Source: Rhodoferax sp. (GTDB lineage Bacteria > Pseudomonadota > Gammaproteobacteria > Burkholderiales > Burkholderiaceae_C). From it: a stretch of 50,894 nucleotides of DNA. Below the pieces are notes generated by a model that worked only from the letters and a program-made list of their open reading frames with translations, was not told where the DNA came from and made no database searches. Position numbers and translations under genes: made by a program. This document shows, one piece after another, positions 1 to 50,894 of the stretch (position 1 is the stretch's first letter; every line of letters starts with the position of its first letter). The stretch lies in NCBI RefSeq assembly GCF_018063565.1, contig NZ_JAGPBB010000018.1, positions 1-50,894 of the forward strand, read 5' to 3'.

Positions 1-2067
1 GTTGAGGCGCTGATCAAGGACCTGAGTGAGCTTAAAGTGGGTGACCCGGTGGTGCACAGCGCCCATGGCATTGGCCGTTATCGCGGGCTGATCAACCTCG
101 ACCTGGGTAACAAGCTGCCCAATGGCGAGCCGGAAATCCAGGAGTTTTTGCACCTGGAATACGCCGACAAAGCCACGCTGTATGTGCCGGTGAGCCAGCT
201 TCAACTGATCAGTCGTTACACCGGCGTCAGCCCGGATGAAGCACCGCTGCACAAACTCGGCAGCGGCCAGTGGGAAAAAGCCAAACGCAAGGCCGCTGAA
301 CAGGTGCGCGACAGCGCCGCCGAGTTGCTCAACATTTATGCCCGCCGCGCCGCGCGCCAGGGCCATGCCTTCAGGTACAGCCCTAACGACTACGAAACCT
401 TTGCCAACGACTTTGGCTTTGAGGAAACCGCCGACCAGAAAGCCGCCATCCACGCGGTGATCCAGGACATGATCAGCCCGCGCCCGATGGACCGGCTGGT
501 TTGTGGCGATGTGGGTTTTGGCAAGACCGAAGTGGCCCTGCGTGCCGCGTTTATTGCCATCACAGGCGGCAAACAGGTGGCGTTTCTGGCGCCGACCACG
601 CTGCTGGCCGAGCAGCACTACCAGACGCTGGTGGACCGGTTTGCCAAATGGCCGGTGAAAGTGGCCGAGATGAGCCGCTTTCGCTCGGGCAAGGAAATCA
701 CCGCTGCACTCAAGGGCGTGAGCGACGGCACGATCGACATTGTGGTGGGCACGCACAAGCTGCTCAGTGAATCGACCAAGTTCAAGGACCTGGGGCTCCT
801 CATCATCGACGAGGAACACCGCTTTGGCGTGCGCCACAAAGAGCAGATGAAGGCGCTGCGCGCCGAGGTTGACGTGCTGACACTCACCGCCACGCCGATT
901 CCGCGTACGCTGGGCATGGCGCTGGAAGGATTGCGAGATTTGAGTGTCATTGCGACTGCGCCACAGCGCCGGTTAGCGATCAAGACCTTTGTGCGCACCG
1001 AGGGCAACGGCGTGATCCGCGAAGCGGTGTTGCGCGAACTCAAGCGCGGCGGGCAGGTCTACTTTTTGCACAACGAGGTTGAGACCATTGAGAACCGCCG
1101 CGCAAAACTCGAAGAGCTGTTGCCCGAAGCACGCATCGCCGTCGCCCACGGCCAAATGCCTGAACGGCAGCTCGAATCTGTGATGCGCGACTTTGTGGCC
1201 CAGCGCAGCAATGTGCTGTTGTGCTCGACCATCATCGAGACCGGCATTGACGTACCAACAGCCAACACCATTGTGATGAGCCGCGCCGACAAGTTTGGCC
1301 TGGCGCAGTTGCACCAGTTGCGCGGCCGCGTGGGTCGCAGCCACCACCAGGCTTATGCCTACCTGATGGTGCCGGATCTGGAAGGGCTGACCAAGCAGGC
1401 CACGCTGCGGCTGGACGCGATCCAGGCCATGGAGGAACTCGGCAGCGGTTTTTATCTGGCCATGCACGACCTGGAGATTCGTGGTGCCGGCGAGGTGCTG
1501 GGCGAGAGCCAAAGCGGCAACATGCTCGAAGTGGGCTTTCAGCTCTACAACGAGATGTTGGCCGAGGCCGTGCGCTGCCTCAAAGCGGGCAAAGAGCCGG
1601 ATTTGCTGAGCCCGCTCAACGTCACCACCGACATCAACCTGCACGCCCCAGCGCTGTTGCCCGATGATTTTTGTGGCGATGTGCACCTGCGCCTGAGCTT
1701 TTACAAAAAACTCGCCACCGCAAAAACCGCCAACCAGATTGATGCCTTGATGGAAGAGATCATCGACCGCTTTGGCAAACTGCCGTCGCAGGCGCAAACG
1801 CTGATCGACGTGCATCGCCTGCGGGTGCTGAGCCAGCCCTACGGAGTGACCAAGGTGGATGCCGCACCCGGCGTGATCACCATCACTTTCAAGCCCAATC
1901 CGCCGATTGATGCGATGAAGATCATCGCACTGATCCAGAAAAACAAGCACATCAAGCTGGCGGGCAACGAAAAGCTGCGCATTGAACGCGCCCTGCCCTT
2001 GGCACAAGACCGGGCGCAGATGGTGCGCGACGTGCTGAAAAATCTGGGGCAACCACAAGTCGTTTAG
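1..2067 (+). CDS. mfd: Transcription-repair coupling factor Mfd, C-terminal part (5' truncated by window edge)
   Basis: The frame is open from base 1, so the gene begins upstream; 688 C-terminal residues of a protein usually about 1,150 long are present. Mfd is a DNA translocase that pushes stalled RNA polymerase off template lesions and recruits UvrA. The visible part starts in the RNA-polymerase-interacting domain (VHSAHGIGRYRGL). It continues through the two helicase lobes: Walker A GDVGFGKTEV near residue 173, the Walker B box as DEEHRFG, motif III TATPIPRT, and motif VI QLRGRVGRS. The TRG region and the C-terminal autoinhibitory D7 domain follow. The UvrB-homology N-terminus lies outside. 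The next gene converges from the opposite strand 43 bases downstream. No damage is visible; identification is firm. Confidence 0.97.
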   Translation, partial: VEALIKDLSELKVGDPVVHSAHGIGRYRGLINLDLGNKLPNGEPEIQEFLHLEYADKATLYVPVSQLQLISRYTGVSPDEAPLHKLGSGQWEKAKRKAAEQVRDSAAELLNIYARRAARQGHAFRYSPNDYETFANDFGFEETADQKAAIHAVIQDMISPRPMDRLVCGDVGFGKTEVALRAAFIAITGGKQVAFLAPTTLLAEQHYQTLVDRFAKWPVKVAEMSRFRSGKEITAALKGVSDGTIDIVVGTHKLLSESTKFKDLGLLIIDEEHRFGVRHKEQMKALRAEVDVLTLTATPIPRTLGMALEGLRDLSVIATAPQRRLAIKTFVRTEGNGVIREAVLRELKRGGQVYFLHNEVETIENRRAKLEELLPEARIAVAHGQMPERQLESVMRDFVAQRSNVLLCSTIIETGIDVPTANTIVMSRADKFGLAQLHQLRGRVGRSHHQAYAYLMVPDLEGLTKQATLRLDAIQAMEELGSGFYLAMHDLEIRGAGEVLGESQSGNMLEVGFQLYNEMLAEAVRCLKAGKEPDLLSPLNVTTDINLHAPALLPDDFCGDVHLRLSFYKKLATAKTANQIDALMEEIIDRFGKLPSQAQTLIDVHRLRVLSQPYGVTKVDAAPGVITITFKPNPPIDAMKIIALIQKNKHIKLAGNEKLRIERALPLAQDRAQMVRDVLKNLGQPQVV

Positions 2068-2110
2068 TCCGGCGCATCGGCAACGACGCGTCTCACCCTG
2101 ACTTGCCGCA

Positions 2111-2428
2111 TCACGGCCCGGATGGGCTCAGTACCGGCAAACCGTGACGCAGCCGGGCCCGTTGGCAGGCATCGCCAGCCTCGGCAAATTCATGGCACGG
2201 CGATGGACGCCAAGGGTAAATCCCGCAAGCCACGGTGTCGCCGATCTTTCCGGTCAGCGCAGCACAGCGCGCCGGCCGATGGTCGGTGCCACGCATCCGG
2301 CACATACTGGCCGTGACATCCACGCTCAGCCCGACCGGGACCTGGCCACCCATCTCGTCGAGCTCATCGCGTGAGAAATCGACCCGAAAGCTGGCGCAAC
2401 AGGCGCCGCAACTGGTGCATTGCGTCAT
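2111..2428 (-). CDS. YkgJ-family cysteine-cluster protein
   Basis: A 105-residue protein with the cysteine pattern of the YkgJ/CxxCxxCC family, a presumed zinc- or iron-binding fold of unknown role. The N-terminus has CTSCGACC at residues 4-11. Further cysteines follow at CRM, CAAL and the family signature CGIYPWRPSPCHEF near residues 68-81. The length matches the family's usual ~110 residues. The ATG is at 2426-2428. It lies just downstream of the thioesterase remnant on the same strand, with only a few bases between or slight overlap, so the two may once have shared a transcript. It converges on mfd. The family call is good; no function can be assigned. Confidence 0.82.
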   Translation of the reverse strand: MTQCTSCGACCASFRVDFSRDELDEMGGQVPVGLSVDVTASMCRMRGTDHRPARCAALTGKIGDTVACGIYPWRPSPCHEFAEAGDACQRARLRHGLPVLSPSGP

Positions 2429-2748
2429 GACGGCGAGCTGCTATGCAGTGCTGCGTGTCGCGGTAAAGCGCTGCTCCATCTCCCGGCACATGTCCTTGCG
2501 CACGATGGCGGCCGCGTGGCGGCGAAGCGCGCCAGGCATAACAGGTGCCAGCGGGGCGCGACTAACGCGGGCCTTCGCTCGTCATCCACAGCCACCAGGG
2601 TGAAGAAGCAGCTGTTGACATGGCGCACGACAGGGTTCTGGATGTTCTCTGCAATCACCTTGATGCCGATCTCCATCGATGAAGTGCCGGTATGGTTGAC
2701 CGAGGCCAGAACAGTGACCAGTTCCCCGGCAAGAATGGGTAAATCCAT
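2425..2748 (-). pseudogene. Acyl-CoA thioesterase (hotdog family) remnant, N-terminally truncated and frameshifted
   Basis: The open frame (107 codons) contains the middle of a hexameric hotdog acyl-CoA thioesterase: GELVTVLASVNHTGTSSMEI followed by VRHVNSCFFTLVAVDDERRP. Family members are 130-160 residues. The first ~50 residues, with the catalytic Asp region, are missing; upstream of the ATG the frame stays open for only about 23 codons (to a stop at 2818-2820) and shows at most weak similarity. After DERRPA the frame loses family resemblance. A +1 frame instead reads RRHAAAIVRKDMCREMEQRF and stops at 2441, which is how thioesterases of this group end, so a frameshift around 2555 is likely. 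A good Shine-Dalgarno (AGGAG) precedes the ATG by seven bases, so a short product could still be made. A sequencing error could explain the frameshift but not the missing N-terminus. Confidence 0.72.
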
Positions 2749-2805
2749 GAATCGAACTCCTGAATGGACAAGCTCAAGGCCTGCGCCGCTGGTACAAAGA
2801 ACCCA

Positions 2806-2823
2806 TGTACCGAATGGTTAATT
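2806..2823. promoter_or_regulatory. Putative operator, ACC-N4-GGT half-palindrome
   Basis: The intergenic sequence TGTACCGAATGGTTAATT contains ACC-N4-GGT flanked symmetrically by AT. Fifteen bases (ATGTACCGAATGGTT) recur exactly at 10943-10957, in front of the citrate lyase cluster. The spacing and symmetry resemble TetR-family operators. It lies 70 bases before the malate dehydrogenase paralogue and 58 bases before the thioesterase remnant. The binding protein is unknown. Confidence 0.4.
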
Positions 2824-2892
2824 ATCATACCGGTCAGCGCAAGCGCTTTGGCCAGAAAAAAGCGCTCCAGCACACGGGGGTAAACTGATCGG

Positions 2893-3912
2893 ATGAAAAA
2901 AGACCCGATTCGCGTGACCGTCACCGGCGCTGCCGGTCGGGTCGCTTATGCCTTGCTGTTTCGCATGTGCCGTGGTGACATGTTCGGTCTGGATCAACCC
3001 ATTGATCTGGTGTTGTTTGACCTGCCGCGCGCCAAACAGGCGATGCAGGGGGTCCTGATGGAACTGCAGGACTGCGCCTTTCCCTTGCTGAGGCGCATGG
3101 TGGCCACCGACGACCCGGTGGTGGCGTTCACCAACGCCCGGATTGCCCTGCTGGTGAGCGCGCGCTCGCGCAGTTCGGGTATGGAACGCCTGGACGTGCT
3201 GGCCGACAACGCCAGGATTTTCTGGGTGCAGGGTGCGGTGATTGGCCAGCATGCCCACCCTGACTGCAAGGTCCTGGTCGTGGGCAACCCCTGCAATACC
3301 AATGCCTATGTGGCCATGCACGCGGCCACCAGATTTGGCCGGATGGCGCCACAGAACTTTACCGCCCTGCTGCGCCTGGACCACAACCGCGCCCTGGCGC
3401 AGTTGGCACAAAAAACCGGCCGTCCGGTCGCCAGTCTTCGGCACCTTGCACTTTGGGGCAACCACTCTCCTGAGGTTTACCCCGATGACCGTTTTGTCAG
3501 CGCCCACGGCGACAGCGTCACCGCGCTGATTGGCGACATTTCCTGGGACCAGGACACCTTTTTAAACAGTGTGGACCAGCGTGGTCAGGCGGTGCGTTTG
3601 GCCCGCGGCGTGTTTGCCGAAGCATCAGCCGCCAACGCCACCATCGACCAGATGCGCGACTGGTGGCTGGGCACCCAGGGTGAATGGACGACCATGGGTG
3701 TGGTATCGGACGGTGCGTACGGTGTGCCGTCGGGTTTGGTGTTTGGCTTTCCGGTGGTATGCGAAGCCGGTCGTTATCACATCGTCAGCGACTTGAGCGT
3801 GGATGACTTTGCCCGCAGCCGCATCGACGCCAATGTGCGCGAGATCGAGTCGGAAATTGCCGTCGTTCAACCGCTGTTACCCGATCTTTTTGCCCAGGTT
3901 CATTTGCCTTGA
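2893..3912 (+). CDS. Divergent malate dehydrogenase paralogue
   Basis: 339 residues, collinear with the ~328-residue betaproteobacterial NAD malate dehydrogenase, which reversibly oxidises malate to oxaloacetate. The Rossmann loop [12 protein letters not shown] is at residues 11-22. The substrate loop arginines survive in [10 protein letters not shown], where the housekeeping enzyme has ARPRGPGMER. The catalytic pair is intact: LDHNRA with its Asp and Arg, and WGNHS with the proton-relay His. NPCNTNAY replaces the usual NPANTNAY. Many otherwise conserved positions have changed and the C-terminus is extended, so this is probably a second copy rather than the TCA-cycle enzyme. It stands alone on the plus strand next to the citrate lyase cluster. 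Its product could reduce oxaloacetate released from citrate; that link is inference. Another 2-hydroxyacid is also possible as substrate. Confidence 0.82.
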
Positions 3913-3973
3913 GCGCCTGCTGATACGGCGCAAGTTGCTACCCTTTATCTATCACAAGGCGACCGTTCAGACC

Positions 3974-4717
3974 CTAACCCGTCAGCGCGTCGGCCACCAG
4001 TTTTAATGACACCGCAAACAGGCTGATCTGTACCACGCGGTAGAACCAGACGTCGGAGATCCGGCGTGTCAGCCAGGCGCCCAGCACAGCACCGCCCAGC
4101 GCAAACGGTACCAGTGCCGCAGCACGCCACAGCGTTGGCGCCGCATAGGGTTGCAAGAGCTGGTACGGCAGAATCTTGGCGGCATTGATGACCGCAAACA
4201 GCAGCGTGGCGGTGCCGGCAAACTGGACCTTGGGCAATTTCTGTGGCAACAGGTAAATCTGGAACGGTGGCCCCCCGGCATGCGAGATAAAGCTGGTGAA
4301 CCCGGCCAGCGTCCCCCAGAACCACCCTTTGAGCGCCTGTACCGGTTGGGCCGGCGCGTTGGAGGCTTTGCGCAGCCAGATGTTGAGACAAAACCCGATG
4401 CCCATGCCGCCGATCATCAAGGTGATGGCGCGCTCAGACACCAGCGAGGCCGTCAGCCAGCCCACCACCACGCCGACAATGCCCGCTGGAATCAGGATAC
4501 GCAAATTGGCGGCACTGTAGTCGCGCCGGTACAGCCAGATGCCAGCCAGGTCCGAGATCACGTAGATCGGCAAGAGCAGCACAGCCGCCTTGACGGGCGA
4601 CATGACCATTGACAAGATCGGCACCGCCAGCATCCCCACCGCCGGTAACCCGCCCTTGGACAGACCGACCAGCAAGGCCGCCAGCGCCGCGAGCCAGAAA
4701 AAACTGTCATGCACCAT
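3974..4717 (-). CDS. TauE/SafE-family membrane permease
   Basis: 247 residues, mostly hydrophobic, with about eight predicted transmembrane segments. Two halves carry the family's glycine-rich signature (ALLVGLSKGGLPAVG near the N-terminus and TSFISHAGGPPFQIYLLP in the middle). TauE/SafE proteins move sulfite, sulfoacetate or small organic anions across the inner membrane. The start at 4715-4717 (MVHDSFF) is chosen because the first hydrophobic helix follows at once; a longer frame would run through the hydrolase gene. It overlaps the stop of the upstream alpha/beta hydrolase by 11 bases, so the two are translationally coupled and probably form the tail of the cit transcript. Given that position, an organic-anion or acetate exporter is conceivable, but the substrate cannot be read from sequence. 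Confidence 0.85.
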   Translation of the reverse strand: MVHDSFFWLAALAALLVGLSKGGLPAVGMLAVPILSMVMSPVKAAVLLLPIYVISDLAGIWLYRRDYSAANLRILIPAGIVGVVVGWLTASLVSERAITLMIGGMGIGFCLNIWLRKASNAPAQPVQALKGWFWGTLAGFTSFISHAGGPPFQIYLLPQKLPKVQFAGTATLLFAVINAAKILPYQLLQPYAAPTLWRAAALVPFALGGAVLGAWLTRRISDVWFYRVVQISLFAVSLKLVADALTG

Positions 4718-5309
4718 GGTCCATCCCAGGATCACCGGCATCCATCCGCGCGACCAGTCGGCACAGCAGCTCCAGTCCGTAATGCCAGGAGCCAAAGCCC
4801 GAATCAACGTTGATGTGACCGGCCTCACCCAGATCAATCAGCTCACAGCGCCACAGCGCGGCCCAGTGCTCAGCGCGGGCAAAGCTCATGAAAGGGTCGG
4901 TGTGGCTGGCCACCAGCAAGCCCGGCACGCCCAAACTGGCGCAGTGCACGTCGTCTTCGGCATGAAATCTGGCCGGCTCGGCCGGGGCGACCAGCATCAC
5001 GCCGGCCACTTTCTGTGGCAGCTCTGCCGCCAGACACACCGATGACAAGGCCCCCAGGCTGTGTCCCACCAGCAGAGCCGGGCGCTTGCAGCCGGCCAGC
5101 AAGCGGCGCAATGAACCATTGAGACGGTGCGTGTCGGGGTCGTTCCAGTGGCGCTGCTCAACGCGCTGCCAGATCGGCAGGGTTTGCTGCCAGATGGATT
5201 GCCAGTGTTCTGGCCCGCTGTTGAAGCGCCCCGGCACCAGCACCAGGTCATAGCGCTGCGCAGCCCCGCGCAGCGCGTTCTGGCACTGGAGTTGGGTGCG
5301 GTCGTGCAT
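4707..5309 (-). CDS. RBBP9/YdeN-type alpha/beta hydrolase
   Basis: 200 residues with the compact alpha/beta-hydrolase fold of the RBBP9/YdeN (DUF1749-like) serine hydrolases. The nucleophile elbow is VGHSLGALSS near residue 83. The acid residue is probably the Asp in ASHTDPFMS and the catalytic His is in GEAGHINVDSGFG. The early LVPGRFNSGPEHWQ segment is typical of the family, which has no well-established substrate. No signal peptide is seen, so it is cytosolic. It starts four bases after the citG stop and overlaps the permease gene, which makes it part of the citrate lyase transcript by position. Whether it has any role in citrate use is unknown. Confidence 0.85.
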   Translation of the reverse strand: MHDRTQLQCQNALRGAAQRYDLVLVPGRFNSGPEHWQSIWQQTLPIWQRVEQRHWNDPDTHRLNGSLRRLLAGCKRPALLVGHSLGALSSVCLAAELPQKVAGVMLVAPAEPARFHAEDDVHCASLGVPGLLVASHTDPFMSFARAEHWAALWRCELIDLGEAGHINVDSGFGSWHYGLELLCRLVARMDAGDPGMDHGA

Positions 5310-5312
5310 GAC

Positions 5313-6230
5313 TTAAAACGCGTCCTGGGACAAGTCGAGGCCCTGGTCCAGATGGGCCAGAAACCAGCTCACCGCCAGCAGATCGGCACTGCCGCCGGGG
5401 CTGAAATGGTGCTGGATCAGCAGCTGGTCAAACGCCTGCAGCTGACGCTTGCGGACGGCGGTGGTCGGCAAGGGACCCAGCAGCAGGTGGCGGGCGTGGT
5501 TTTGTACCAAAGCCAGCCCGGCCAAGCCGCCGCGGGCGACCAGATTGGTGTCCGGGTTGCGCGCCATCAGGTGCAGCAGCGCCTCCAGCAAGGCACGCTC
5601 CTCACCCAGTCCGAGCGCCAACGCCAGCTGGTAGGGTGGCACGCCGACACTGCGGGCTGTGGCGAAACCGCTCTGCGCTTCGCCGCGCGCGCCGGTCAGG
5701 CCATGTTGTGCATACAGCCGCTCACCGGCAGTTTGGCTGTTGTTGGCCCGACACAGCTCGCGGCTGACCAGCCCGCTGCACAAAGCAGCCACCTCGGCGC
5801 AGATGGATTCCCGGTCCGGAACATCGCCGCGTCCGGCCAATCGCCCGCCTGCCGCACACAGCAGGCCAAAGGCAAAGATGCTGCCTTTGTGGGTGTTGAC
5901 ACCCTGGGTGGCACGCAACATGGCGCGCTCGCAGGCCAGTCCGTCAGCGCGCAGGGTGGCCAGAAAAGCGCTGGGTGCGAGCTGGTTGTGCGCCACGCCA
6001 CGCTGAAAAAAAACCGCCAGCCAGGGTGCGATGGCCGCCGCGCTGGCGCGGAACATGGGCAGATCCATGTCGTGATGCGCACCTGAGTTGGCGCGGTCCA
6101 CCAACCCTGGCTTCGGAGTCAGACGCAACTCGCGCAGCAACGCAGCGTGGGCCAGACGCACCAGGGACACGCCCAAATCGCCCACCTGAGGCGCGGGTGC
6201 GCTAGCACGCCAGGCTACTGCGGTAGGCAT
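5313..6230 (-). CDS. citG: Triphosphoribosyl-dephospho-CoA synthase CitG
   Basis: 305 residues. CitG condenses ATP with 3'-dephospho-CoA to make the precursor of citrate lyase's prosthetic group, releasing adenine. Family motifs are clear: TPKPGLVDRANSGAHHDMD in the first third, GVNTHKGSIFAFGLL in the centre, and the C-terminal DTNLVARGG and SPGGSADLLAV. The ATG at 6228-6230 (MPTAVAW) is preferred; it overlaps the end of citX by 29 bases, as is common in cit clusters. Upstream codons in frame would intrude deep into citX. It is followed after three bases by the alpha/beta hydrolase gene. The presence of both citG and citX means the cell can build holo-citrate lyase without genes from elsewhere. 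Confidence 0.95.
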   Translation of the reverse strand: MPTAVAWRASAPAPQVGDLGVSLVRLAHAALLRELRLTPKPGLVDRANSGAHHDMDLPMFRASAAAIAPWLAVFFQRGVAHNQLAPSAFLATLRADGLACERAMLRATQGVNTHKGSIFAFGLLCAAGGRLAGRGDVPDRESICAEVAALCSGLVSRELCRANNSQTAGERLYAQHGLTGARGEAQSGFATARSVGVPPYQLALALGLGEERALLEALLHLMARNPDTNLVARGGLAGLALVQNHARHLLLGPLPTTAVRKRQLQAFDQLLIQHHFSPGGSADLLAVSWFLAHLDQGLDLSQDAF

Positions 6231-6753
6231 GGATTTTGTCCTCCACGGCGCGCTGCAAATCATGCAGCGCGTGCGCACCACTGCGGGCACAGGCGTGTGC
6301 CGCCTGGTCACACAGCAGGCACAGGCGCGCCGGCAGCTCCAGCCGCTGCCGCGACACACTGACCCCGGTTGGGTCAATCACATCCACATCCCACAACCGG
6401 CCGAGCGGATGATGCTCTTCCAATTGAAGCAAAGTGCGCTTGACTGACAAGGGCTCCGCATCAACGACCATCAATATTTCAGGGCCGGTTGCAAAGTAGC
6501 TGCCTTCATAGGCCAACACGGCCAAGCCGGCATGGTTCAAGGCATCTTGCAAGGCCCCCAGGCCCTGGTCAAACACAAAACGCGCCTGCGGCGTATCTTT
6601 GACCGGGCCAGGATTCACCAAAGTAAGTTGTGCCAGTGTGCGGCCAAAACGGTTGAGCAGCGTTTGTTGGGTGGCAAAACGCCCCTCGCGCCGGTCCAGC
6701 ATTTGCGCCAGGCTGATCGGGTCGCCGCTGGCTTCAAACGAACGCGTCATCAT
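6202..6753 (-). CDS. citX: Apo-citrate lyase phosphoribosyl-dephospho-CoA transferase CitX
   Basis: 183 residues from the ATG at 6751-6753, the same length as the E. coli protein. CitX transfers the phosphoribosyl-dephospho-CoA group made by CitG to a serine of the acyl-carrier subunit CitD. Diagnostic segments are NPGPVKDT, HPLGRLWDVDVIDPTG and the cysteine-rich end LPARLCLLCDQAAHACARS. The start is supported by GAGGAG eight bases upstream; a TTG at 6813 would add 20 residues without family similarity. It lies 56 bases after the citF stop and overlaps citG. All enzymes of the maturation pathway appear intact. Confidence 0.95.
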   Translation of the reverse strand: MMTRSFEASGDPISLAQMLDRREGRFATQQTLLNRFGRTLAQLTLVNPGPVKDTPQARFVFDQGLGALQDALNHAGLAVLAYEGSYFATGPEILMVVDAEPLSVKRTLLQLEEHHPLGRLWDVDVIDPTGVSVSRQRLELPARLCLLCDQAAHACARSGAHALHDLQRAVEDKIHAYRSSLAC

Positions 6754-6809
6754 CAATCTGAACTCCTCGGGTGGGTGTGGTCGGGTCGGCAACCGGGGTG
6801 AGATTATGG

Positions 6810-8372
6810 TCAATCCAGCGGCTTGATCTGGCGCACCAGATCAATCACCGTACCGTCGCGGTAGCGCACCACTCCGACCACCTTGTCGAGGAAGTCAATC
6901 GGCGCGGGCGCGCCGCTGATCTCCAGCGCGCGCGCATACAGTTGCTCGATCGGCATCACCGGCAGACCAGCCTCGCGCAGGCGCTGCGCCACTTCAGGAC
7001 GGTTCGGGTTGACGGCAATACCGTGGTCGGTCACCAGCACACCAATACATTCACCCGGTGTGACCACGGTGGTGACGTGCTTCACCACCGTGGGGATGCG
7101 GCTGCGAATCAGCGGGCCGACCACAATCGCCAGATTGGCAGCCGCCGCCACGTCGCTGTGCCCGCCCGAGGCACCGCGCATCACGCCGTCCGAGCCGGTC
7201 AGCACGTTGACGTTGAAATCCACATCAATTTCCAGCGCGCTCAAGATCACCACATCAACGCGGTCGCAAAACGTGCCTTTGGAACTTGGGTTGGCGTATT
7301 CATTGGTGGACACCTCAAAGTGCGTGGGCGAGGTGCGCAGCGACTCGGTGGCATCGGCATCAAAACTCTGGGTGTCGATCAGCTTGCCAATCAAGCCTTT
7401 TTTGTGCAGATCGACAATGCCACCGCTGATGCCACCCAGCGCAAACGCGGCGGTGATGCCCTTCTTGCGCATGCGGTGCTCCATGAAGCGGGTGGCGGCG
7501 GTGGATGACGCCCCCGAGCCGGTCTGCACCGAAAACCCATCGACAAAATAGCCCGAATGCTCGATCACGTCAGCTGCATGGCGCGCAATCAGCAGCTCGC
7601 GCGGGTCGCTGGTGGCGCGCGCCGCGCCAACACTGATCTTGCTCGGGTCACCCACCTCTTTCACCTTGACGATGTAATCGACCTGATCCTGTGAAATGCT
7701 CACCGGCGTGTTGGGAAACGGCACCAATTCTTCGGTCAGCATGATCACGTTGCGGGCAAAGTGTGCATCGACCATGGCGTAACCGAGCGAGCCGCAGCGC
7801 GAGCGGCCATTGACGCCGTTGGCGTTACCCAGTTCGTCACACGCCGACACGCCCAAAAACGCCACGTCGATGGCAATTTCTCCGGTCTGGATCAGGTGCG
7901 CACGCCCGCCGTGCGAATGAATGTGCACGGGCTCGGCCATCAGGCCGTTGGAGATCGCCTCGGCCAGCTTGCCGCGCATGCCCGAGGTGTAAATGCGCCG
8001 GATCACGCCCGACTGGATGTGTGCAATCAGTGGCGTGTTGCACGCCATCAGCGACGACGGAGCCAGCGTGAGGTTCTTGAAGCCCATGTCGGCGAGTATT
8101 TGCACCACCGAGTTGATGCAGCGGTCGCCCTCACGGTAGCCGTGGTGGAACGAGATGGTCATGCCGTCTTTCAGGCCCACGCGTTGCACCGCCTCTTGCA
8201 CGGTGTCCACGATCTTGCGCGTGTATTTTTGCTGCAGGTTGCCCAGGTACGGCGTGTGGGCGTGCGCCCCGGCAAACGGCTGCAAGCCTTGCAGGGCGTG
8301 GTTGGATTGCAGCTCCTGCAGCTGCTGCGGGCTCAGTTCTGTGTTCATGGTGTGCGCCTGTTGCGTATTCAT
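6810..8372 (-). CDS. citF: Citrate lyase alpha subunit (citrate:acetyl-ACP transferase)
   Basis: 520 residues, the normal size. CitF exchanges the acetyl group on CitD's prosthetic arm for citrate, the first half of the lyase reaction. Collinear family blocks include [28 protein letters not shown], the central [12 protein letters not shown], and [19 protein letters not shown] with [12 protein letters not shown] towards the C-terminus. ATG at 8370-8372 overlaps the citE stop as ATGA; a second in-frame ATG lies eight codons on (MNTELS) and could be used instead. It sits third of the structural genes D-E-F. No frameshift or lost motif is seen. The subunit works in a large soluble complex with CitD and CitE. 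Confidence 0.97.
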
Positions 8373-9241
8373 TGCCGCACGCCCGAAGCCAATGCGCTGG
8401 CGATCACCCGCCGGGCGTGGTTGACTATTGGGGCGTCGATCATCTTGCCGTTAAGCGCAATCACGCCCAGCCCTTCGCGGTCGGCTTTGTCGGCAGCCGC
8501 CACCACGCGCTGCGCGTGGTCCACCTCTTCCTCGGTGGGCGCGTAGGCGTTGTGCAGCAACTCGATCTGGCGCGGGTTGATCAGTGACTTGCCGTTAAAG
8601 CCCAGCCGGCGGATCAGGTCCACCTCCTTCAAAAAGCCGGCTTCGTCATTGACATCGGGAAACACCACGTCAAATGCGTCGATCCTGGCCACACGGGCGG
8701 CGTGCAGCACGGCGCAGCGCGCGTAAAACAGTTCGGTGCCGTCACCGCGCTCGGTCTGCATGTCCATCACATAGTCAAAGCCGGCCAAGGCAATGCCCAT
8801 CATGCGCGGGCTGGCCGTGGCAATGGCCACCGCGTTGACCACGCCAGAGGCCGACTCGACCGCCGCCATCACCTGGGTCGAACCCACGGCGCGGCCACAA
8901 GAGTGCTCGATGCGCTCGATCTCAGCCACCAGCTGCTGCACGTCGGCAGCGGTATTGGTTTTGGGCAGCCGCACAATCTGCACGCCGCCACGCACTGCCG
9001 CCTCCAGGTCATCCAGGCCAAACGGGGTGTCGAGCGGGTTGATGCGCACCACGGTTTCGATCTCGCGGTACAACGGATGCTGCAGCGCATGAAACACCAA
9101 CAGCCGCGCCGCGTCTTTCTCGCGCAGGGTGACCGCGTCTTCAAGGTCAAACATGATCGAGTCAGGTTTGAAAACAAACGCCGTGCTGAGCATGCCCGCG
9201 TGGGCACCTGGCATGAACAACATGCTTCTTCGCAGCTTCAT
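8369..9241 (-). CDS. citE: Citrate lyase beta subunit (citryl-ACP lyase)
   Basis: 290 residues, HpcH/HpaI-type TIM barrel. CitE cleaves citryl-ACP to oxaloacetate and acetyl-ACP with a divalent metal. The N-terminus [18 protein letters not shown] and the metal and phosphate residues in [19 protein letters not shown] are typical. Conserved arginine is present in [12 protein letters not shown]; the metal ligand Glu occurs in [12 protein letters not shown], and the later Asp in [25 protein letters not shown] closes the barrel. The start overlaps the citD stop by four bases (ATGA) and the end overlaps citF in the same way, so translation of D, E and F is coupled. Stand-alone CitE-like proteins exist, but this context fixes the citrate lyase assignment. 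Confidence 0.97.
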
Positions 9242-9534
9242 GCCAGTTTCTCCCAGTCAATCGTGGGGCTGCCTGCAGCACGCAGTAGCGCAGTCTGCAG
9301 GCGGGCGCGAATGGCGCAGTCCAGTGCACCCTTGTCTTCAACGGTGATGTCGCCCTCGGTCACGTCGAGTTTGGCCAGCGTGTCGTCAATCACGCTGCGA
9401 ATGTGCCCGCCAAACTGGCGAATCACCTCGCTGCGGATGTGTATGTCCAGCCGGTTGGGCGTGCCGGGTGCCACCTTGACCAGCAGATCGCTCGATTCAA
9501 GCGTGCCCGCCACCGCTTCTTTCATAATCTTCAT
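9238..9534 (-). CDS. citD: Citrate lyase acyl-carrier protein (gamma subunit)
   Basis: 98 residues. CitD carries the phosphoribosyl-dephospho-CoA arm on which acetyl and citryl groups swing between CitF and CitE. The modified serine is Ser14 in AGTLESSD, equivalent to the E. coli site. VDDKGALDC-like [14 protein letters not shown] and the tail PTIDWEKLA are characteristic. The ATG at 9532-9534 is preceded by AAAGGA about ten bases upstream; that ribosome site lies inside an interspersed repeat copy (9533-9576). A second ATG three codons later is possible but would shorten the family-typical N-terminus. It is separated from citC by 167 bases of repeat-like DNA, unlike the overlapping genes downstream. 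Confidence 0.96.
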
Positions 9535-9576
9535 AGCAAACTATCCTTTATTGATAAGCGCTAAAGCCAGATTTGT
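9533..9576 (+). repeat. Interspersed repeat copy (ATAGC...AAGCGCTARAGSCTGATTT type)
   Basis: The stretch begins ATAGC, passes TTATTGATAAGCGCTAAAG and ends CCAGATTTG. The same order of blocks (ATAGC, ~20 variable bases, GCGCT/GGGCT-AGAGGC-TGATTT) is seen at 13265, 14173 (inverted), 23647, 38619 and probably 50213. Read on the minus strand, this copy touches the citD start codon and contributes its Shine-Dalgarno sequence. Confidence 0.55.
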
Positions 9577-9616
9577 TGATCAACCCTTGCTGGATGCCAT
9601 GCATCAATACGACGCA

Positions 9617-9675
9617 GCAAAATTTGGGACGGATCCGCGTAGCGAAGCAAAGACGGCTCTGACCCCAAATTTTGC
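9617..9675. repeat. Long inverted repeat, REP/RAYT-like element between citC and citD
   Basis: Perfect 12-base arms GCAAAATTTGGG (9617-9628) and CCCAAATTTTGC (9664-9675) enclose a 35-base GC-rich loop ending CTCTGACCCC. The GGGGTCAGAG/AAATTTTG combination is of the kind I recall near REP-associated tyrosine transposases in proteobacteria. No transposase gene is present here. It could form a strong hairpin in the citC-citD transcript and so act as a terminator, attenuator or stabiliser. Confidence 0.6.
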
Positions 9676-9701
9676 GGACGAATGGGCAAGGCGCTTGCAT
9701 C

Positions 9702-10790
9702 TCAGCCGGTCCCTGTCGCCACCCGCGCACCGGGGTCATAGTACTTGGCGCGCAGAAGGTCGATGGTGGCTTGCGGCACCAGCTGCGCCATGTGTTCAAA
9801 GTCGTCGGCGCGCAGGCAACGCCGCACCTCCGAAGCGGAAATGGCGCGCGCAGACTGCTGTTTGCGCTCGAGCTCGACAACCGTCACTGCCGGTGCTTTG
9901 GACGGCTCATGCACCAGCCAGCGCTGCATGTCTTCGTTGTACTTGCGCGTCACCGGGCAAAACGGCTCGGTGCCGACAAAGCGGTGGGTAATGCCCAAGG
10001 CAGGCGCCACATGCTCGCGAAAGATGATCAGATCGAGCGCGGTATGGCATTGGTCCACAATGCCCCGGTCTTTCAGGAAGTAGCTGGGGAAGGTGGCCTT
10101 GGAGATCATGTAGATCGAGCCCGGGTGCACCGTGGTTCGCGGCAGGTGTTTGAGGCCGTCGCGAACCAGCGCGTAGCGGTCTTCGTAGGTGATCAGTGAC
10201 GAGTTCTCGCCCACCACAAACACATGCAGCCAGTCACACTGCTCGACCGCCGTCTGCGCCAGATACAAGTGGCCAAAGGTGAAGGGGTTGGCGTTCATCA
10301 CGATGCAGCCGATCTTGCCGCCGCTTTGGTGCGCCTCGGCCAGACCTTTGCAATAGCGCGACAGGCCCACCGGCGAGTTTTCCATCAGCGCAATCACCCC
10401 CGGCATCTCCACCAGCGGGTAAAAACCGCAACTGGCAAAGGTGTCGACGTTGTCCGGCTTGGTGTACAAAAACAACTGGTAGCGCCCCATGTCGGCCGCC
10501 AGGTTGGTGACATCCGAGATCAGTCGCAAGGTGATGTTTTGCCCGCGCAACTCGGACGACACCGCCACGCATTTGATGACGTTTTCACCCATACCGGCGC
10601 AGGCCACCAACCGTTTGCCGGCGCGTACCGTCACAAAGTCGGCAATATTGGCATCGAGCTCCAGGTCGCAGCTTTGCAGAAAAGCCGCCAGTTCGGGCTG
10701 TAGCTTGGGGCTGTCCGACAAGTTTTCGATCGCCCACTCCAACCCACCGCTGGTGAACGTGGCGTATTCGGAGTAGCAGTCCTGGATCAA
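9702..10790 (-). CDS. citC: [Citrate (pro-3S)-lyase] ligase CitC
   Basis: 362 residues. CitC activates citrate lyase by acetylating the thiol of the CitD prosthetic arm with acetate and ATP. It has an N-terminal GNAT-like acetyltransferase region (KCVAVSSELRGQNITLRL) and a C-terminal nucleotidyltransferase domain. The latter shows the HxGH-type site as NPFTFGHLYLAQ, then THRFVGTEPFCPVTRKYN and ISASEVRRCL. The frame has no ATG near its beginning; the listed start is a TTG (10788-10790) without a convincing ribosome site, and the frame remains open to a stop at 10866-10868. The start is therefore uncertain. It is first in the cit cluster, and CitC activity usually gates the whole pathway. Confidence 0.94.
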   Translation of the reverse strand: MIQDCYSEYATFTSGGLEWAIENLSDSPKLQPELAAFLQSCDLELDANIADFVTVRAGKRLVACAGMGENVIKCVAVSSELRGQNITLRLISDVTNLAADMGRYQLFLYTKPDNVDTFASCGFYPLVEMPGVIALMENSPVGLSRYCKGLAEAHQSGGKIGCIVMNANPFTFGHLYLAQTAVEQCDWLHVFVVGENSSLITYEDRYALVRDGLKHLPRTTVHPGSIYMISKATFPSYFLKDRGIVDQCHTALDLIIFREHVAPALGITHRFVGTEPFCPVTRKYNEDMQRWLVHEPSKAPAVTVVELERKQQSARAISASEVRRCLRADDFEHMAQLVPQATIDLLRAKYYDPGARVATGTG

Positions 10791-11112
10791 GATCGGAGGA
10801 TTCCAGGGCTCACCACAAACGCAGCAAACACCTGTCGACCAGGCGCGACAACACCCTGTCAGCCGTTAAACGGGAGACGGGAAACCCCGATCGACAGGTA
10901 CTTGTCAGGTTCGATGCTCGGCAGAGATACATGAACTCCAAAATGTACCGAATGGTTCATTTTGTGTCAAGACAAGGCTGGCCATCTGACTCCAGGCAGC
11001 AACGACCGCTCGGTTCGCAAGCGCACAGACCCGGGCAGCCCGGCGGGCCACAGTGGCGTCCTGCGATCCGGTCTGGCCAGTGGGCACAGCGGCGTCGAAC
11101 TGGAGCAATTGC
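10791..11112. other. Divergent intergenic region between citC and the crystallin gene
   Basis: 322 bases without a convincing gene; short frames here lack codon bias or family resemblance. It must hold the promoters for the cit cluster (leftward) and probably for the crystallin gene (rightward). The only ordered element I can see is the 24-base palindrome at 10940-10963, described separately. No clear -35/-10 pair, riboswitch or small RNA was recognised. Confidence 0.6.
10940..10963. promoter_or_regulatory. 24-base interrupted palindrome, probable operator upstream of citC
   Basis: Arms AAAATG-N-ACC and GGT-N-CATTTT are exactly complementary around a four-base centre (GAAT) with one unpaired base within each arm. 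This is a typical TetR-family operator geometry. The core shares 15 identical bases with 2806-2820. It lies 150 bases before the citC start and about the same distance before the crystallin gene. No regulator gene is adjacent, so the factor acts in trans. Alternative: an unrelated DNA-binding dimer. Confidence 0.6.
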
Positions 11113-12219
11113 ATGATGTCAACCATCCGAAACCTCTTGGCACTGGCAGGCGTAGCGCTGGCGGTGCCTGCCTTGGCAGAAGTCACTTTTTTTGAGCAGG
11201 AAGATTTTCGAGGTGCGTCTTTTGTGTCCCAAAAGAGCGTCAACGACCTGCAGCGCTTTGGCTTCAACGGCCGCGCGTCTTCCGCCGTCGTGTTGGGTGA
11301 ACGCTGGGAAGTCTGTGAAATCCGCCGTTTTGGCGGACGCTGTGTGGTGTTGCGCGCCGGGCGCTATCCGTCGTTGTCAGCCATGGCCTTGAACGATCCG
11401 GTGTCATCAGCGCGTGCCATCAGTCGCACGGCACGCATCAGCGATTTCCGCTATGCCCCGGTGCCCGATGTTGCCCGCATCACCCTGTACGAGCGAGCCA
11501 ACTATGGCGGCAAGGCTTATGTGGCCGAAGCCGCCATAGTGAACTTCCAGCGCGACAGCTTCAATGACCGCGCCTCGTCCGTCGACGTGCAGGCCGGGCA
11601 ATGGCAAGTCTGCGAGGACGCCAGGTTTCGCGGGCAATGTGTGCTGTTGCGGGCCGGCCGTTATCCAACGCTTGCCGCCATGGGGCTGAACAACCGGATT
11701 TCGTCGATTCGCATCGTGGCTGCTGCCACGCAAACCGATCCGCCGCCACCCCAGTGGGTTGCCGGTGACGCCGCATTTGATCGCCGCGCCGATGAGCGCC
11801 TGTTTGAGGCGGATGTGATCGCCGCGCATGCCGTGCTTGGCCCACCGGAGCAGCGTTGCTGGATTGAACGTGAGCAGGTGGCCACCGACGCGCGCCAATC
11901 CAACGTGCCGGGTGCCATCGCCGGTGCGCTGCTGGGTGGTATTCTGGGCCACCAGGTGGGCGGTGGTGCCGGCAAAGACCTGGCCACTGTGGGTGGCGCT
12001 GTGGCGGGCGCGGCCATTGGCGCCAATGTCGGGCGCAACAACAGTACACCGTCAACCACGACGCAGCAGGTTCAACGCTGCCGGGAGGTACCCAGCAACG
12101 CCAAACCCCTGTTCTGGGACGTCACCTACCGTTTCCGTGGGCAAGAGCACCAGGTGCAAATGACCGCCGCGCCAGGTGCGACGATCACCGTCAACGCGCA
12201 AGGTGAGCCGCGTACCTGA
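11113..12219 (+). CDS. Exported beta/gamma-crystallin protein with C-terminal glycine-zipper
   Basis: 368 residues from the first of two adjacent ATGs. A Sec signal peptide ends at PALA-E. Two beta/gamma-crystallin domains follow, i.e. four Greek-key motifs beginning VTFFEQEDFRG, WEVCEIRRFGG, ITLYERANYGG and WQVCEDARFRG. Calcium-site motifs (N/D-N/D-X-X-S/T-S) appear as NGRASS, NDPVSS, NDRASS and NNRISS; three of four fit exactly. After a proline-rich linker, a glycine-zipper stretch (AIAGALLGGILGHQVGGGAG and AVAGAAIGANVG) resembles the 2TM outer-membrane Rick_17kDa/SlyB type. A C-terminal domain follows (FWDVTYRFRGQEHQVQMT). Likely periplasmic or outer-membrane associated. The function is unknown; calcium binding or envelope stress protection is suggested only by family. 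Confidence 0.85.
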   Translation: MMSTIRNLLALAGVALAVPALAEVTFFEQEDFRGASFVSQKSVNDLQRFGFNGRASSAVVLGERWEVCEIRRFGGRCVVLRAGRYPSLSAMALNDPVSSARAISRTARISDFRYAPVPDVARITLYERANYGGKAYVAEAAIVNFQRDSFNDRASSVDVQAGQWQVCEDARFRGQCVLLRAGRYPTLAAMGLNNRISSIRIVAAATQTDPPPPQWVAGDAAFDRRADERLFEADVIAAHAVLGPPEQRCWIEREQVATDARQSNVPGAIAGALLGGILGHQVGGGAGKDLATVGGAVAGAAIGANVGRNNSTPSTTTQQVQRCREVPSNAKPLFWDVTYRFRGQEHQVQMTAAPGATITVNAQGEPRT

Positions 12220-12314
12220 ACGCTGGTGCCTTGCCAGGCCTGGGCGCTGCGCCGCAGCCATGCAGCCGCGGGCGGCATCGCCGGGGTGTGGTGCATGCGC
12301 TTTTTCGTTGCCTG

Positions 12315-13241
12315 TCAGGCTTGCGCCCACCCCTTGGGCAGACCCGCCAGCGGTGTCATGCCGTAGATGGGCTCGCCCGGCAGCCCGGCTTGCATGGGTT
12401 CGCGTGCAGTGATGAGTTTTTCAATGTCCACGCCGGTTGAGATGCCCATGGCCTCAAACATGAAGACCAGATCTTCGGTGACCACATTGCCCGACGCCCC
12501 CGGCGCGTAAGGGCAGCCACCCAGGCCACCCAGCGACGAGTCAAACGTGCGCACGCCCACGTCATAAGCGGCCAGGCAGTTGGCCAGTCCCAGGCCGCGC
12601 GTGTTGTGCAAGTGCGCGGCGCCGGTTTTGCTGCCAATGGCGGCGCGCACCAGGTTGAACAGACGGCGCACCTGCGCCGGGTTGGCCATGCCGGTCGTGT
12701 CTGACAAACCGGCTTCATCGGCCCCGGCTTCAATGACCTGCTCCGCCATCCAGACCACGTCCGCATCGGTCACGATGCCCTGAATGGTGCAGCCAAAGGC
12801 TGTGGACAAGCCCGCCTCGATCTTCACGCCTGGGGCAATCTCGTCGCGCAGTCTGACGATGGCGCGCACTTCTTCCACCATGTCTTTGCGACTTTTGCGC
12901 ACATTGGCCAGCGAATGCGCCTCGCTAGCGCTGCAGGGAATGGTGAGCTTGTGCACGCCAGACTTGAGCGCACCTTCAGCCCCCTTGAGGTTGGGCACCA
13001 GCGCCATCACGGTCAAACCCGGGTACTGCAAGGCATGTTTGACCACCTCGGCGCAGTCGGCCATTTGCGGCAACAGTTTGGCGGGCACAAATGAGCCCAC
13101 CTCGATCTCGCGCAAGCCCGCGGCCACCAGCGCGTCAATCCACTTGAACTTGTCAGCCGTGGGCATGGTGGCCTTGACCGATTGCAGGCCGTCGCGCGGG
13201 CCGACTTCAGAAATCAGGATATCGGGCACTGGGGTTGTCAT
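12315..13241 (-). CDS. HMG-CoA lyase-type enzyme (DRE-TIM metallolyase)
   Basis: 308 residues, the usual size for bacterial 3-hydroxy-3-methylglutaryl-CoA lyase, which forms acetoacetate and acetyl-CoA. Metal and catalytic motifs: EVGPRDGLQ at residues 12-20, the paired histidines in AAHLHNTRGLGLAN, and the cysteine loop GLGGCPYAPGASGN. Here HNT replaces the HDT of the best-studied enzymes, so this belongs to a different branch; an HMG-CoA-like or citramalyl-CoA-like substrate is possible. It lies last in the TRAP/TetR island, 84 bases after the shikimate-dehydrogenase-like gene, with an interspersed repeat in the gap. The context suggests breakdown of an imported branched or hydroxylated organic acid. 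Confidence 0.88.
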   Translation of the reverse strand: MTTPVPDILISEVGPRDGLQSVKATMPTADKFKWIDALVAAGLREIEVGSFVPAKLLPQMADCAEVVKHALQYPGLTVMALVPNLKGAEGALKSGVHKLTIPCSASEAHSLANVRKSRKDMVEEVRAIVRLRDEIAPGVKIEAGLSTAFGCTIQGIVTDADVVWMAEQVIEAGADEAGLSDTTGMANPAQVRRLFNLVRAAIGSKTGAAHLHNTRGLGLANCLAAYDVGVRTFDSSLGGLGGCPYAPGASGNVVTEDLVFMFEAMGISTGVDIEKLITAREPMQAGLPGEPIYGMTPLAGLPKGWAQA

Positions 13242-13264
13242 GGTGTTGTAAGTGGTTAGAAAAT

Positions 13265-13311
13265 AGGAGCTATCAGCGCCTAAGCTGCTTGGGCTAGAGG
13301 CTGATTTTCTG
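13265..13311 (+). repeat. Interspersed repeat copy
   Basis: GAGCTATCAGCGCCTAAGCT followed by TGGGCTAGAGGCTGATTTTC. It has the same block order as the copies at 9533, 14173 (inverted), 23647 and 38619. It fills most of the gap between the two catabolic enzyme genes. A possible function as a transcript-stabilising or attenuating element is unproven. Confidence 0.6.
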
Positions 13312-13325
13312 GATGAAACAGTGAT

Positions 13326-14159
13326 TCAGGATGCTTCGGCTGCAGCACGCAGTTCATCGGGGGTGGGCACCGGGTAACCAAAATACTCCAGATACGCCGG
13401 AATCTGCTCGTACAACATGTCAGCCCCCATCTGGATGCGACAACCCTTGGCTTGCGCGGCTTTCAAATATGCCGTCATGTCGGTTTTCATCACCACTTCA
13501 CCCACAAAGGTACTGGCGTCGACCCGGTCCATGTTCACCGGTAGCGGGTCACCATCTTTCATCCCCAGCGGGGTCGCGTTCACCAGCAATTCGTACCCGG
13601 CCGGGTCATTGGAGCCGGTGTGGAGCGTCATGTTCGGATAATGCTGCATCAGACGTGAGGCCAAGGCTTTGGCCGAGGCGTCGTTCATGTCAAACAGGTC
13701 CATTTCCAGCACCCCGGCGGCGGCCAGTGACGCGGCAATGGCGCAGCCCACGCCACCGGCACCCACCACCAAAGCGCGTCGGCCTTTGGGGTCAAAGCCC
13801 TTGCGTTTGAGGCCGCGCACAAAACCTTCGCCGTCAAACATGTCACCCTGCAGACGACCATCGGGCAGGCGACGCACGGCATTGCAACTGCCGGCGATCT
13901 GCGCGGTGGGCAGAATATCGTCGAGCATGCCCACGGTGGTGACCTTGTGTGGCATGGTGATCAGCGCACCACGGATATTGCCCAAATGGAACACCGAGCG
14001 CAGAAAGCGCGGGTAGGGTTCAGACTGGCACGACATCGGCACCACGATGGCGTTGATGCCCACTCTGGCAAACCAGGGGTTGTAGATCAGCGGCGCCCGA
14101 AAAGCATAGGTGGGGTAGCCAATGTGGGCGATGATTTCGGTGTTGCCGTCGATGCGCAT
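13326..14159 (-). CDS. Shikimate/quinate dehydrogenase-like enzyme lacking the SxS substrate motif
   Basis: 277 residues with the AroE architecture: substrate domain, then a Rossmann domain with GAGGVGCAIAASLA near residue 133, then a helical tail. The catalytic Lys is present in TMPHKV and the Asp in GDMFDGEGF. The usual N-terminal GxPxxxSxSPxxHN segment reads GYPTYAFRAPLIYNPWF, so the two serines that hold the shikimate carboxylate are absent. NATPLGM and a MLYEQ variant of the DMVY-type loop remain. It lies between dctP and the HMG-CoA-lyase-like gene, so it is more likely a catabolic oxidoreductase than the aromatic-pathway AroE. The substrate is unknown. The ATG is at 14157-14159. Confidence 0.85.
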   Translation of the reverse strand: MRIDGNTEIIAHIGYPTYAFRAPLIYNPWFARVGINAIVVPMSCQSEPYPRFLRSVFHLGNIRGALITMPHKVTTVGMLDDILPTAQIAGSCNAVRRLPDGRLQGDMFDGEGFVRGLKRKGFDPKGRRALVVGAGGVGCAIAASLAAAGVLEMDLFDMNDASAKALASRLMQHYPNMTLHTGSNDPAGYELLVNATPLGMKDGDPLPVNMDRVDASTFVGEVVMKTDMTAYLKAAQAKGCRIQMGADMLYEQIPAYLEYFGYPVPTPDELRAAAEAS

Positions 14160-14172
14160 GATTTATAACTGG

Positions 14173-14213
14173 AATCAGGCTCCAGCCCTTATGGATAAAG
14201 CGGTATACGCTAT
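14173..14213 (-). repeat. Interspersed repeat copy, inverted
   Basis: Reading the minus strand gives ATAGCGTATACCGCTTTATC, then CATAAGGGCTGGAGCCTGAT. It matches the block order of the copies at 9533, 13265 and 23647. It occupies the leader of the shikimate-dehydrogenase-like gene, directly after the hairpin that follows dctP. Confidence 0.6.
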
Positions 14214-14225
14214 AATTTTTAGGTA

Positions 14226-14249
14226 AGACCGGCACGCCCGTGCCGGTCT
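14226..14249 (-). terminator. GC-rich hairpin after dctP
   Basis: AGACCGGCAC and GTGCCGGTCT form a perfect ten-base stem with a four-base loop, 14 bases beyond the dctP stop. The following bases on the minus strand (TACCTAAAAATTATA) are not a uridine tract. It may therefore be a 3'-end stabiliser or a partial terminator between the transporter and enzyme genes rather than a full stop. Confidence 0.5.
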
Positions 14250-14262
14250 CACTGACTGCGGT

Positions 14263-15270
14263 TTACTTGCGCAGCTTGGCCAGCTCGGCCTGAACTTCAT
14301 TCACGGTTGCTTCACCCACGCTGGCGCTGAACTGGGCAATCACCGGTTTCATCTTGTCACGCAGCTTGGCCACTTCGGCTGGCGAGAACTCGCTGACCGT
14401 CATGCCGCCTTTTTTCAGCACGTCCATGTTGACGGCCACGGCGGCGCGAGCCTGCTGGCGCTGGAATTTGGTGGCCTCGTCGGCGGAGTCGTCAATGATC
14501 TTCTTCTCGGCAGGTGTCAGGCTGTCCCAGACCTTTTTGCTGAAGATCACCGATTGCGGGTTGTACTGGTGATTGGTCAGCGTCATGAACTTCTGCACTT
14601 CATAAAACTTGCTGGTGGCAATCACCGACACCGGGTTTTCCTGGCCGTCAATGGCTTTTTGCTCCAGCGCGGCGTACACCTCGGGGAAAGGCAGCGGTGT
14701 CGGGTTGGCACCCAGAGCTTTCACCCAGGCCACATTGATCGGGTTCGGAATCACGCGCAGCTTCAGGCCTTCAGCGTCTTCCACTTTGGTGATGGCGCGC
14801 TTGCTGTTGGTAATGTGCCGGTAGCCCAGTTCCCAATACGACAGGCCGATCAGGCCTTTTTCGTTGAGTTTTTCATGCAGGCGTTTGCCCACCGGGCCAT
14901 CTACCAGGGCGTCAGATTCCTTTTCATTGGCAAACAGGAACGGGAAGTCAAAAATAGCCATTTCCTTGGCCACGCTGGCCAGAATACCGGTGTTCATGAC
15001 CGCCATGTCGAGCGTGCCACCCTGAATGGCCGACACATTGGCCTGGTCGCTGCCCAAAATGCCGCCGGTAAACAATTTGACTTGCATCTTGCCGCCGGAC
15101 TTGGCCGCCAGGAGTTCGGCAAATTTCGTCATGCCCGCCACAGACGGATGGGCACCCGCACCATTGGTGGCGAACTTGAAGCTGTGTTCTTTGATGTCTT
15201 GCGCGACAGCCATGCCAACGGCAGCCAAAGCGACAGCGGCGACGAGGGATTTGAGGATCAAGCGTTTCAT
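14263..15270 (-). CDS. dctP: TRAP transporter solute-binding protein (DctP family)
   Basis: 335 residues from the ATG at 15268-15270 (MKRLILK), which has GGAG six bases upstream; an ATG four codons earlier lacks one. A signal peptide ends at GMAVAQ. The mature protein binds an organic acid in the periplasm and hands it to the DctQM permease, driven by the sodium or proton gradient. DctP-type features are the early HSFKFATNG strand, the carboxylate-binding arginine region EGLKLRVIPNPINVAWVKAL, PLPFPEVYAALEQKAIDGQE, and helix-rich C-terminus. It is last of the three transporter genes. The substrate is not readable from sequence; related proteins bind C4-dicarboxylates, sugar acids or aromatic acids. 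Confidence 0.94.
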   Translation of the reverse strand: MKRLILKSLVAAVALAAVGMAVAQDIKEHSFKFATNGAGAHPSVAGMTKFAELLAAKSGGKMQVKLFTGGILGSDQANVSAIQGGTLDMAVMNTGILASVAKEMAIFDFPFLFANEKESDALVDGPVGKRLHEKLNEKGLIGLSYWELGYRHITNSKRAITKVEDAEGLKLRVIPNPINVAWVKALGANPTPLPFPEVYAALEQKAIDGQENPVSVIATSKFYEVQKFMTLTNHQYNPQSVIFSKKVWDSLTPAEKKIIDDSADEATKFQRQQARAAVAVNMDVLKKGGMTVSEFSPAEVAKLRDKMKPVIAQFSASVGEATVNEVQAELAKLRK

Positions 15271-15356
15271 ATAAGTCTCCATCTACGTTGCAATCGGGAC
15301 GCCGATAAAAGGGTTGAAGCGGCGGCGTGCCCAGCACCACCTCAACCCGAGAAAAA

Positions 15357-16637
15357 TCAGCTGTAGAAGAACTTCAGTGGCACCAACACAATCGAGGGGA
15401 ACGCCACCAGCAGTGCCAGCACAATCACGTCGGCAATCAGGAACGGGATGACCCCGCGCGCCACCTGGTCCATCTTCATGTGGCCAACACCTGCCACCAC
15501 GTTGAGCACGGTGCCCACGGGCGGTGTGACCAGACCAATCACGCCGTTGAGCACAAACAGCACGCCAAAGTACACCGGGTCAATGCCAGCCGCCTTGACC
15601 ACCGGTACCATCACCGGGGCCAGAATCAGAATGGTGGGCGTCAGGTCCATCACCATGCCGACCATCAGCAAGACCGCCATCAGGATCAGCAGCAGAGTGG
15701 TTGGGCTTTGCATGAAGGGTTCCAGAATGGCAATCAGCTGCCCCGGCAGGTCAGCCACCGCAATCAGCCAGGCGCTCACCGACGCAGCAGCCACCATGAA
15801 CATGATGATGGCGGTGGTTTTGGACGATGCCGCAAACACCTCGTACAAGCGCTTGAAGTTCAATTCACGATAAACCACGGTTGCGACAAAGAACGCGTAC
15901 ACGGCAGCCACCACGGCGGCTTCAGTGGGTGTGAACACGCCAAATTTCAACCCAACCAGCACGATAAATGGCAGCACAAGTGCCCACGACGACTCACGCA
16001 GCGCCTTGAACACATCGGCTCGGCTGGCGCGGGGCGGTGTCACCACGGCCTCAGAACGGGCGGTGATCCACCAGGCGATGGCACAGGCGGTACCCATCAT
16101 GATCCCCGGCACGATACCGGCCATGAACAGCTTGCCAATCGACACGTTGGCGGTCACACCAAACACCACGAACGGAATCGACGGCGGAATAATCGGGGCG
16201 ATGATGCCGGCCGAGGCGATCAGGCCACCCGAGCGTGCCTTCTGGTGGCCGGCACGCACCATCATCGGCAGCAGCAAGGCGGTCAGCGCTGCGGTGTCGG
16301 CCACCGCAGAACCTGAGAGTGATGCCATCAGACAGGCGGCGACGATGGTCACGTAACCCAAGCCACCGCGCACATGGCCGACCAGGGCAATGGCCAGGTC
16401 CACAATGCGGCGCGACAAACCACCGGCGTTCATGATTTCACCGGCCAGCATAAAGAACGGCACGGCCAGCAGCGGGAAGCTGTTGGCACCTTCGAGCACG
16501 TTTTGCGCCAGTATTTGTGCGTCAAAGTTGCCCAGGTGCACCATCAGGGCCACGCCCGAGAGCAACAGCGAGTAGGCGATTGGAATGCCCAGCGCCACCG
16601 CGCCGATAAGCGCCGAGAGAAATATCAGGATCGTCAT
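15357..16637 (-). CDS. dctM: TRAP transporter large permease (DctM)
   Basis: 426 residues and about twelve to thirteen hydrophobic segments, the standard size and shape of DctM, the ion-coupled transport subunit in the inner membrane. Typical blocks: N-terminal FLSALIGAVALGIPIAYSLL, LAVPFFMLAGEIMNAGGLSR, GSAVADTAALTALLLPMM, IIAPIIPPSIPFVVFGV, and GLVTPPVGTVLNVVAGV near the end. The ATG at 16635-16637 lies 15 bases after the dctQ stop; dctP follows after 86 bases. It assembles with DctQ and receives substrate from DctP. No irregularity seen. Confidence 0.96.
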   Translation of the reverse strand: MTILIFLSALIGAVALGIPIAYSLLLSGVALMVHLGNFDAQILAQNVLEGANSFPLLAVPFFMLAGEIMNAGGLSRRIVDLAIALVGHVRGGLGYVTIVAACLMASLSGSAVADTAALTALLLPMMVRAGHQKARSGGLIASAGIIAPIIPPSIPFVVFGVTANVSIGKLFMAGIVPGIMMGTACAIAWWITARSEAVVTPPRASRADVFKALRESSWALVLPFIVLVGLKFGVFTPTEAAVVAAVYAFFVATVVYRELNFKRLYEVFAASSKTTAIIMFMVAAASVSAWLIAVADLPGQLIAILEPFMQSPTTLLLILMAVLLMVGMVMDLTPTILILAPVMVPVVKAAGIDPVYFGVLFVLNGVIGLVTPPVGTVLNVVAGVGHMKMDQVARGVIPFLIADVIVLALLVAFPSIVLVPLKFFYS

Positions 16638-16652
16638 GTTGGGTGTTCCGGG

Positions 16653-17231
16653 TTATTTGGTGGCAGCCGCGTTGCGGATGTCGGCCTGGGCCGCCTCGGT
16701 CGAGAGGCGCTCGCGCTCGGCCTGCTCGGCGGCCTGGTGTGCCTTGCGGATTTGGGTGGGCGTCATCTCGCCACGCAACGTGAACCAAAGGTCGCTGAGC
16801 AGCATGATTCCGGTGCCCACGGAAAACACCACCCCGGTGCTGTACACCCAGGCCATCGAATACTCGGTGACCGGTGCCTGCACCTCCCAATTGATCGCGG
16901 TCTGTGCCCAGCTGCCTTTGAGAATCAACACGGTAGCCCACAACATCAACAATTGGCCGATGACGGCACCAATGCGTTGCAGCTTGGGTGGCAATTTTTC
17001 CATCACCATGTCGCTGCCCATGTGGGCTTGTTCGTGCACCGCAACGCTGGCACCTAGAAAGATCAGCCACAAAAACAACCAGCGGGAAAGTTCCTCAGAC
17101 ACGGTGATGCCTGAATTGAAGGCGTAACGCATCACCACATTGCCAAACACCATGATGACCATGAGAAACAGGCAGACCACAGTGATCAGGGTCAGCAGCT
17201 GGCAGTAGCGAGCGATGAGTTTATGAATCAT
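16653..17231 (-). CDS. dctQ: TRAP transporter small permease (DctQ)
   Basis: 192 residues with four hydrophobic helices, as in DctQ subunits, which stabilise DctM in the inner membrane. The first helices contain LLTLITVVCLFLMVIMVFGN and SEELSRWLFLWLIFLGA; EELSRWLFLW is a family hallmark. The C-terminal ~45 residues form a charged, alanine-rich cytoplasmic tail that is longer than usual and probably helical. The ATG at 17229-17231 has GGAG six bases upstream. It is the first gene of the transporter operon, starting 33 bases from the palindromic operator at 17264-17277. Confidence 0.94.
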   Translation of the reverse strand: MIHKLIARYCQLLTLITVVCLFLMVIMVFGNVVMRYAFNSGITVSEELSRWLFLWLIFLGASVAVHEQAHMGSDMVMEKLPPKLQRIGAVIGQLLMLWATVLILKGSWAQTAINWEVQAPVTEYSMAWVYSTGVVFSVGTGIMLLSDLWFTLRGEMTPTQIRKAHQAAEQAERERLSTEAAQADIRNAAATK

Positions 17232-17263
17232 TTTTGTCTCCAGATGTCTTGTATTGCTAATGT

Positions 17264-17277
17264 ACTAACTGGTTAGT
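17264..17277. promoter_or_regulatory. Palindromic operator in front of dctQMP
   Basis: ACTAAC-TG-GTTAGT is a perfect 6+6 palindrome between the TetR-family gene (ending 17347) and dctQ (starting 17231). ACTAAC/GTTAGT half-sites are typical for TetR-family repressors, whose targets often contain phrases like TAACTGGTTA. The simplest reading is that the neighbouring regulator binds here and controls the transporter and enzyme genes. The -10/-35 elements are not distinct enough to place with confidence. Confidence 0.65.
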
Positions 17278-17346
17278 TTTAGAAAAATTAGTGTTTACCC
17301 TAGGTTTGCAAAATCTATCTGCGAAGGCTGGGAAACCGGGAGGAAA

Positions 17347-18012
17347 TCAGGCGAGCACGAAGCGCACCACCATCTCGGTGATGTTGGCCCGTCGGGTCGC
17401 AACCGCTGCACCGCGGTTGGGTGCGTCTTTGAAGATCAGGCCAAAGGTGTGCTGATTGGACACCGTAAAAAAAGTCAACGCGGAAATCGACGCATGGATG
17501 TCGGTGGCGTCCAATCCGGGGCGAAACACGCCCTGCGCCACACCCCGGTCATACAGCTCCTGAATGGCCGCAATGGCAGGGACGTTGAGCTCCTGAATAC
17601 CTTTGCTTTGTGCCAGATAGGCCCCGCGTTCTATGTTCTCATTCATCACCAGCCGAATAAAGTCTTCGTTGCCGCTATGGTGATCGAACGTGAACTCGAC
17701 CAGACGGCGCAACGCCGCCTCGGGCGCCAGGTTTTCCAGATGCAGCTCGGCCTCAATCGCCCGCATACGACGGTAAGAGTCCTCAAGCACCGCCACGTAC
17801 AGACCCTCTTTGCTACCGTAATAGTAGTAAATCATGCGCTTGCTGGTGCGCGTGGCATCGGCAATGGCATCAATGCGGGCACCGCTCAAGCCTTTTTCCG
17901 CAAACTCCTTGGTGGCTACTTCCAAAATACCGGCCATGGTGCGTGCCGGGTCATTGGTGCGTGTAGGCGTCTTGCCAGCGCTCGCCCCACTCAAATGTAC
18001 TGGTTCGTTCAT
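17347..18012 (-). CDS. TetR/AcrR-family transcriptional regulator
   Basis: 221 residues from the ATG at 18010-18012 (MNEPVHL); earlier codons in frame add 45 residues without TetR resemblance. The N-terminal helix-turn-helix is clear: ILEVATKEFAEKGLSGARID followed by AIADATRTSKRMIYYYYGSK and EGLYVAVLEDSYRRM. The C-terminal ligand domain is typical in size (~160 residues); its ligand cannot be predicted. The gene is on the same strand as, and directly upstream of, dctQMP, with a palindrome between them. It probably represses the TRAP island and is released by the imported acid or its CoA ester. Its own promoter lies in the 18013-18325 gap. Confidence 0.92.
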   Translation of the reverse strand: MNEPVHLSGASAGKTPTRTNDPARTMAGILEVATKEFAEKGLSGARIDAIADATRTSKRMIYYYYGSKEGLYVAVLEDSYRRMRAIEAELHLENLAPEAALRRLVEFTFDHHSGNEDFIRLVMNENIERGAYLAQSKGIQELNVPAIAAIQELYDRGVAQGVFRPGLDATDIHASISALTFFTVSNQHTFGLIFKDAPNRGAAVATRRANITEMVVRFVLA

Positions 18013-18325
18013 TCTTGGAGTATAGGAGTGGACCTGTGCGCGTGACAAGACCCTGTGGCGCTCAAACCAATGGCACGCGGAGCATGTGAATAACATCGCG
18101 GGTGTCGGGCGGCGCGACATTTGTGCTGATTTATCAATAAGACACACTTCCAGCCCAATATCCTATTGCGTTTCCAGCTATTTTTAATCATTGAAGTTGT
18201 GACCCCTACAGGTTTCCGACTCAAGATATCAGTCCGAACTGATCTTTACAATACCGACACTTTGCACCATGCACGCTTTACCTGACAAAGTCACACTCAA
18301 CCCAACAACCCAAGGAACAAGCATC
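18013..18325. other. Divergent intergenic region with short inverted repeat
   Basis: 313 bases between the TetR gene (leftward) and the periplasmic protein (rightward) with no credible gene. It should hold both promoters. One ordered element is visible: ATCAGT-CCGA-ACTGAT at 18228-18243, a 6+4+6 inverted repeat about 80 bases before the rightward gene, possibly an operator. The region 18121-18200 is relatively AT-rich, as expected near promoters. Confidence 0.5.
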
Positions 18326-19051
18326 ATGACCCACCCTTTCCCCAAAATGATCAAACTCACCTGTCTGGCCATTGCGCTGGCCGGCACCAGCCTGGCCCAG
18401 GCCGCCGATCCGGTGACCGACGCCATGCAAGCGGCCAATGGCCCCTATCGCATGGCCTTGTACAAGACCAATGGCACGTCGCAGGCTGAGGCGCAGCAGG
18501 CACTCACCCAGGCGCAGCAGGCGTGGGAAAAGCTCAACGCGCAAGTGGGTGGCAAGCCGTCTGCACCTTACGACCGCGACGCTGCGTTCGGCAAGTCGGT
18601 GTCTGCGGTGTCGCAGGTTTACGCCAAGGCGATGACAGAGATCGCCGCCAATGACCTTAAAGGCGCGCACAACACGCTGGAAGACGCCCGCGAAATCATG
18701 GCCGATATGCGCCAGCGCAACAATGTGGTGGTGTTCAGCGACCACATGAATGCCTACCACGCCGTGATGGAACACATCATTGTGGATGGCAACAACACCT
18801 TGGCCCAACCCAAAGGGATGCTGCTGCTCACCGGCCAGGCCGGTGCCCTGAGCTACCTGGCCAAGCGCCTGACAACCCAGGCACCGGCCAGTCACTCGCA
18901 GAACCCGGAGTTCACCAGTCTGGTCGACGCGGTCAACAAATCGGTCGCGGCGCTGGACGCTGCCTTGCTGAACCAGGACCTGGCGGCCGTCAAAGACGCC
19001 GTGAGCAAACTGAAAGGTCCCTACAGCAAACTGTTTGCCAAGTTTGGCTGA
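18326..19051 (+). CDS. Periplasmic helical protein of unknown function
   Basis: 241 residues from the ATG at 18326 (MTHPFPK), supported by AAGGA about twelve bases upstream. A signal peptide ends at SLAQA-AD. The mature part is almost wholly alpha-helical and rich in Ala and Gln, with a conserved-looking centre VVVFSDHMNAYHAVMEHIIV containing several His and Met residues. The ending KLKGPYSKLFAKFG resembles the last helix of cytochrome c-prime-type four-helix bundles, but no CxxCH haem-binding motif exists. A metal- or haem-b-binding four-helix bundle is a guess. It lies 28 bases upstream of the AhpD-like gene, and the two are probably co-transcribed, which hints at a redox or peroxide-related role. 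Confidence 0.7.
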   Translation: MTHPFPKMIKLTCLAIALAGTSLAQAADPVTDAMQAANGPYRMALYKTNGTSQAEAQQALTQAQQAWEKLNAQVGGKPSAPYDRDAAFGKSVSAVSQVYAKAMTEIAANDLKGAHNTLEDAREIMADMRQRNNVVVFSDHMNAYHAVMEHIIVDGNNTLAQPKGMLLLTGQAGALSYLAKRLTTQAPASHSQNPEFTSLVDAVNKSVAALDAALLNQDLAAVKDAVSKLKGPYSKLFAKFG

Positions 19052-19079
19052 TCTGTCTTGGTTGGAACAAGGAGTTTTC

Positions 19080-19442
19080 ATGAGTTCGTATGACGCCGTG
19101 GGTTTGATGAAAAGCATCAACGAGAACCTGGCACCGTTTCGCAAATCGCAATCCGAAGTGATGACAGGCTTTGGTCAGATGTCCAAAGCCGCCATGGCTG
19201 AGGGCGCTGTCAGTGCCAAACACAAGGAAATGATCGCTTTGGCCATCGGCATTACCCAGCATTGCTCTGGCTGTATCGCGTTTCACGTCAAGGCGCTGCG
19301 CCGACTGGGTGGTACCCGTGCCGAGCTCGATGAGGTGCTTGCCCTGTGTGTTTACATGGCTGGTGGCCCCGGGCTGATGGAAGCGGCAGAGGCCATTGCG
19401 GCCTGGGAGGCGATGGAGCCTGCCCCGTCGCCTGGCGCCTGA
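19080..19442 (+). CDS. AhpD-like / carboxymuconolactone decarboxylase-family protein
   Basis: 120 residues from the ATG at 19080-19082, with AAGGAG six bases upstream. The fold is recognisable from KHKEMIALAIGITQHCSGCI and AFHVKALRRLGGTRAELDEV. CSGCIAFH supplies the CxxC plus nearby His of alkylhydroperoxidase AhpD-type thiol reductases, in contrast to the cysteine-free decarboxylases. Such proteins relay electrons to peroxidases or act as small hydroperoxide reductases, usually as oligomers. The partner is not evident here; the preceding periplasmic protein is the only close neighbour. No signal peptide, so cytosolic. Confidence 0.88.
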   Translation: MSSYDAVGLMKSINENLAPFRKSQSEVMTGFGQMSKAAMAEGAVSAKHKEMIALAIGITQHCSGCIAFHVKALRRLGGTRAELDEVLALCVYMAGGPGLMEAAEAIAAWEAMEPAPSPGA

Positions 19443-19593
19443 CCCGGCCCCAACCCACGTCAGCGCTCGCCAAGGCTCCGACACCAAGCGCGGTTTGCGA
19501 GGTCCGGGCGCCTGTCAACCCGTCTAGAGCCGGCACAGGCTGCACAGCGGAGGGTTTTTGAGTTAGTCTTGCAACCTGTCTGTGATGGGGGGC

Positions 19594-20760
19594 ATGATGA
19601 AGTTGGTCTGGCCGGTTTTACTCGGTCTGGTGCGCAGTGCGTACCTGACCTATTCACTGTGGTGCTGGTTGTTCCCGCTGGCGCTTCTTGGTGCGCTGGG
19701 GGCGCTATGGCTGGGTGATCCGGCGCGTGAGCCGTGGCTGTTTCGCGGTGCCTTTGTGGCAATGGCACTTTACCTGCTGGCAGCCGCCTACGCCGTGCTG
19801 TTTGTCTACAGAGAAAAAACTCCCAACGACCCCAACCCCGGCCAAAGCGCCTTCCTGTCTTGGTTCGGGACGCTCAAAAAATTCAACAACACCGGAGGGG
19901 CGGCGGCGGTCAAACTCTTCTGGCCGTCAAGCTATCTTGTCGAGAACCCTCGGGGTTACCGCATTTCGGGTGCCAACACCCGTGCCATTCTGAATGTGTT
20001 GCAACCGGGCGACATTTTGTTGCGCGGCTATGAGGGGTATGTGGACGGGGCCTTCATTCGCCGCTCATCGGTGACCTCGCAGCACGGTTTTCGTCCCGGC
20101 TGGTTCACCCATGCGGCACTCTATGTGGGTGAGCTGACGGAGGCAGACCGGGCACTGGTGCCAGCCGGGTTTCAACGGGATACCGGCTATTTCTCACCCG
20201 GCCCGCAAATGGTGGTCCACTCAATGGCCAAAGGCGTGCACACCGAGGACATTCTGACTTTCTTGCGCTGCGACTACCTGACCGTGCTGCGCGTCAAGGC
20301 CGAACTGACGCTGGCGCCTGGTGCGCTGGCCGACCTGCGCTCCGCGCGTGCGCACACCAAACCACCCAGCGTTTCCGACCCGCTGGTGACGGCGTTGCTG
20401 CTGCAACTGCAGGCCGGGGGCGCGGTCACACGCGCACAGGTGGTGCAGGCCGCACGCACTTCAGCCCTCGAAAAAATCGGCGAGGCCTATGATTTTGATT
20501 GCAGCGACACCACAGAATTTAACCGTTTCAGCTGCGCCGAGCTGGTGTATTACTGCCTGCGTGGGGTACTCGGTGCACTGGAGCTGAAACCGCTGGCCCA
20601 CGCGCTGCACCCGCTGGTGCCTTTCAACACCCGTTTCAAGGTGCTTGAGCGCATCACCATCACGCCAGACGACTTTCACGACCTGCTGCCCAAGGGTGCC
20701 CTGGAGCGTGTCTGGGAGGATGCTGAGAGTCTGGCGCAGACGGCGCTGCCAGTGCCATGA
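19594..20760 (+). CDS. Membrane-anchored YiiX/YebB-type NlpC/P60 cysteine hydrolase
   Basis: About 388 residues. Two hydrophobic segments near the N-terminus (around residues 20-45 and 50-75) anchor the protein. The rest is a circularly permuted papain-like domain of the YiiX/YebB (lipid-linked substrate) kind: LQPGDILLRGYEG, the His in WFTHAALYVGE, and the Cys in NRFSCAELVYYCLRG, placed after the His as expected for the permuted order. IGEAYDFDCSDTTEF precedes the Cys. The substrate of this branch, a lipid or peptide bond, is undetermined. The start is uncertain: GTG 19582, ATG 19585, 19594 and 19597 are all in frame. It overlaps the following EAL-domain gene by four bases, so the two are translationally coupled. 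Confidence 0.8.
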   Translation: MMKLVWPVLLGLVRSAYLTYSLWCWLFPLALLGALGALWLGDPAREPWLFRGAFVAMALYLLAAAYAVLFVYREKTPNDPNPGQSAFLSWFGTLKKFNNTGGAAAVKLFWPSSYLVENPRGYRISGANTRAILNVLQPGDILLRGYEGYVDGAFIRRSSVTSQHGFRPGWFTHAALYVGELTEADRALVPAGFQRDTGYFSPGPQMVVHSMAKGVHTEDILTFLRCDYLTVLRVKAELTLAPGALADLRSARAHTKPPSVSDPLVTALLLQLQAGGAVTRAQVVQAARTSALEKIGEAYDFDCSDTTEFNRFSCAELVYYCLRGVLGALELKPLAHALHPLVPFNTRFKVLERITITPDDFHDLLPKGALERVWEDAESLAQTALPVP

Positions 20761-22712
20761 GCCAACTCGCGCTGCGCCAGCGTTTGCTGCGTCATCTGGA
20801 CGAGGTTCTGGGCTTGCATTTGCATAGCCGTATGGAAACTGACGAGCGTCAGCGGCAGGTGAGCATCACCGGCTGGATCGGTATATGCGTTGGCAGCACC
20901 TTTTCGGTTTTCAACATGCTCACGCCGGGGATGGCCGGGCTGGGGCAAGTCGAGCTGGCAGCGGTGATTTTTTTGCTGGTGCCGGCTACCCGCCTGGCGC
21001 GCCAGCCGCGTTGGGTGGACCTGGCCGAGGGCCTGATGCTGGCGGCGGCGCTGGTGATTCTGTCGGGTTTGATTGTGTTTGGCGGCATCGAAGGCACAGG
21101 CCTGTACTGGACTTACACCGCGCCATTTGTGGCTTTTTTCCTCAAGGGGCAAAAGCAGGGCTGGTGGTATGGCTCGGCCTTTGTACTTCTTGCGGCGGTG
21201 TACTTCGGTCTGGGCGGTCACCGGTTGCCGTTCGCCTACCATTACCCACCCGACACCGTCCTCCACTACCTGTTGTCGCTGGCTTTCTACACCCTGCTGG
21301 CGGCCAACTTCAATCTGCTTCGCAGCCGGTTTGAAGACAAACTAACCCAGCGCGTGGCCACACGTACCGCCGAAGCACAGAAACTATTGACGCGCCTGCA
21401 ATACCTCGCAACGCACGACGACACCACGGGGCTACCCAATCGCGTCCATTTGCTTGACCTGCTACCGCCAGAGGTCGCTCAAGCACAGGCTCTGGATCAG
21501 GGGCTGGTGGTGTGCACCCTGCGGCTGGAGCGTCTGATGGAATTTGACAACGTCCTGGGATCGGCTGGCGCCGACAGCGTGATCAAGCAGGTCGCCGCGC
21601 AGCTCAGTCAGATCATGGCCGGCCACGGGGTGCTGGCGCGAGTCCGGCGCGACGAGTTCACCATGACCTACCGCACCAACACCACGCATGTGGACGCCGC
21701 GGCACTGGCGCGCTTTCTGGCACGCCAGCACATTCCCGTGCACGAGTCGGGCCTTTCGCTGTATATCGAACTCACGCTTGGCCTGGCGGTCTGCCCCGAG
21801 CACGGCCAGGATCCGCCCACTTTGCTCAAGAAGGCCGAGCAAGCACTGCTGCAGGCGCGCAAGAACGCGCAGCGCTGGTCGATTTACGACGCGCAACAGG
21901 AGCAGTTGTTCACCCGCCACCACCTGCTGTTTGGCAAGTTGCGCGACGCCATGCTGCAACACCAGCTCAGCATGCACTTCCAGCCACAGATCGACCTGCG
22001 AACCGGCCATGTCATCGGGGCCGAAGCGCTGGTGCGTTGGCGCGATCCGGTGGAAGGGCACATTTCCCCGGCCGAGTTCATTCCGGTGGCAGAAGAGTCA
22101 GGGCTGATCCGCCAGCTGACCTTGTGGGTGCTGGCCGAGTCGATGCGCGAGTGCGCCCGCTGGCACCGCGACGGGCTGGTACTCAACGTTTCCATCAACC
22201 TGTCGGCGTTGAATCTGCTCGACCCCGAACTCCCCGATGCATTGCAGGCCGCGCTGACCGAAACGGCTCTACCCCCGCGTTATGTCAATCTGGAAATCAC
22301 CGAGAGCTGTTTCATGGACTCGCCTCAACGCACCATGAGCATGCTGCACAGTCTGCACGACTCGGGACTGCGACTGTCCATCGACGACTTCGGCACAGGT
22401 TATTCCTCGCTGTCGTACCTGAAGAGCATGCCCATCGACGAGCTGAAAATCGACCAGACCTTCGTGCGCAAACTGCTGTCCAACGCAGCAGACCAGGCGA
22501 TCGTGTCTTCAACCATCGCGTTGGCGCACAACTTCGGGTTGAGTGTGGTGGCTGAAGGGATCGAAGACCCGGACACCGCCACCTGGCTCAAGCAGCATGG
22601 TTGTGATCTGGGCCAAGGCTATACCTATGCCAAACCGATGCCGCCCGACGAATTTGTCGCCTTCGTCCGTCGCAAGGTCCCGCTGGCGGGAGCGGCCGGT
22701 CTTGACACCTGA
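20757..22712 (+). CDS. Membrane GGDEF(degenerate)-EAL cyclic-di-GMP phosphodiesterase
   Basis: 651 residues. About six hydrophobic segments (residues 38-190) form an integral sensor region of MASE type. A GGDEF domain follows whose active site reads VRRDEF at 296-301, so diguanylate cyclase activity should be lost. The EAL domain looks functional: GAEALVRW (421-428), NLEITES (511-517), DDFGTGYSSL (543-552), LKIDQTFV (563-570), the catalytic-base Glu at 600 in AEGIED, and GQGYTYAKPM. It should hydrolyse c-di-GMP, perhaps with GTP binding to the degenerate domain as an activator. ATGA overlap with the cysteine hydrolase gene implies one operon. The ATG is at 20757. Confidence 0.92.
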   Translation: MSQLALRQRLLRHLDEVLGLHLHSRMETDERQRQVSITGWIGICVGSTFSVFNMLTPGMAGLGQVELAAVIFLLVPATRLARQPRWVDLAEGLMLAAALVILSGLIVFGGIEGTGLYWTYTAPFVAFFLKGQKQGWWYGSAFVLLAAVYFGLGGHRLPFAYHYPPDTVLHYLLSLAFYTLLAANFNLLRSRFEDKLTQRVATRTAEAQKLLTRLQYLATHDDTTGLPNRVHLLDLLPPEVAQAQALDQGLVVCTLRLERLMEFDNVLGSAGADSVIKQVAAQLSQIMAGHGVLARVRRDEFTMTYRTNTTHVDAAALARFLARQHIPVHESGLSLYIELTLGLAVCPEHGQDPPTLLKKAEQALLQARKNAQRWSIYDAQQEQLFTRHHLLFGKLRDAMLQHQLSMHFQPQIDLRTGHVIGAEALVRWRDPVEGHISPAEFIPVAEESGLIRQLTLWVLAESMRECARWHRDGLVLNVSINLSALNLLDPELPDALQAALTETALPPRYVNLEITESCFMDSPQRTMSMLHSLHDSGLRLSIDDFGTGYSSLSYLKSMPIDELKIDQTFVRKLLSNAADQAIVSSTIALAHNFGLSVVAEGIEDPDTATWLKQHGCDLGQGYTYAKPMPPDEFVAFVRRKVPLAGAAGLDT

Positions 22713-22718
22713 TCCGGT

Positions 22719-23573
22719 TCAGCCCTGCACCACGCGCTGCGTCTGTTGACCCAGTCCCTGCACGCCCAGTCGCATGGTTTGCCCGGCTTTCAAGTAGACC
22801 GGCGGCTTCTGTCCCATGCCGACACCCGGCGGGGTGCCGGTAGAAATCACGTCACCCGGCTGCAGGCTCATGAACTGGCTCAGGTAATGAATCAGGAACG
22901 GCACCTGATAAACCATGGTTTTAGTGCTGCCGTTCTGGTAGCGCTTTCCATCCACCTCAAGCCACAGATCGAGATTCTGCGGGTCGGGCACCTCATCGGC
23001 TGTGACCAGCCATGGCCCGAGTGGACCAAAACTGTCACAACCCTTGCCCTTGTCCCAGGTACCGCTGCGATGGAGCTGAAAGTCACGTTCTGACACGTCA
23101 TTCATCACGCAATAGCCCGCCACATGTGCCATGGCATCAGCCTGCGCAATGTAACGCCCACCCTGCCCGATCACCACCGCCAGTTCCACCTCCCAATCGG
23201 TTTTGGTCGAGCCTCGCGGAATCATCACGTCGTCGTCAGGGCCGCCAATGGCGCTGGTCCATTTGCCAAACACCACTGGCTCTGGCGGCACCGCCATGCC
23301 GGACTCGGCGGCGTGGTCGGCGTAGTTCAGGCCGATACAAATGCACTTGCCTACCCTGGCAACGCATGGCCCGAGGCGCAAATCACGCTGCGGTGTGCCA
23401 TCGACCCGCGGCAGGCTCTCCAGGTCGAGTTGGCGCAAGCGGGCCAGACTCTGCGGCAACAGCGTGTCGCCACCGATGTCCTCGATCAGCGCACTCAAGT
23501 CGCGCACATTGCCCCAGGCATCAAGTGCCCCCGGTTTTTCCTGGCCAGGCGGGCCATAACGCAGCAGTTTCAT
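22719..23573 (-). CDS. Fumarylacetoacetate hydrolase-family protein
   Basis: 284 residues. FAH-family enzymes use a divalent metal to cleave C-C bonds of, or decarboxylate, 2-oxo acids such as acylpyruvates, oxaloacetate or 2,4-diketo-sugar acids. The metal-binding glutamates are placed in KTDWEVELAVVIG, and CIGLNYADHAAESG, GYCVMNDVSERDFQ, GPWLVTADEVPDPQ and DVISTGTPPGVGMGQKP are all typical. This layout is nearest to 2,4-diketo-3-deoxy-L-fuconate/ureidoglycolate-lyase-like members, but the substrate cannot be fixed. The ATG is at 23571-23573. It stands alone, convergent with the EAL gene (six bases apart), and is separated from ppa by a hairpin. Confidence 0.9.
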   Translation of the reverse strand: MKLLRYGPPGQEKPGALDAWGNVRDLSALIEDIGGDTLLPQSLARLRQLDLESLPRVDGTPQRDLRLGPCVARVGKCICIGLNYADHAAESGMAVPPEPVVFGKWTSAIGGPDDDVMIPRGSTKTDWEVELAVVIGQGGRYIAQADAMAHVAGYCVMNDVSERDFQLHRSGTWDKGKGCDSFGPLGPWLVTADEVPDPQNLDLWLEVDGKRYQNGSTKTMVYQVPFLIHYLSQFMSLQPGDVISTGTPPGVGMGQKPPVYLKAGQTMRLGVQGLGQQTQRVVQG

Positions 23574-23612
23574 GGTCGAATTCCTAGCAACACCACCACC
23601 TCAAAACGACAA

Positions 23613-23638
23613 CGCCTGCTGACGCAGGTCAGCAGGCG
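23613..23638 (-). terminator. Rho-independent-type terminator after ppa
   Basis: CGCCTGCTGA and TCAGCAGGCG make a perfect ten-base GC-rich stem with a six-base loop. Read leftward the stem is followed by TTGTCGTTTT. It lies downstream of ppa and upstream of the FAH-family gene on the same strand, and should separate the two transcripts. Confidence 0.65.
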
Positions 23639-23646
23639 CTTTACTA

Positions 23647-23699
23647 AATAGAGCAGCTTGCGCTTACCAGTAAAGGGCTAGCGGCATAAAACGCTCAAA
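23647..23699 (+). repeat. Interspersed repeat copy
   Basis: AATAGAGCAGCTTGCGCTTA, then CCAGTAAAGGGCTAGCGGC. The block order matches the copies at 9533 and 13265, with a more diverged right end. It lies immediately after the ppa stop codon, between the gene and its terminator hairpin. Confidence 0.5.
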
Positions 23700-23700
23700 A

Positions 23701-24237
23701 TCAATGGCCTGCCTTCTGGTAATTGGCAATGCCCTCGATGATCTCTTGCTTGGCTGCCTCAGGGCCTTCCCAGCCCAAAATCTTGACCCACTTGTTGACT
23801 TCGAGGTCTTTGTAATGCTCAAAGAAGTGGGCAATGGTCTTCAGGCGCACCGGGCTCAGGTCTTCCGGTTTTTGCCAGCGGGTGTAGAGCGAGAGGATTT
23901 TATCAATCGGCACAGCCAGCACCTTGCCGTCCATACCGGCTTCGTCTTCCATCTTCAGGATACCAATGGCACGGCAGGTCACCACCACGCCGGGGATCAA
24001 TGGCACCGGCGTGATCACCAGCACGTCCACCGGGTCGCCGTCACCACTGATGGTCTGCGGCACATACCCGTAGTTGGTCGGGTAATGCATGGCCGTGCTC
24101 ATGAAACGATCCACAAAGATGGCGTGGGTTTCGTGATCGACCTCGTACTTGACCGGGTCGGCATTCATCGGAATCTCGATGATCACGTTGAACTGTTCGG
24201 GGGCGTTCTTGCCAGGGGTGACGTTGTCAAGGGACAT
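23701..24237 (-). CDS. ppa: Soluble inorganic pyrophosphatase, family I
   Basis: 178 residues. It hydrolyses pyrophosphate to two phosphates in the cytosol, pulling biosynthetic reactions forward. Family I motifs are intact: the substrate lysine in EYEV-like [19 protein letters not shown], the three-aspartate metal site DGDPVDVLV, and a [13 protein letters not shown] block with the later lysines of [20 protein letters not shown]. The ATG is at 24235-24237. It is divergent from the membrane pyrophosphatase gene across a 233-base gap, so two enzymes for the same substrate, one energy-conserving and one not, share a promoter region. Confidence 0.97.
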
Positions 24238-24470
24238 GATTGAAGCTCACGGGTTGGATGGATCGGGGATGCACCCGATTAGCCCAGATTTTACTTACTT
24301 GCCACTTGCGCGCGTCAAAACGCCCCATTTTGGCGTTAAAGTCTGCCCCGTTGGCCAATTGCCACTGTCGGGCTCATCACAAAGCCTGTCGGCGAGGAAG
24401 CAACGCAGCGGTGATGCCACCTCCAGCGTTGCATCACAAACTCGCGAAACAACAACAGGAGTATTCACTT

Positions 24471-26549
24471 ATGACAGGCAACTCAGCGCTGATGCTGGCG
24501 CTTATCTGCGGCTTGATCGCCGTGGGCTACGGGTTTTGGGCCCGCAGCTGGATTCTTTCGCAAGACGCAGGCAATGCGCGAATGCAGGAAATTGCAGCCG
24601 CCATTCAGACCGGTGCGGCTGCGTATCTGGCGCGGCAGTACAAAACGATTGCGATTGTTGGCGTGGTGCTGACGATTCTGATCGCGGTGTTTCTGGATAG
24701 CTTGAGCGCCGTTGGTTTTGTGATTGGCGCGGTGCTCTCGGGCGCCTGTGGTTTCATCGGCATGAACGTGTCGGTGCGCGCCAATGTGCGCACCGCTCAG
24801 GCCGCCACCAAGGGCATTGGCCCGGCGCTGGATGTGGCGTTTCGCGGTGGTGCCATCACCGGCATGCTGGTGGTGGGTCTGGGACTGCTGGGTGTGACCG
24901 GTTTTTACTGGTTTCTGACCAATAACGCGGTCATCACCCCCGAGCACAGCCTGGCGCATTTGCTCAACCCGCTGATCGGTTTTGCCTTCGGCTCCTCGCT
25001 GATTTCCATCTTTGCCCGTTTGGGCGGTGGCATTTTCACCAAGGGTGCCGACGTCGGTGCGGACCTGGTGGGCAAGGTTGAAGCCGGTATCCCCGAAGAC
25101 GATCCGCGCAACCCGGCGGTGATTGCCGACAACGTCGGTGACAACGTGGGCGACTGCGCCGGTATGGCCGCTGACCTGTTTGAAACCTACGCGGTGACAC
25201 TGATCGCCACCATGGTGCTGGGCGCGCTGATGGTCACCAGCGGTGGCGCCGCTGCCGTGGTGTATCCGCTGTCACTCGGTGCGGTGTCTATCGTGGCCTC
25301 GATCATTGGCTGCTTCTTTGTCAAGGCATCGCCGGGCATGACCAATGTGATGCCCGCGCTGTACAAGGGCCTGGCGGTGGCGGGTGGTCTGTCTCTGGTG
25401 GCGTTTTACTTTGTCACGCAAAGTGCCCTGCCCGCGACCATGACACTGGCTGACGGCAAGACCATCAGCAGCATGAACCTGTTCTGGGCCTGTTCGGTCG
25501 GGTTGATTTTGACGGCTGCGCTGGTGTGGATCACCGAGTACTACACCGGCACCCAGTACAAGCCGGTGCAGCACATTGCTGAAGCCTCCACCACCGGACA
25601 TGGCACCAACATCATTGCCGGTCTGGGTGTTTCGATGCGCTCGACCGCCTGGCCGGTGATGTTTGTCTGCATGGCCATCTACACGGCTTACGGGCTGGCT
25701 GGCCTGTACGGCATTGCCATTGCTGCGACCTCCATGCTCAGCATGGCCGGTATTGTGGTGGCGCTGGACGCTTACGGCCCCATCACCGACAACGCCGGCG
25801 GCATTGCCGAAATGTCCGAGATGCCCAAGAGCGTGCGCGACATCACCGACCCGCTGGACGCAGTGGGCAATACCACCAAGGCCGTGACCAAAGGTTATGC
25901 CATCGGCTCGGCTGGCCTGGCCGCACTGGTGCTGTTTGCCGACTACACCCATAAGCTCGACGCTTACGGCAAGACCATCACCTTCGATCTGAGCAACCCG
26001 ATGGTCATCATCGGCTTGTTTATCGGCGGGATGATCCCCTACCTGTTTGGTGCCATGGCGATGGAGGCTGTGGGCCGCGCTGCCGGCAGCGTGGTGGTCG
26101 AAGTGCGCCGCCAGTTCCGCGAGATCAAGGGCATCATGGACGGCACCGGCAAGCCCGAGTACGACACGGCAGTTGACATGCTGACCACCGCCGCCATCAA
26201 GGAAATGATGATCCCGTCGCTGTTGCCGGTGGTGGTGCCGATTCTGGTCGGCCTGATCCTCGGCCCGGCAGCGCTGGGTGGCCTGCTGATGGGTACCATC
26301 GTGACGGGTCTGTTTGTGGCGATTTCGATGTGTACCGGCGGCGGTGCCTGGGACAACGCCAAGAAGTACATTGAAGACGACCACTTTGGCGGAAAAGGTT
26401 CTGAAACGCACAAGGCCGCCGTCACCGGCGACACCGTGGGCGACCCCTACAAGGACACCGCGGGTCCGGCCGTCAACCCGCTGATCAAGATCATCAACAT
26501 CGTGGCGCTGCTGATCGTGCCGGTGATGATGAAGATTCACGGCGGCTGA
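24471..26549 (+). CDS. hppA: Membrane H+-translocating pyrophosphatase, K+-independent type
   Basis: 692 residues, about sixteen transmembrane helices. It couples pyrophosphate hydrolysis to proton export across the inner membrane. The catalytic loop [20 protein letters not shown] and the metal sites [20 protein letters not shown] are exact, as is the C-terminal [12 protein letters not shown] with [28 protein letters not shown] carries Lys470 and Thr473, the residues that mark K+-independent proton pumps; K+-dependent enzymes have Ala at the first. The ATG at 24471 has AGGAG ten bases upstream; earlier in-frame codons lack membrane-protein character. A strong terminator follows. A role in saving energy from biosynthetic pyrophosphate under energy-poor growth is plausible. 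Confidence 0.97.
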
Positions 26550-26574
26550 TTCGCCACCCGCCCTGCGCAGTCAA

Positions 26575-26606
26575 AAAGAACCCGCCCGGTGCGGGTTCTT
26601 TTCTTT
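26575..26606 (+). terminator. Rho-independent terminator after hppA
   Basis: AAAGAACCCGC and GCGGGTTCTTT form an eleven-base stem with a five-base loop (CCGGT), followed by TCTTT. It starts 26 bases after the hppA stop. The A-rich left flank makes it potentially bidirectional, but the next gene reads the same way. Confidence 0.9.
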
Positions 26607-26719
26607 GGCGCCGTCAAAGAGCAGCCCACCATCAGGCCTATTGACTCATGACAGAATCCGGGGGTGCGCATCGATTCGACTGGTTGTGCCCGCCCTACCC
26701 TGCTTTCTGCTCCATTCCC

Positions 26720-27880
26720 ATGTCAGACCCTCACACGCACCGCGTGATTCCGCTGCAAGACCTGCGGCCATCGACCTATCCACTGCCAGCGGCTGCGCTG
26801 GACGACCGGTTTCACCTCACGCCCTCCGGCACCTTGACCGACACGCGAGGCCGGGCGCTGCGCGATCTTCGCATCAGCGTGACCGATCGCTGCAACTTTC
26901 GCTGCAGCTACTGCATGCCCAAGGAGGTTTTCGACCACCGCTACAGTTACCTGCCACATGGTGATTTGTTGTCGTTTGAGGAAATCACCCGGGTGGTCAA
27001 GGTATTTATTGCCCATGGGGTGCAGAAAATCAGGCTCACCGGTGGCGAGCCGCTGCTGCGCAAGAACCTGCCGCGCCTGATTGAACAGTTGGCCGCACTG
27101 CGCACCCTGGAAGGCAGGCCGCTGGACCTGACACTCACGACCAATGGAGCCCTGCTGACACGCCAGGCCCAATCGCTCAAGGACGCCGGTCTGCAGCGCG
27201 TCACCGTCAGCCTGGACGCGCTCGACGACCTGATTTTCCGGCAGATGAATGACGTTGATTTCCCGGTGGCCAACGTGCTGGCCGGTATTGAGGCGGCGCG
27301 TGCTGCTGGGCTGGGGCCCATCAAAATCAACATGGTGGTCAAACGTGGCACCAATGCGCAGCAGATTTTGCCCATGGCGCGGCACTTTCGCGGCAGCGGC
27401 ATGGTGCTGCGTTTCATCGAGTACATGGATGTGGGCGCCACCAATGGCTGGCGCATGGACGACGTATTGCCGTCGGCCGAGGTCATTTCCCTGCTGCAGC
27501 AGGAACTGCCGCTACTGCCGCTGGAGCCGTCACAACCCGGTGAGACGGCACAGCGCTGGGGTTTTGCCGACGCCAATGGCAGGCATGACCTGACCGCCGG
27601 CGAGTTGGGTGTCATCAGCAGCGTCACACGCGCATTCTGCAGCGACTGCAATCGCGCCCGACTGTCCACCGAGGGCCAGCTTTATTTGTGCCTGTTTGCC
27701 GAAAAAGGCTTTGACCTGCGCCGGCTGCTGCGCGGCGGAATGGCCGATGCCACCCTTGCCAGCGCCATCGGCCACATCTGGCAAGGCCGCAGTGACCGCT
27801 ACTCAGAACTGCGCAGTGCGCAACCGGCGGACAGCGGCCGCTCGCAGCGGCGGGTTGAAATGAGCTACATCGGAGGTTGA
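26720..27880 (+). CDS. moaA: GTP 3',8-cyclase MoaA (molybdenum cofactor synthesis, radical SAM)
   Basis: 386 residues from the ATG at 26720 (MSDPHTH); a GTG/ATG further upstream (26648) is in frame but adds sequence atypical of MoaA. The enzyme converts GTP to 3',8-cyclo-7,8-dihydro-GTP. It has two Fe-S clusters: the radical-SAM triad in [12 protein letters not shown] and the C-terminal cluster with [10 protein letters not shown] and the later Cys in [18 protein letters not shown] is the SAM-binding GGE region, and the essential terminal double glycine is present (MSYIGG). The N-terminus is about 40 residues longer than in E. coli, as often in betaproteobacteria. First gene of moaA-mobA-moeA. 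Confidence 0.96.
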
Positions 27881-27881
27881 G

Positions 27882-28517
27882 GTGATCGCTGCGCATGACA
27901 TTAGCGCCGTGATCCTCGCGGGGGGTCTCGGTCGCCGCATGGGTGGCGTCGACAAAGGGCTGCAGGACTTCAAAGGGACGCCGCTGGTTTGGCGCATTCT
28001 GTGCCGCCTGCGTCAGAGCAACAGCATTGGCCAATTCATGATCAACGCCAACCGCAACCTGGACGATTACCAGTCGATGGGGGTAGCCGTGTGGCCCGAC
28101 AGCCTGGCTGACTACCCTGGCCCGTTGGCCGGTTTCCTGACAGGCTTGACCCACTGCAGCACGCCCTATCTCCTGACCGTGCCGTGTGATACACCACGGT
28201 TGCCAATCGATCTGGCATCAAGATTGGCGGCAGCGATGTGCGCTGATGATGCCGATGTCGCGGTGGCAGTCGCGCCAGAACCTGATCCGGATGGCAGCCT
28301 TCATCTGAGGGAGCAGCCTGTTTTTTGTCTGCTCAGACGCTCTTTGACCGAAAGTCTGACCACTTTCATGGCCGGCGGTGGCCGCAAGGTTCGAAGCTGG
28401 ACCGCTTTGCATCGCACCACGCGGGTCGCGTTTGACCGGGCTGAAGATGACGCGATGGCCTTCTGCAACGCCAACACCCTGGCCGAACTGCAACAACTCG
28501 AACACACCACCCCATGA
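27882..28517 (+). CDS. mobA: Molybdenum cofactor guanylyltransferase MobA
   Basis: 211 residues. MobA attaches GMP to molybdopterin to form the bis-MGD cofactor used by DMSO-reductase-family enzymes such as nitrate reductase and formate dehydrogenase. The nucleotide-binding loop [19 protein letters not shown] and the following [10 protein letters not shown] are canonical, with [11 protein letters not shown] and VPCDTPRLP in the middle. Translation starts at a GTG (27882), one base after the moaA stop; GGAGG at the end of moaA gives the ribosome site. Its end overlaps moeA by four bases. The operon thus favours guanylated molybdenum cofactor. Confidence 0.94.
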
Positions 28518-29809
28518 AAACCCTGGAGCAAATTGCCGCTGCACTGCAAGGCTACGACCCGCAGGCCCTGACTGCGCAAACCGTTGCCCAGTTTCTGGCA
28601 CAACTGGGCGAACCTGTCACCCAGACCGAGGAAGTGACCATCTTTCAGGCACTTGGGCGGGTGCTTGCGGTTGACGTCGTGTCGCCGATCAGCGTCCCTC
28701 CCCATGACAACTCGGCGATGGACGGCTACGCATTTGACGGAGCACAGCTGTCAGACCAGGCACCGCTGGCATTGCAGGTGGTGGGTACCGCACTGGCCGG
28801 TGCCGCCTGGCAGGGCGAGGTCCAAGCGGGTCAATGTGTGCGCATCATGACCGGTGCCATCATGCCCGCCGGGCTGGACACCGTGGTCCCGCAGGAGTTT
28901 GTCAGTCTGGCGGGCGACGCCAAACCCGGCCTCATCACCGTGCCGGCGGGCATTCTGCGGGCTGGCGACAACCGTCGCCATTGCGGGGAGGACCTGCGTC
29001 AGGGTTGTCCAGCGCTTCACCAAGGAGAGCTGATAACGCCCGCTGCTCTTGGGCTGGTGGCCAGTTTGGGCATGCAAACCCTGACGGTATGGCGGCGCCT
29101 GCGGGTGGCCTTTTTTTCGACCGGGGATGAAATTTTGAGTCTGGGTGAACCGCCACGCGAAGGGGCCGTCTACGACAGCAACCGTTACACCGTATTTGGC
29201 CTGTTGACGCGCCTGGGCTGCGAGGTGGTGGATCTGGGTGTCGTGCGGGATGAACCGGCACGGCTCGAAGCCGCGTTCCTGCAGGCGGCGGCGCAGGCCG
29301 ACGTGATCATCACCAGTGGTGGCGTCAGCGTGGGCGAGGCCGATTACACCAAGGTGATGATGCAACAACTCGGTGATGTGGCGTTCTGGAAAATTGCCAT
29401 GCGTCCGGGCCGCCCAATGGCGGTCGGTCAGATTGCCAAAGGCAAATCAGGCGGTTCAGCGATCCTGTTTGGACTGCCCGGCAATCCGGTGGCGGTGATG
29501 GTGACCTTTTTGGCTTTTGTGCGGCCGGCCTTGCTGCGCCTGATGGGCTGCAAGCGCGACGCTACGCCGATGCTCAAGGCGCAATGTCTGGAGCCGATCC
29601 GCAAAAAACCTGGTCGCACCGAGTACCAGCGTGGCATCGTCAGCACCGCGGCAGACGGTCGGCTGCAGGTCAAAACCACCGGCAATCAGGGCTCGGGCGT
29701 GCTGCGCTCCATGGTGCAAGCCAATGGACTGATCGTGTTGCAGCACAGTCAGGCATCGGTTGCGGCGGGCGATATGGTGGATGTGATGATGTTCGATGGC
29801 AACATTTGA
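28514..29809 (+). CDS. moeA: Molybdopterin molybdenumtransferase MoeA
   Basis: 431 residues. MoeA inserts molybdate into adenylylated molybdopterin. The N-terminal [12 protein letters not shown] loop, [19 protein letters not shown], the MoCF-biosynthesis domain with FFSTGDEI and [16 protein letters not shown], and [12 protein letters not shown] are all present. Domain IV closes the protein after [11 protein letters not shown] at 28514 overlaps the mobA stop (ATGA), so the two are coupled. A further 199 bases without a gene separate it from the chemoreceptor gene; these contain a weak hairpin GATCAGA...TCTGATC (29851-29877) with a T-rich loop but no typical terminator tail. Confidence 0.96.
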
Positions 29810-30008
29810 AAACGCTCCGGTGCCGGAATTTCCGAACTATTTGACCGTTTGATCAGATTGATTTTTTTGTTCTGATCGGGGATGATCAGGCATTGCATCC
29901 GGTCGGCACCCACGGTGACGTTGCCTGGATGGCAGACAAAATATTGGCAGTATCAGGGCGCAGTCAAAGAGCGCCGTCATCATCGTTGGTTCAGAGTTAC
30001 GCACACCC

Positions 30009-31580
30009 ATGAAAGTCAATCTTCCTGTTTCACAGCACGAGCATGAGTTGCCCGACGATGCCATTCTGGTGTCCACGACCGACCTGAGTGGACATATCAC
30101 TCACTGCAACCAGGGATTTGTCGATGCCAGTGGCTTTGACTTCGACGAGTTGCTGGGGCAGCCCCACGACGTCGTGCGCCACCCGGATATGCCATCCGAA
30201 GCCTTCAAGGATATGTGGTCCACCATTGGCCATGGGCGCCCCTGGTCCGGTATCGTCAAAAACCGTCGCAAGAACGGCGATCACTACTGGGTTCAGGCCA
30301 ACGTGACACCGGTCATGGAAAACAACAAACCCAAAGCCTATATGTCCGTGCGGCTCAAGGCGCGCAGGGAGCAGGTCGATGCGGCCCAGGCGCTCTACGC
30401 CCGGATCGCCGAGCAGCGGCAAAGTGGCCGGCACACCTTCAGGCTCCACGCTGGCAACGTCCGCCCGCTGGGTTGGCGCGACACGTTTGGCAAACTGCAT
30501 CGGCTCACGCTCAACCATCGCATCGGCATTGGATTGGTGCTGATATTGCTGCTGACCCTGTTGCCTGGCTGGTGGTTCGACACCCTCGACACCCCCATGC
30601 GGCTCGGGCTGCAGTTCGGTGGCGGCATCCTGGGCGCGGCCCTGTTTGTCGGCTGGTTCTCTGCGCAGGTGACCACCCCCCTGAAAAGTGCCAATGCGCT
30701 GGCCAGCCAATTGGCAGGCTGCAATCTGAATGGGCAATACAGCTACGACACCACCAGTCCGCTGGGCACGCTGATGCGTGGGCTATGGCTAACCAATCTG
30801 AACATGCGGGCCATCGTCGCCGATGTGCGCTCCGAGGTCGCTGGCGTCCGACACGCGGCCGACGACCTGCTGCAGGGCAGTCTTGAACTCGCCGGCAGAA
30901 CCGACGCACAGGCGGATGAGGTCGAGCGCACCTCGGCGTCCGTCATGCAGATTGCCAGTATCGTGCGCGAAACTGCCGACACGGCACAGAGCCTGGCCAG
31001 TCTGAGCTCGGAGGCCAGTTCCGGTGCTGCCGAAGGGGCCTTGTCGATCGGTCAGGTATCGGACTCCATGCACCGCATCGAGTCGTCGTCCAAGCGTGTG
31101 ACCGACATCATTGACGTGATTGAACAACTGGCGTTCCAGACCAATCTGCTCGCACTCAACGCGGCGGTTGAGGCCGCCCACGCCGGTGAGGATGGGCGTG
31201 GTTTCGCCGTGGTGGCCAGTGAGGTGCGCGCGCTGGCGCATCGCAGCAGCAAAGCGGCAACACAGATCCGCGAAATGATTCAGGCCTCGTCCCTGCAGGT
31301 GACCGAGGGAACCCAGAACGTCGATGCGGCCGCGGACACCATCCATGTTGCCGTCGAGAAGGTCCATCTGGTCACCGAACGGCTGGGCACCATCACACTG
31401 GCCACCCGCGAAGAGTCGGCCGGCGTCAAACAGATCAGTGATGCCATGTGCGTTCTGGACGAGGTAACGCGACAAAACGCCAGCCTGGTACAGCAATCCA
31501 GCGAAGCCTGCCAGGCATTGGCCGAGCGCGCCAACAACTTGCAGCGGGTGGTGACGGTGTTCTCGCTCAACAGCGACTAG
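30009..31580 (+). CDS. PAS-domain methyl-accepting chemotaxis protein (Aer-like)
   Basis: 523 residues. A cytoplasmic PAS domain (about residues 18-118) carries the Aer-type signature DVVRHPDMPSEAFKDMW and VKNRRKNGDHYWVQANVTPV. Aer proteins hold FAD here and sense redox or energy state rather than an external ligand. Two hydrophobic helices (around residues 170-190 and 198-222) anchor the protein without a periplasmic domain. A HAMP-like linker and the signalling hairpin follow, with the tip [20 protein letters not shown] and AGEDGRGFAVVASEVRALAH intact, so coupling to CheA/CheW is expected. It stands alone. The main chemotaxis operon lies 12 kb away in the window. Confidence 0.93.
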   Translation: MKVNLPVSQHEHELPDDAILVSTTDLSGHITHCNQGFVDASGFDFDELLGQPHDVVRHPDMPSEAFKDMWSTIGHGRPWSGIVKNRRKNGDHYWVQANVTPVMENNKPKAYMSVRLKARREQVDAAQALYARIAEQRQSGRHTFRLHAGNVRPLGWRDTFGKLHRLTLNHRIGIGLVLILLLTLLPGWWFDTLDTPMRLGLQFGGGILGAALFVGWFSAQVTTPLKSANALASQLAGCNLNGQYSYDTTSPLGTLMRGLWLTNLNMRAIVADVRSEVAGVRHAADDLLQGSLELAGRTDAQADEVERTSASVMQIASIVRETADTAQSLASLSSEASSGAAEGALSIGQVSDSMHRIESSSKRVTDIIDVIEQLAFQTNLLALNAAVEAAHAGEDGRGFAVVASEVRALAHRSSKAATQIREMIQASSLQVTEGTQNVDAAADTIHVAVEKVHLVTERLGTITLATREESAGVKQISDAMCVLDEVTRQNASLVQQSSEACQALAERANNLQRVVTVFSLNSD

Positions 31581-31609
31581 AACGCCGCACGGCCACTGCG
31601 GGTGGCGGC

Positions 31610-32764
31610 CTAAAGCTGCCTGACCACGGTGCGGGCCATACCGAGAATGTCCTGCATCATGGTCTGCAGCACCCAGCGGATGAACTCCAGCGTCAATGAC
31701 GCCCCGGCGGCGGCAGTACGTCCGACCAGCTTGAGTACGGCCAGCATGATGGCCTCGACATACCAGGCCACGTCTTTGACCAGTTTGGCCCCCGCATGCA
31801 AAACATAAGCCAACGTGTCGAGCAAACTGACACCTGCCGCCAGATAGGGCTGCAGGCCGATCAGCGCACCTTCCAGAATCTTGCGCAACACCCAATCCAG
31901 TGCAATGCCCACCATCTCCATGGCACGGGCACCGTAATTCTGGACCCAGCCGCCGTCCTTGATACGCCGCAGCCAGGCCTCGATCTGCCGGTCCGACAGG
32001 GTCTGGCTACCGTTGGCCGCCAGCGCCGCATAGGATTTGTCACCGATCAGCTGCATGTAACTGTCGACCATCTTGTGGGCACCGGGCCGGATGCGCTCAC
32101 TGGCACTACAGGCCAGTGCGTAGCCGGTCTCACCCTTGGGGACATGGGTGAACGGAAACAGCGGCACCATGGCCACCGGATCGGCCGGATGGTAGACGCG
32201 AAACAGGTTGCCGGCACCGGCGCGGTTGGTCAGTCCTTGGGCAAAGTCAATCATCCCGACGCGTGGACAGCCAAAGGTATAGACCTTGACCTGGGCACCA
32301 CGCAGGCTCAAGTGATCGGCGGCGAGCGTGGCCAGGGCGCCGCCCAGGCTGTGACCGACACAGTGCACGGTCACCCCCGACAAGCCCTGCACCGGCAGGC
32401 GGCGATCAATCTGCTCCTGCAAGGTCTTCCAGGTGCGGTTGAAGCCCGCATGCACAGTGGTGCCCGAAGGCCCTGGCACGCCGGGACCAATCAGGGCATC
32501 GGTCAGCGCATCGGCGGCACCGTCGGTGCCCCGGATCGACAGGATCACCTCACGGCGGGTTGCATCGCTGTTGCCGCTGGCAACGAAGCCAAAGCCGGAC
32601 AAGGTGCCGGGGCCAAGGCCACTCACACCACTGACCCGGCTGCCGACGACAAATCCGGGTGGCAATTTCAGCTCGACCGGATTGATCAGGCTGATCTCCA
32701 TGTTTTTCACCAGGTAGGCTGCATTGGCCAACCCGGCCGCTTCGATTGGTTTGAGCTGAGGCAT
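31610..32764 (-). CDS. Class-3 (fungal-type) lipase with helical C-terminal extension
   Basis: 384 residues from the ATG at 32762-32764 (GGAG six bases upstream). The alpha/beta-hydrolase core has VILSIRGTDG (oxyanion region), the nucleophile elbow GHSLGG at 137-142 with Ser139, a likely Asp195 in YHPADPVAMV and His230 in PGAHKMVDSYM, which is the class-3 triad order. There is no signal peptide. From about residue 285 onward the sequence is a run of amphipathic and hydrophobic helices not normally present in such lipases. It lies 21 bases downstream of a gene for a small lipoprotein on the same strand. This lipase-plus-envelope-protein layout is like type VI secretion phospholipase effectors with their immunity proteins, but no secretion genes or PAAR/VgrG are nearby. 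Confidence 0.85.
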   Translation of the reverse strand: MPQLKPIEAAGLANAAYLVKNMEISLINPVELKLPPGFVVGSRVSGVSGLGPGTLSGFGFVASGNSDATRREVILSIRGTDGAADALTDALIGPGVPGPSGTTVHAGFNRTWKTLQEQIDRRLPVQGLSGVTVHCVGHSLGGALATLAADHLSLRGAQVKVYTFGCPRVGMIDFAQGLTNRAGAGNLFRVYHPADPVAMVPLFPFTHVPKGETGYALACSASERIRPGAHKMVDSYMQLIGDKSYAALAANGSQTLSDRQIEAWLRRIKDGGWVQNYGARAMEMVGIALDWVLRKILEGALIGLQPYLAAGVSLLDTLAYVLHAGAKLVKDVAWYVEAIMLAVLKLVGRTAAAGASLTLEFIRWVLQTMMQDILGMARTVVRQL

Positions 32765-32785
32765 CAAGAACTCCAGACAAGGACT

Positions 32786-33304
32786 TCAGCGAGCTGACAG
32801 GGTGACCCGGATACCGGGCGACGGGCCAATGAAACTGGGCTCGGCGCTGGGGTCAAACACGAAATTCAACGCTTGCCCGCCATACTCGCCGTTGACGTCG
32901 TAATTGCGCTTGACCGTGGCATAGATCAGGGTCTCGCTGCCGTTGATCACGACAAAAATCTTTTGCGTGATGACCGCCTCATGCGGCATGAAGCCGGCCA
33001 TGATGGAACTGAAGGTCACCTGACCGAACGAAAAACTGCCTGATGCGTCGGTGGTGGTGGTTTCGGTGCCCTCCTTGTCGCTGTAACCGCCACGGTACCA
33101 GCGCTTGACCGTGGCGCCTGCCACGGGTTTGCCGGCGAGCACGACTTTGCCGCTCACCGGTGAAAACAAAACATACTTGGCCATCGAAGACTCCGAGCAG
33201 GCTGACAACAACAGAAAGATCGCAAAAAGCGTCAACAGACGCCAACCGTGCCCGGCCACGGCGTCGGGGCGTTGGAGCGGCAGGCAAACCGTTTGAGCAG
33301 TCAT
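32786..33304 (-). CDS. Small lipoprotein with DUF6795-like carboxypeptidase-regulatory fold
   Basis: 172 residues. A long charged n-region and a hydrophobic stretch lead to the lipobox LLSAC at residues 32-36, so it should be a periplasm-facing lipoprotein. The mature part, KYVLFSPVSGKVVLAGKPVA through TTTTDASGSFSFGQVTF, is a beta-rich transthyretin/CNA-B-like domain. I associate it with DUF6795, often found near secreted effectors. Aspartate does not follow the lipid cysteine (CSES), so outer-membrane sorting is expected. It is directly upstream of the class-3 lipase gene and most likely co-transcribed, making it a candidate partner, possibly protective. The function itself is unproven. Confidence 0.72.
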   Translation of the reverse strand: MTAQTVCLPLQRPDAVAGHGWRLLTLFAIFLLLSACSESSMAKYVLFSPVSGKVVLAGKPVAGATVKRWYRGGYSDKEGTETTTTDASGSFSFGQVTFSSIMAGFMPHEAVITQKIFVVINGSETLIYATVKRNYDVNGEYGGQALNFVFDPSAEPSFIGPSPGIRVTLSAR

Positions 33305-33375
33305 GTCACAAATCAGGAAATGTGCAGGAAAATTGAATTAAATCACAGCTTGCGCCTTGGGCTCAGGATCCACCG

Positions 33376-33825
33376 TCAAGCTCGCCGGAGCGCGGCCTGC
33401 ACGCCCATATTGGCCAGTTGGTCGGCACGCTCATTGCCTGCGTCGCCGTTGTGACCGCGCACCCAGCGCCATTCGATCTGGTGTCCGCCGGTCTGCACCA
33501 GTGCATCCAGTCGCTGCCACAGGTCGACGTTTTTCACCGGCTCCTTGGCCGCGGTCTTCCAGCCGCGCGCTTTCCAGCCGGGTAGCCATTCGGTCATACC
33601 CTTGAGCACGTACTGGCTGTCAACGTGCAGCAACACCTTGCACGGGCGCTTCAGCGCAGACAGTGCCTCGATCACCGCCTGCATCTCCATGCGGTTGTTG
33701 GTGGTACCCGCTTCACCGCCATAGAGCTCCTTGCGGGATTGCGTTGACGTCAGCAAGGCACCCCAGCCGCCCGGCCCGGGGTTGCCCTTGCAGGCACCGT
33801 CGGTGTAGATCTCAACCACATTCAC
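33376..33825 (-). CDS. rnhA: Ribonuclease HI
   Basis: 149 residues from a GTG at 33823-33825, preceded by AGAGGA; an ATG at 33882 would run back into the methyltransferase gene and adds non-homologous residues. RNase HI removes the RNA strand of RNA-DNA hybrids. The four acidic catalytic residues are present: Asp in [16 protein letters not shown], Glu in [10 protein letters not shown], Asp in [12 protein letters not shown] and Asp in [10 protein letters not shown], together with the catalytic-loop His of VRGHNGD. It follows the methyltransferase gene by 13 bases, in the order known from E. coli gloB-yafS-rnhA. Confidence 0.96.
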
Positions 33826-33838
33826 AAGATGATCCTCT

Positions 33839-34651
33839 TCATTCAGTTTGCTGCACTTCTTGCCGTCCAGCCCTTGAGCCACCGGTGCTGTTAGCGACAG
33901 ATACCTGAGAATTCTGCAGCCAGCCGGAGGTTTTCCAGCCCGGCGAGAGCAGCGTCATGCCGCGGACCCGCTTGACCGCCACCACCATGTAGGTGGCACC
34001 CAGTATCGGCCACCAGCGCGCCCCGGCGGTGTCCATCCAGGCAAACCGCTGCAACCACCCGGCACTGGCAAAGGCCGGTCGCCAGCAGCCAAAGCGACCC
34101 GATTCAATTTCGAGGTCCAGCAAGCGCAGCCAGTCGCGCAAGCGCAAATAGCCAATGAACTCGCCCGCCTCAGGCAAAAACAGCCGGTCCAGGCCCAGCC
34201 GTCGATACAGGTGACCGCGCCTTTGGCGCAAGCCCCACAGACTCATCGGGTTAAAGCCGCAAATCACCACCCGCCCGTCGGGCACCAGCACCCGCGCCAC
34301 CTCGCGCAGCGCCCCATGTGGGTCACGGCTGAGCTCCAGCGCGTGTGGCAGCACCAGCAGGTCCAGGCTATTGGCCGGAAACGGCAAAGCTGAAAAGTCA
34401 GTCACCAGGGCCGCCCGCGCCGCACCAGGCAGCCCGGCCACGTCATCGCCAAGCGGGGTTTCTGTGGCCAGCCAGCGATGTGGCATACGGTTGCTCTCCA
34501 GCGCGTCCAGCTCCGGCAACCCCAACTGCAGCGCGTGATAACCAAACACATTGGCCACCGTATCTGCCAGCTGCGCACGCTCCCACGCCAGCAGGTACTG
34601 GCCCGGCGGGCTGGCCAGCCATGGGGGCATCCCTATAATTTGACCGCTCAT
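33839..34651 (-). CDS. YafS-like class I SAM-dependent methyltransferase
   Basis: 270 residues from the ATG at 34649-34651; a second candidate start (MPPW) lies seven codons on. The fold is a degenerate class I methyltransferase: [20 protein letters not shown] covers the acidic loop and motif [22 protein letters not shown] continues, and [12 protein letters not shown] is motif III. The glycine-rich motif I is not obvious, so SAM binding is inferred. Its place between gloB and rnhA is the same as yafS in E. coli; no substrate is known for that protein. The start codon interlocks with that of divergent gloB (shared CATG), so regulatory sequence for each gene lies within the other. Confidence 0.85.
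34634..34639 (+). promoter_or_regulatory. -10 element for near-leaderless gloB
   Basis: A perfect TATAAT lies only 10 bases before the gloB ATG, inside the first codons of the divergent methyltransferase gene. Transcription starting about seven bases further on would leave a leader of roughly 0-5 bases. The -35 region is weak. No Shine-Dalgarno is visible upstream of the ATG, in agreement with a leaderless message. Confidence 0.5.
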
Positions 34652-35417
34652 GAACTTAATTCCACTACCTGCTTTCAACGACAACTACATCTGGATGCTG
34701 CACGACGGTCAAGCCGCCGTGGTGGTGGACCCCGGCGATGCCGAGGCCGTATTTGAGGCACTGCAGCAGCACGGACTCAAGCTGCAGGCGATTCTAGTCA
34801 CGCACCACCACGGCGATCACACGGCAGGGGTTAGCGCGCTGCGCGCGGCCACCGGTGCCGCCGTGTATGGCCCGCACCAGGAGCGTATGCCCGAGCCTCT
34901 GACCCGGCTTGCCGACGGTGACACTGTGCAAGTGCTGGGTCTGACGTTTGCGGTGCTGGAGGTGCCAGGCCATACAGCTGGGCACATCGCCTACGTGGTG
35001 CAGCCCCCCGGGCAGGACCCCATTCTGTTCTGCGGCGACACTTTGTTCAGCGCCGGCTGCGGACGCCTGTTTGAGGGCACGCCCGCGCAAATGCTGCAGT
35101 CCTTGAGCCGGCTGGCGGCGCTGCCCGATGTCACACGGGTCTGCTGCGCTCACGAGTACACCGCCAGCGGCCTGGTCTTTGCGCGCACCGTGGAGCCGGA
35201 AAACCAGGCCCTGATTTCTTACCAGGTCCAGGTCAGCCAGTTGCGTGAGCAGAACCTGCCCACCCTGCCTTCGTCGATCGGACTTGAAAAAGCCATCAAT
35301 CCTTTCTTGCGTACCCACATCGACGCCGTGATCACCCGCATCCGGCAGTTGGATGCCAGCGCGTGCGACCCGGTCAGCACTTTTGCCGCGTTGCGAACTT
35401 GGAAAAACCAGTTTTGA
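34650..35417 (+). CDS. gloB: Hydroxyacylglutathione hydrolase (glyoxalase II)
   Basis: 255 residues. GloB hydrolyses S-lactoylglutathione to lactate and glutathione, the second step of methylglyoxal detoxification. The metallo-beta-lactamase metal motif THHHGDHTAG is near residue 53, with further ligands in VPGHTAGHIAYV, FCGDTLFSAGCGRLFEG and the CCAHEYTASGL histidine. FLRTHID and the C-terminal glutathione-binding helices are as in the family. The ATG overlaps the divergent methyltransferase start codon. Its stop codon overlaps the TTG start of mltD (TTGA), so the two are coupled. Confidence 0.96.
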   Translation: MNLIPLPAFNDNYIWMLHDGQAAVVVDPGDAEAVFEALQQHGLKLQAILVTHHHGDHTAGVSALRAATGAAVYGPHQERMPEPLTRLADGDTVQVLGLTFAVLEVPGHTAGHIAYVVQPPGQDPILFCGDTLFSAGCGRLFEGTPAQMLQSLSRLAALPDVTRVCCAHEYTASGLVFARTVEPENQALISYQVQVSQLREQNLPTLPSSIGLEKAINPFLRTHIDAVITRIRQLDASACDPVSTFAALRTWKNQF

Positions 35418-36976
35418 AACATTTGTCCCTCCTTTGGCCACTGGTGGCAACACTGTGGCTGGCCGGTTGTGCCGCACCGCCGTCGGCACCACCGGCAAAA
35501 CCTCCGGCCAGCAGCGCCAGTGCGCCGGTCAAACCCTCAGAGATCACGCTGGCACCGCCGGGCGTCAGCGCGCCGACCCTGAGGCCCCCGGTGTACCCCA
35601 GCGGCGGGCTTAGACCCCTTTCAGCGGCACCGGTGGATGCCTGGGCGGTGCATGCGCTGGTGCCGCCGGCTGACATCTGGGACCGTATCCGCCGCGGTTT
35701 TGCCATGCCCGACCTGCAAGGTGAGCTGGTTCGCGACCGCGAGCAGTGGTACAAGACACGCCCCGACTACATCCAGCGCATGACCGAGCGGGGCCGCAAG
35801 TACCTGTTCCATGTGGTGGAGGAGCTGGAGCGGCGCAACATGCCGACCGAGCTGGCGCTGCTGCCCTTTGTGGAGAGCGCTTTCAATCCGGAGGCGGTGT
35901 CCAGCGCCAAGGCCGCCGGCATGTGGCAATTCATGCCGGCCACCGGTCGCACCTTTGAGCTCAAACAGAACATGTTTCGCGATGACCGGCGTGACGTGCT
36001 GGCCTCCACGCGAGCCGCGCTGGACTACCTGCAAAAACTGCACGACATGTTTGGCGACTGGCATCTGGCGCTGGCAGCCTATAACTGGGGTGAAGGCAGT
36101 GTCATGCGCGCCATTGCCAAAAACCAGAAGCTCGGCCTGAGCACCGGTTACACCGACCTCAAAATGCCGATGGAAACGCGTTTTTACGTGCCCAAGCTGC
36201 AGGCCATCAAGAACATCGTGGCCGCACCCGAGGCGCTCAACGTGCAGTTGCCGGTGATTGGCAATCACCCATTTTTCCAGACCGTCGATATCCGGCGTGA
36301 CATCGACGTGGCCGTGGCAGCCAAGCTGGCCGAGGTGTCGCTGGCCGATTTCCGGGCGCTCAACCCGTCGGCCTCCAAACCCTTGCTGCTGGCCGCTGGC
36401 ACGCCACAGATCCTGCTGCCGTGGGACAACGCAACCTTGTTTCAGCGCAATCTGGAGGCCTACACTGGAGGACGGCTGGCCAGCTGGACCGCATGGGTCG
36501 CACCCACCGCACTGAAGCCAGCCGATGCAGCCCGGCGATTTGACATGAGCGAGGCCGAATTGCGCGCGGTCAATGCCATTCCACCGCGGATGCTGATCCG
36601 CGCCGGGTCTACGCTGCTGGTCAGGCGTGGCAACGGCTTGAACACGGATGTCAGCGAACACGTGGCCGATCATGCTCAACTGTCGCTGGCACCCGAGGTG
36701 GTGTTGCGCCAACAGACCGTCAAGGCAGGCAAGAAAGACACGGTGGCCAGTCTGGCCAAAAAATATGGCGTCAGTGTGGCGGCGCTGGCCGACTGGAACC
36801 ATATCAGCGAGGGCGCGTCCTTCAAACCAGGCCAGAAAGTGACACTTTACCTGACCGGGCGGGCCAGCTCGTCGGCAAAAACTGCACGCACCAGCGGCAA
36901 AGGGGCAGCCGGCAAATCCGCGTCCCCCACCAAGAAAATTCCGGCAGGCAAAAAGAAAAGCGCCGCGCGCCAATAG
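35414..36976 (+). CDS. mltD: Membrane-bound lytic murein transglycosylase D-like lipoprotein
   Basis: 520 residues from a TTG at 35414 that overlaps the gloB stop; it begins directly at a signal peptide, LSLLWPLVATLWLAGC, with lipobox LAGC. The longer frame to 35363 lies within gloB. MltD-type enzymes cut glycan strands to 1,6-anhydro products. The SLT domain has the catalytic Glu in LLPFVESAFNPEAVSS and the following AGMWQFMPATGRTF, DVLASTRAALDYLQ, and LALAAYNWGEGSVMRAI. A C-terminal LysM repeat (TVASLAKKYGVSVAALADWN) binds peptidoglycan, and a Lys/Ser/Ala-rich tail ends the protein. E. coli also has mltD next to gloB. Confidence 0.93.
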   Translation: MKHLSLLWPLVATLWLAGCAAPPSAPPAKPPASSASAPVKPSEITLAPPGVSAPTLRPPVYPSGGLRPLSAAPVDAWAVHALVPPADIWDRIRRGFAMPDLQGELVRDREQWYKTRPDYIQRMTERGRKYLFHVVEELERRNMPTELALLPFVESAFNPEAVSSAKAAGMWQFMPATGRTFELKQNMFRDDRRDVLASTRAALDYLQKLHDMFGDWHLALAAYNWGEGSVMRAIAKNQKLGLSTGYTDLKMPMETRFYVPKLQAIKNIVAAPEALNVQLPVIGNHPFFQTVDIRRDIDVAVAAKLAEVSLADFRALNPSASKPLLLAAGTPQILLPWDNATLFQRNLEAYTGGRLASWTAWVAPTALKPADAARRFDMSEAELRAVNAIPPRMLIRAGSTLLVRRGNGLNTDVSEHVADHAQLSLAPEVVLRQQTVKAGKKDTVASLAKKYGVSVAALADWNHISEGASFKPGQKVTLYLTGRASSSAKTARTSGKGAAGKSASPTKKIPAGKKKSAARQ

Positions 36977-36993
36977 GCGCGGACGCAGCGGCG

Positions 36994-37584
36994 TCAGCGC
37001 CGGTCGACCAGCGCGTGGGCAATGGTGCCCAGGTCGACATACTCCAGCTCACTGCCCACCGGCACGCCACGGGCCAGTCGGGTCAGCTGCAGGCCGCGCG
37101 ACTTGAGCCCCTCGCTGATCACATGGGCCGTGGCCTCACCCTCCGCGGTGAAGTTGGTGGCCAGAATCAGCTCCTGCACCGTGCCGTCCAGCGCACGGTC
37201 AAACAGCTTTTTCAGCCCAATGTCTTTGGGACCGATGCCATCGAGCGGGCTGAGTTTGCCCATCAGGACAAAGTAAAGCCCCTTGTACGCACCGGTGCGC
37301 TCCAGCGCCGACTGATCGGCCGGCGTTTCCACCACACACAGTTTGCTGGCATCACGGCGCGGGTCCAGACAGGTGTCGCAAACGCTGTGTTCGGTGAAGG
37401 TGTGGCAACGCTCGCAGTGCTGGATGTGCTGGGCCGCCTGCGCCAGCGCCCGCGACAGCGCCATGGCACCACCCCGGTTGTGTTGCAGCAAATGAAAGGC
37501 CATGCGCTGCGCCGACTTGACCCCCACCCCTGGCAGGCAACGCAGCGACTGGATCAGCGCCTCCAGCGCATTGATGTCAGACAT
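36994..37584 (-). CDS. recR: Recombination mediator RecR
   Basis: 196 residues. RecR, with RecO and RecF, loads RecA at gaps. Helix-hairpin-helix [20 protein letters not shown] at the N-terminus, a four-cysteine zinc finger ([20 protein letters not shown]), then the Toprim domain with [20 protein letters not shown], and the C-terminal [18 protein letters not shown] at 37582-37584. It lies 30 bases downstream of the YbaB gene in the widely conserved dnaX-ybaB-recR order and converges with mltD. Confidence 0.97.
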
Positions 37585-37614
37585 GCAGACCTGCGTGCAC
37601 CGGGCTGCAAAAGT

Positions 37615-37947
37615 TCAGAACGGGAACTTCATGCCGCCGGGCAACCCCGGCATACCGGCGGTGATCTTGCCCATCTTCTCGGTCGACGTGTCTTCCGCCT
37701 TGCGCACGGCGGCATTGAACGCCGCCGCCACCAGGTCCTCAAGCATGTCTTTGTCGTCGGCCAGCAGGCTGGGGTCGATGGTGACGCGGCGCACTTCGTG
37801 CTTGCAGGTCATGGTCACCTTGACCAGTCCCGCACCCGATTCGCCCATGACCTCGATGTTGCCCAGTTCGTCCTGGGCCTTTTTCATGTTGTCCTGCATC
37901 GCCTGCGCCTGCTTCATCAGGCCAGCGAGTTGTCCTTTGTTGAACAT
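37615..37947 (-). CDS. YbaB/EbfC-family nucleoid-associated protein
   Basis: 110 residues. Dimers of this family bind DNA with a tweezer-like arrangement and influence nucleoid structure and gene expression. [39 protein letters not shown] and [20 protein letters not shown] are diagnostic; the C-terminus [13 protein letters not shown] is the usual glycine- and methionine-rich tail. It lies between dnaX and recR and is almost certainly co-transcribed with both. The 59-base gap to dnaX holds nothing recognisable apart from the ribosome site. Confidence 0.95.
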
Positions 37948-38006
37948 GGAATTCCTTGGAGTTAATTGATCAGATGTGTTGCACCCAAGTCCGCGCCAGC
38001 GCAGCG

Positions 38007-39875
38007 CTAAAGCGGCTTGATACTGCCGGGGACGATTTTCGCCCCAAAATCACGCATCATGGTTTGCACGAACGGGTCATCAAAGACGATTTTCTCGGCC
38101 GTCAACTGGCGCTGCGCTGCCGCCGCGGCATTGCGCCGGGCGGGGCTGTCGCTGACCCGGCCCACCTCGATCACCAGACGCACCGGGTAACCCGCATGGG
38201 CCAACGCACCCGCCAATCGTTCGCGGCTGCCACTCTGGTTGAGCGACTCGCGCTCCACCCGCAGCAGCCACTGGTCGGTGTCGCGCGCCACCAGTTGCGA
38301 CTGCAGCGCCAGCTCGCGCACCATGGCGGCAATCGCCTCGCTGGCAATCAGTGCCTGCACGGTGGCGTGCCAGAAATCACCCTCGGCGCTCGGGCTCAGG
38401 GTTTGCACGGCTGCGGCAGCGGCCACTCCATCACGCAACGAGTCCGCTTGCACCCTGACCTGCACCGCCTCGATGGACGTCTGGGCCGCCGGCATGGCCC
38501 CCCCCGCCAGACGCGGGACCGGCGTCCCGGGCACAGCGGCGACCCCGCCAACTGGCCCTGGCCGGTCCAGAACCGGTAAACGCTGGCCCGCTGGCAGCAC
38601 CACGTTGCCATCTTTTTTTATAGCATCTTCATCAGTCTGGGTGTGCGCTGGAGCCGATTTTTGTTCAAAAACAGGTGGAGGCGCCGGCTTGGAAGCTGCC
38701 GCCACCGGCGCGCGCTCAATGGCCGAAGCCGCCGGTTTCAGAGTTTTTTTTTCCGCCGCCGCGACCGGCTGCCCGGGCTTGAACGCCAGCAAGCGCAACA
38801 GCACCATGGTCAAGGCCGCATATTCATCAGGTGCCAGACCGAGTTCACCACGCCCGTGCAGGCACAGGCTGTAGAGCAACTGGGTTTCGTCCGGCGGCAT
38901 CAGCGCCGCCAGGCGCAGCAGCTCGGCGTGCTCGGGGTCATTGTCATCTTCGCCGGCCAGCGCTGGCACCGCCTGGATCACCGCCATGCGCTGCAGCACG
39001 GCGCTCATTTCTTCGAGGGTTGAGGCCGCACTCAAACCATTCAGACGCAGCGCCTCGGAGGTTTCGACCACCGTTTTGCCATCGGCCGTGGCCAACGCAT
39101 CCAGCAGACGAAACACATAACTGCGGTCCACACTGCCCAGCATCTGTCGCACCGTCAGCTCCCCCAGTGTTCCCGCACCAAAGGCAATGGCCTGATCGGT
39201 CAGGCTCAAGGCGTCGCGCATGGAGCCACGCGCTGCCCGTGCCAGAAGCTTGAGCGACTGGGTATCGGCTTGCACCTGCTCGGCCAGCAGCACGCGTTGC
39301 AGATGTTCGCGGATGGTTTCAGGCGCCATCGGACGCAGATTGAACTGCAAGCAGCGGCTCAATACCGTGACCGGCACCTTTTGCGGGTCGGTGGTGGCCA
39401 GCACAAACTTGAGGTAGTCGGGCGGCTCCTCCAGCGTTTTCAACATGGCGTTGAACGCCGTGTTGGTCAGCATGTGCACTTCGTCGATCATGAAGACCTT
39501 GAAGCGCCCCTGCACCGGTTTGTAGACCGCCTGTTCCAGCAAGGTCTGAACCTCGTCAACACCGCGGTTGGAGGCCGCATCGAGTTCGGTGTAATCGACA
39601 AACCGGCCGCTGTCGATGTCGGTGCAGGCCTGGCATACGCCGCAGGGTGTTGCGGTAATGCCACCACTGCCGTCCGCGCCCTGGCAGTTGAGCGACTTGG
39701 CCAGAATACGCGACACCGTGGTCTTGCCCACCCCGCGCGTGCCGGTAAACAGGTAGGCATGGTGCAGGCGCTGGCTGGTCAGCGCGTTGCTCAGGGCTTG
39801 CACCACATGGTCCTGCCCAACCATCTCGGAGAAATTGCGGGGGCGGTACTTGCGGGCGAGCACGAGGTAAGACAT
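38007..39875 (-). CDS. dnaX: DNA polymerase III tau (and possibly gamma) subunit
   Basis: 622 residues for the full-length tau form. DnaX is the motor of the clamp loader and, as tau, holds polymerase cores and helicase together. The AAA+ part has Walker [10 protein letters not shown], a zinc module with CGVCQAC, Walker [11 protein letters not shown] and the SRC motif in [12 protein letters not shown]. Domain III ends near residue 370. At residues 375-377 (EKK) the mRNA has nine consecutive adenines followed by a stem-loop; both shifted frames stop within 12 codons, giving gamma-like products of about 378 or 386 residues (see separate entry). The linker that follows is Ala/Pro-rich and includes sequence resembling the interspersed repeat. 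ATG at 39873-39875. Confidence 0.96.
38619..38672 (+). repeat. Repeat-like sequence inside the dnaX tau linker
   Basis: TATAGCATCTTCATCAGTCT, then GGGTGTGCGCTGGAGCCGAT and TTTTG. The ATAGC...GCGCTGGAGCC-GATTTTT block order matches the intergenic copies at 13265 and 14173. In the dnaX frame it encodes the linker around [12 protein letters not shown], which is expected to be unstructured. It is moderately diverged, so chance similarity cannot be excluded. Confidence 0.45.
38704..38753 (-). promoter_or_regulatory. Putative programmed frameshift / slippage site in dnaX
   Basis: On the coding (minus) strand G-A9 (38753-38744) sits in frame as GAA AAA AAA ACT. After seven bases (CTCTGAA) comes ACCGGCG (38736-38730), which pairs perfectly with CGCCGGT (38710-38704) across a 19-base loop. 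One extra A or a -1 shift gives nine further residues and TGA; one A fewer or +1 gives Leu and TGA. E. coli makes gamma by ribosomal -1 shift at A6G with a stem-loop, and Thermus thermophilus by transcript slippage on A9. The position just after domain III fits both precedents. Confidence 0.65.
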
Positions 39876-39915
39876 GGCCGCGATTCTAAGGGCCGGGTCA
39901 GCCCGACGCTGTGGC

Positions 39916-39921
39916 TACAAT
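39916..39921 (+). promoter_or_regulatory. -10 element of the SRP RNA gene
   Basis: TACAAT, one mismatch from the consensus, lies seven bases before the inferred 5' end of the 4.5S RNA. The -35 region (around 39893) is poor. The promoter sits in the 52-base gap between the dnaX start and the RNA gene. Confidence 0.5.
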
Positions 39922-39927
39922 GCACCC

Positions 39928-40025
39928 CGACGGGCCTTCCCGCATGGTAAAGCGGCCAACCGGGTCAGGTGGGGAACCAAGCAGCCCTAACTGTGGAGCC
40001 AGTGCCGGGGTCAAGGCTCGTCACC
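39928..40025 (+). ncRNA. ffs: Signal recognition particle 4.5S RNA
   Basis: The conserved SRP domain is plain: GGGTCAGGTGGGGAACCAAG at 39962-39981 followed by CAGCCC, which is the GGAA-type tetraloop and the symmetric/asymmetric internal loops that bind Ffh. The 5' end GACGGGCCTT (39929-39938) pairs with AAGGCTCGTC (40013-40022) to close the hairpin, and CCCCCTTTTT follows as terminator. The total length of about 98 bases fits bacterial small SRP RNAs. The location directly divergent from dnaX is common in betaproteobacteria. The ends are inferred from pairing. Confidence 0.93.
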
Positions 40026-40060
40026 CCCTTTTTGATTGCGTGCAGAGCCTGCGATGCGGA

Positions 40061-40579
40061 CTATCGACCCAGTCCCCAGGCCGTGCGCCAACGTTGCCAG
40101 CGGTCACGCAGGCGCCGCTTGAACACTCTTCCAACTCGCCAGACCCAGGACTGACGCACCTGCGCCAGCCAGTAAGTCTTCCAGCCGGTCCAGCGGTGGT
40201 AGATGCGCTCGAACCAGGCCAGCCGCATCAAGGCCGGTTGCGTCAGCCCGAACAGGTAGGCCACCAGCGCCGTGCCCGCCAGTTTGGCCGCCACGATCAC
40301 CATGCCGCCGGCCAACACCATGCCCCTGGCCATCAGCCAAAGTGCCAACAGCTTCACCGGCAACAGCAGCAGGCTGGGCACCAGCAAAACCGCCAGGGCG
40401 GCATAAGGCGGCAAAGACACAATCCAGCGCTCCAGCTGCCGCAGCAGCGGCAGCCTCGACACCCACGCCAGCAGTTTCTTGAGCGGCTCCCAACCCCACT
40501 CTTCAAACAGCACCAGCAGCGCAATCAGCACACTGGCAGCATTTTTCAGCAATTGAAGTAACCAGGGGATGGGGTTCAT
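40061..40579 (-). CDS. Conserved inner-membrane protein of unknown function
   Basis: 172 residues from the ATG at 40577-40579 (MNPIPWLLQ). Three hydrophobic segments are seen: residues about 12-30, a long stretch LPPYAALAVLLVPSLLLLPV leading into KLLALWL, and GMVIVAAKLAGTALVAYLFG. The C-terminal ~50 residues are rich in Arg and Trp (YHRWTGWKTYWLAQVRQSWV), probably lying on the cytoplasmic face of the membrane. I do not recognise a named family. It is convergent with the SRP RNA gene (36 bases apart), whose terminator lies in the gap. Confidence 0.75.
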   Translation of the reverse strand: MNPIPWLLQLLKNAASVLIALLVLFEEWGWEPLKKLLAWVSRLPLLRQLERWIVSLPPYAALAVLLVPSLLLLPVKLLALWLMARGMVLAGGMVIVAAKLAGTALVAYLFGLTQPALMRLAWFERIYHRWTGWKTYWLAQVRQSWVWRVGRVFKRRLRDRWQRWRTAWGLGR

Positions 40580-40749
40580 GCTGCCAGCATAGACGATTGT
40601 GGGCAATCCTGTGGTCAACCGGCGTCTGTTATCAACCGGACGATGCAGGATTTGACCCCTGGATGCCTGTCCATTGGCGCCTCAAGCGCGGGTGGTTATA
40701 GTGGCTCCTCCATGCAAAATGCGCAGCACACACAAACGGTTGACTTCAG

Positions 40750-41244
40750 ATGAAATTTCGCTTTCTCTTGAGTTGGATTCTTGCATTGCCCGTTCTGGTT
40801 GGATGCAGCAGTTATGCGCCACCCGACCAGGCAATCGGCATGAACCGGGACGCGCTGCTGGCCCGGATGGGTTCACCTGGCGCGGTGCTGCCAACAGCCA
40901 ACGGCACTCGACTGCAGTTTCCCAGAGGACCGTACGGAAAGCACACCTGGTTTGTCGATGTGGATGCGGCAGGTCAGGTGATCCGGGTCGAGCAGGTCTT
41001 GACCGAGGCCAACTTCAATGCCATCACCCCGGACATGCCCCAAGACGAGGTTCGCCATCGGCTCGGTCCGCCCGGCGAGGTACAGGGATTGGCGCGTTCG
41101 CGCGGTCAAGTGTGGAGTTACCGCTACGACAACTATGCCTGCCAATGGTTTCAGATTGAGTTGACGCAGGACCAGAAGGTCCGCTCAACCGGCTACGGCC
41201 AGCCACCTGAGTGCATGGGTCACGACGAGGTCTACATACCCTGA
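40750..41244 (+). CDS. BamE/SmpA-like lipoprotein
   Basis: 164 residues. A signal peptide with lipobox LVGC at residues 16-19 gives a lipoprotein with Ser at +2, so outer-membrane sorting is expected. After this come two copies of a short alpha-beta unit: IGMNRDALLARMGSPGAVLP with QFPRGPYGKHTWFVDVDAAG, and ITPDMPQDEVRHRLGPPGEV with VWSYRYDNYACQWFQIELTQ. The pattern (Asp/Glu-Val-x-x-x-Leu-Gly-x-Pro followed by two strands ending in a Tyr/Trp-rich strand) is that of BamE/OmlA/SmpA. It is probably not the BAM-complex subunit itself, because it is duplicated and longer. The ATG is at 40750. Confidence 0.8.
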   Translation: MKFRFLLSWILALPVLVGCSSYAPPDQAIGMNRDALLARMGSPGAVLPTANGTRLQFPRGPYGKHTWFVDVDAAGQVIRVEQVLTEANFNAITPDMPQDEVRHRLGPPGEVQGLARSRGQVWSYRYDNYACQWFQIELTQDQKVRSTGYGQPPECMGHDEVYIP

Positions 41245-41447
41245 AACAGGGCTGGAGATCACTGCTATTCATCGCGCCCCTCGCGCGCCCAGCTGGCAGC
41301 CTTGCGGTTGGGGTCCAGGCGGTCAGTGCCGGAGCCGTGATCGATTTCTGAGGTAGCACAATGTGTGCAGCCGATGGGTTGGCCAACGCACTTTGGCGTT
41401 TACCGATAAAGTCGCGGAACTTCGCCACCTCTTCACAGGACAACCCC

Positions 41448-42473
41448 ATGGGCATGCTCCAATCCGAATTGTTCAAAGACATTGCCCGGCTACAAGACTG
41501 CGCCGAGCGCGATGTGGCTCATGTGATGCTGAAGTCCCCGCGCGAGCGAGGCCCCCACGTCAGAGCCATTCAGCAAGCGCTTCAGGACTTGGACCAGGCC
41601 AACATCAGCGCCACCGAACTCAACAAACAGGAGTACGGCGAAGACACGGCCAATGCAGTGGCCGCCTACAAGAACAAGCGGCGCATCTTTGGGCCCGGCC
41701 AGACCGTTGCCGACAAGATTGTCGGAACCGGCACGATCCGCAAAATGGACCTGGAGTGGCTCAACAGCAAGCAGCGCACCGGTCGGCTGATCATCGAAGA
41801 CACCGACTCACTCAAGCAAGACATCTGCATGAGTTTCGAAGGGGGGACCGTCACCAGCGACAACACCGCGCTGACCGCGCTGGCGCAGCGTGTCAACACG
41901 GCGCAATACCTGCGCACGCACCACCCGCTTAAAACCTTCGACTACACAACCCACTACCTCGCACGCGACAAAGTCGTGCGTGAGGTGCTCGGCGAGACCG
42001 GACGCATGAAACGGCAAGGTATACGTATCGACCGCGTTCTGATCCGCGGCTTCAGTTCAGGTGGCAAGATTGCCCTGATGGTTGCCAACGGCCTTTACAC
42101 CCAACTCGGCCTGAGCGGTCGCTACCTTTGTGTCGGCGACGCGGCACTCGACAAAGACGATCCGCTGTTTTCTGGCGGGCCTGGCATTGCCGCCTGCCAG
42201 GACAGCATCAATGTCTACCAGCTCTGGGGCAACAACATCGATCCATCCGGGGAGGTTCATGGCACGATTGCTGGCATCAAGCGCCACATTCGCTCCTTCC
42301 CCTGTGAACAAGCTGCTGCGCTGGCATGGAACGCGTTGAATGCCAAACAGCAGAGTAACGACGCTGTTCGCGCCAATGCGGCCTTGAATGTTCACCTGTG
42401 CAACGATTCGGTGGCACGCACCATCGGTGCCAAGGAGATGAACATGATCATGATGCAGCGGGTAACCGACTGA
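41448..42473 (+). CDS. Peptidoglycan-binding-like / alpha-beta hydrolase-like protein, unknown function
   Basis: 341 residues from the ATG at 41448 (AGGA about eight bases upstream; a second ATG is at 41454). Residues 37-90 (HVRAIQQALQDLD then EYGEDTANAVAAYKNKRRI) look like a PG_binding_1 repeat. The second half has VLIRGFSSGGKIALMVANGL with a nucleophile elbow GFSSG at 201-205, followed by GRYLCVGDAALDKDDP and PSGEVHGTIAGIKRH, which could supply the Asp and His of a serine-hydrolase triad. There is no signal peptide. A peptidoglycan-binding module plus hydrolase without an export signal is the pattern of many secreted antibacterial effectors; no partner gene is apparent. The last 26 bases overlap the convergent TatD gene. 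Confidence 0.68.
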   Translation: MGMLQSELFKDIARLQDCAERDVAHVMLKSPRERGPHVRAIQQALQDLDQANISATELNKQEYGEDTANAVAAYKNKRRIFGPGQTVADKIVGTGTIRKMDLEWLNSKQRTGRLIIEDTDSLKQDICMSFEGGTVTSDNTALTALAQRVNTAQYLRTHHPLKTFDYTTHYLARDKVVREVLGETGRMKRQGIRIDRVLIRGFSSGGKIALMVANGLYTQLGLSGRYLCVGDAALDKDDPLFSGGPGIAACQDSINVYQLWGNNIDPSGEVHGTIAGIKRHIRSFPCEQAAALAWNALNAKQQSNDAVRANAALNVHLCNDSVARTIGAKEMNMIMMQRVTD

Positions 42474-43299
42474 GCCGTGGCAGCGCATCCAACGCATTTT
42501 GGCAAGTCGCCTGCGCCAGATCGGCCACGCTGATGCCACGCAGTTCAGCCAGCTCGGCACCAATGCGGGGCAGTTCTACCGGGGAATTGGGCGACTGCAC
42601 CAGGCCTGCCGCGCGCTGCTCGGCGTTGACATACAACCACTGCGGCGCCATGTCGGGTGCGTCGGTTTCCAGCACCAGCGCGCTCAAGGGCAGCTCGCTG
42701 GCCAGGCGACGCAGCTGCAAGGCGCGCGGATAGGTCAGCGCACCGCCAAAGCCCAACTTCAGACCCAGCCCGATCAAGCCGTTTGCCTGCTGCAGGCTGC
42801 CATTGAAGGCATGCGCAATGCCATGCCAGGGTCCGGTTCGCCCAACGGTCGTTCGCAGCGCCAGCTGCACGGCATCCACCGCTCGGCGTGAATGCAGCAC
42901 CACTGGCAAATCGTGCAAACGCGCAAGCTTGAGCTGTTCGACAAAAAAATGCATTTGCCGCTCACGCAAGGGGGGCTGGCGTAACTCAGAAACAAAATAG
43001 TCCAGGCCAATCTCGCCCACCGCCACCAGGTGAGGATCGCCATGGTGCAGGGCAAGTGCGTCGGCCAGCTGCGCCAGCGCCTGCTCGCTGGCCTGCGCCA
43101 CATACAGCGGGTGAATGCCCAGGCAATAGCCGTCGCCAAAGGCGTGAGCGAGCGTGCGGACCGCATCAAAATTGCCGGGTTCCACCGCCGGCAGCACGCA
43201 TTTCGCTACACCTTGTGTAGCTGCAAGCTCCCGCACCGTATGGGCTAGGCCACCAAATTCATGTGCATCAAGGTGGCAATGGGTGTCGATCCAGTCCAC
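42448..43299 (-). CDS. TatD-family metal-dependent hydrolase
   Basis: 283 residues starting at a GTG (43297-43299). TatD proteins are TIM-barrel hydrolases with DNase activity, two metals bound by HxH near the N-terminus. Here these are IDTHCHLDAHEF, the Glu in VAVGEIGLDYF, the His in PVVLHSRRAVDA and GIAHAFNGS, and the Asp in LVLETDAPDMAPQWL. The C-terminal blocks and length are normal, although the ~20 residues after QATCQNA are less conserved. No convincing Shine-Dalgarno precedes the GTG. The gene begins 18 bases after the hemerythrin stop and may be read from the same transcript. Confidence 0.93.
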   Translation of the reverse strand: MDWIDTHCHLDAHEFGGLAHTVRELAATQGVAKCVLPAVEPGNFDAVRTLAHAFGDGYCLGIHPLYVAQASEQALAQLADALALHHGDPHLVAVGEIGLDYFVSELRQPPLRERQMHFFVEQLKLARLHDLPVVLHSRRAVDAVQLALRTTVGRTGPWHGIAHAFNGSLQQANGLIGLGLKLGFGGALTYPRALQLRRLASELPLSALVLETDAPDMAPQWLYVNAEQRAAGLVQSPNSPVELPRIGAELAELRGISVADLAQATCQNALDALPRLSRLPAAS

Positions 43300-43317
43300 C
43301 GCGCGCCACGGCCTGGT

Positions 43318-43704
43318 TCAGCCGGGCTGCTTCTGCAGGTGCGCCACGACCAGCGCGTCTTCGAGCGGAATGTGCTTGGTCGCCCAGTCCGTCATCAAAC
43401 CAACGATGGCGGGCTTGTTCATGTATCCCTTGCCCACGTCCATGCTCAGCTCACTCAAACGGCACAGCAGCTTGTTGTGATGCTCCTGGTGCTGCGCCAG
43501 CCCCGGAAAGCCGACCGTGCGCATCAGTTGTTCCTCTTTTTCAAAATGCTCGCGGGTGTGCTTGTACAGCAGGATCATCAGGGCACGCATGGCACCCAGG
43601 CCGTCGGCAGCAATGAACTGATTGGTCAGATCAAACAAATGCTCATGCTGCGCATCCACGTCCGGATCACCAATCTTGTAGCTGTCTTTCCAGTCAATAC
43701 TCAT
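43318..43704 (-). CDS. Bacteriohemerythrin
   Basis: 128 residues from the ATG at 43702-43704 (MSIDWKDSYKIG). A single-domain four-helix hemerythrin with the complete di-iron ligand set: His in DAQHEHLFDL, HTREHFEKEE (His and Glu), HQEHHNKLL (two His), and HIPLED (His and Asp). Such proteins bind O2 reversibly, and in bacteria have been tied to oxygen storage, delivery or sensing. It lies between the chemotaxis operon and tatD on the same strand, 73 bases downstream of cheB's stop region and convergent with nothing. An aerotaxis link is tempting but not shown. Confidence 0.94.
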   Translation of the reverse strand: MSIDWKDSYKIGDPDVDAQHEHLFDLTNQFIAADGLGAMRALMILLYKHTREHFEKEEQLMRTVGFPGLAQHQEHHNKLLCRLSELSMDVGKGYMNKPAIVGLMTDWATKHIPLEDALVVAHLQKQPG

Positions 43705-43777
43705 GTGCGTTACTCCAACAATTAAGCCGACCACTATATACCGCCCGGCGATGCCTTTGTGGGCATGCCACAACAGC

Positions 43778-44845
43778 CTACCGAACCATCACGCCCGAGA
43801 GCTGCTGCATGATCTCGCGCCCGATCATGTTCAGGGGCACGGACTTTTCCACTCCACCGCGTTTGACGGCTTCTTTGGGCATGCCGTAGACCACACAACT
43901 GGCCTCGTCCTGCCCCACCGTGTGCGCACCTGCCTTGCGCATCTCGAGCAGACCGGCGGCACCATCGTCGCCCATGCCGGTCATGATCACACCCAGCGCG
44001 TTGGCACCGGCACATTTGGCCACCGACCTGAACAGCACGTCCACCGACGGGCGGTGCCGGTTCACCAGCGGGCCGTCCATCACCTCGACGTAATACTGGG
44101 CACCGGTGCGGCGCAGCAGCATGTGTTTGCCACCCGGTGCGATCAGGGCCCGGCTATTGATGACGCGGTCGTTGTTCTGCGCCTCTTTCACCTCGATCTG
44201 GCACAGGCTGTTGAGGCGCTCGGCAAAGGCCGCAGTAAATTTTTCAGGCATGTGCTGCACGATCACGATGCCGGGCGTCACCCGTGGCAGTGCGGTCAGC
44301 ACCACTTCCAGCGCCTGGGTCCCCCCGGTGGAAGTGCCCAGGGCCACCACCCGCTCGGTGGTCTGGATCATGGCCGAATGTTTGTCGGCGGCGCTCAGAA
44401 TCACATCCGCCGTGTTTTTGGCACTGGCGCGCAACACTTTGACGTTGGCATGCGCCGCGGCTTTGACCGCCCCCACCACGTCTTCGGAGGCATCCTCAAG
44501 AAACTGCTTCAAGCCTACCTTGGGTTTGGCGATGATGGCCACGGCACCCGCAGCCAGCGCCGCCATGGAGGTTTGCGCCCCCGCTTCCACCAGCGTGGAG
44601 CAGATCACCACCGGCGTCGGCTTTTCGGCCATCACCTTCTTGAGAAAAGTAATGCCGTCCATGCGTGGCATCTCGATGTCGAGCACGATCACGTCGGGCC
44701 ACTGCACCTTCATGCGGGCAATCGCCAAAATGGGGTCGGCCACGGCCGCGATCACCTCGATATCGGGGTCAGCGGCCAGCAAACCGGCCACCACCTGCCG
44801 CACAACCGCAGAATCATCCACCACCATGACCTTGATTCGACTCAT
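43778..44845 (-). CDS. cheB: Chemotaxis response regulator protein-glutamate methylesterase CheB
   Basis: 355 residues from the ATG at 44843-44845, with AAGGA eight bases upstream. CheB removes methyl groups from chemoreceptors, and deamidates glutamines, when phosphorylated by CheA. The receiver domain has [11 protein letters not shown] and the phospho-Asp in [16 protein letters not shown]. The C-terminal esterase has the triad Ser in [12 protein letters not shown], His in [10 protein letters not shown] and Asp in [10 protein letters not shown]. Last gene of the che operon here, one base after the cheD stop. Complete and unremarkable. Confidence 0.97.
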
Positions 44846-44846
44846 A

Positions 44847-45389
44847 TCATTTTCCTTGTGCCGAAGTTTCAGCATCGATCTCGACGGACGACGGCCGCAC
44901 CTGGCGCGACCAGACGTCACCCTTGCTGACATCAAAAATAATCTGGCGGTGCCCGATGCCAAACAGGCTCTCGGTCACCAGCTTGATGCCATGGTGCTGC
45001 AGCAGTGCGCGCGCTGCCTCACCGTTGCGCCGCCCCACGGACACACCAATGTTCTGATGCCCGCGCGCATGCTGGTTGCCCGGAAACATGTTGCCGCCGC
45101 CAAACACCTTGGCCTCGCATAACAAGGGGTTCGCGCCATGCGCGTTGAGGTCGGCAAACATCAGCTCCAGCGCCTCGTCGCCGTAACGCCCGTCCAGCCC
45201 TTCTGGTCCTTTGGCTGCGCCACGGGTCGGCAACAAAAAATGCGACATGCCGCCAATGCGCAAAATCGGGTGCCAAAGCGTGATCGACACACACGAACCC
45301 AAAATGGTGCGAATCTGGAAGCCCGCGTCGCCCACAAACAGCTCGCCTGGCGACAAAAAGATGTCCATCAGTTCAGGGATGCGCACCAT
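44847..45389 (-). CDS. cheD: Chemoreceptor glutamine deamidase CheD
   Basis: 180 residues from the ATG at 45387-45389 (MVRIPEL), which follows the cheR stop by one base. CheD deamidates specific glutamines of methyl-accepting proteins to make them methylatable. The catalytic Cys and His are in [14 protein letters not shown] and GGMSHFLLP, and the Thr-containing block is replaced by the typical [11 protein letters not shown] and [18 protein letters not shown]. It ends with [11 protein letters not shown] and a short acidic tail. The longer frame upstream lies within cheR and shows no homology. Confidence 0.95.
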
Positions 45390-45390
45390 A

Positions 45391-46200
45391 TCAGCCCGGT
45401 TTCTGGTAAATCGACGGTGCCACCATCTGCACCGCGGTGCTGATGTCGTTGAGACTCTCGGAGTGGCCGATGAAAAAATAGCCGCCCGGTTTGATGGTGG
45501 CAATGACCCGCGCCACCACCTGGCGTTTGGTTTCGTTATTGAAATAAATCATCACATTGCGCAAGAACACGATGTCAAACCGGCCCATCTCTGGCAGCGC
45601 GGTATTGAGGTTGGCATGGCGGAATGTTACTTTTTGCCGCAAGTCCTGATTCACCAACAGGGTACCGTCGTACTGGCCGGTCCCTTTGCGGCAATAGCGC
45701 TTGAGAAACTCGGGCGGGATATGTCGACCCCGCTCCATGGAATACAGCGCACGGCGCGCGCCTTCAAGCACACGGGTGCTGATGTCGGTGCCCACAATGT
45801 CCCACGGCGTGGTCTGCATGCAGTCGGCCAGCACCATGGCGATGCTGTAGGCCTCTTCACCACTTGAACTTGCAGCACTCCAGACCCGATACGGCTGCGA
45901 CGCGTTGCGCGCCTTGATGGCCTGCACCCTCAGAAAATCAAAATGCTTGTTTTCCCGAAAGAAGTAGGTCTCGTTGGTGGTGAGCAAGTCCACCGCCATC
46001 TGCACCTCTTGTGGGTGTTTGCCGGACGACAGCAGACGAAAATAGTCGCCGAAACTCGCCAATTGGTGCGCCGCCAGGCGTTTGTTGAGCCGCCCCGTGA
46101 CCAGTGCTTTCTTGGCGTCGGCCATGGATATACCGGCGGCGTCGAAAATGAAACGCTGAAACTGCGCAAACTCGGCATCAGAGATCGACGTAACCTGCAC
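45391..46200 (-). CDS. cheR: Chemotaxis protein methyltransferase CheR
   Basis: 269 residues from a GTG at 46198-46200 (MQVTSIS), which has AGGAG six bases upstream; a TTG two codons earlier is too close to that ribosome site. CheR methylates receptor glutamates with SAM. The N-terminal helical domain is followed by the methyltransferase: FFRENKHFDFLR, VWSAASSSGEEAYSIAMVLA, VGTDISTRVLEGARRALY and FDIVFLRNVMIYFNNETKRQ. The beta-subdomain used for docking on receptor tails is present; neither receptor in this operon ends in a classic xWxxF pentapeptide. cheD follows after one base. Confidence 0.96.
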   Translation of the reverse strand: MQVTSISDAEFAQFQRFIFDAAGISMADAKKALVTGRLNKRLAAHQLASFGDYFRLLSSGKHPQEVQMAVDLLTTNETYFFRENKHFDFLRVQAIKARNASQPYRVWSAASSSGEEAYSIAMVLADCMQTTPWDIVGTDISTRVLEGARRALYSMERGRHIPPEFLKRYCRKGTGQYDGTLLVNQDLRQKVTFRHANLNTALPEMGRFDIVFLRNVMIYFNNETKRQVVARVIATIKPGGYFFIGHSESLNDISTAVQMVAPSIYQKPG

Positions 46201-46306
46201 AAACAACTCCTGACTTCATTGACGAGGTGTCTTTTGGGCATCGGCCCATGTTTCATGGGTATTGACACCTACATTTTCACCATGCTCTCGCAGCTAGAAA
46301 CACTCA

Positions 46307-47812
46307 TCAAAGCTTGAAAAACATCATGGTTTGCTGCAGTTGCTCGGCCTGGCTGCTCATCTCTTCAGACGTGGCCGCCAGCTCTTCAGAGCTGCTGGCG
46401 TTCTGCTGCGTGGTGGTGTTGAGCTGGCTCACCGCCGAGTTGATCTGGCCCACGCCGCTGCTTTGCTCAGTGGATGCCGCCGTAATCTCCTGCACCAGAT
46501 CACTGGTCTTGCGGATATTGGGTACGATCTCGGCCAGCAATCGACCCGCTTTTTCTGCCAGGCCCACGCTGTTGCTGGCCACCTCGCCAATCTCCTGCGC
46601 GGCGACCTGACTGCGTTCGGCCAGTTTGCGCACTTCGGCGGCCACCACGGCAAAGCCCTTGCCATGTTCGCCAGCCCGGGCCGCTTCAATGGCGGCGTTC
46701 AGGGCCAGCAGGTTGGTCTGCGCGGCGATGTCGTCAATGATGCCGATCTTCTTGGCGATCTGTTTCATGGCCTCGACCGTGGCATTCACCGCCTCGCCAC
46801 CGTCCACCGCGTCTTTGGCGGCTTTGCTGGCCATGCCATCGGTGATCTTGGCGTTTTCGGTGTTCTGCGCAATGCTGGAAGTCATCTGTTCAATGCTGGC
46901 ACTGGTTTCTTCCACGCCGGCAGCTTGTTCGCTGGCAGCCTGGCTCAGGCTTTGGGCGGTAGCGCTCACCTCTTCAGAGGCGCTGGCCAGGGCCTGGGCA
47001 CCACTGTTGACGTCGGTCACCACCTGGCTGAGCTTGCCAATCATGGTTTTCATGGCAAACAGCAGACTGGAGTTGTCTTTGGGATGTGTAACCAGCTTCA
47101 TGGTCAGGTCGCCCTGGGAGAGCCGCGTCACCATATCACGAGCGTAGTCGGGCTCGCCACCCAGCTGTTTCAACACGCTGCGAATGATCCACCATGCTGT
47201 GGCAACTGACAACACAGCGGCCACTGCGCCCAGAATCAGCATCAGCCGTTGACCACCCTCCGCCTGGGCATCAGCTTCTGCGCCAGACTTGGCCATCAAA
47301 TCTGCCTGGAACGTGATCAGATCACCCACCGCTTTAAGGTAATCACCCTGAGACTTGCGCACCTTCGTCATCAGAACTTCTACCGCCTCGTCTTTTTTGC
47401 CCGCCTTGTACAACTCCAGCACCTGGTTTTGATCAACCAAGGCCAGTCGGCGCGCCTCCATGGCTTTCGCAAAAACAGCCCGGCCCGCTTCTGAGGTGAT
47501 CAGCTTGTCAAGCTTGTCAAATATTTCACCGGTTTTCTGGCGGGCCTCCATGAGCCGGTCAATCTCCTTTTTTGCCTCGTCTGGCGACTTGACCAGCATG
47601 GCATTGCGAATGGCCCGCGCGGTGATGTTGATCTGATCCACCGCATCATTGGCCATGACTGTCTTGGGGAACTTGTCGGTGACCATGTTCTCGATTTCGG
47701 CGTTCAGCCCTGCCAACCGCACATAGCTGACCACGGCCATGATCACAGTCAACGCCAGCACGGCAGCAAACCCCAGCCCCAGCCTGACTCCTAATTTCAT
47801 TGTGTTGCCCAT
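46307..47812 (-). CDS. Methyl-accepting chemotaxis protein (4HB sensor)
   Basis: 501 residues. Two transmembrane helices (residues about 8-28 and 188-210) enclose a periplasmic four-helix-bundle sensor of the 4HB_MCP type. A HAMP domain follows ([20 protein letters not shown]), then a long signalling coiled-coil whose tip [20 protein letters not shown] and [20 protein letters not shown] is invariant. From VVTDVN onward it is almost identical in protein to the receptor at 48443-50098, with about five changes in 250 residues. It ends MFFKL without the CheR/CheB-docking pentapeptide. The ligand is unknown. ATG at 47810-47812 with GGAG nearby. Confidence 0.95.
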
Positions 47813-47870
47813 TTTTATCTCCAGTGAGTTGGGTGAATGACACCGCCTGCCGCGGCCTGCCCGAGACGGA

Positions 47871-48431
47871 TCAGGTCCCGCCCGTGGTTTGGGCCGATGC
47901 CGCCACCTGGCCCATCTGCCCGATTTCTTCCATCGACAACACCCGGTTGACGTTGAGCAGGATCACAAATTTGCCGTTGACCTTGCCGATACCCTCAATG
48001 AAGTCGGGCCTGATCTTGGCGCCAAAACTGGGCGCCTGTTCGATTTCGCTCGAGGCGATTTCCAGCACCGCCTGCACCGAGTCCACCACCAGACCCATGT
48101 TCTGGCGCTCACCCTCGTTTTGTGTTTCCACCTCGATGATGACAATGCAGGTGCTCTTGGTCACCGGGGTGGACGGCTTGCCAAAGCGGCTTGAGAGGTC
48201 CATTACCGGCACAACGGCACCGCGCAGGTTGATGACGCCGCGAATGCACTCGGGCATCATCGGCACCTCGGTCAGGTTGGCGTACCAGATGATTTCCTTG
48301 ATGCACAGGATGTTGATCGAGAACATCTCACCACCCAACATGAACGTCAGGTACTGTTTTTCTTCCACCGCAGCCTGCGTGGCAGCCAGCGCCGGCAGCA
48401 GCTTCTTGTCGGTTTTCACCAGAGCAGTCAT
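47871..48431 (-). CDS. cheW: Chemotaxis coupling protein CheW
   Basis: 186 residues. CheW bridges receptors and CheA in the polar array. The double beta-barrel SH3-like domain starts at [20 protein letters not shown] and continues through [49 protein letters not shown] and [14 protein letters not shown]. The N-terminal ~25 residues and the C-terminal ~15 ([14 protein letters not shown]) extend beyond the domain. It lies between two receptor genes in the operon, 11 bases after the upstream receptor's stop. ATG at 48429-48431 with AGGAG upstream. Confidence 0.96.
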
Positions 48432-48442
48432 GGCAGACTCCT

Positions 48443-50098
48443 TTAGAACTTGGTGAACTGGGACTCGTCCAACTCGGCGGCGGGTGCGGATGCCACCACC
48501 TTGGGTACCGGTTTAACTTTGGCGGCCTTGGCTGCCGATTTCTTGCTGCTGGCGGTGCTCTTGTGCACAGCAAAGCTGCCTCCACCGCCAAGCGATGCAC
48601 TGTCCAGCTTGAAGAACGACATGGTTTGTTGCAGTTGCTCAGCCTGGCTGCTCATCTCTTCACTGGTCGCGGCCAGTTCTTCCGAGCTGCTGGCGTTCTG
48701 CTGCGTGGTGGTGTTGAGCTGACTTACGGCCGAGTTGATCTGGCCTACGCCACTGCTTTGCTCGGTGGATGCCGCCGTGATCTCCTGCACCAGGTCGCTG
48801 GTCTTGCGGATATTGGGCACGATCTCGGCCAGCAGGCGGCCAGCTTTTTCGGCCAGTTCCACACTGTTGCCTGCCACTTCGCCAATCTCTTGCGCGGCCA
48901 CCTGGCTGCGTTCGGCCAGTTTGCGCACTTCGGCAGCCACCACGGCAAAACCCTTGCCATGCTCACCGGCTCGGGCGGCTTCAATCGCAGCGTTTAGCGC
49001 CAGCAGGTTGGTCTGAGCGGCGATATCGTCAATGATGCCGATCTTCTTGGCAATCTGTTTCATGGCCTCGACCGTGGCGTTCACGGCCTCACCACCATCG
49101 GCGGCGTCTTTGGCAGCTTTGCTGGCCATGCCGTCGGTGATCTTGGCGTTTTCGGTGTTCTGCGCAATGCTCGATGTCATCTGTTCAATGCTGGCACTGG
49201 TTTCTTCCACACCGGCGGCTTGTTCGCTGGCCGCTTGCGACAGGCTTTGTGCGGTGGCGCTCACCTCTTCGGAGGCGCTGGCCAGGGCTTGTGCGCCGCC
49301 GTTCACATCGGTCACCACCTGGCCGAGCTTGGTGATCATGTTGCTCATGGCTTGCAACATCTGGCCGGTTTCGTCTTTGGACGGGTTGTCAATGCGCACG
49401 GTCAGGTCGCCCTCGGACAGGCGATTGGCGACCGTCAGGGCTTCATTCACCGGGCGAACGATGGAACGGGTCAACACCCAGGCAATCAATGCGCCCAAGA
49501 CAATCGCCACGCCTGCCAGGGTCAGCATCAGCCGGTTGGCTGACTCATAAGCCGCCTGTGCCGCCAGATAGTCGGCCTTGGTGCCTTCTTCCTGGAACGC
49601 AATGTTCTCGTCCAGGGCAGCTTGCCATTTGGCGGCTGCCGGACGGGCCTCGCCCATCAGCAGGGCAATGGCTTCCTCAGATTTTCCAGTCGTACCTAGC
49701 TCAACAACCTTGTCGTTCAGCGGGCGAACCACCTGTGCCGCGTCTTTGATCTTGGCACGCATGGCCTTGCCTTTTTCGCTGGCGGGTGTTTTGCTGAGTT
49801 CCTCAAAGGCTTCGTTGTAAGCAGCCCGAGACTTGTCGATGGCCTGGCGCTGGGCGTTTTGTGCCGCCGGGTCTTTGACCAGCATCAGAGTGCGGATCAT
49901 GCGCTGAACGTTGTTCAGCTCAGTAGCCATTTTGTTATTGAGATCGATCTTGTACATGTTGTCCTTGACGATCTCATCGAGACGTCCCTGGACACTGGAC
50001 ATCCCGTTGATGCCCACCACTGCCAGCGCCGCCATCAGTATCAGCACGACGGCAAAACCCAGCGTCAAACGCAGGCCAATCTTCATATTTGCAAACAT
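48443..50098 (-). CDS. Methyl-accepting chemotaxis protein (4HB sensor) with C-terminal extension
   Basis: 551 residues. Same plan as the receptor at 46307-47812: transmembrane helices at about residues 8-28 and 190-212, a 4HB-type periplasmic sensor of unrelated sequence, HAMP ([20 protein letters not shown]), and a nearly identical signalling domain. It differs by a ~45-residue tail after QQTMSFFKL, rich in Ala, Lys and Ser ([20 protein letters not shown]), ending ESQFTKF. The flexible tail may tether CheR or CheB in place of a pentapeptide; that is inference. ATG at 50096-50098 preceded by AAAGGGG. Confidence 0.95.
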
Positions 50099-50212
50099 GT
50101 CAAACCCCTTTAGAAACTGTTTAGATCACTATCTGAAACCGACTTTTGGCTTGAGATTTCAAGCCTTTTATCCCTGTACCGCTTTATCCACTTGGGTTAA
50201 TCGCTTTAAACT

Positions 50213-50250
50213 TCATAGCTGCTTTCTGTCAGGCAGGGGCTGGCTAGGCC
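50213..50250 (+). repeat. Probable interspersed repeat copy at cheA 3' end
   Basis: TTCATAGCTGCTTTCTGTCA then GGCAGGGGCTGGCTAGGCC. ATAGCTGCTT and the GGGCTGG block agree with the copies at 13265 and 23647, but the centre is diverged. It overlaps the cheA stop codon (50244-50246). Confidence 0.4.
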
Positions 50251-50894
50251 AGCGCGGCATGCTCTTGTATGCCCTGCCCGCCCTTGGCCACCGCCTGGCG
50301 GACCAGTGAGGGCACATCCAGAATCAGCGCCACATCTCCACTGCCCAGAATGGTGGAGCCACTGATGCACTGGCTCTGCGCAAACATCTGCCCCAGTGGT
50401 TTGATCACCGTCTGGAACTCGCCCAGCAGGGTGTCCACCACCAGCCCGGCCTTTTGCCCGGCGTGTTTGAGCACCACAATGTTTTCACCCTTGGCCGGCT
50501 TGCCCGGCACCGAGAACAGCTCGCGCACCCGGATAAACGGCAGCACCTGACCCCGCAGATTGGTGTAGTCGTGCCCTGGCTCGGCCGAGAAGGCAATGCA
50601 TTCTTCGATCATGTCCAGTGGAATGGCGTACACCGCCTTGTCGACCCCCACCAAAAAGCCGTCGATGATGGCCAGTGTGAGCGGCAGGCGCACGGTGACA
50701 CGAGTGCCGACGCCGTCTTCGCTGCTGATGCCCACCGTGCCACGCAGCGCGGTAATGTTGCGCTTGACCACGTCCAGCCCCACCCCCCGGCCCGAGAGGT
50801 TGGTCACCTTTTCGGCGGTAGAAAAGCCGGGCTCGAAGATCAACCCGAAGATCTCGCTCTCGCTCATGTGGTGGCCGGCCTCGACCAGACCACG
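50244..50894 (-). CDS. cheA: Chemotaxis histidine kinase CheA, C-terminal part (5' truncated by window edge)
   Basis: 216 C-terminal residues; the frame is open to the window edge, so about two thirds of the gene lie outside. CheA autophosphorylates and passes phosphate to CheY and CheB. Visible are the end of the ATPase domain (F box EIFGLIFEPGFSTAE, G2 box LSGRGVGLDVVKRN, then GVGTRVTVRLPLTLAIIDGF) and the complete CheW-like regulatory domain (YAIPLDMIEECIAF, GHDYTNLRGQVLPFIRVREL, VVDTLLGEFQTVIKPLG, GSTILGSGDVALILDVPSLV). It is the first visible gene of the che operon. The 145 bases to the next gene contain a repeat-like sequence. Confidence 0.96.
   Translation of the reverse strand, partial: RGLVEAGHHMSESEIFGLIFEPGFSTAEKVTNLSGRGVGLDVVKRNITALRGTVGISSEDGVGTRVTVRLPLTLAIIDGFLVGVDKAVYAIPLDMIEECIAFSAEPGHDYTNLRGQVLPFIRVRELFSVPGKPAKGENIVVLKHAGQKAGLVVDTLLGEFQTVIKPLGQMFAQSQCISGSTILGSGDVALILDVPSLVRQAVAKGGQGIQEHAALA

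Follow-up and report, generated by a model that had tools for sequence, protein, structure and literature searches.

In Thermus thermophilus, dnaX is a described case of transcriptional slippage (Larsen et al. 2000, as cited in PMC5009743, PMC1088944 and PMC3711429). According to portions of PMC5009743 and PMC1088944, RNA polymerase slips there on a run of nine A residues (A9), with stop codons nearby in both alternative frames. Nine is also the length at which, as one portion of PMC1088944 has it, a large share of genomes begin to show selection against slippage. Excerpts of PMC3711429 and PMC5009743 present a different arrangement in Escherichia coli dnaX, namely an A_AAA_AAG heptamer with a Shine-Dalgarno (SD) sequence upstream and a stem downstream. 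Split dnaX genes carrying a run of ten A residues (A10), in which tau needs recoding and for which slippage was proposed, are reported in an excerpt of Antonov et al. (2013, PMC3711429). In Caulobacter, the gamma form derives from tau by proteolytic processing, and the portion of PMC5009743 that deals with it describes no slippery run. The same paper, again in part, links E. coli gamma to UV resistance and Pol IV mutagenesis. A 2012 review states, in the part available, that outside enterobacteria and Thermus most bacteria lack a dnaX frameshift signature and may make no gamma (PMC3290774).

We analysed the dnaX gene of a Rhodoferax sp. contained in a window (the whole stretch of DNA under analysis) of 50,894 nucleotides. 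As in the Thermus type, tau is encoded by a single ORF, here of 622 amino acids. The features of the locus are as follows.

38007..39875, minus strand: dnaX, clamp-loader tau subunit, 622 aa in the zero frame (ORF, translation, TIGR02397 above cut-off, Pfam).
38766..39875, minus strand: domains I-III (residues 1-370), common to tau and the predicted gamma (Pfam).
38744..38752, minus strand: candidate A9 slippage run, codons GAA AAA AAA ACT, E375-T378 (sequence; kept in the best 80 of 569 relatives).
38738..38743, minus strand: CTCTGA, with additional conservation at the nucleotide level (codon +3 ACT or ACA, codon +4 CTG or CTA, next base A; clade contexts).
38738..38740, minus strand: TGA of the +1 frame, reading CTC TGA, one codon past the run; predicted product 378 aa ending in EKKL (sequence).
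38730-38736 and 38704-38710, minus strand: arms of a 7-bp perfect stem, judged incidental (z -0.25; not clade-wide).
38716..38718, minus strand: TGA of the -1 frame; predicted product 386 aa ending in NSETGGFGH (sequence).
38022..38396, minus strand: tau domain V (residues 494-618), absent from the predicted short products (PF12170).

Read on the coding strand from position 38753 downward, the site is GAA AAA AAA ACT CTG A, the first codon touched being E375. The -1 frame continues after the run as AAC TCT GAA ACC GGC GGC TTC GGC CAT TGA. The heptamer lying in phase inside A9 is A_AAA_AAA, not A_AAA_AAG. Pfam assigns domain III (PF12169) to residues 241-367 and also matches the DnaX lid. Since domain III ends at residue 367 and domain V starts at residue 494, both predicted short products (378 and 386 aa) would contain domains I-III only and would thus be gamma-like. 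The original prediction had placed the run just after domain III, on which sequence and Pfam agree; the early stops that it described in both alternative frames (386 aa in -1, 378 aa in +1) and the perfect ACCGGCG/CGCCGGT stem seven bases past the run are likewise present.

The site has in common with Thermus dnaX an A9 run in a single-ORF gene, nearby stops in both frames and a (here predicted) short form without the C-terminal part of tau. Thermus belongs to a distant phylum, however, and its run lies about seven-eighths of the way through the gene (PMC1088944, in part), whereas that of Rhodoferax sp. lies at 60%, just after domain III. In addition, the Rhodoferax sp. run is conserved throughout a clade and has a conserved hexamer behind it, and slippage is here predicted from sequence alone. 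With E. coli dnaX, the locus shares the use of one gene for long and (predicted) short DnaX and the presence of a -1 heptamer; it differs in having A9, no SD sequence, no conserved stem and, in the Rhodoferax sp. clade, both frames sealed by stops. The Caulobacter route is proteolysis, with ClpXP as the protease, and that of Rhodoferax sp. is predicted slippage on A9; both would yield a gamma form. A poly-A run in dnaX is also what the split genes of Antonov et al. contain, but Rhodoferax sp. dnaX has one open frame for tau.

Downstream of dnaX, two ORFs of 110 and 196 aa (36994-37947, minus strand) look like YbaB/EbfC and RecR; dnaX-ybaB-recR is a usual gene cluster. Directly upstream, on the opposite strand, is a bacterial small SRP RNA (RF00169, 59.9 bits) at 39929-40025 (plus strand). 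The dnaX linker holds a second run, A7G, at 38612-38619 (minus strand; ATA AAA AAA GAT, approximately codon 420); among 105 loci, few have a run of at least seven A residues near this place. The window as a whole contains three A8 matches against 0.74 expected, two of them inside the dnaX run, and three matches were also reached in 9 of 100 shuffled versions. Eight A9 runs were counted over both strands of the genome assembly (4.1 Mb in 196 contigs, 93% complete). Inspected by eye, only that of dnaX reads as A residues well inside a recognisable long gene; of the others, L373 is a T9 in the early part of an ORF resembling a secreted protein and L367 precedes an apparent ThrRS start.

Conservation of the run had at first been counted over 174 run-bearing contexts, a set conditioned on the run, and the count was repeated on an unselected set. 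The latter comprised the best 80 of 569 related stretches, ranked by protein similarity and not chosen for the run, none of the six seed peptides spanning A9; it includes Rhodoferax, Polaromonas, Variovorax, Ramlibacter, Curvibacter, Caenimonas and many MAGs. Among these best 80, the run is kept in phase without exception, as A9 in 79 and as A10 in one (L040), because in the latter the base before the run is A instead of G. Parsimony on a tree of the dnaX domains gives 0 changes at the nine A sites, against 4-24 changes at each of eight conserved Lys codons in the same genes, where AAG is the commoner codon (464 AAG vs 176 AAA). Every conserved Lys (8), Leu (40), Glu (13) and Thr (15) column of the same 80 genes has more than one codon among its rows, and the ninth A is unchanged while the next base of its codon changed seven times. 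The comparison proposed with the original prediction thus shows the run to be kept in relatives in which synonymous sites vary. In the linker stretch examined, AAA is commoner than AAG (658 vs 488), so the case rests on absence of change, not on codon rarity. The place of the run within the linker varies, from codon 370 to codon 408 in the numbering of Rhodoferax sp. dnaX.

Both alternative frames are sealed. Stops occur within 15 codons in the -1 and +1 frames of all the best 80 of 569 relatives, with the +1 stop one codon past the run or nearer in 77 and the -1 stop at index 10 or less in 77. A larger set of 174 distinct clade contexts, all with the run and hence conditioned on it (9 of 183 were dropped, belonging to other families or having a broken frame), was compared with control positions in the same genes. 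The +1 stop lies one codon past the run in 157 of the 174 contexts (3.3% of 8960 control positions), the -1 stop is at index 10 or less in 167 (31% of controls), and both frames are stopped within 15 codons in 170 (26% of controls). The +1 stop is mostly built by CTG-A or CTA-A: codon +5 begins with A in 154 of the 174 contexts, coding for Lys (64), Asn (37), Ile (23), Thr (23) or Ser (7), and its first base underwent 18 changes on a 168-row tree vs 73 changes of the residue. Such constancy suggests that a stop is under selection in a frame which a -1 shift would not enter. Altogether, A9 is almost certainly a recoding site for tau and gamma; this switch, the core of the original prediction, is strongly supported by comparison, through the conservation of the run and the sealing of both frames.

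We consider it probable that the recoding is made by RNA polymerase slippage on A9. The polymerase would lose register on the run and produce dnaX mRNAs with nine or other numbers of A residues. Messages with nine A's, or with nine plus or minus multiples of three, would give full tau; all other counts would lead into a frame stopping within about a dozen codons, yielding gamma-like proteins of about 378-386 aa with domains I-III only. That both frames are sealed is what indels of either sign, and hence slippage, would call for, whereas a -1 ribosomal frameshift needs one stop only. Slippage is also favoured by the retention of nine A's where a -1 ribosomal heptamer needs seven. Against it, a valid -1 motif, A_AAA_AAA in phase, accompanies the run everywhere. 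The run, its phase, its conservation and the two sealed frames are observed; that slippage occurs, how efficient it is and what the short form does are points that we infer.

A programmed -1 ribosomal frameshift of the E. coli kind, made at A_AAA_AAA with the stem as stimulator and giving the 386-aa gamma only, appears unlikely. It would account for the in-phase heptamer with a 7-bp stem 7 nt downstream in Rhodoferax sp., for the near -1 stop in 167 of the 174 contexts, and for the presence of A_AAA_AAG in place of A9 in two lineages of the clade. However, it leaves unexplained the +1 stop one codon past the run in 157 contexts, and the two A's outside the heptamer are unchanged in the best 80 of 569 relatives. 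Nor do the stimulators of such a mechanism stand out. In Rhodoferax sp. dnaX, the stem has a z of -0.25, with 78 of 200 shuffles folding equally well, and by eye its arms are absent from the closest relative (L004). Stems starting 4-9 nt past the run average 4.24 bp vs 5.11 bp at control places, although the A-rich start of the stretch after the run may contribute to this shortening. The clade mean folding z just past the run is -0.46, and five other offsets gave means between -0.40 and 0.27; strongly folded windows (z below -1.5) are slightly commoner just past the run (16.7% vs 4-11.5%), and this somewhat raised share is the sole result that leans towards structure. For these reasons (the z value, the missing arms, no clear enrichment in the clade) the stem-loop was rejected as a clade-wide stimulator. 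An SD sequence was rejected as stimulator as well: motifs of this kind are not enriched upstream, being found in 4.6% of the 174 contexts and 4.6% of 6250 control windows, and by eye none is present in the 16 nt upstream of A9 in Rhodoferax sp. dnaX. Rfam includes a dnaX element; scanning positions 38000-39900 at E up to 5 returned three sub-gathering matches only, to unrelated families. The original prediction proposed to check whether the stem is kept in related dnaX genes and held that run and stem together left the mechanism open. The latter view is not supported, as the stem is not a clade feature and the lack of a conserved stem and of an SD sequence, with both frames sealed, favours slippage.

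Ribosomes sliding both ways on A9 in normal mRNA, so that both frames are used and the message is unaltered, would be consistent with two sealed frames and no stem, and three AAA lysines have been enough for a truncated product to appear (PMC4363877, in part). We regard this as very unlikely. An excerpt of that study on its three-lysine series (9, 10, 11 and 13 A's) reports robust truncation for A11; its authors hold that ribosomes normally translate two AAA codons, the number present here, with no sliding (PMC4363877). The dnaX precedents known from portions of PMC5009743, PMC3711429 and PMC3290774 are slippage, -1 frameshifting or proteolysis.

That the run is kept for the protein (an EKKT motif in the linker), with no second product, is highly improbable: Glu, Lys, Lys and Thr/Ser are nearly fixed in the 174 contexts, themselves chosen for the run, but the third positions of the run's Lys codons show no change among the best 80 of 569 relatives vs 4-24 at eight conserved Lys columns, the run shifts within the linker, and codon +5 conserves its first base far more than its residue.

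The distribution of the run was surveyed at increasing distance. In the genus (89 genomes), the 49 other loci comprised 46 with A9 in phase, two with A10 and a broken frame (L341 and L344) and one (L345) lacking a run up to the end of its contig; some of these loci are from the same organisms as the best-80-of-569 set. In the family (150 genomes drawn evenly), 129 loci gave 76 A9, one in-frame A10, three A_AAA_AAG and 49 with neither; L114 and L172 also belong to the family and have A9, but were counted under class and order, respectively. Sampling the order (100 genomes, 68 loci) yielded five A9 in the same phase (including L172 and L173, the latter far downstream at codon 521), one A9 in another phase, two A10, four shorter runs and 56 loci with none. 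The class (140 genomes, 29 loci) yielded three A9 (including L114 and L142, the latter far downstream), one A10, one A8 and 24 with none. By longest run, 60 further class loci divided into six A9, two A10, one A11, 11 shorter and 40 with none. Near stops in both frames were seen in L415, L421, L435, L446, L456, L464 and L471 and were absent in L442 and L437; these observations in the L415-L471 loci are given without a null, and some of the loci have AT-rich DNA, in which chance alone makes stops frequent. Other families, too, thus have poly-A runs in their dnaX linkers.

The A11 of L437, a distant relative, reads AAA AAA AAA AAT TAA, so that the zero frame stops there and the -1 frame is open for 209 codons; tblastn with the tail of Rhodoferax sp. 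dnaX did not match a tau tail in L437. Two loci from one other family of the same order, L187 and L199, have A9 too; in both, the -1 frame stops at index 1, but the +1 frame stays open, for 110 codons in L187 and 78 in L199. Here A9 may serve a ribosomal shift, and such a -1-only pattern means that A9 alone is no proof of slippage.

A quick tree of domains I-III was built from 104 selected rows; it is unrooted, 37 of its 100 inner branches are weak, and the direction of change is one that we infer. One set of 73 rows (support 99) unites 68 of the 70 rows that have A9 with two run-less rows and three with A_AAA_AAG. The latter (L167, L257 and L266) are the only ones among 129 family loci with in-phase A_AAA_AAG as the longest A run; L257 and L266 are sisters and L167 is elsewhere on the tree. 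L257, L266 and L167 have -1 stops at index 1, 1 and 3, +1 stops at 40, 18 and 7, and a downstream fold z of -2.3, -1.5 and -1.5, respectively; L257 and L266 have GAGGAG or GGGAG upstream of A_AAA_AAG. An E. coli-type A6G site thus appears to have replaced A9 twice within the clade.

The two A10 loci of the genus are L344, from a single-contig genome, and L341. Their zero frame closes shortly after the run, and the tau tail (49% and 73% identity, respectively) is encoded in a different frame, an arrangement similar to that of the split genes of Antonov et al. The third frame of L344 is open for 70 codons and a run of C's is found close behind its A10; homopolymer sequencing errors may be behind the A10 of both loci. 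Separately, L340 has an intact A9 and a frame break further downstream, due to assembly error or decay.

Conservation extends past the run in an unusual manner. Thr at codon +3 is encoded by ACT in 107, ACA in 30, ACG in 7 and ACC in 2 of the run-bearing contexts. Three conserved Thr columns elsewhere have ACC 260, ACG 189, ACA 23 and ACT 11, and fifteen Thr columns in the best 80 of 569 relatives have ACC 666, ACG 416, ACA 61 and ACT 44. At codon +4, Leu (155 cases) is CTG in 136, CTA in 19 and never TTG, a codon that makes up 1119 of 5227 Leu codons elsewhere and which, as TTG-A, would preserve the +1 stop. The ACT/ACA bias and the lack of TTG imply that the bases after the run are constrained beyond the needs of two stops. 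Preference for ACT as a means to avoid Pro (from ACC) at the C-terminus of the +1 product was considered but is not supported, the bias persisting in contexts where the +1 stop has moved away (n=17: ACT 5, AGC 5, AGT 3, ACA 3, ACG 1). A bolder and less probable reading is that the conserved C-T/A-C-T-G/A-A is a cis signal tuning RNA polymerase slippage on A9, forming a compact 15-nt cassette with a downstream element and without RNA structure, which would have been swapped at least twice for a ribosomal A6G with both DnaX forms kept. The conserved hexamer, with a rare codon following AAA AAA, might just as well act at the level of translation, which counts against slippage.

In conclusion, the clade-wide A9 of dnaX is probably a further case of the known Thermus-type slippage, with the extra conservation behind the run unexplained. 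No earlier description of a dnaX A9 site in this Burkholderiales clade was recognised among the titles, starts of abstracts and term counts listed, subscription journals being mostly outside that scope. The clade keeps a dnaX recoding signature under strong selection, which contrasts with the statement of the 2012 review. The A9 and A6G solutions are seemingly used by related lineages, making the purpose of gamma testable by comparison, and the clade offers a natural series for asking how the rate of slippage is set.
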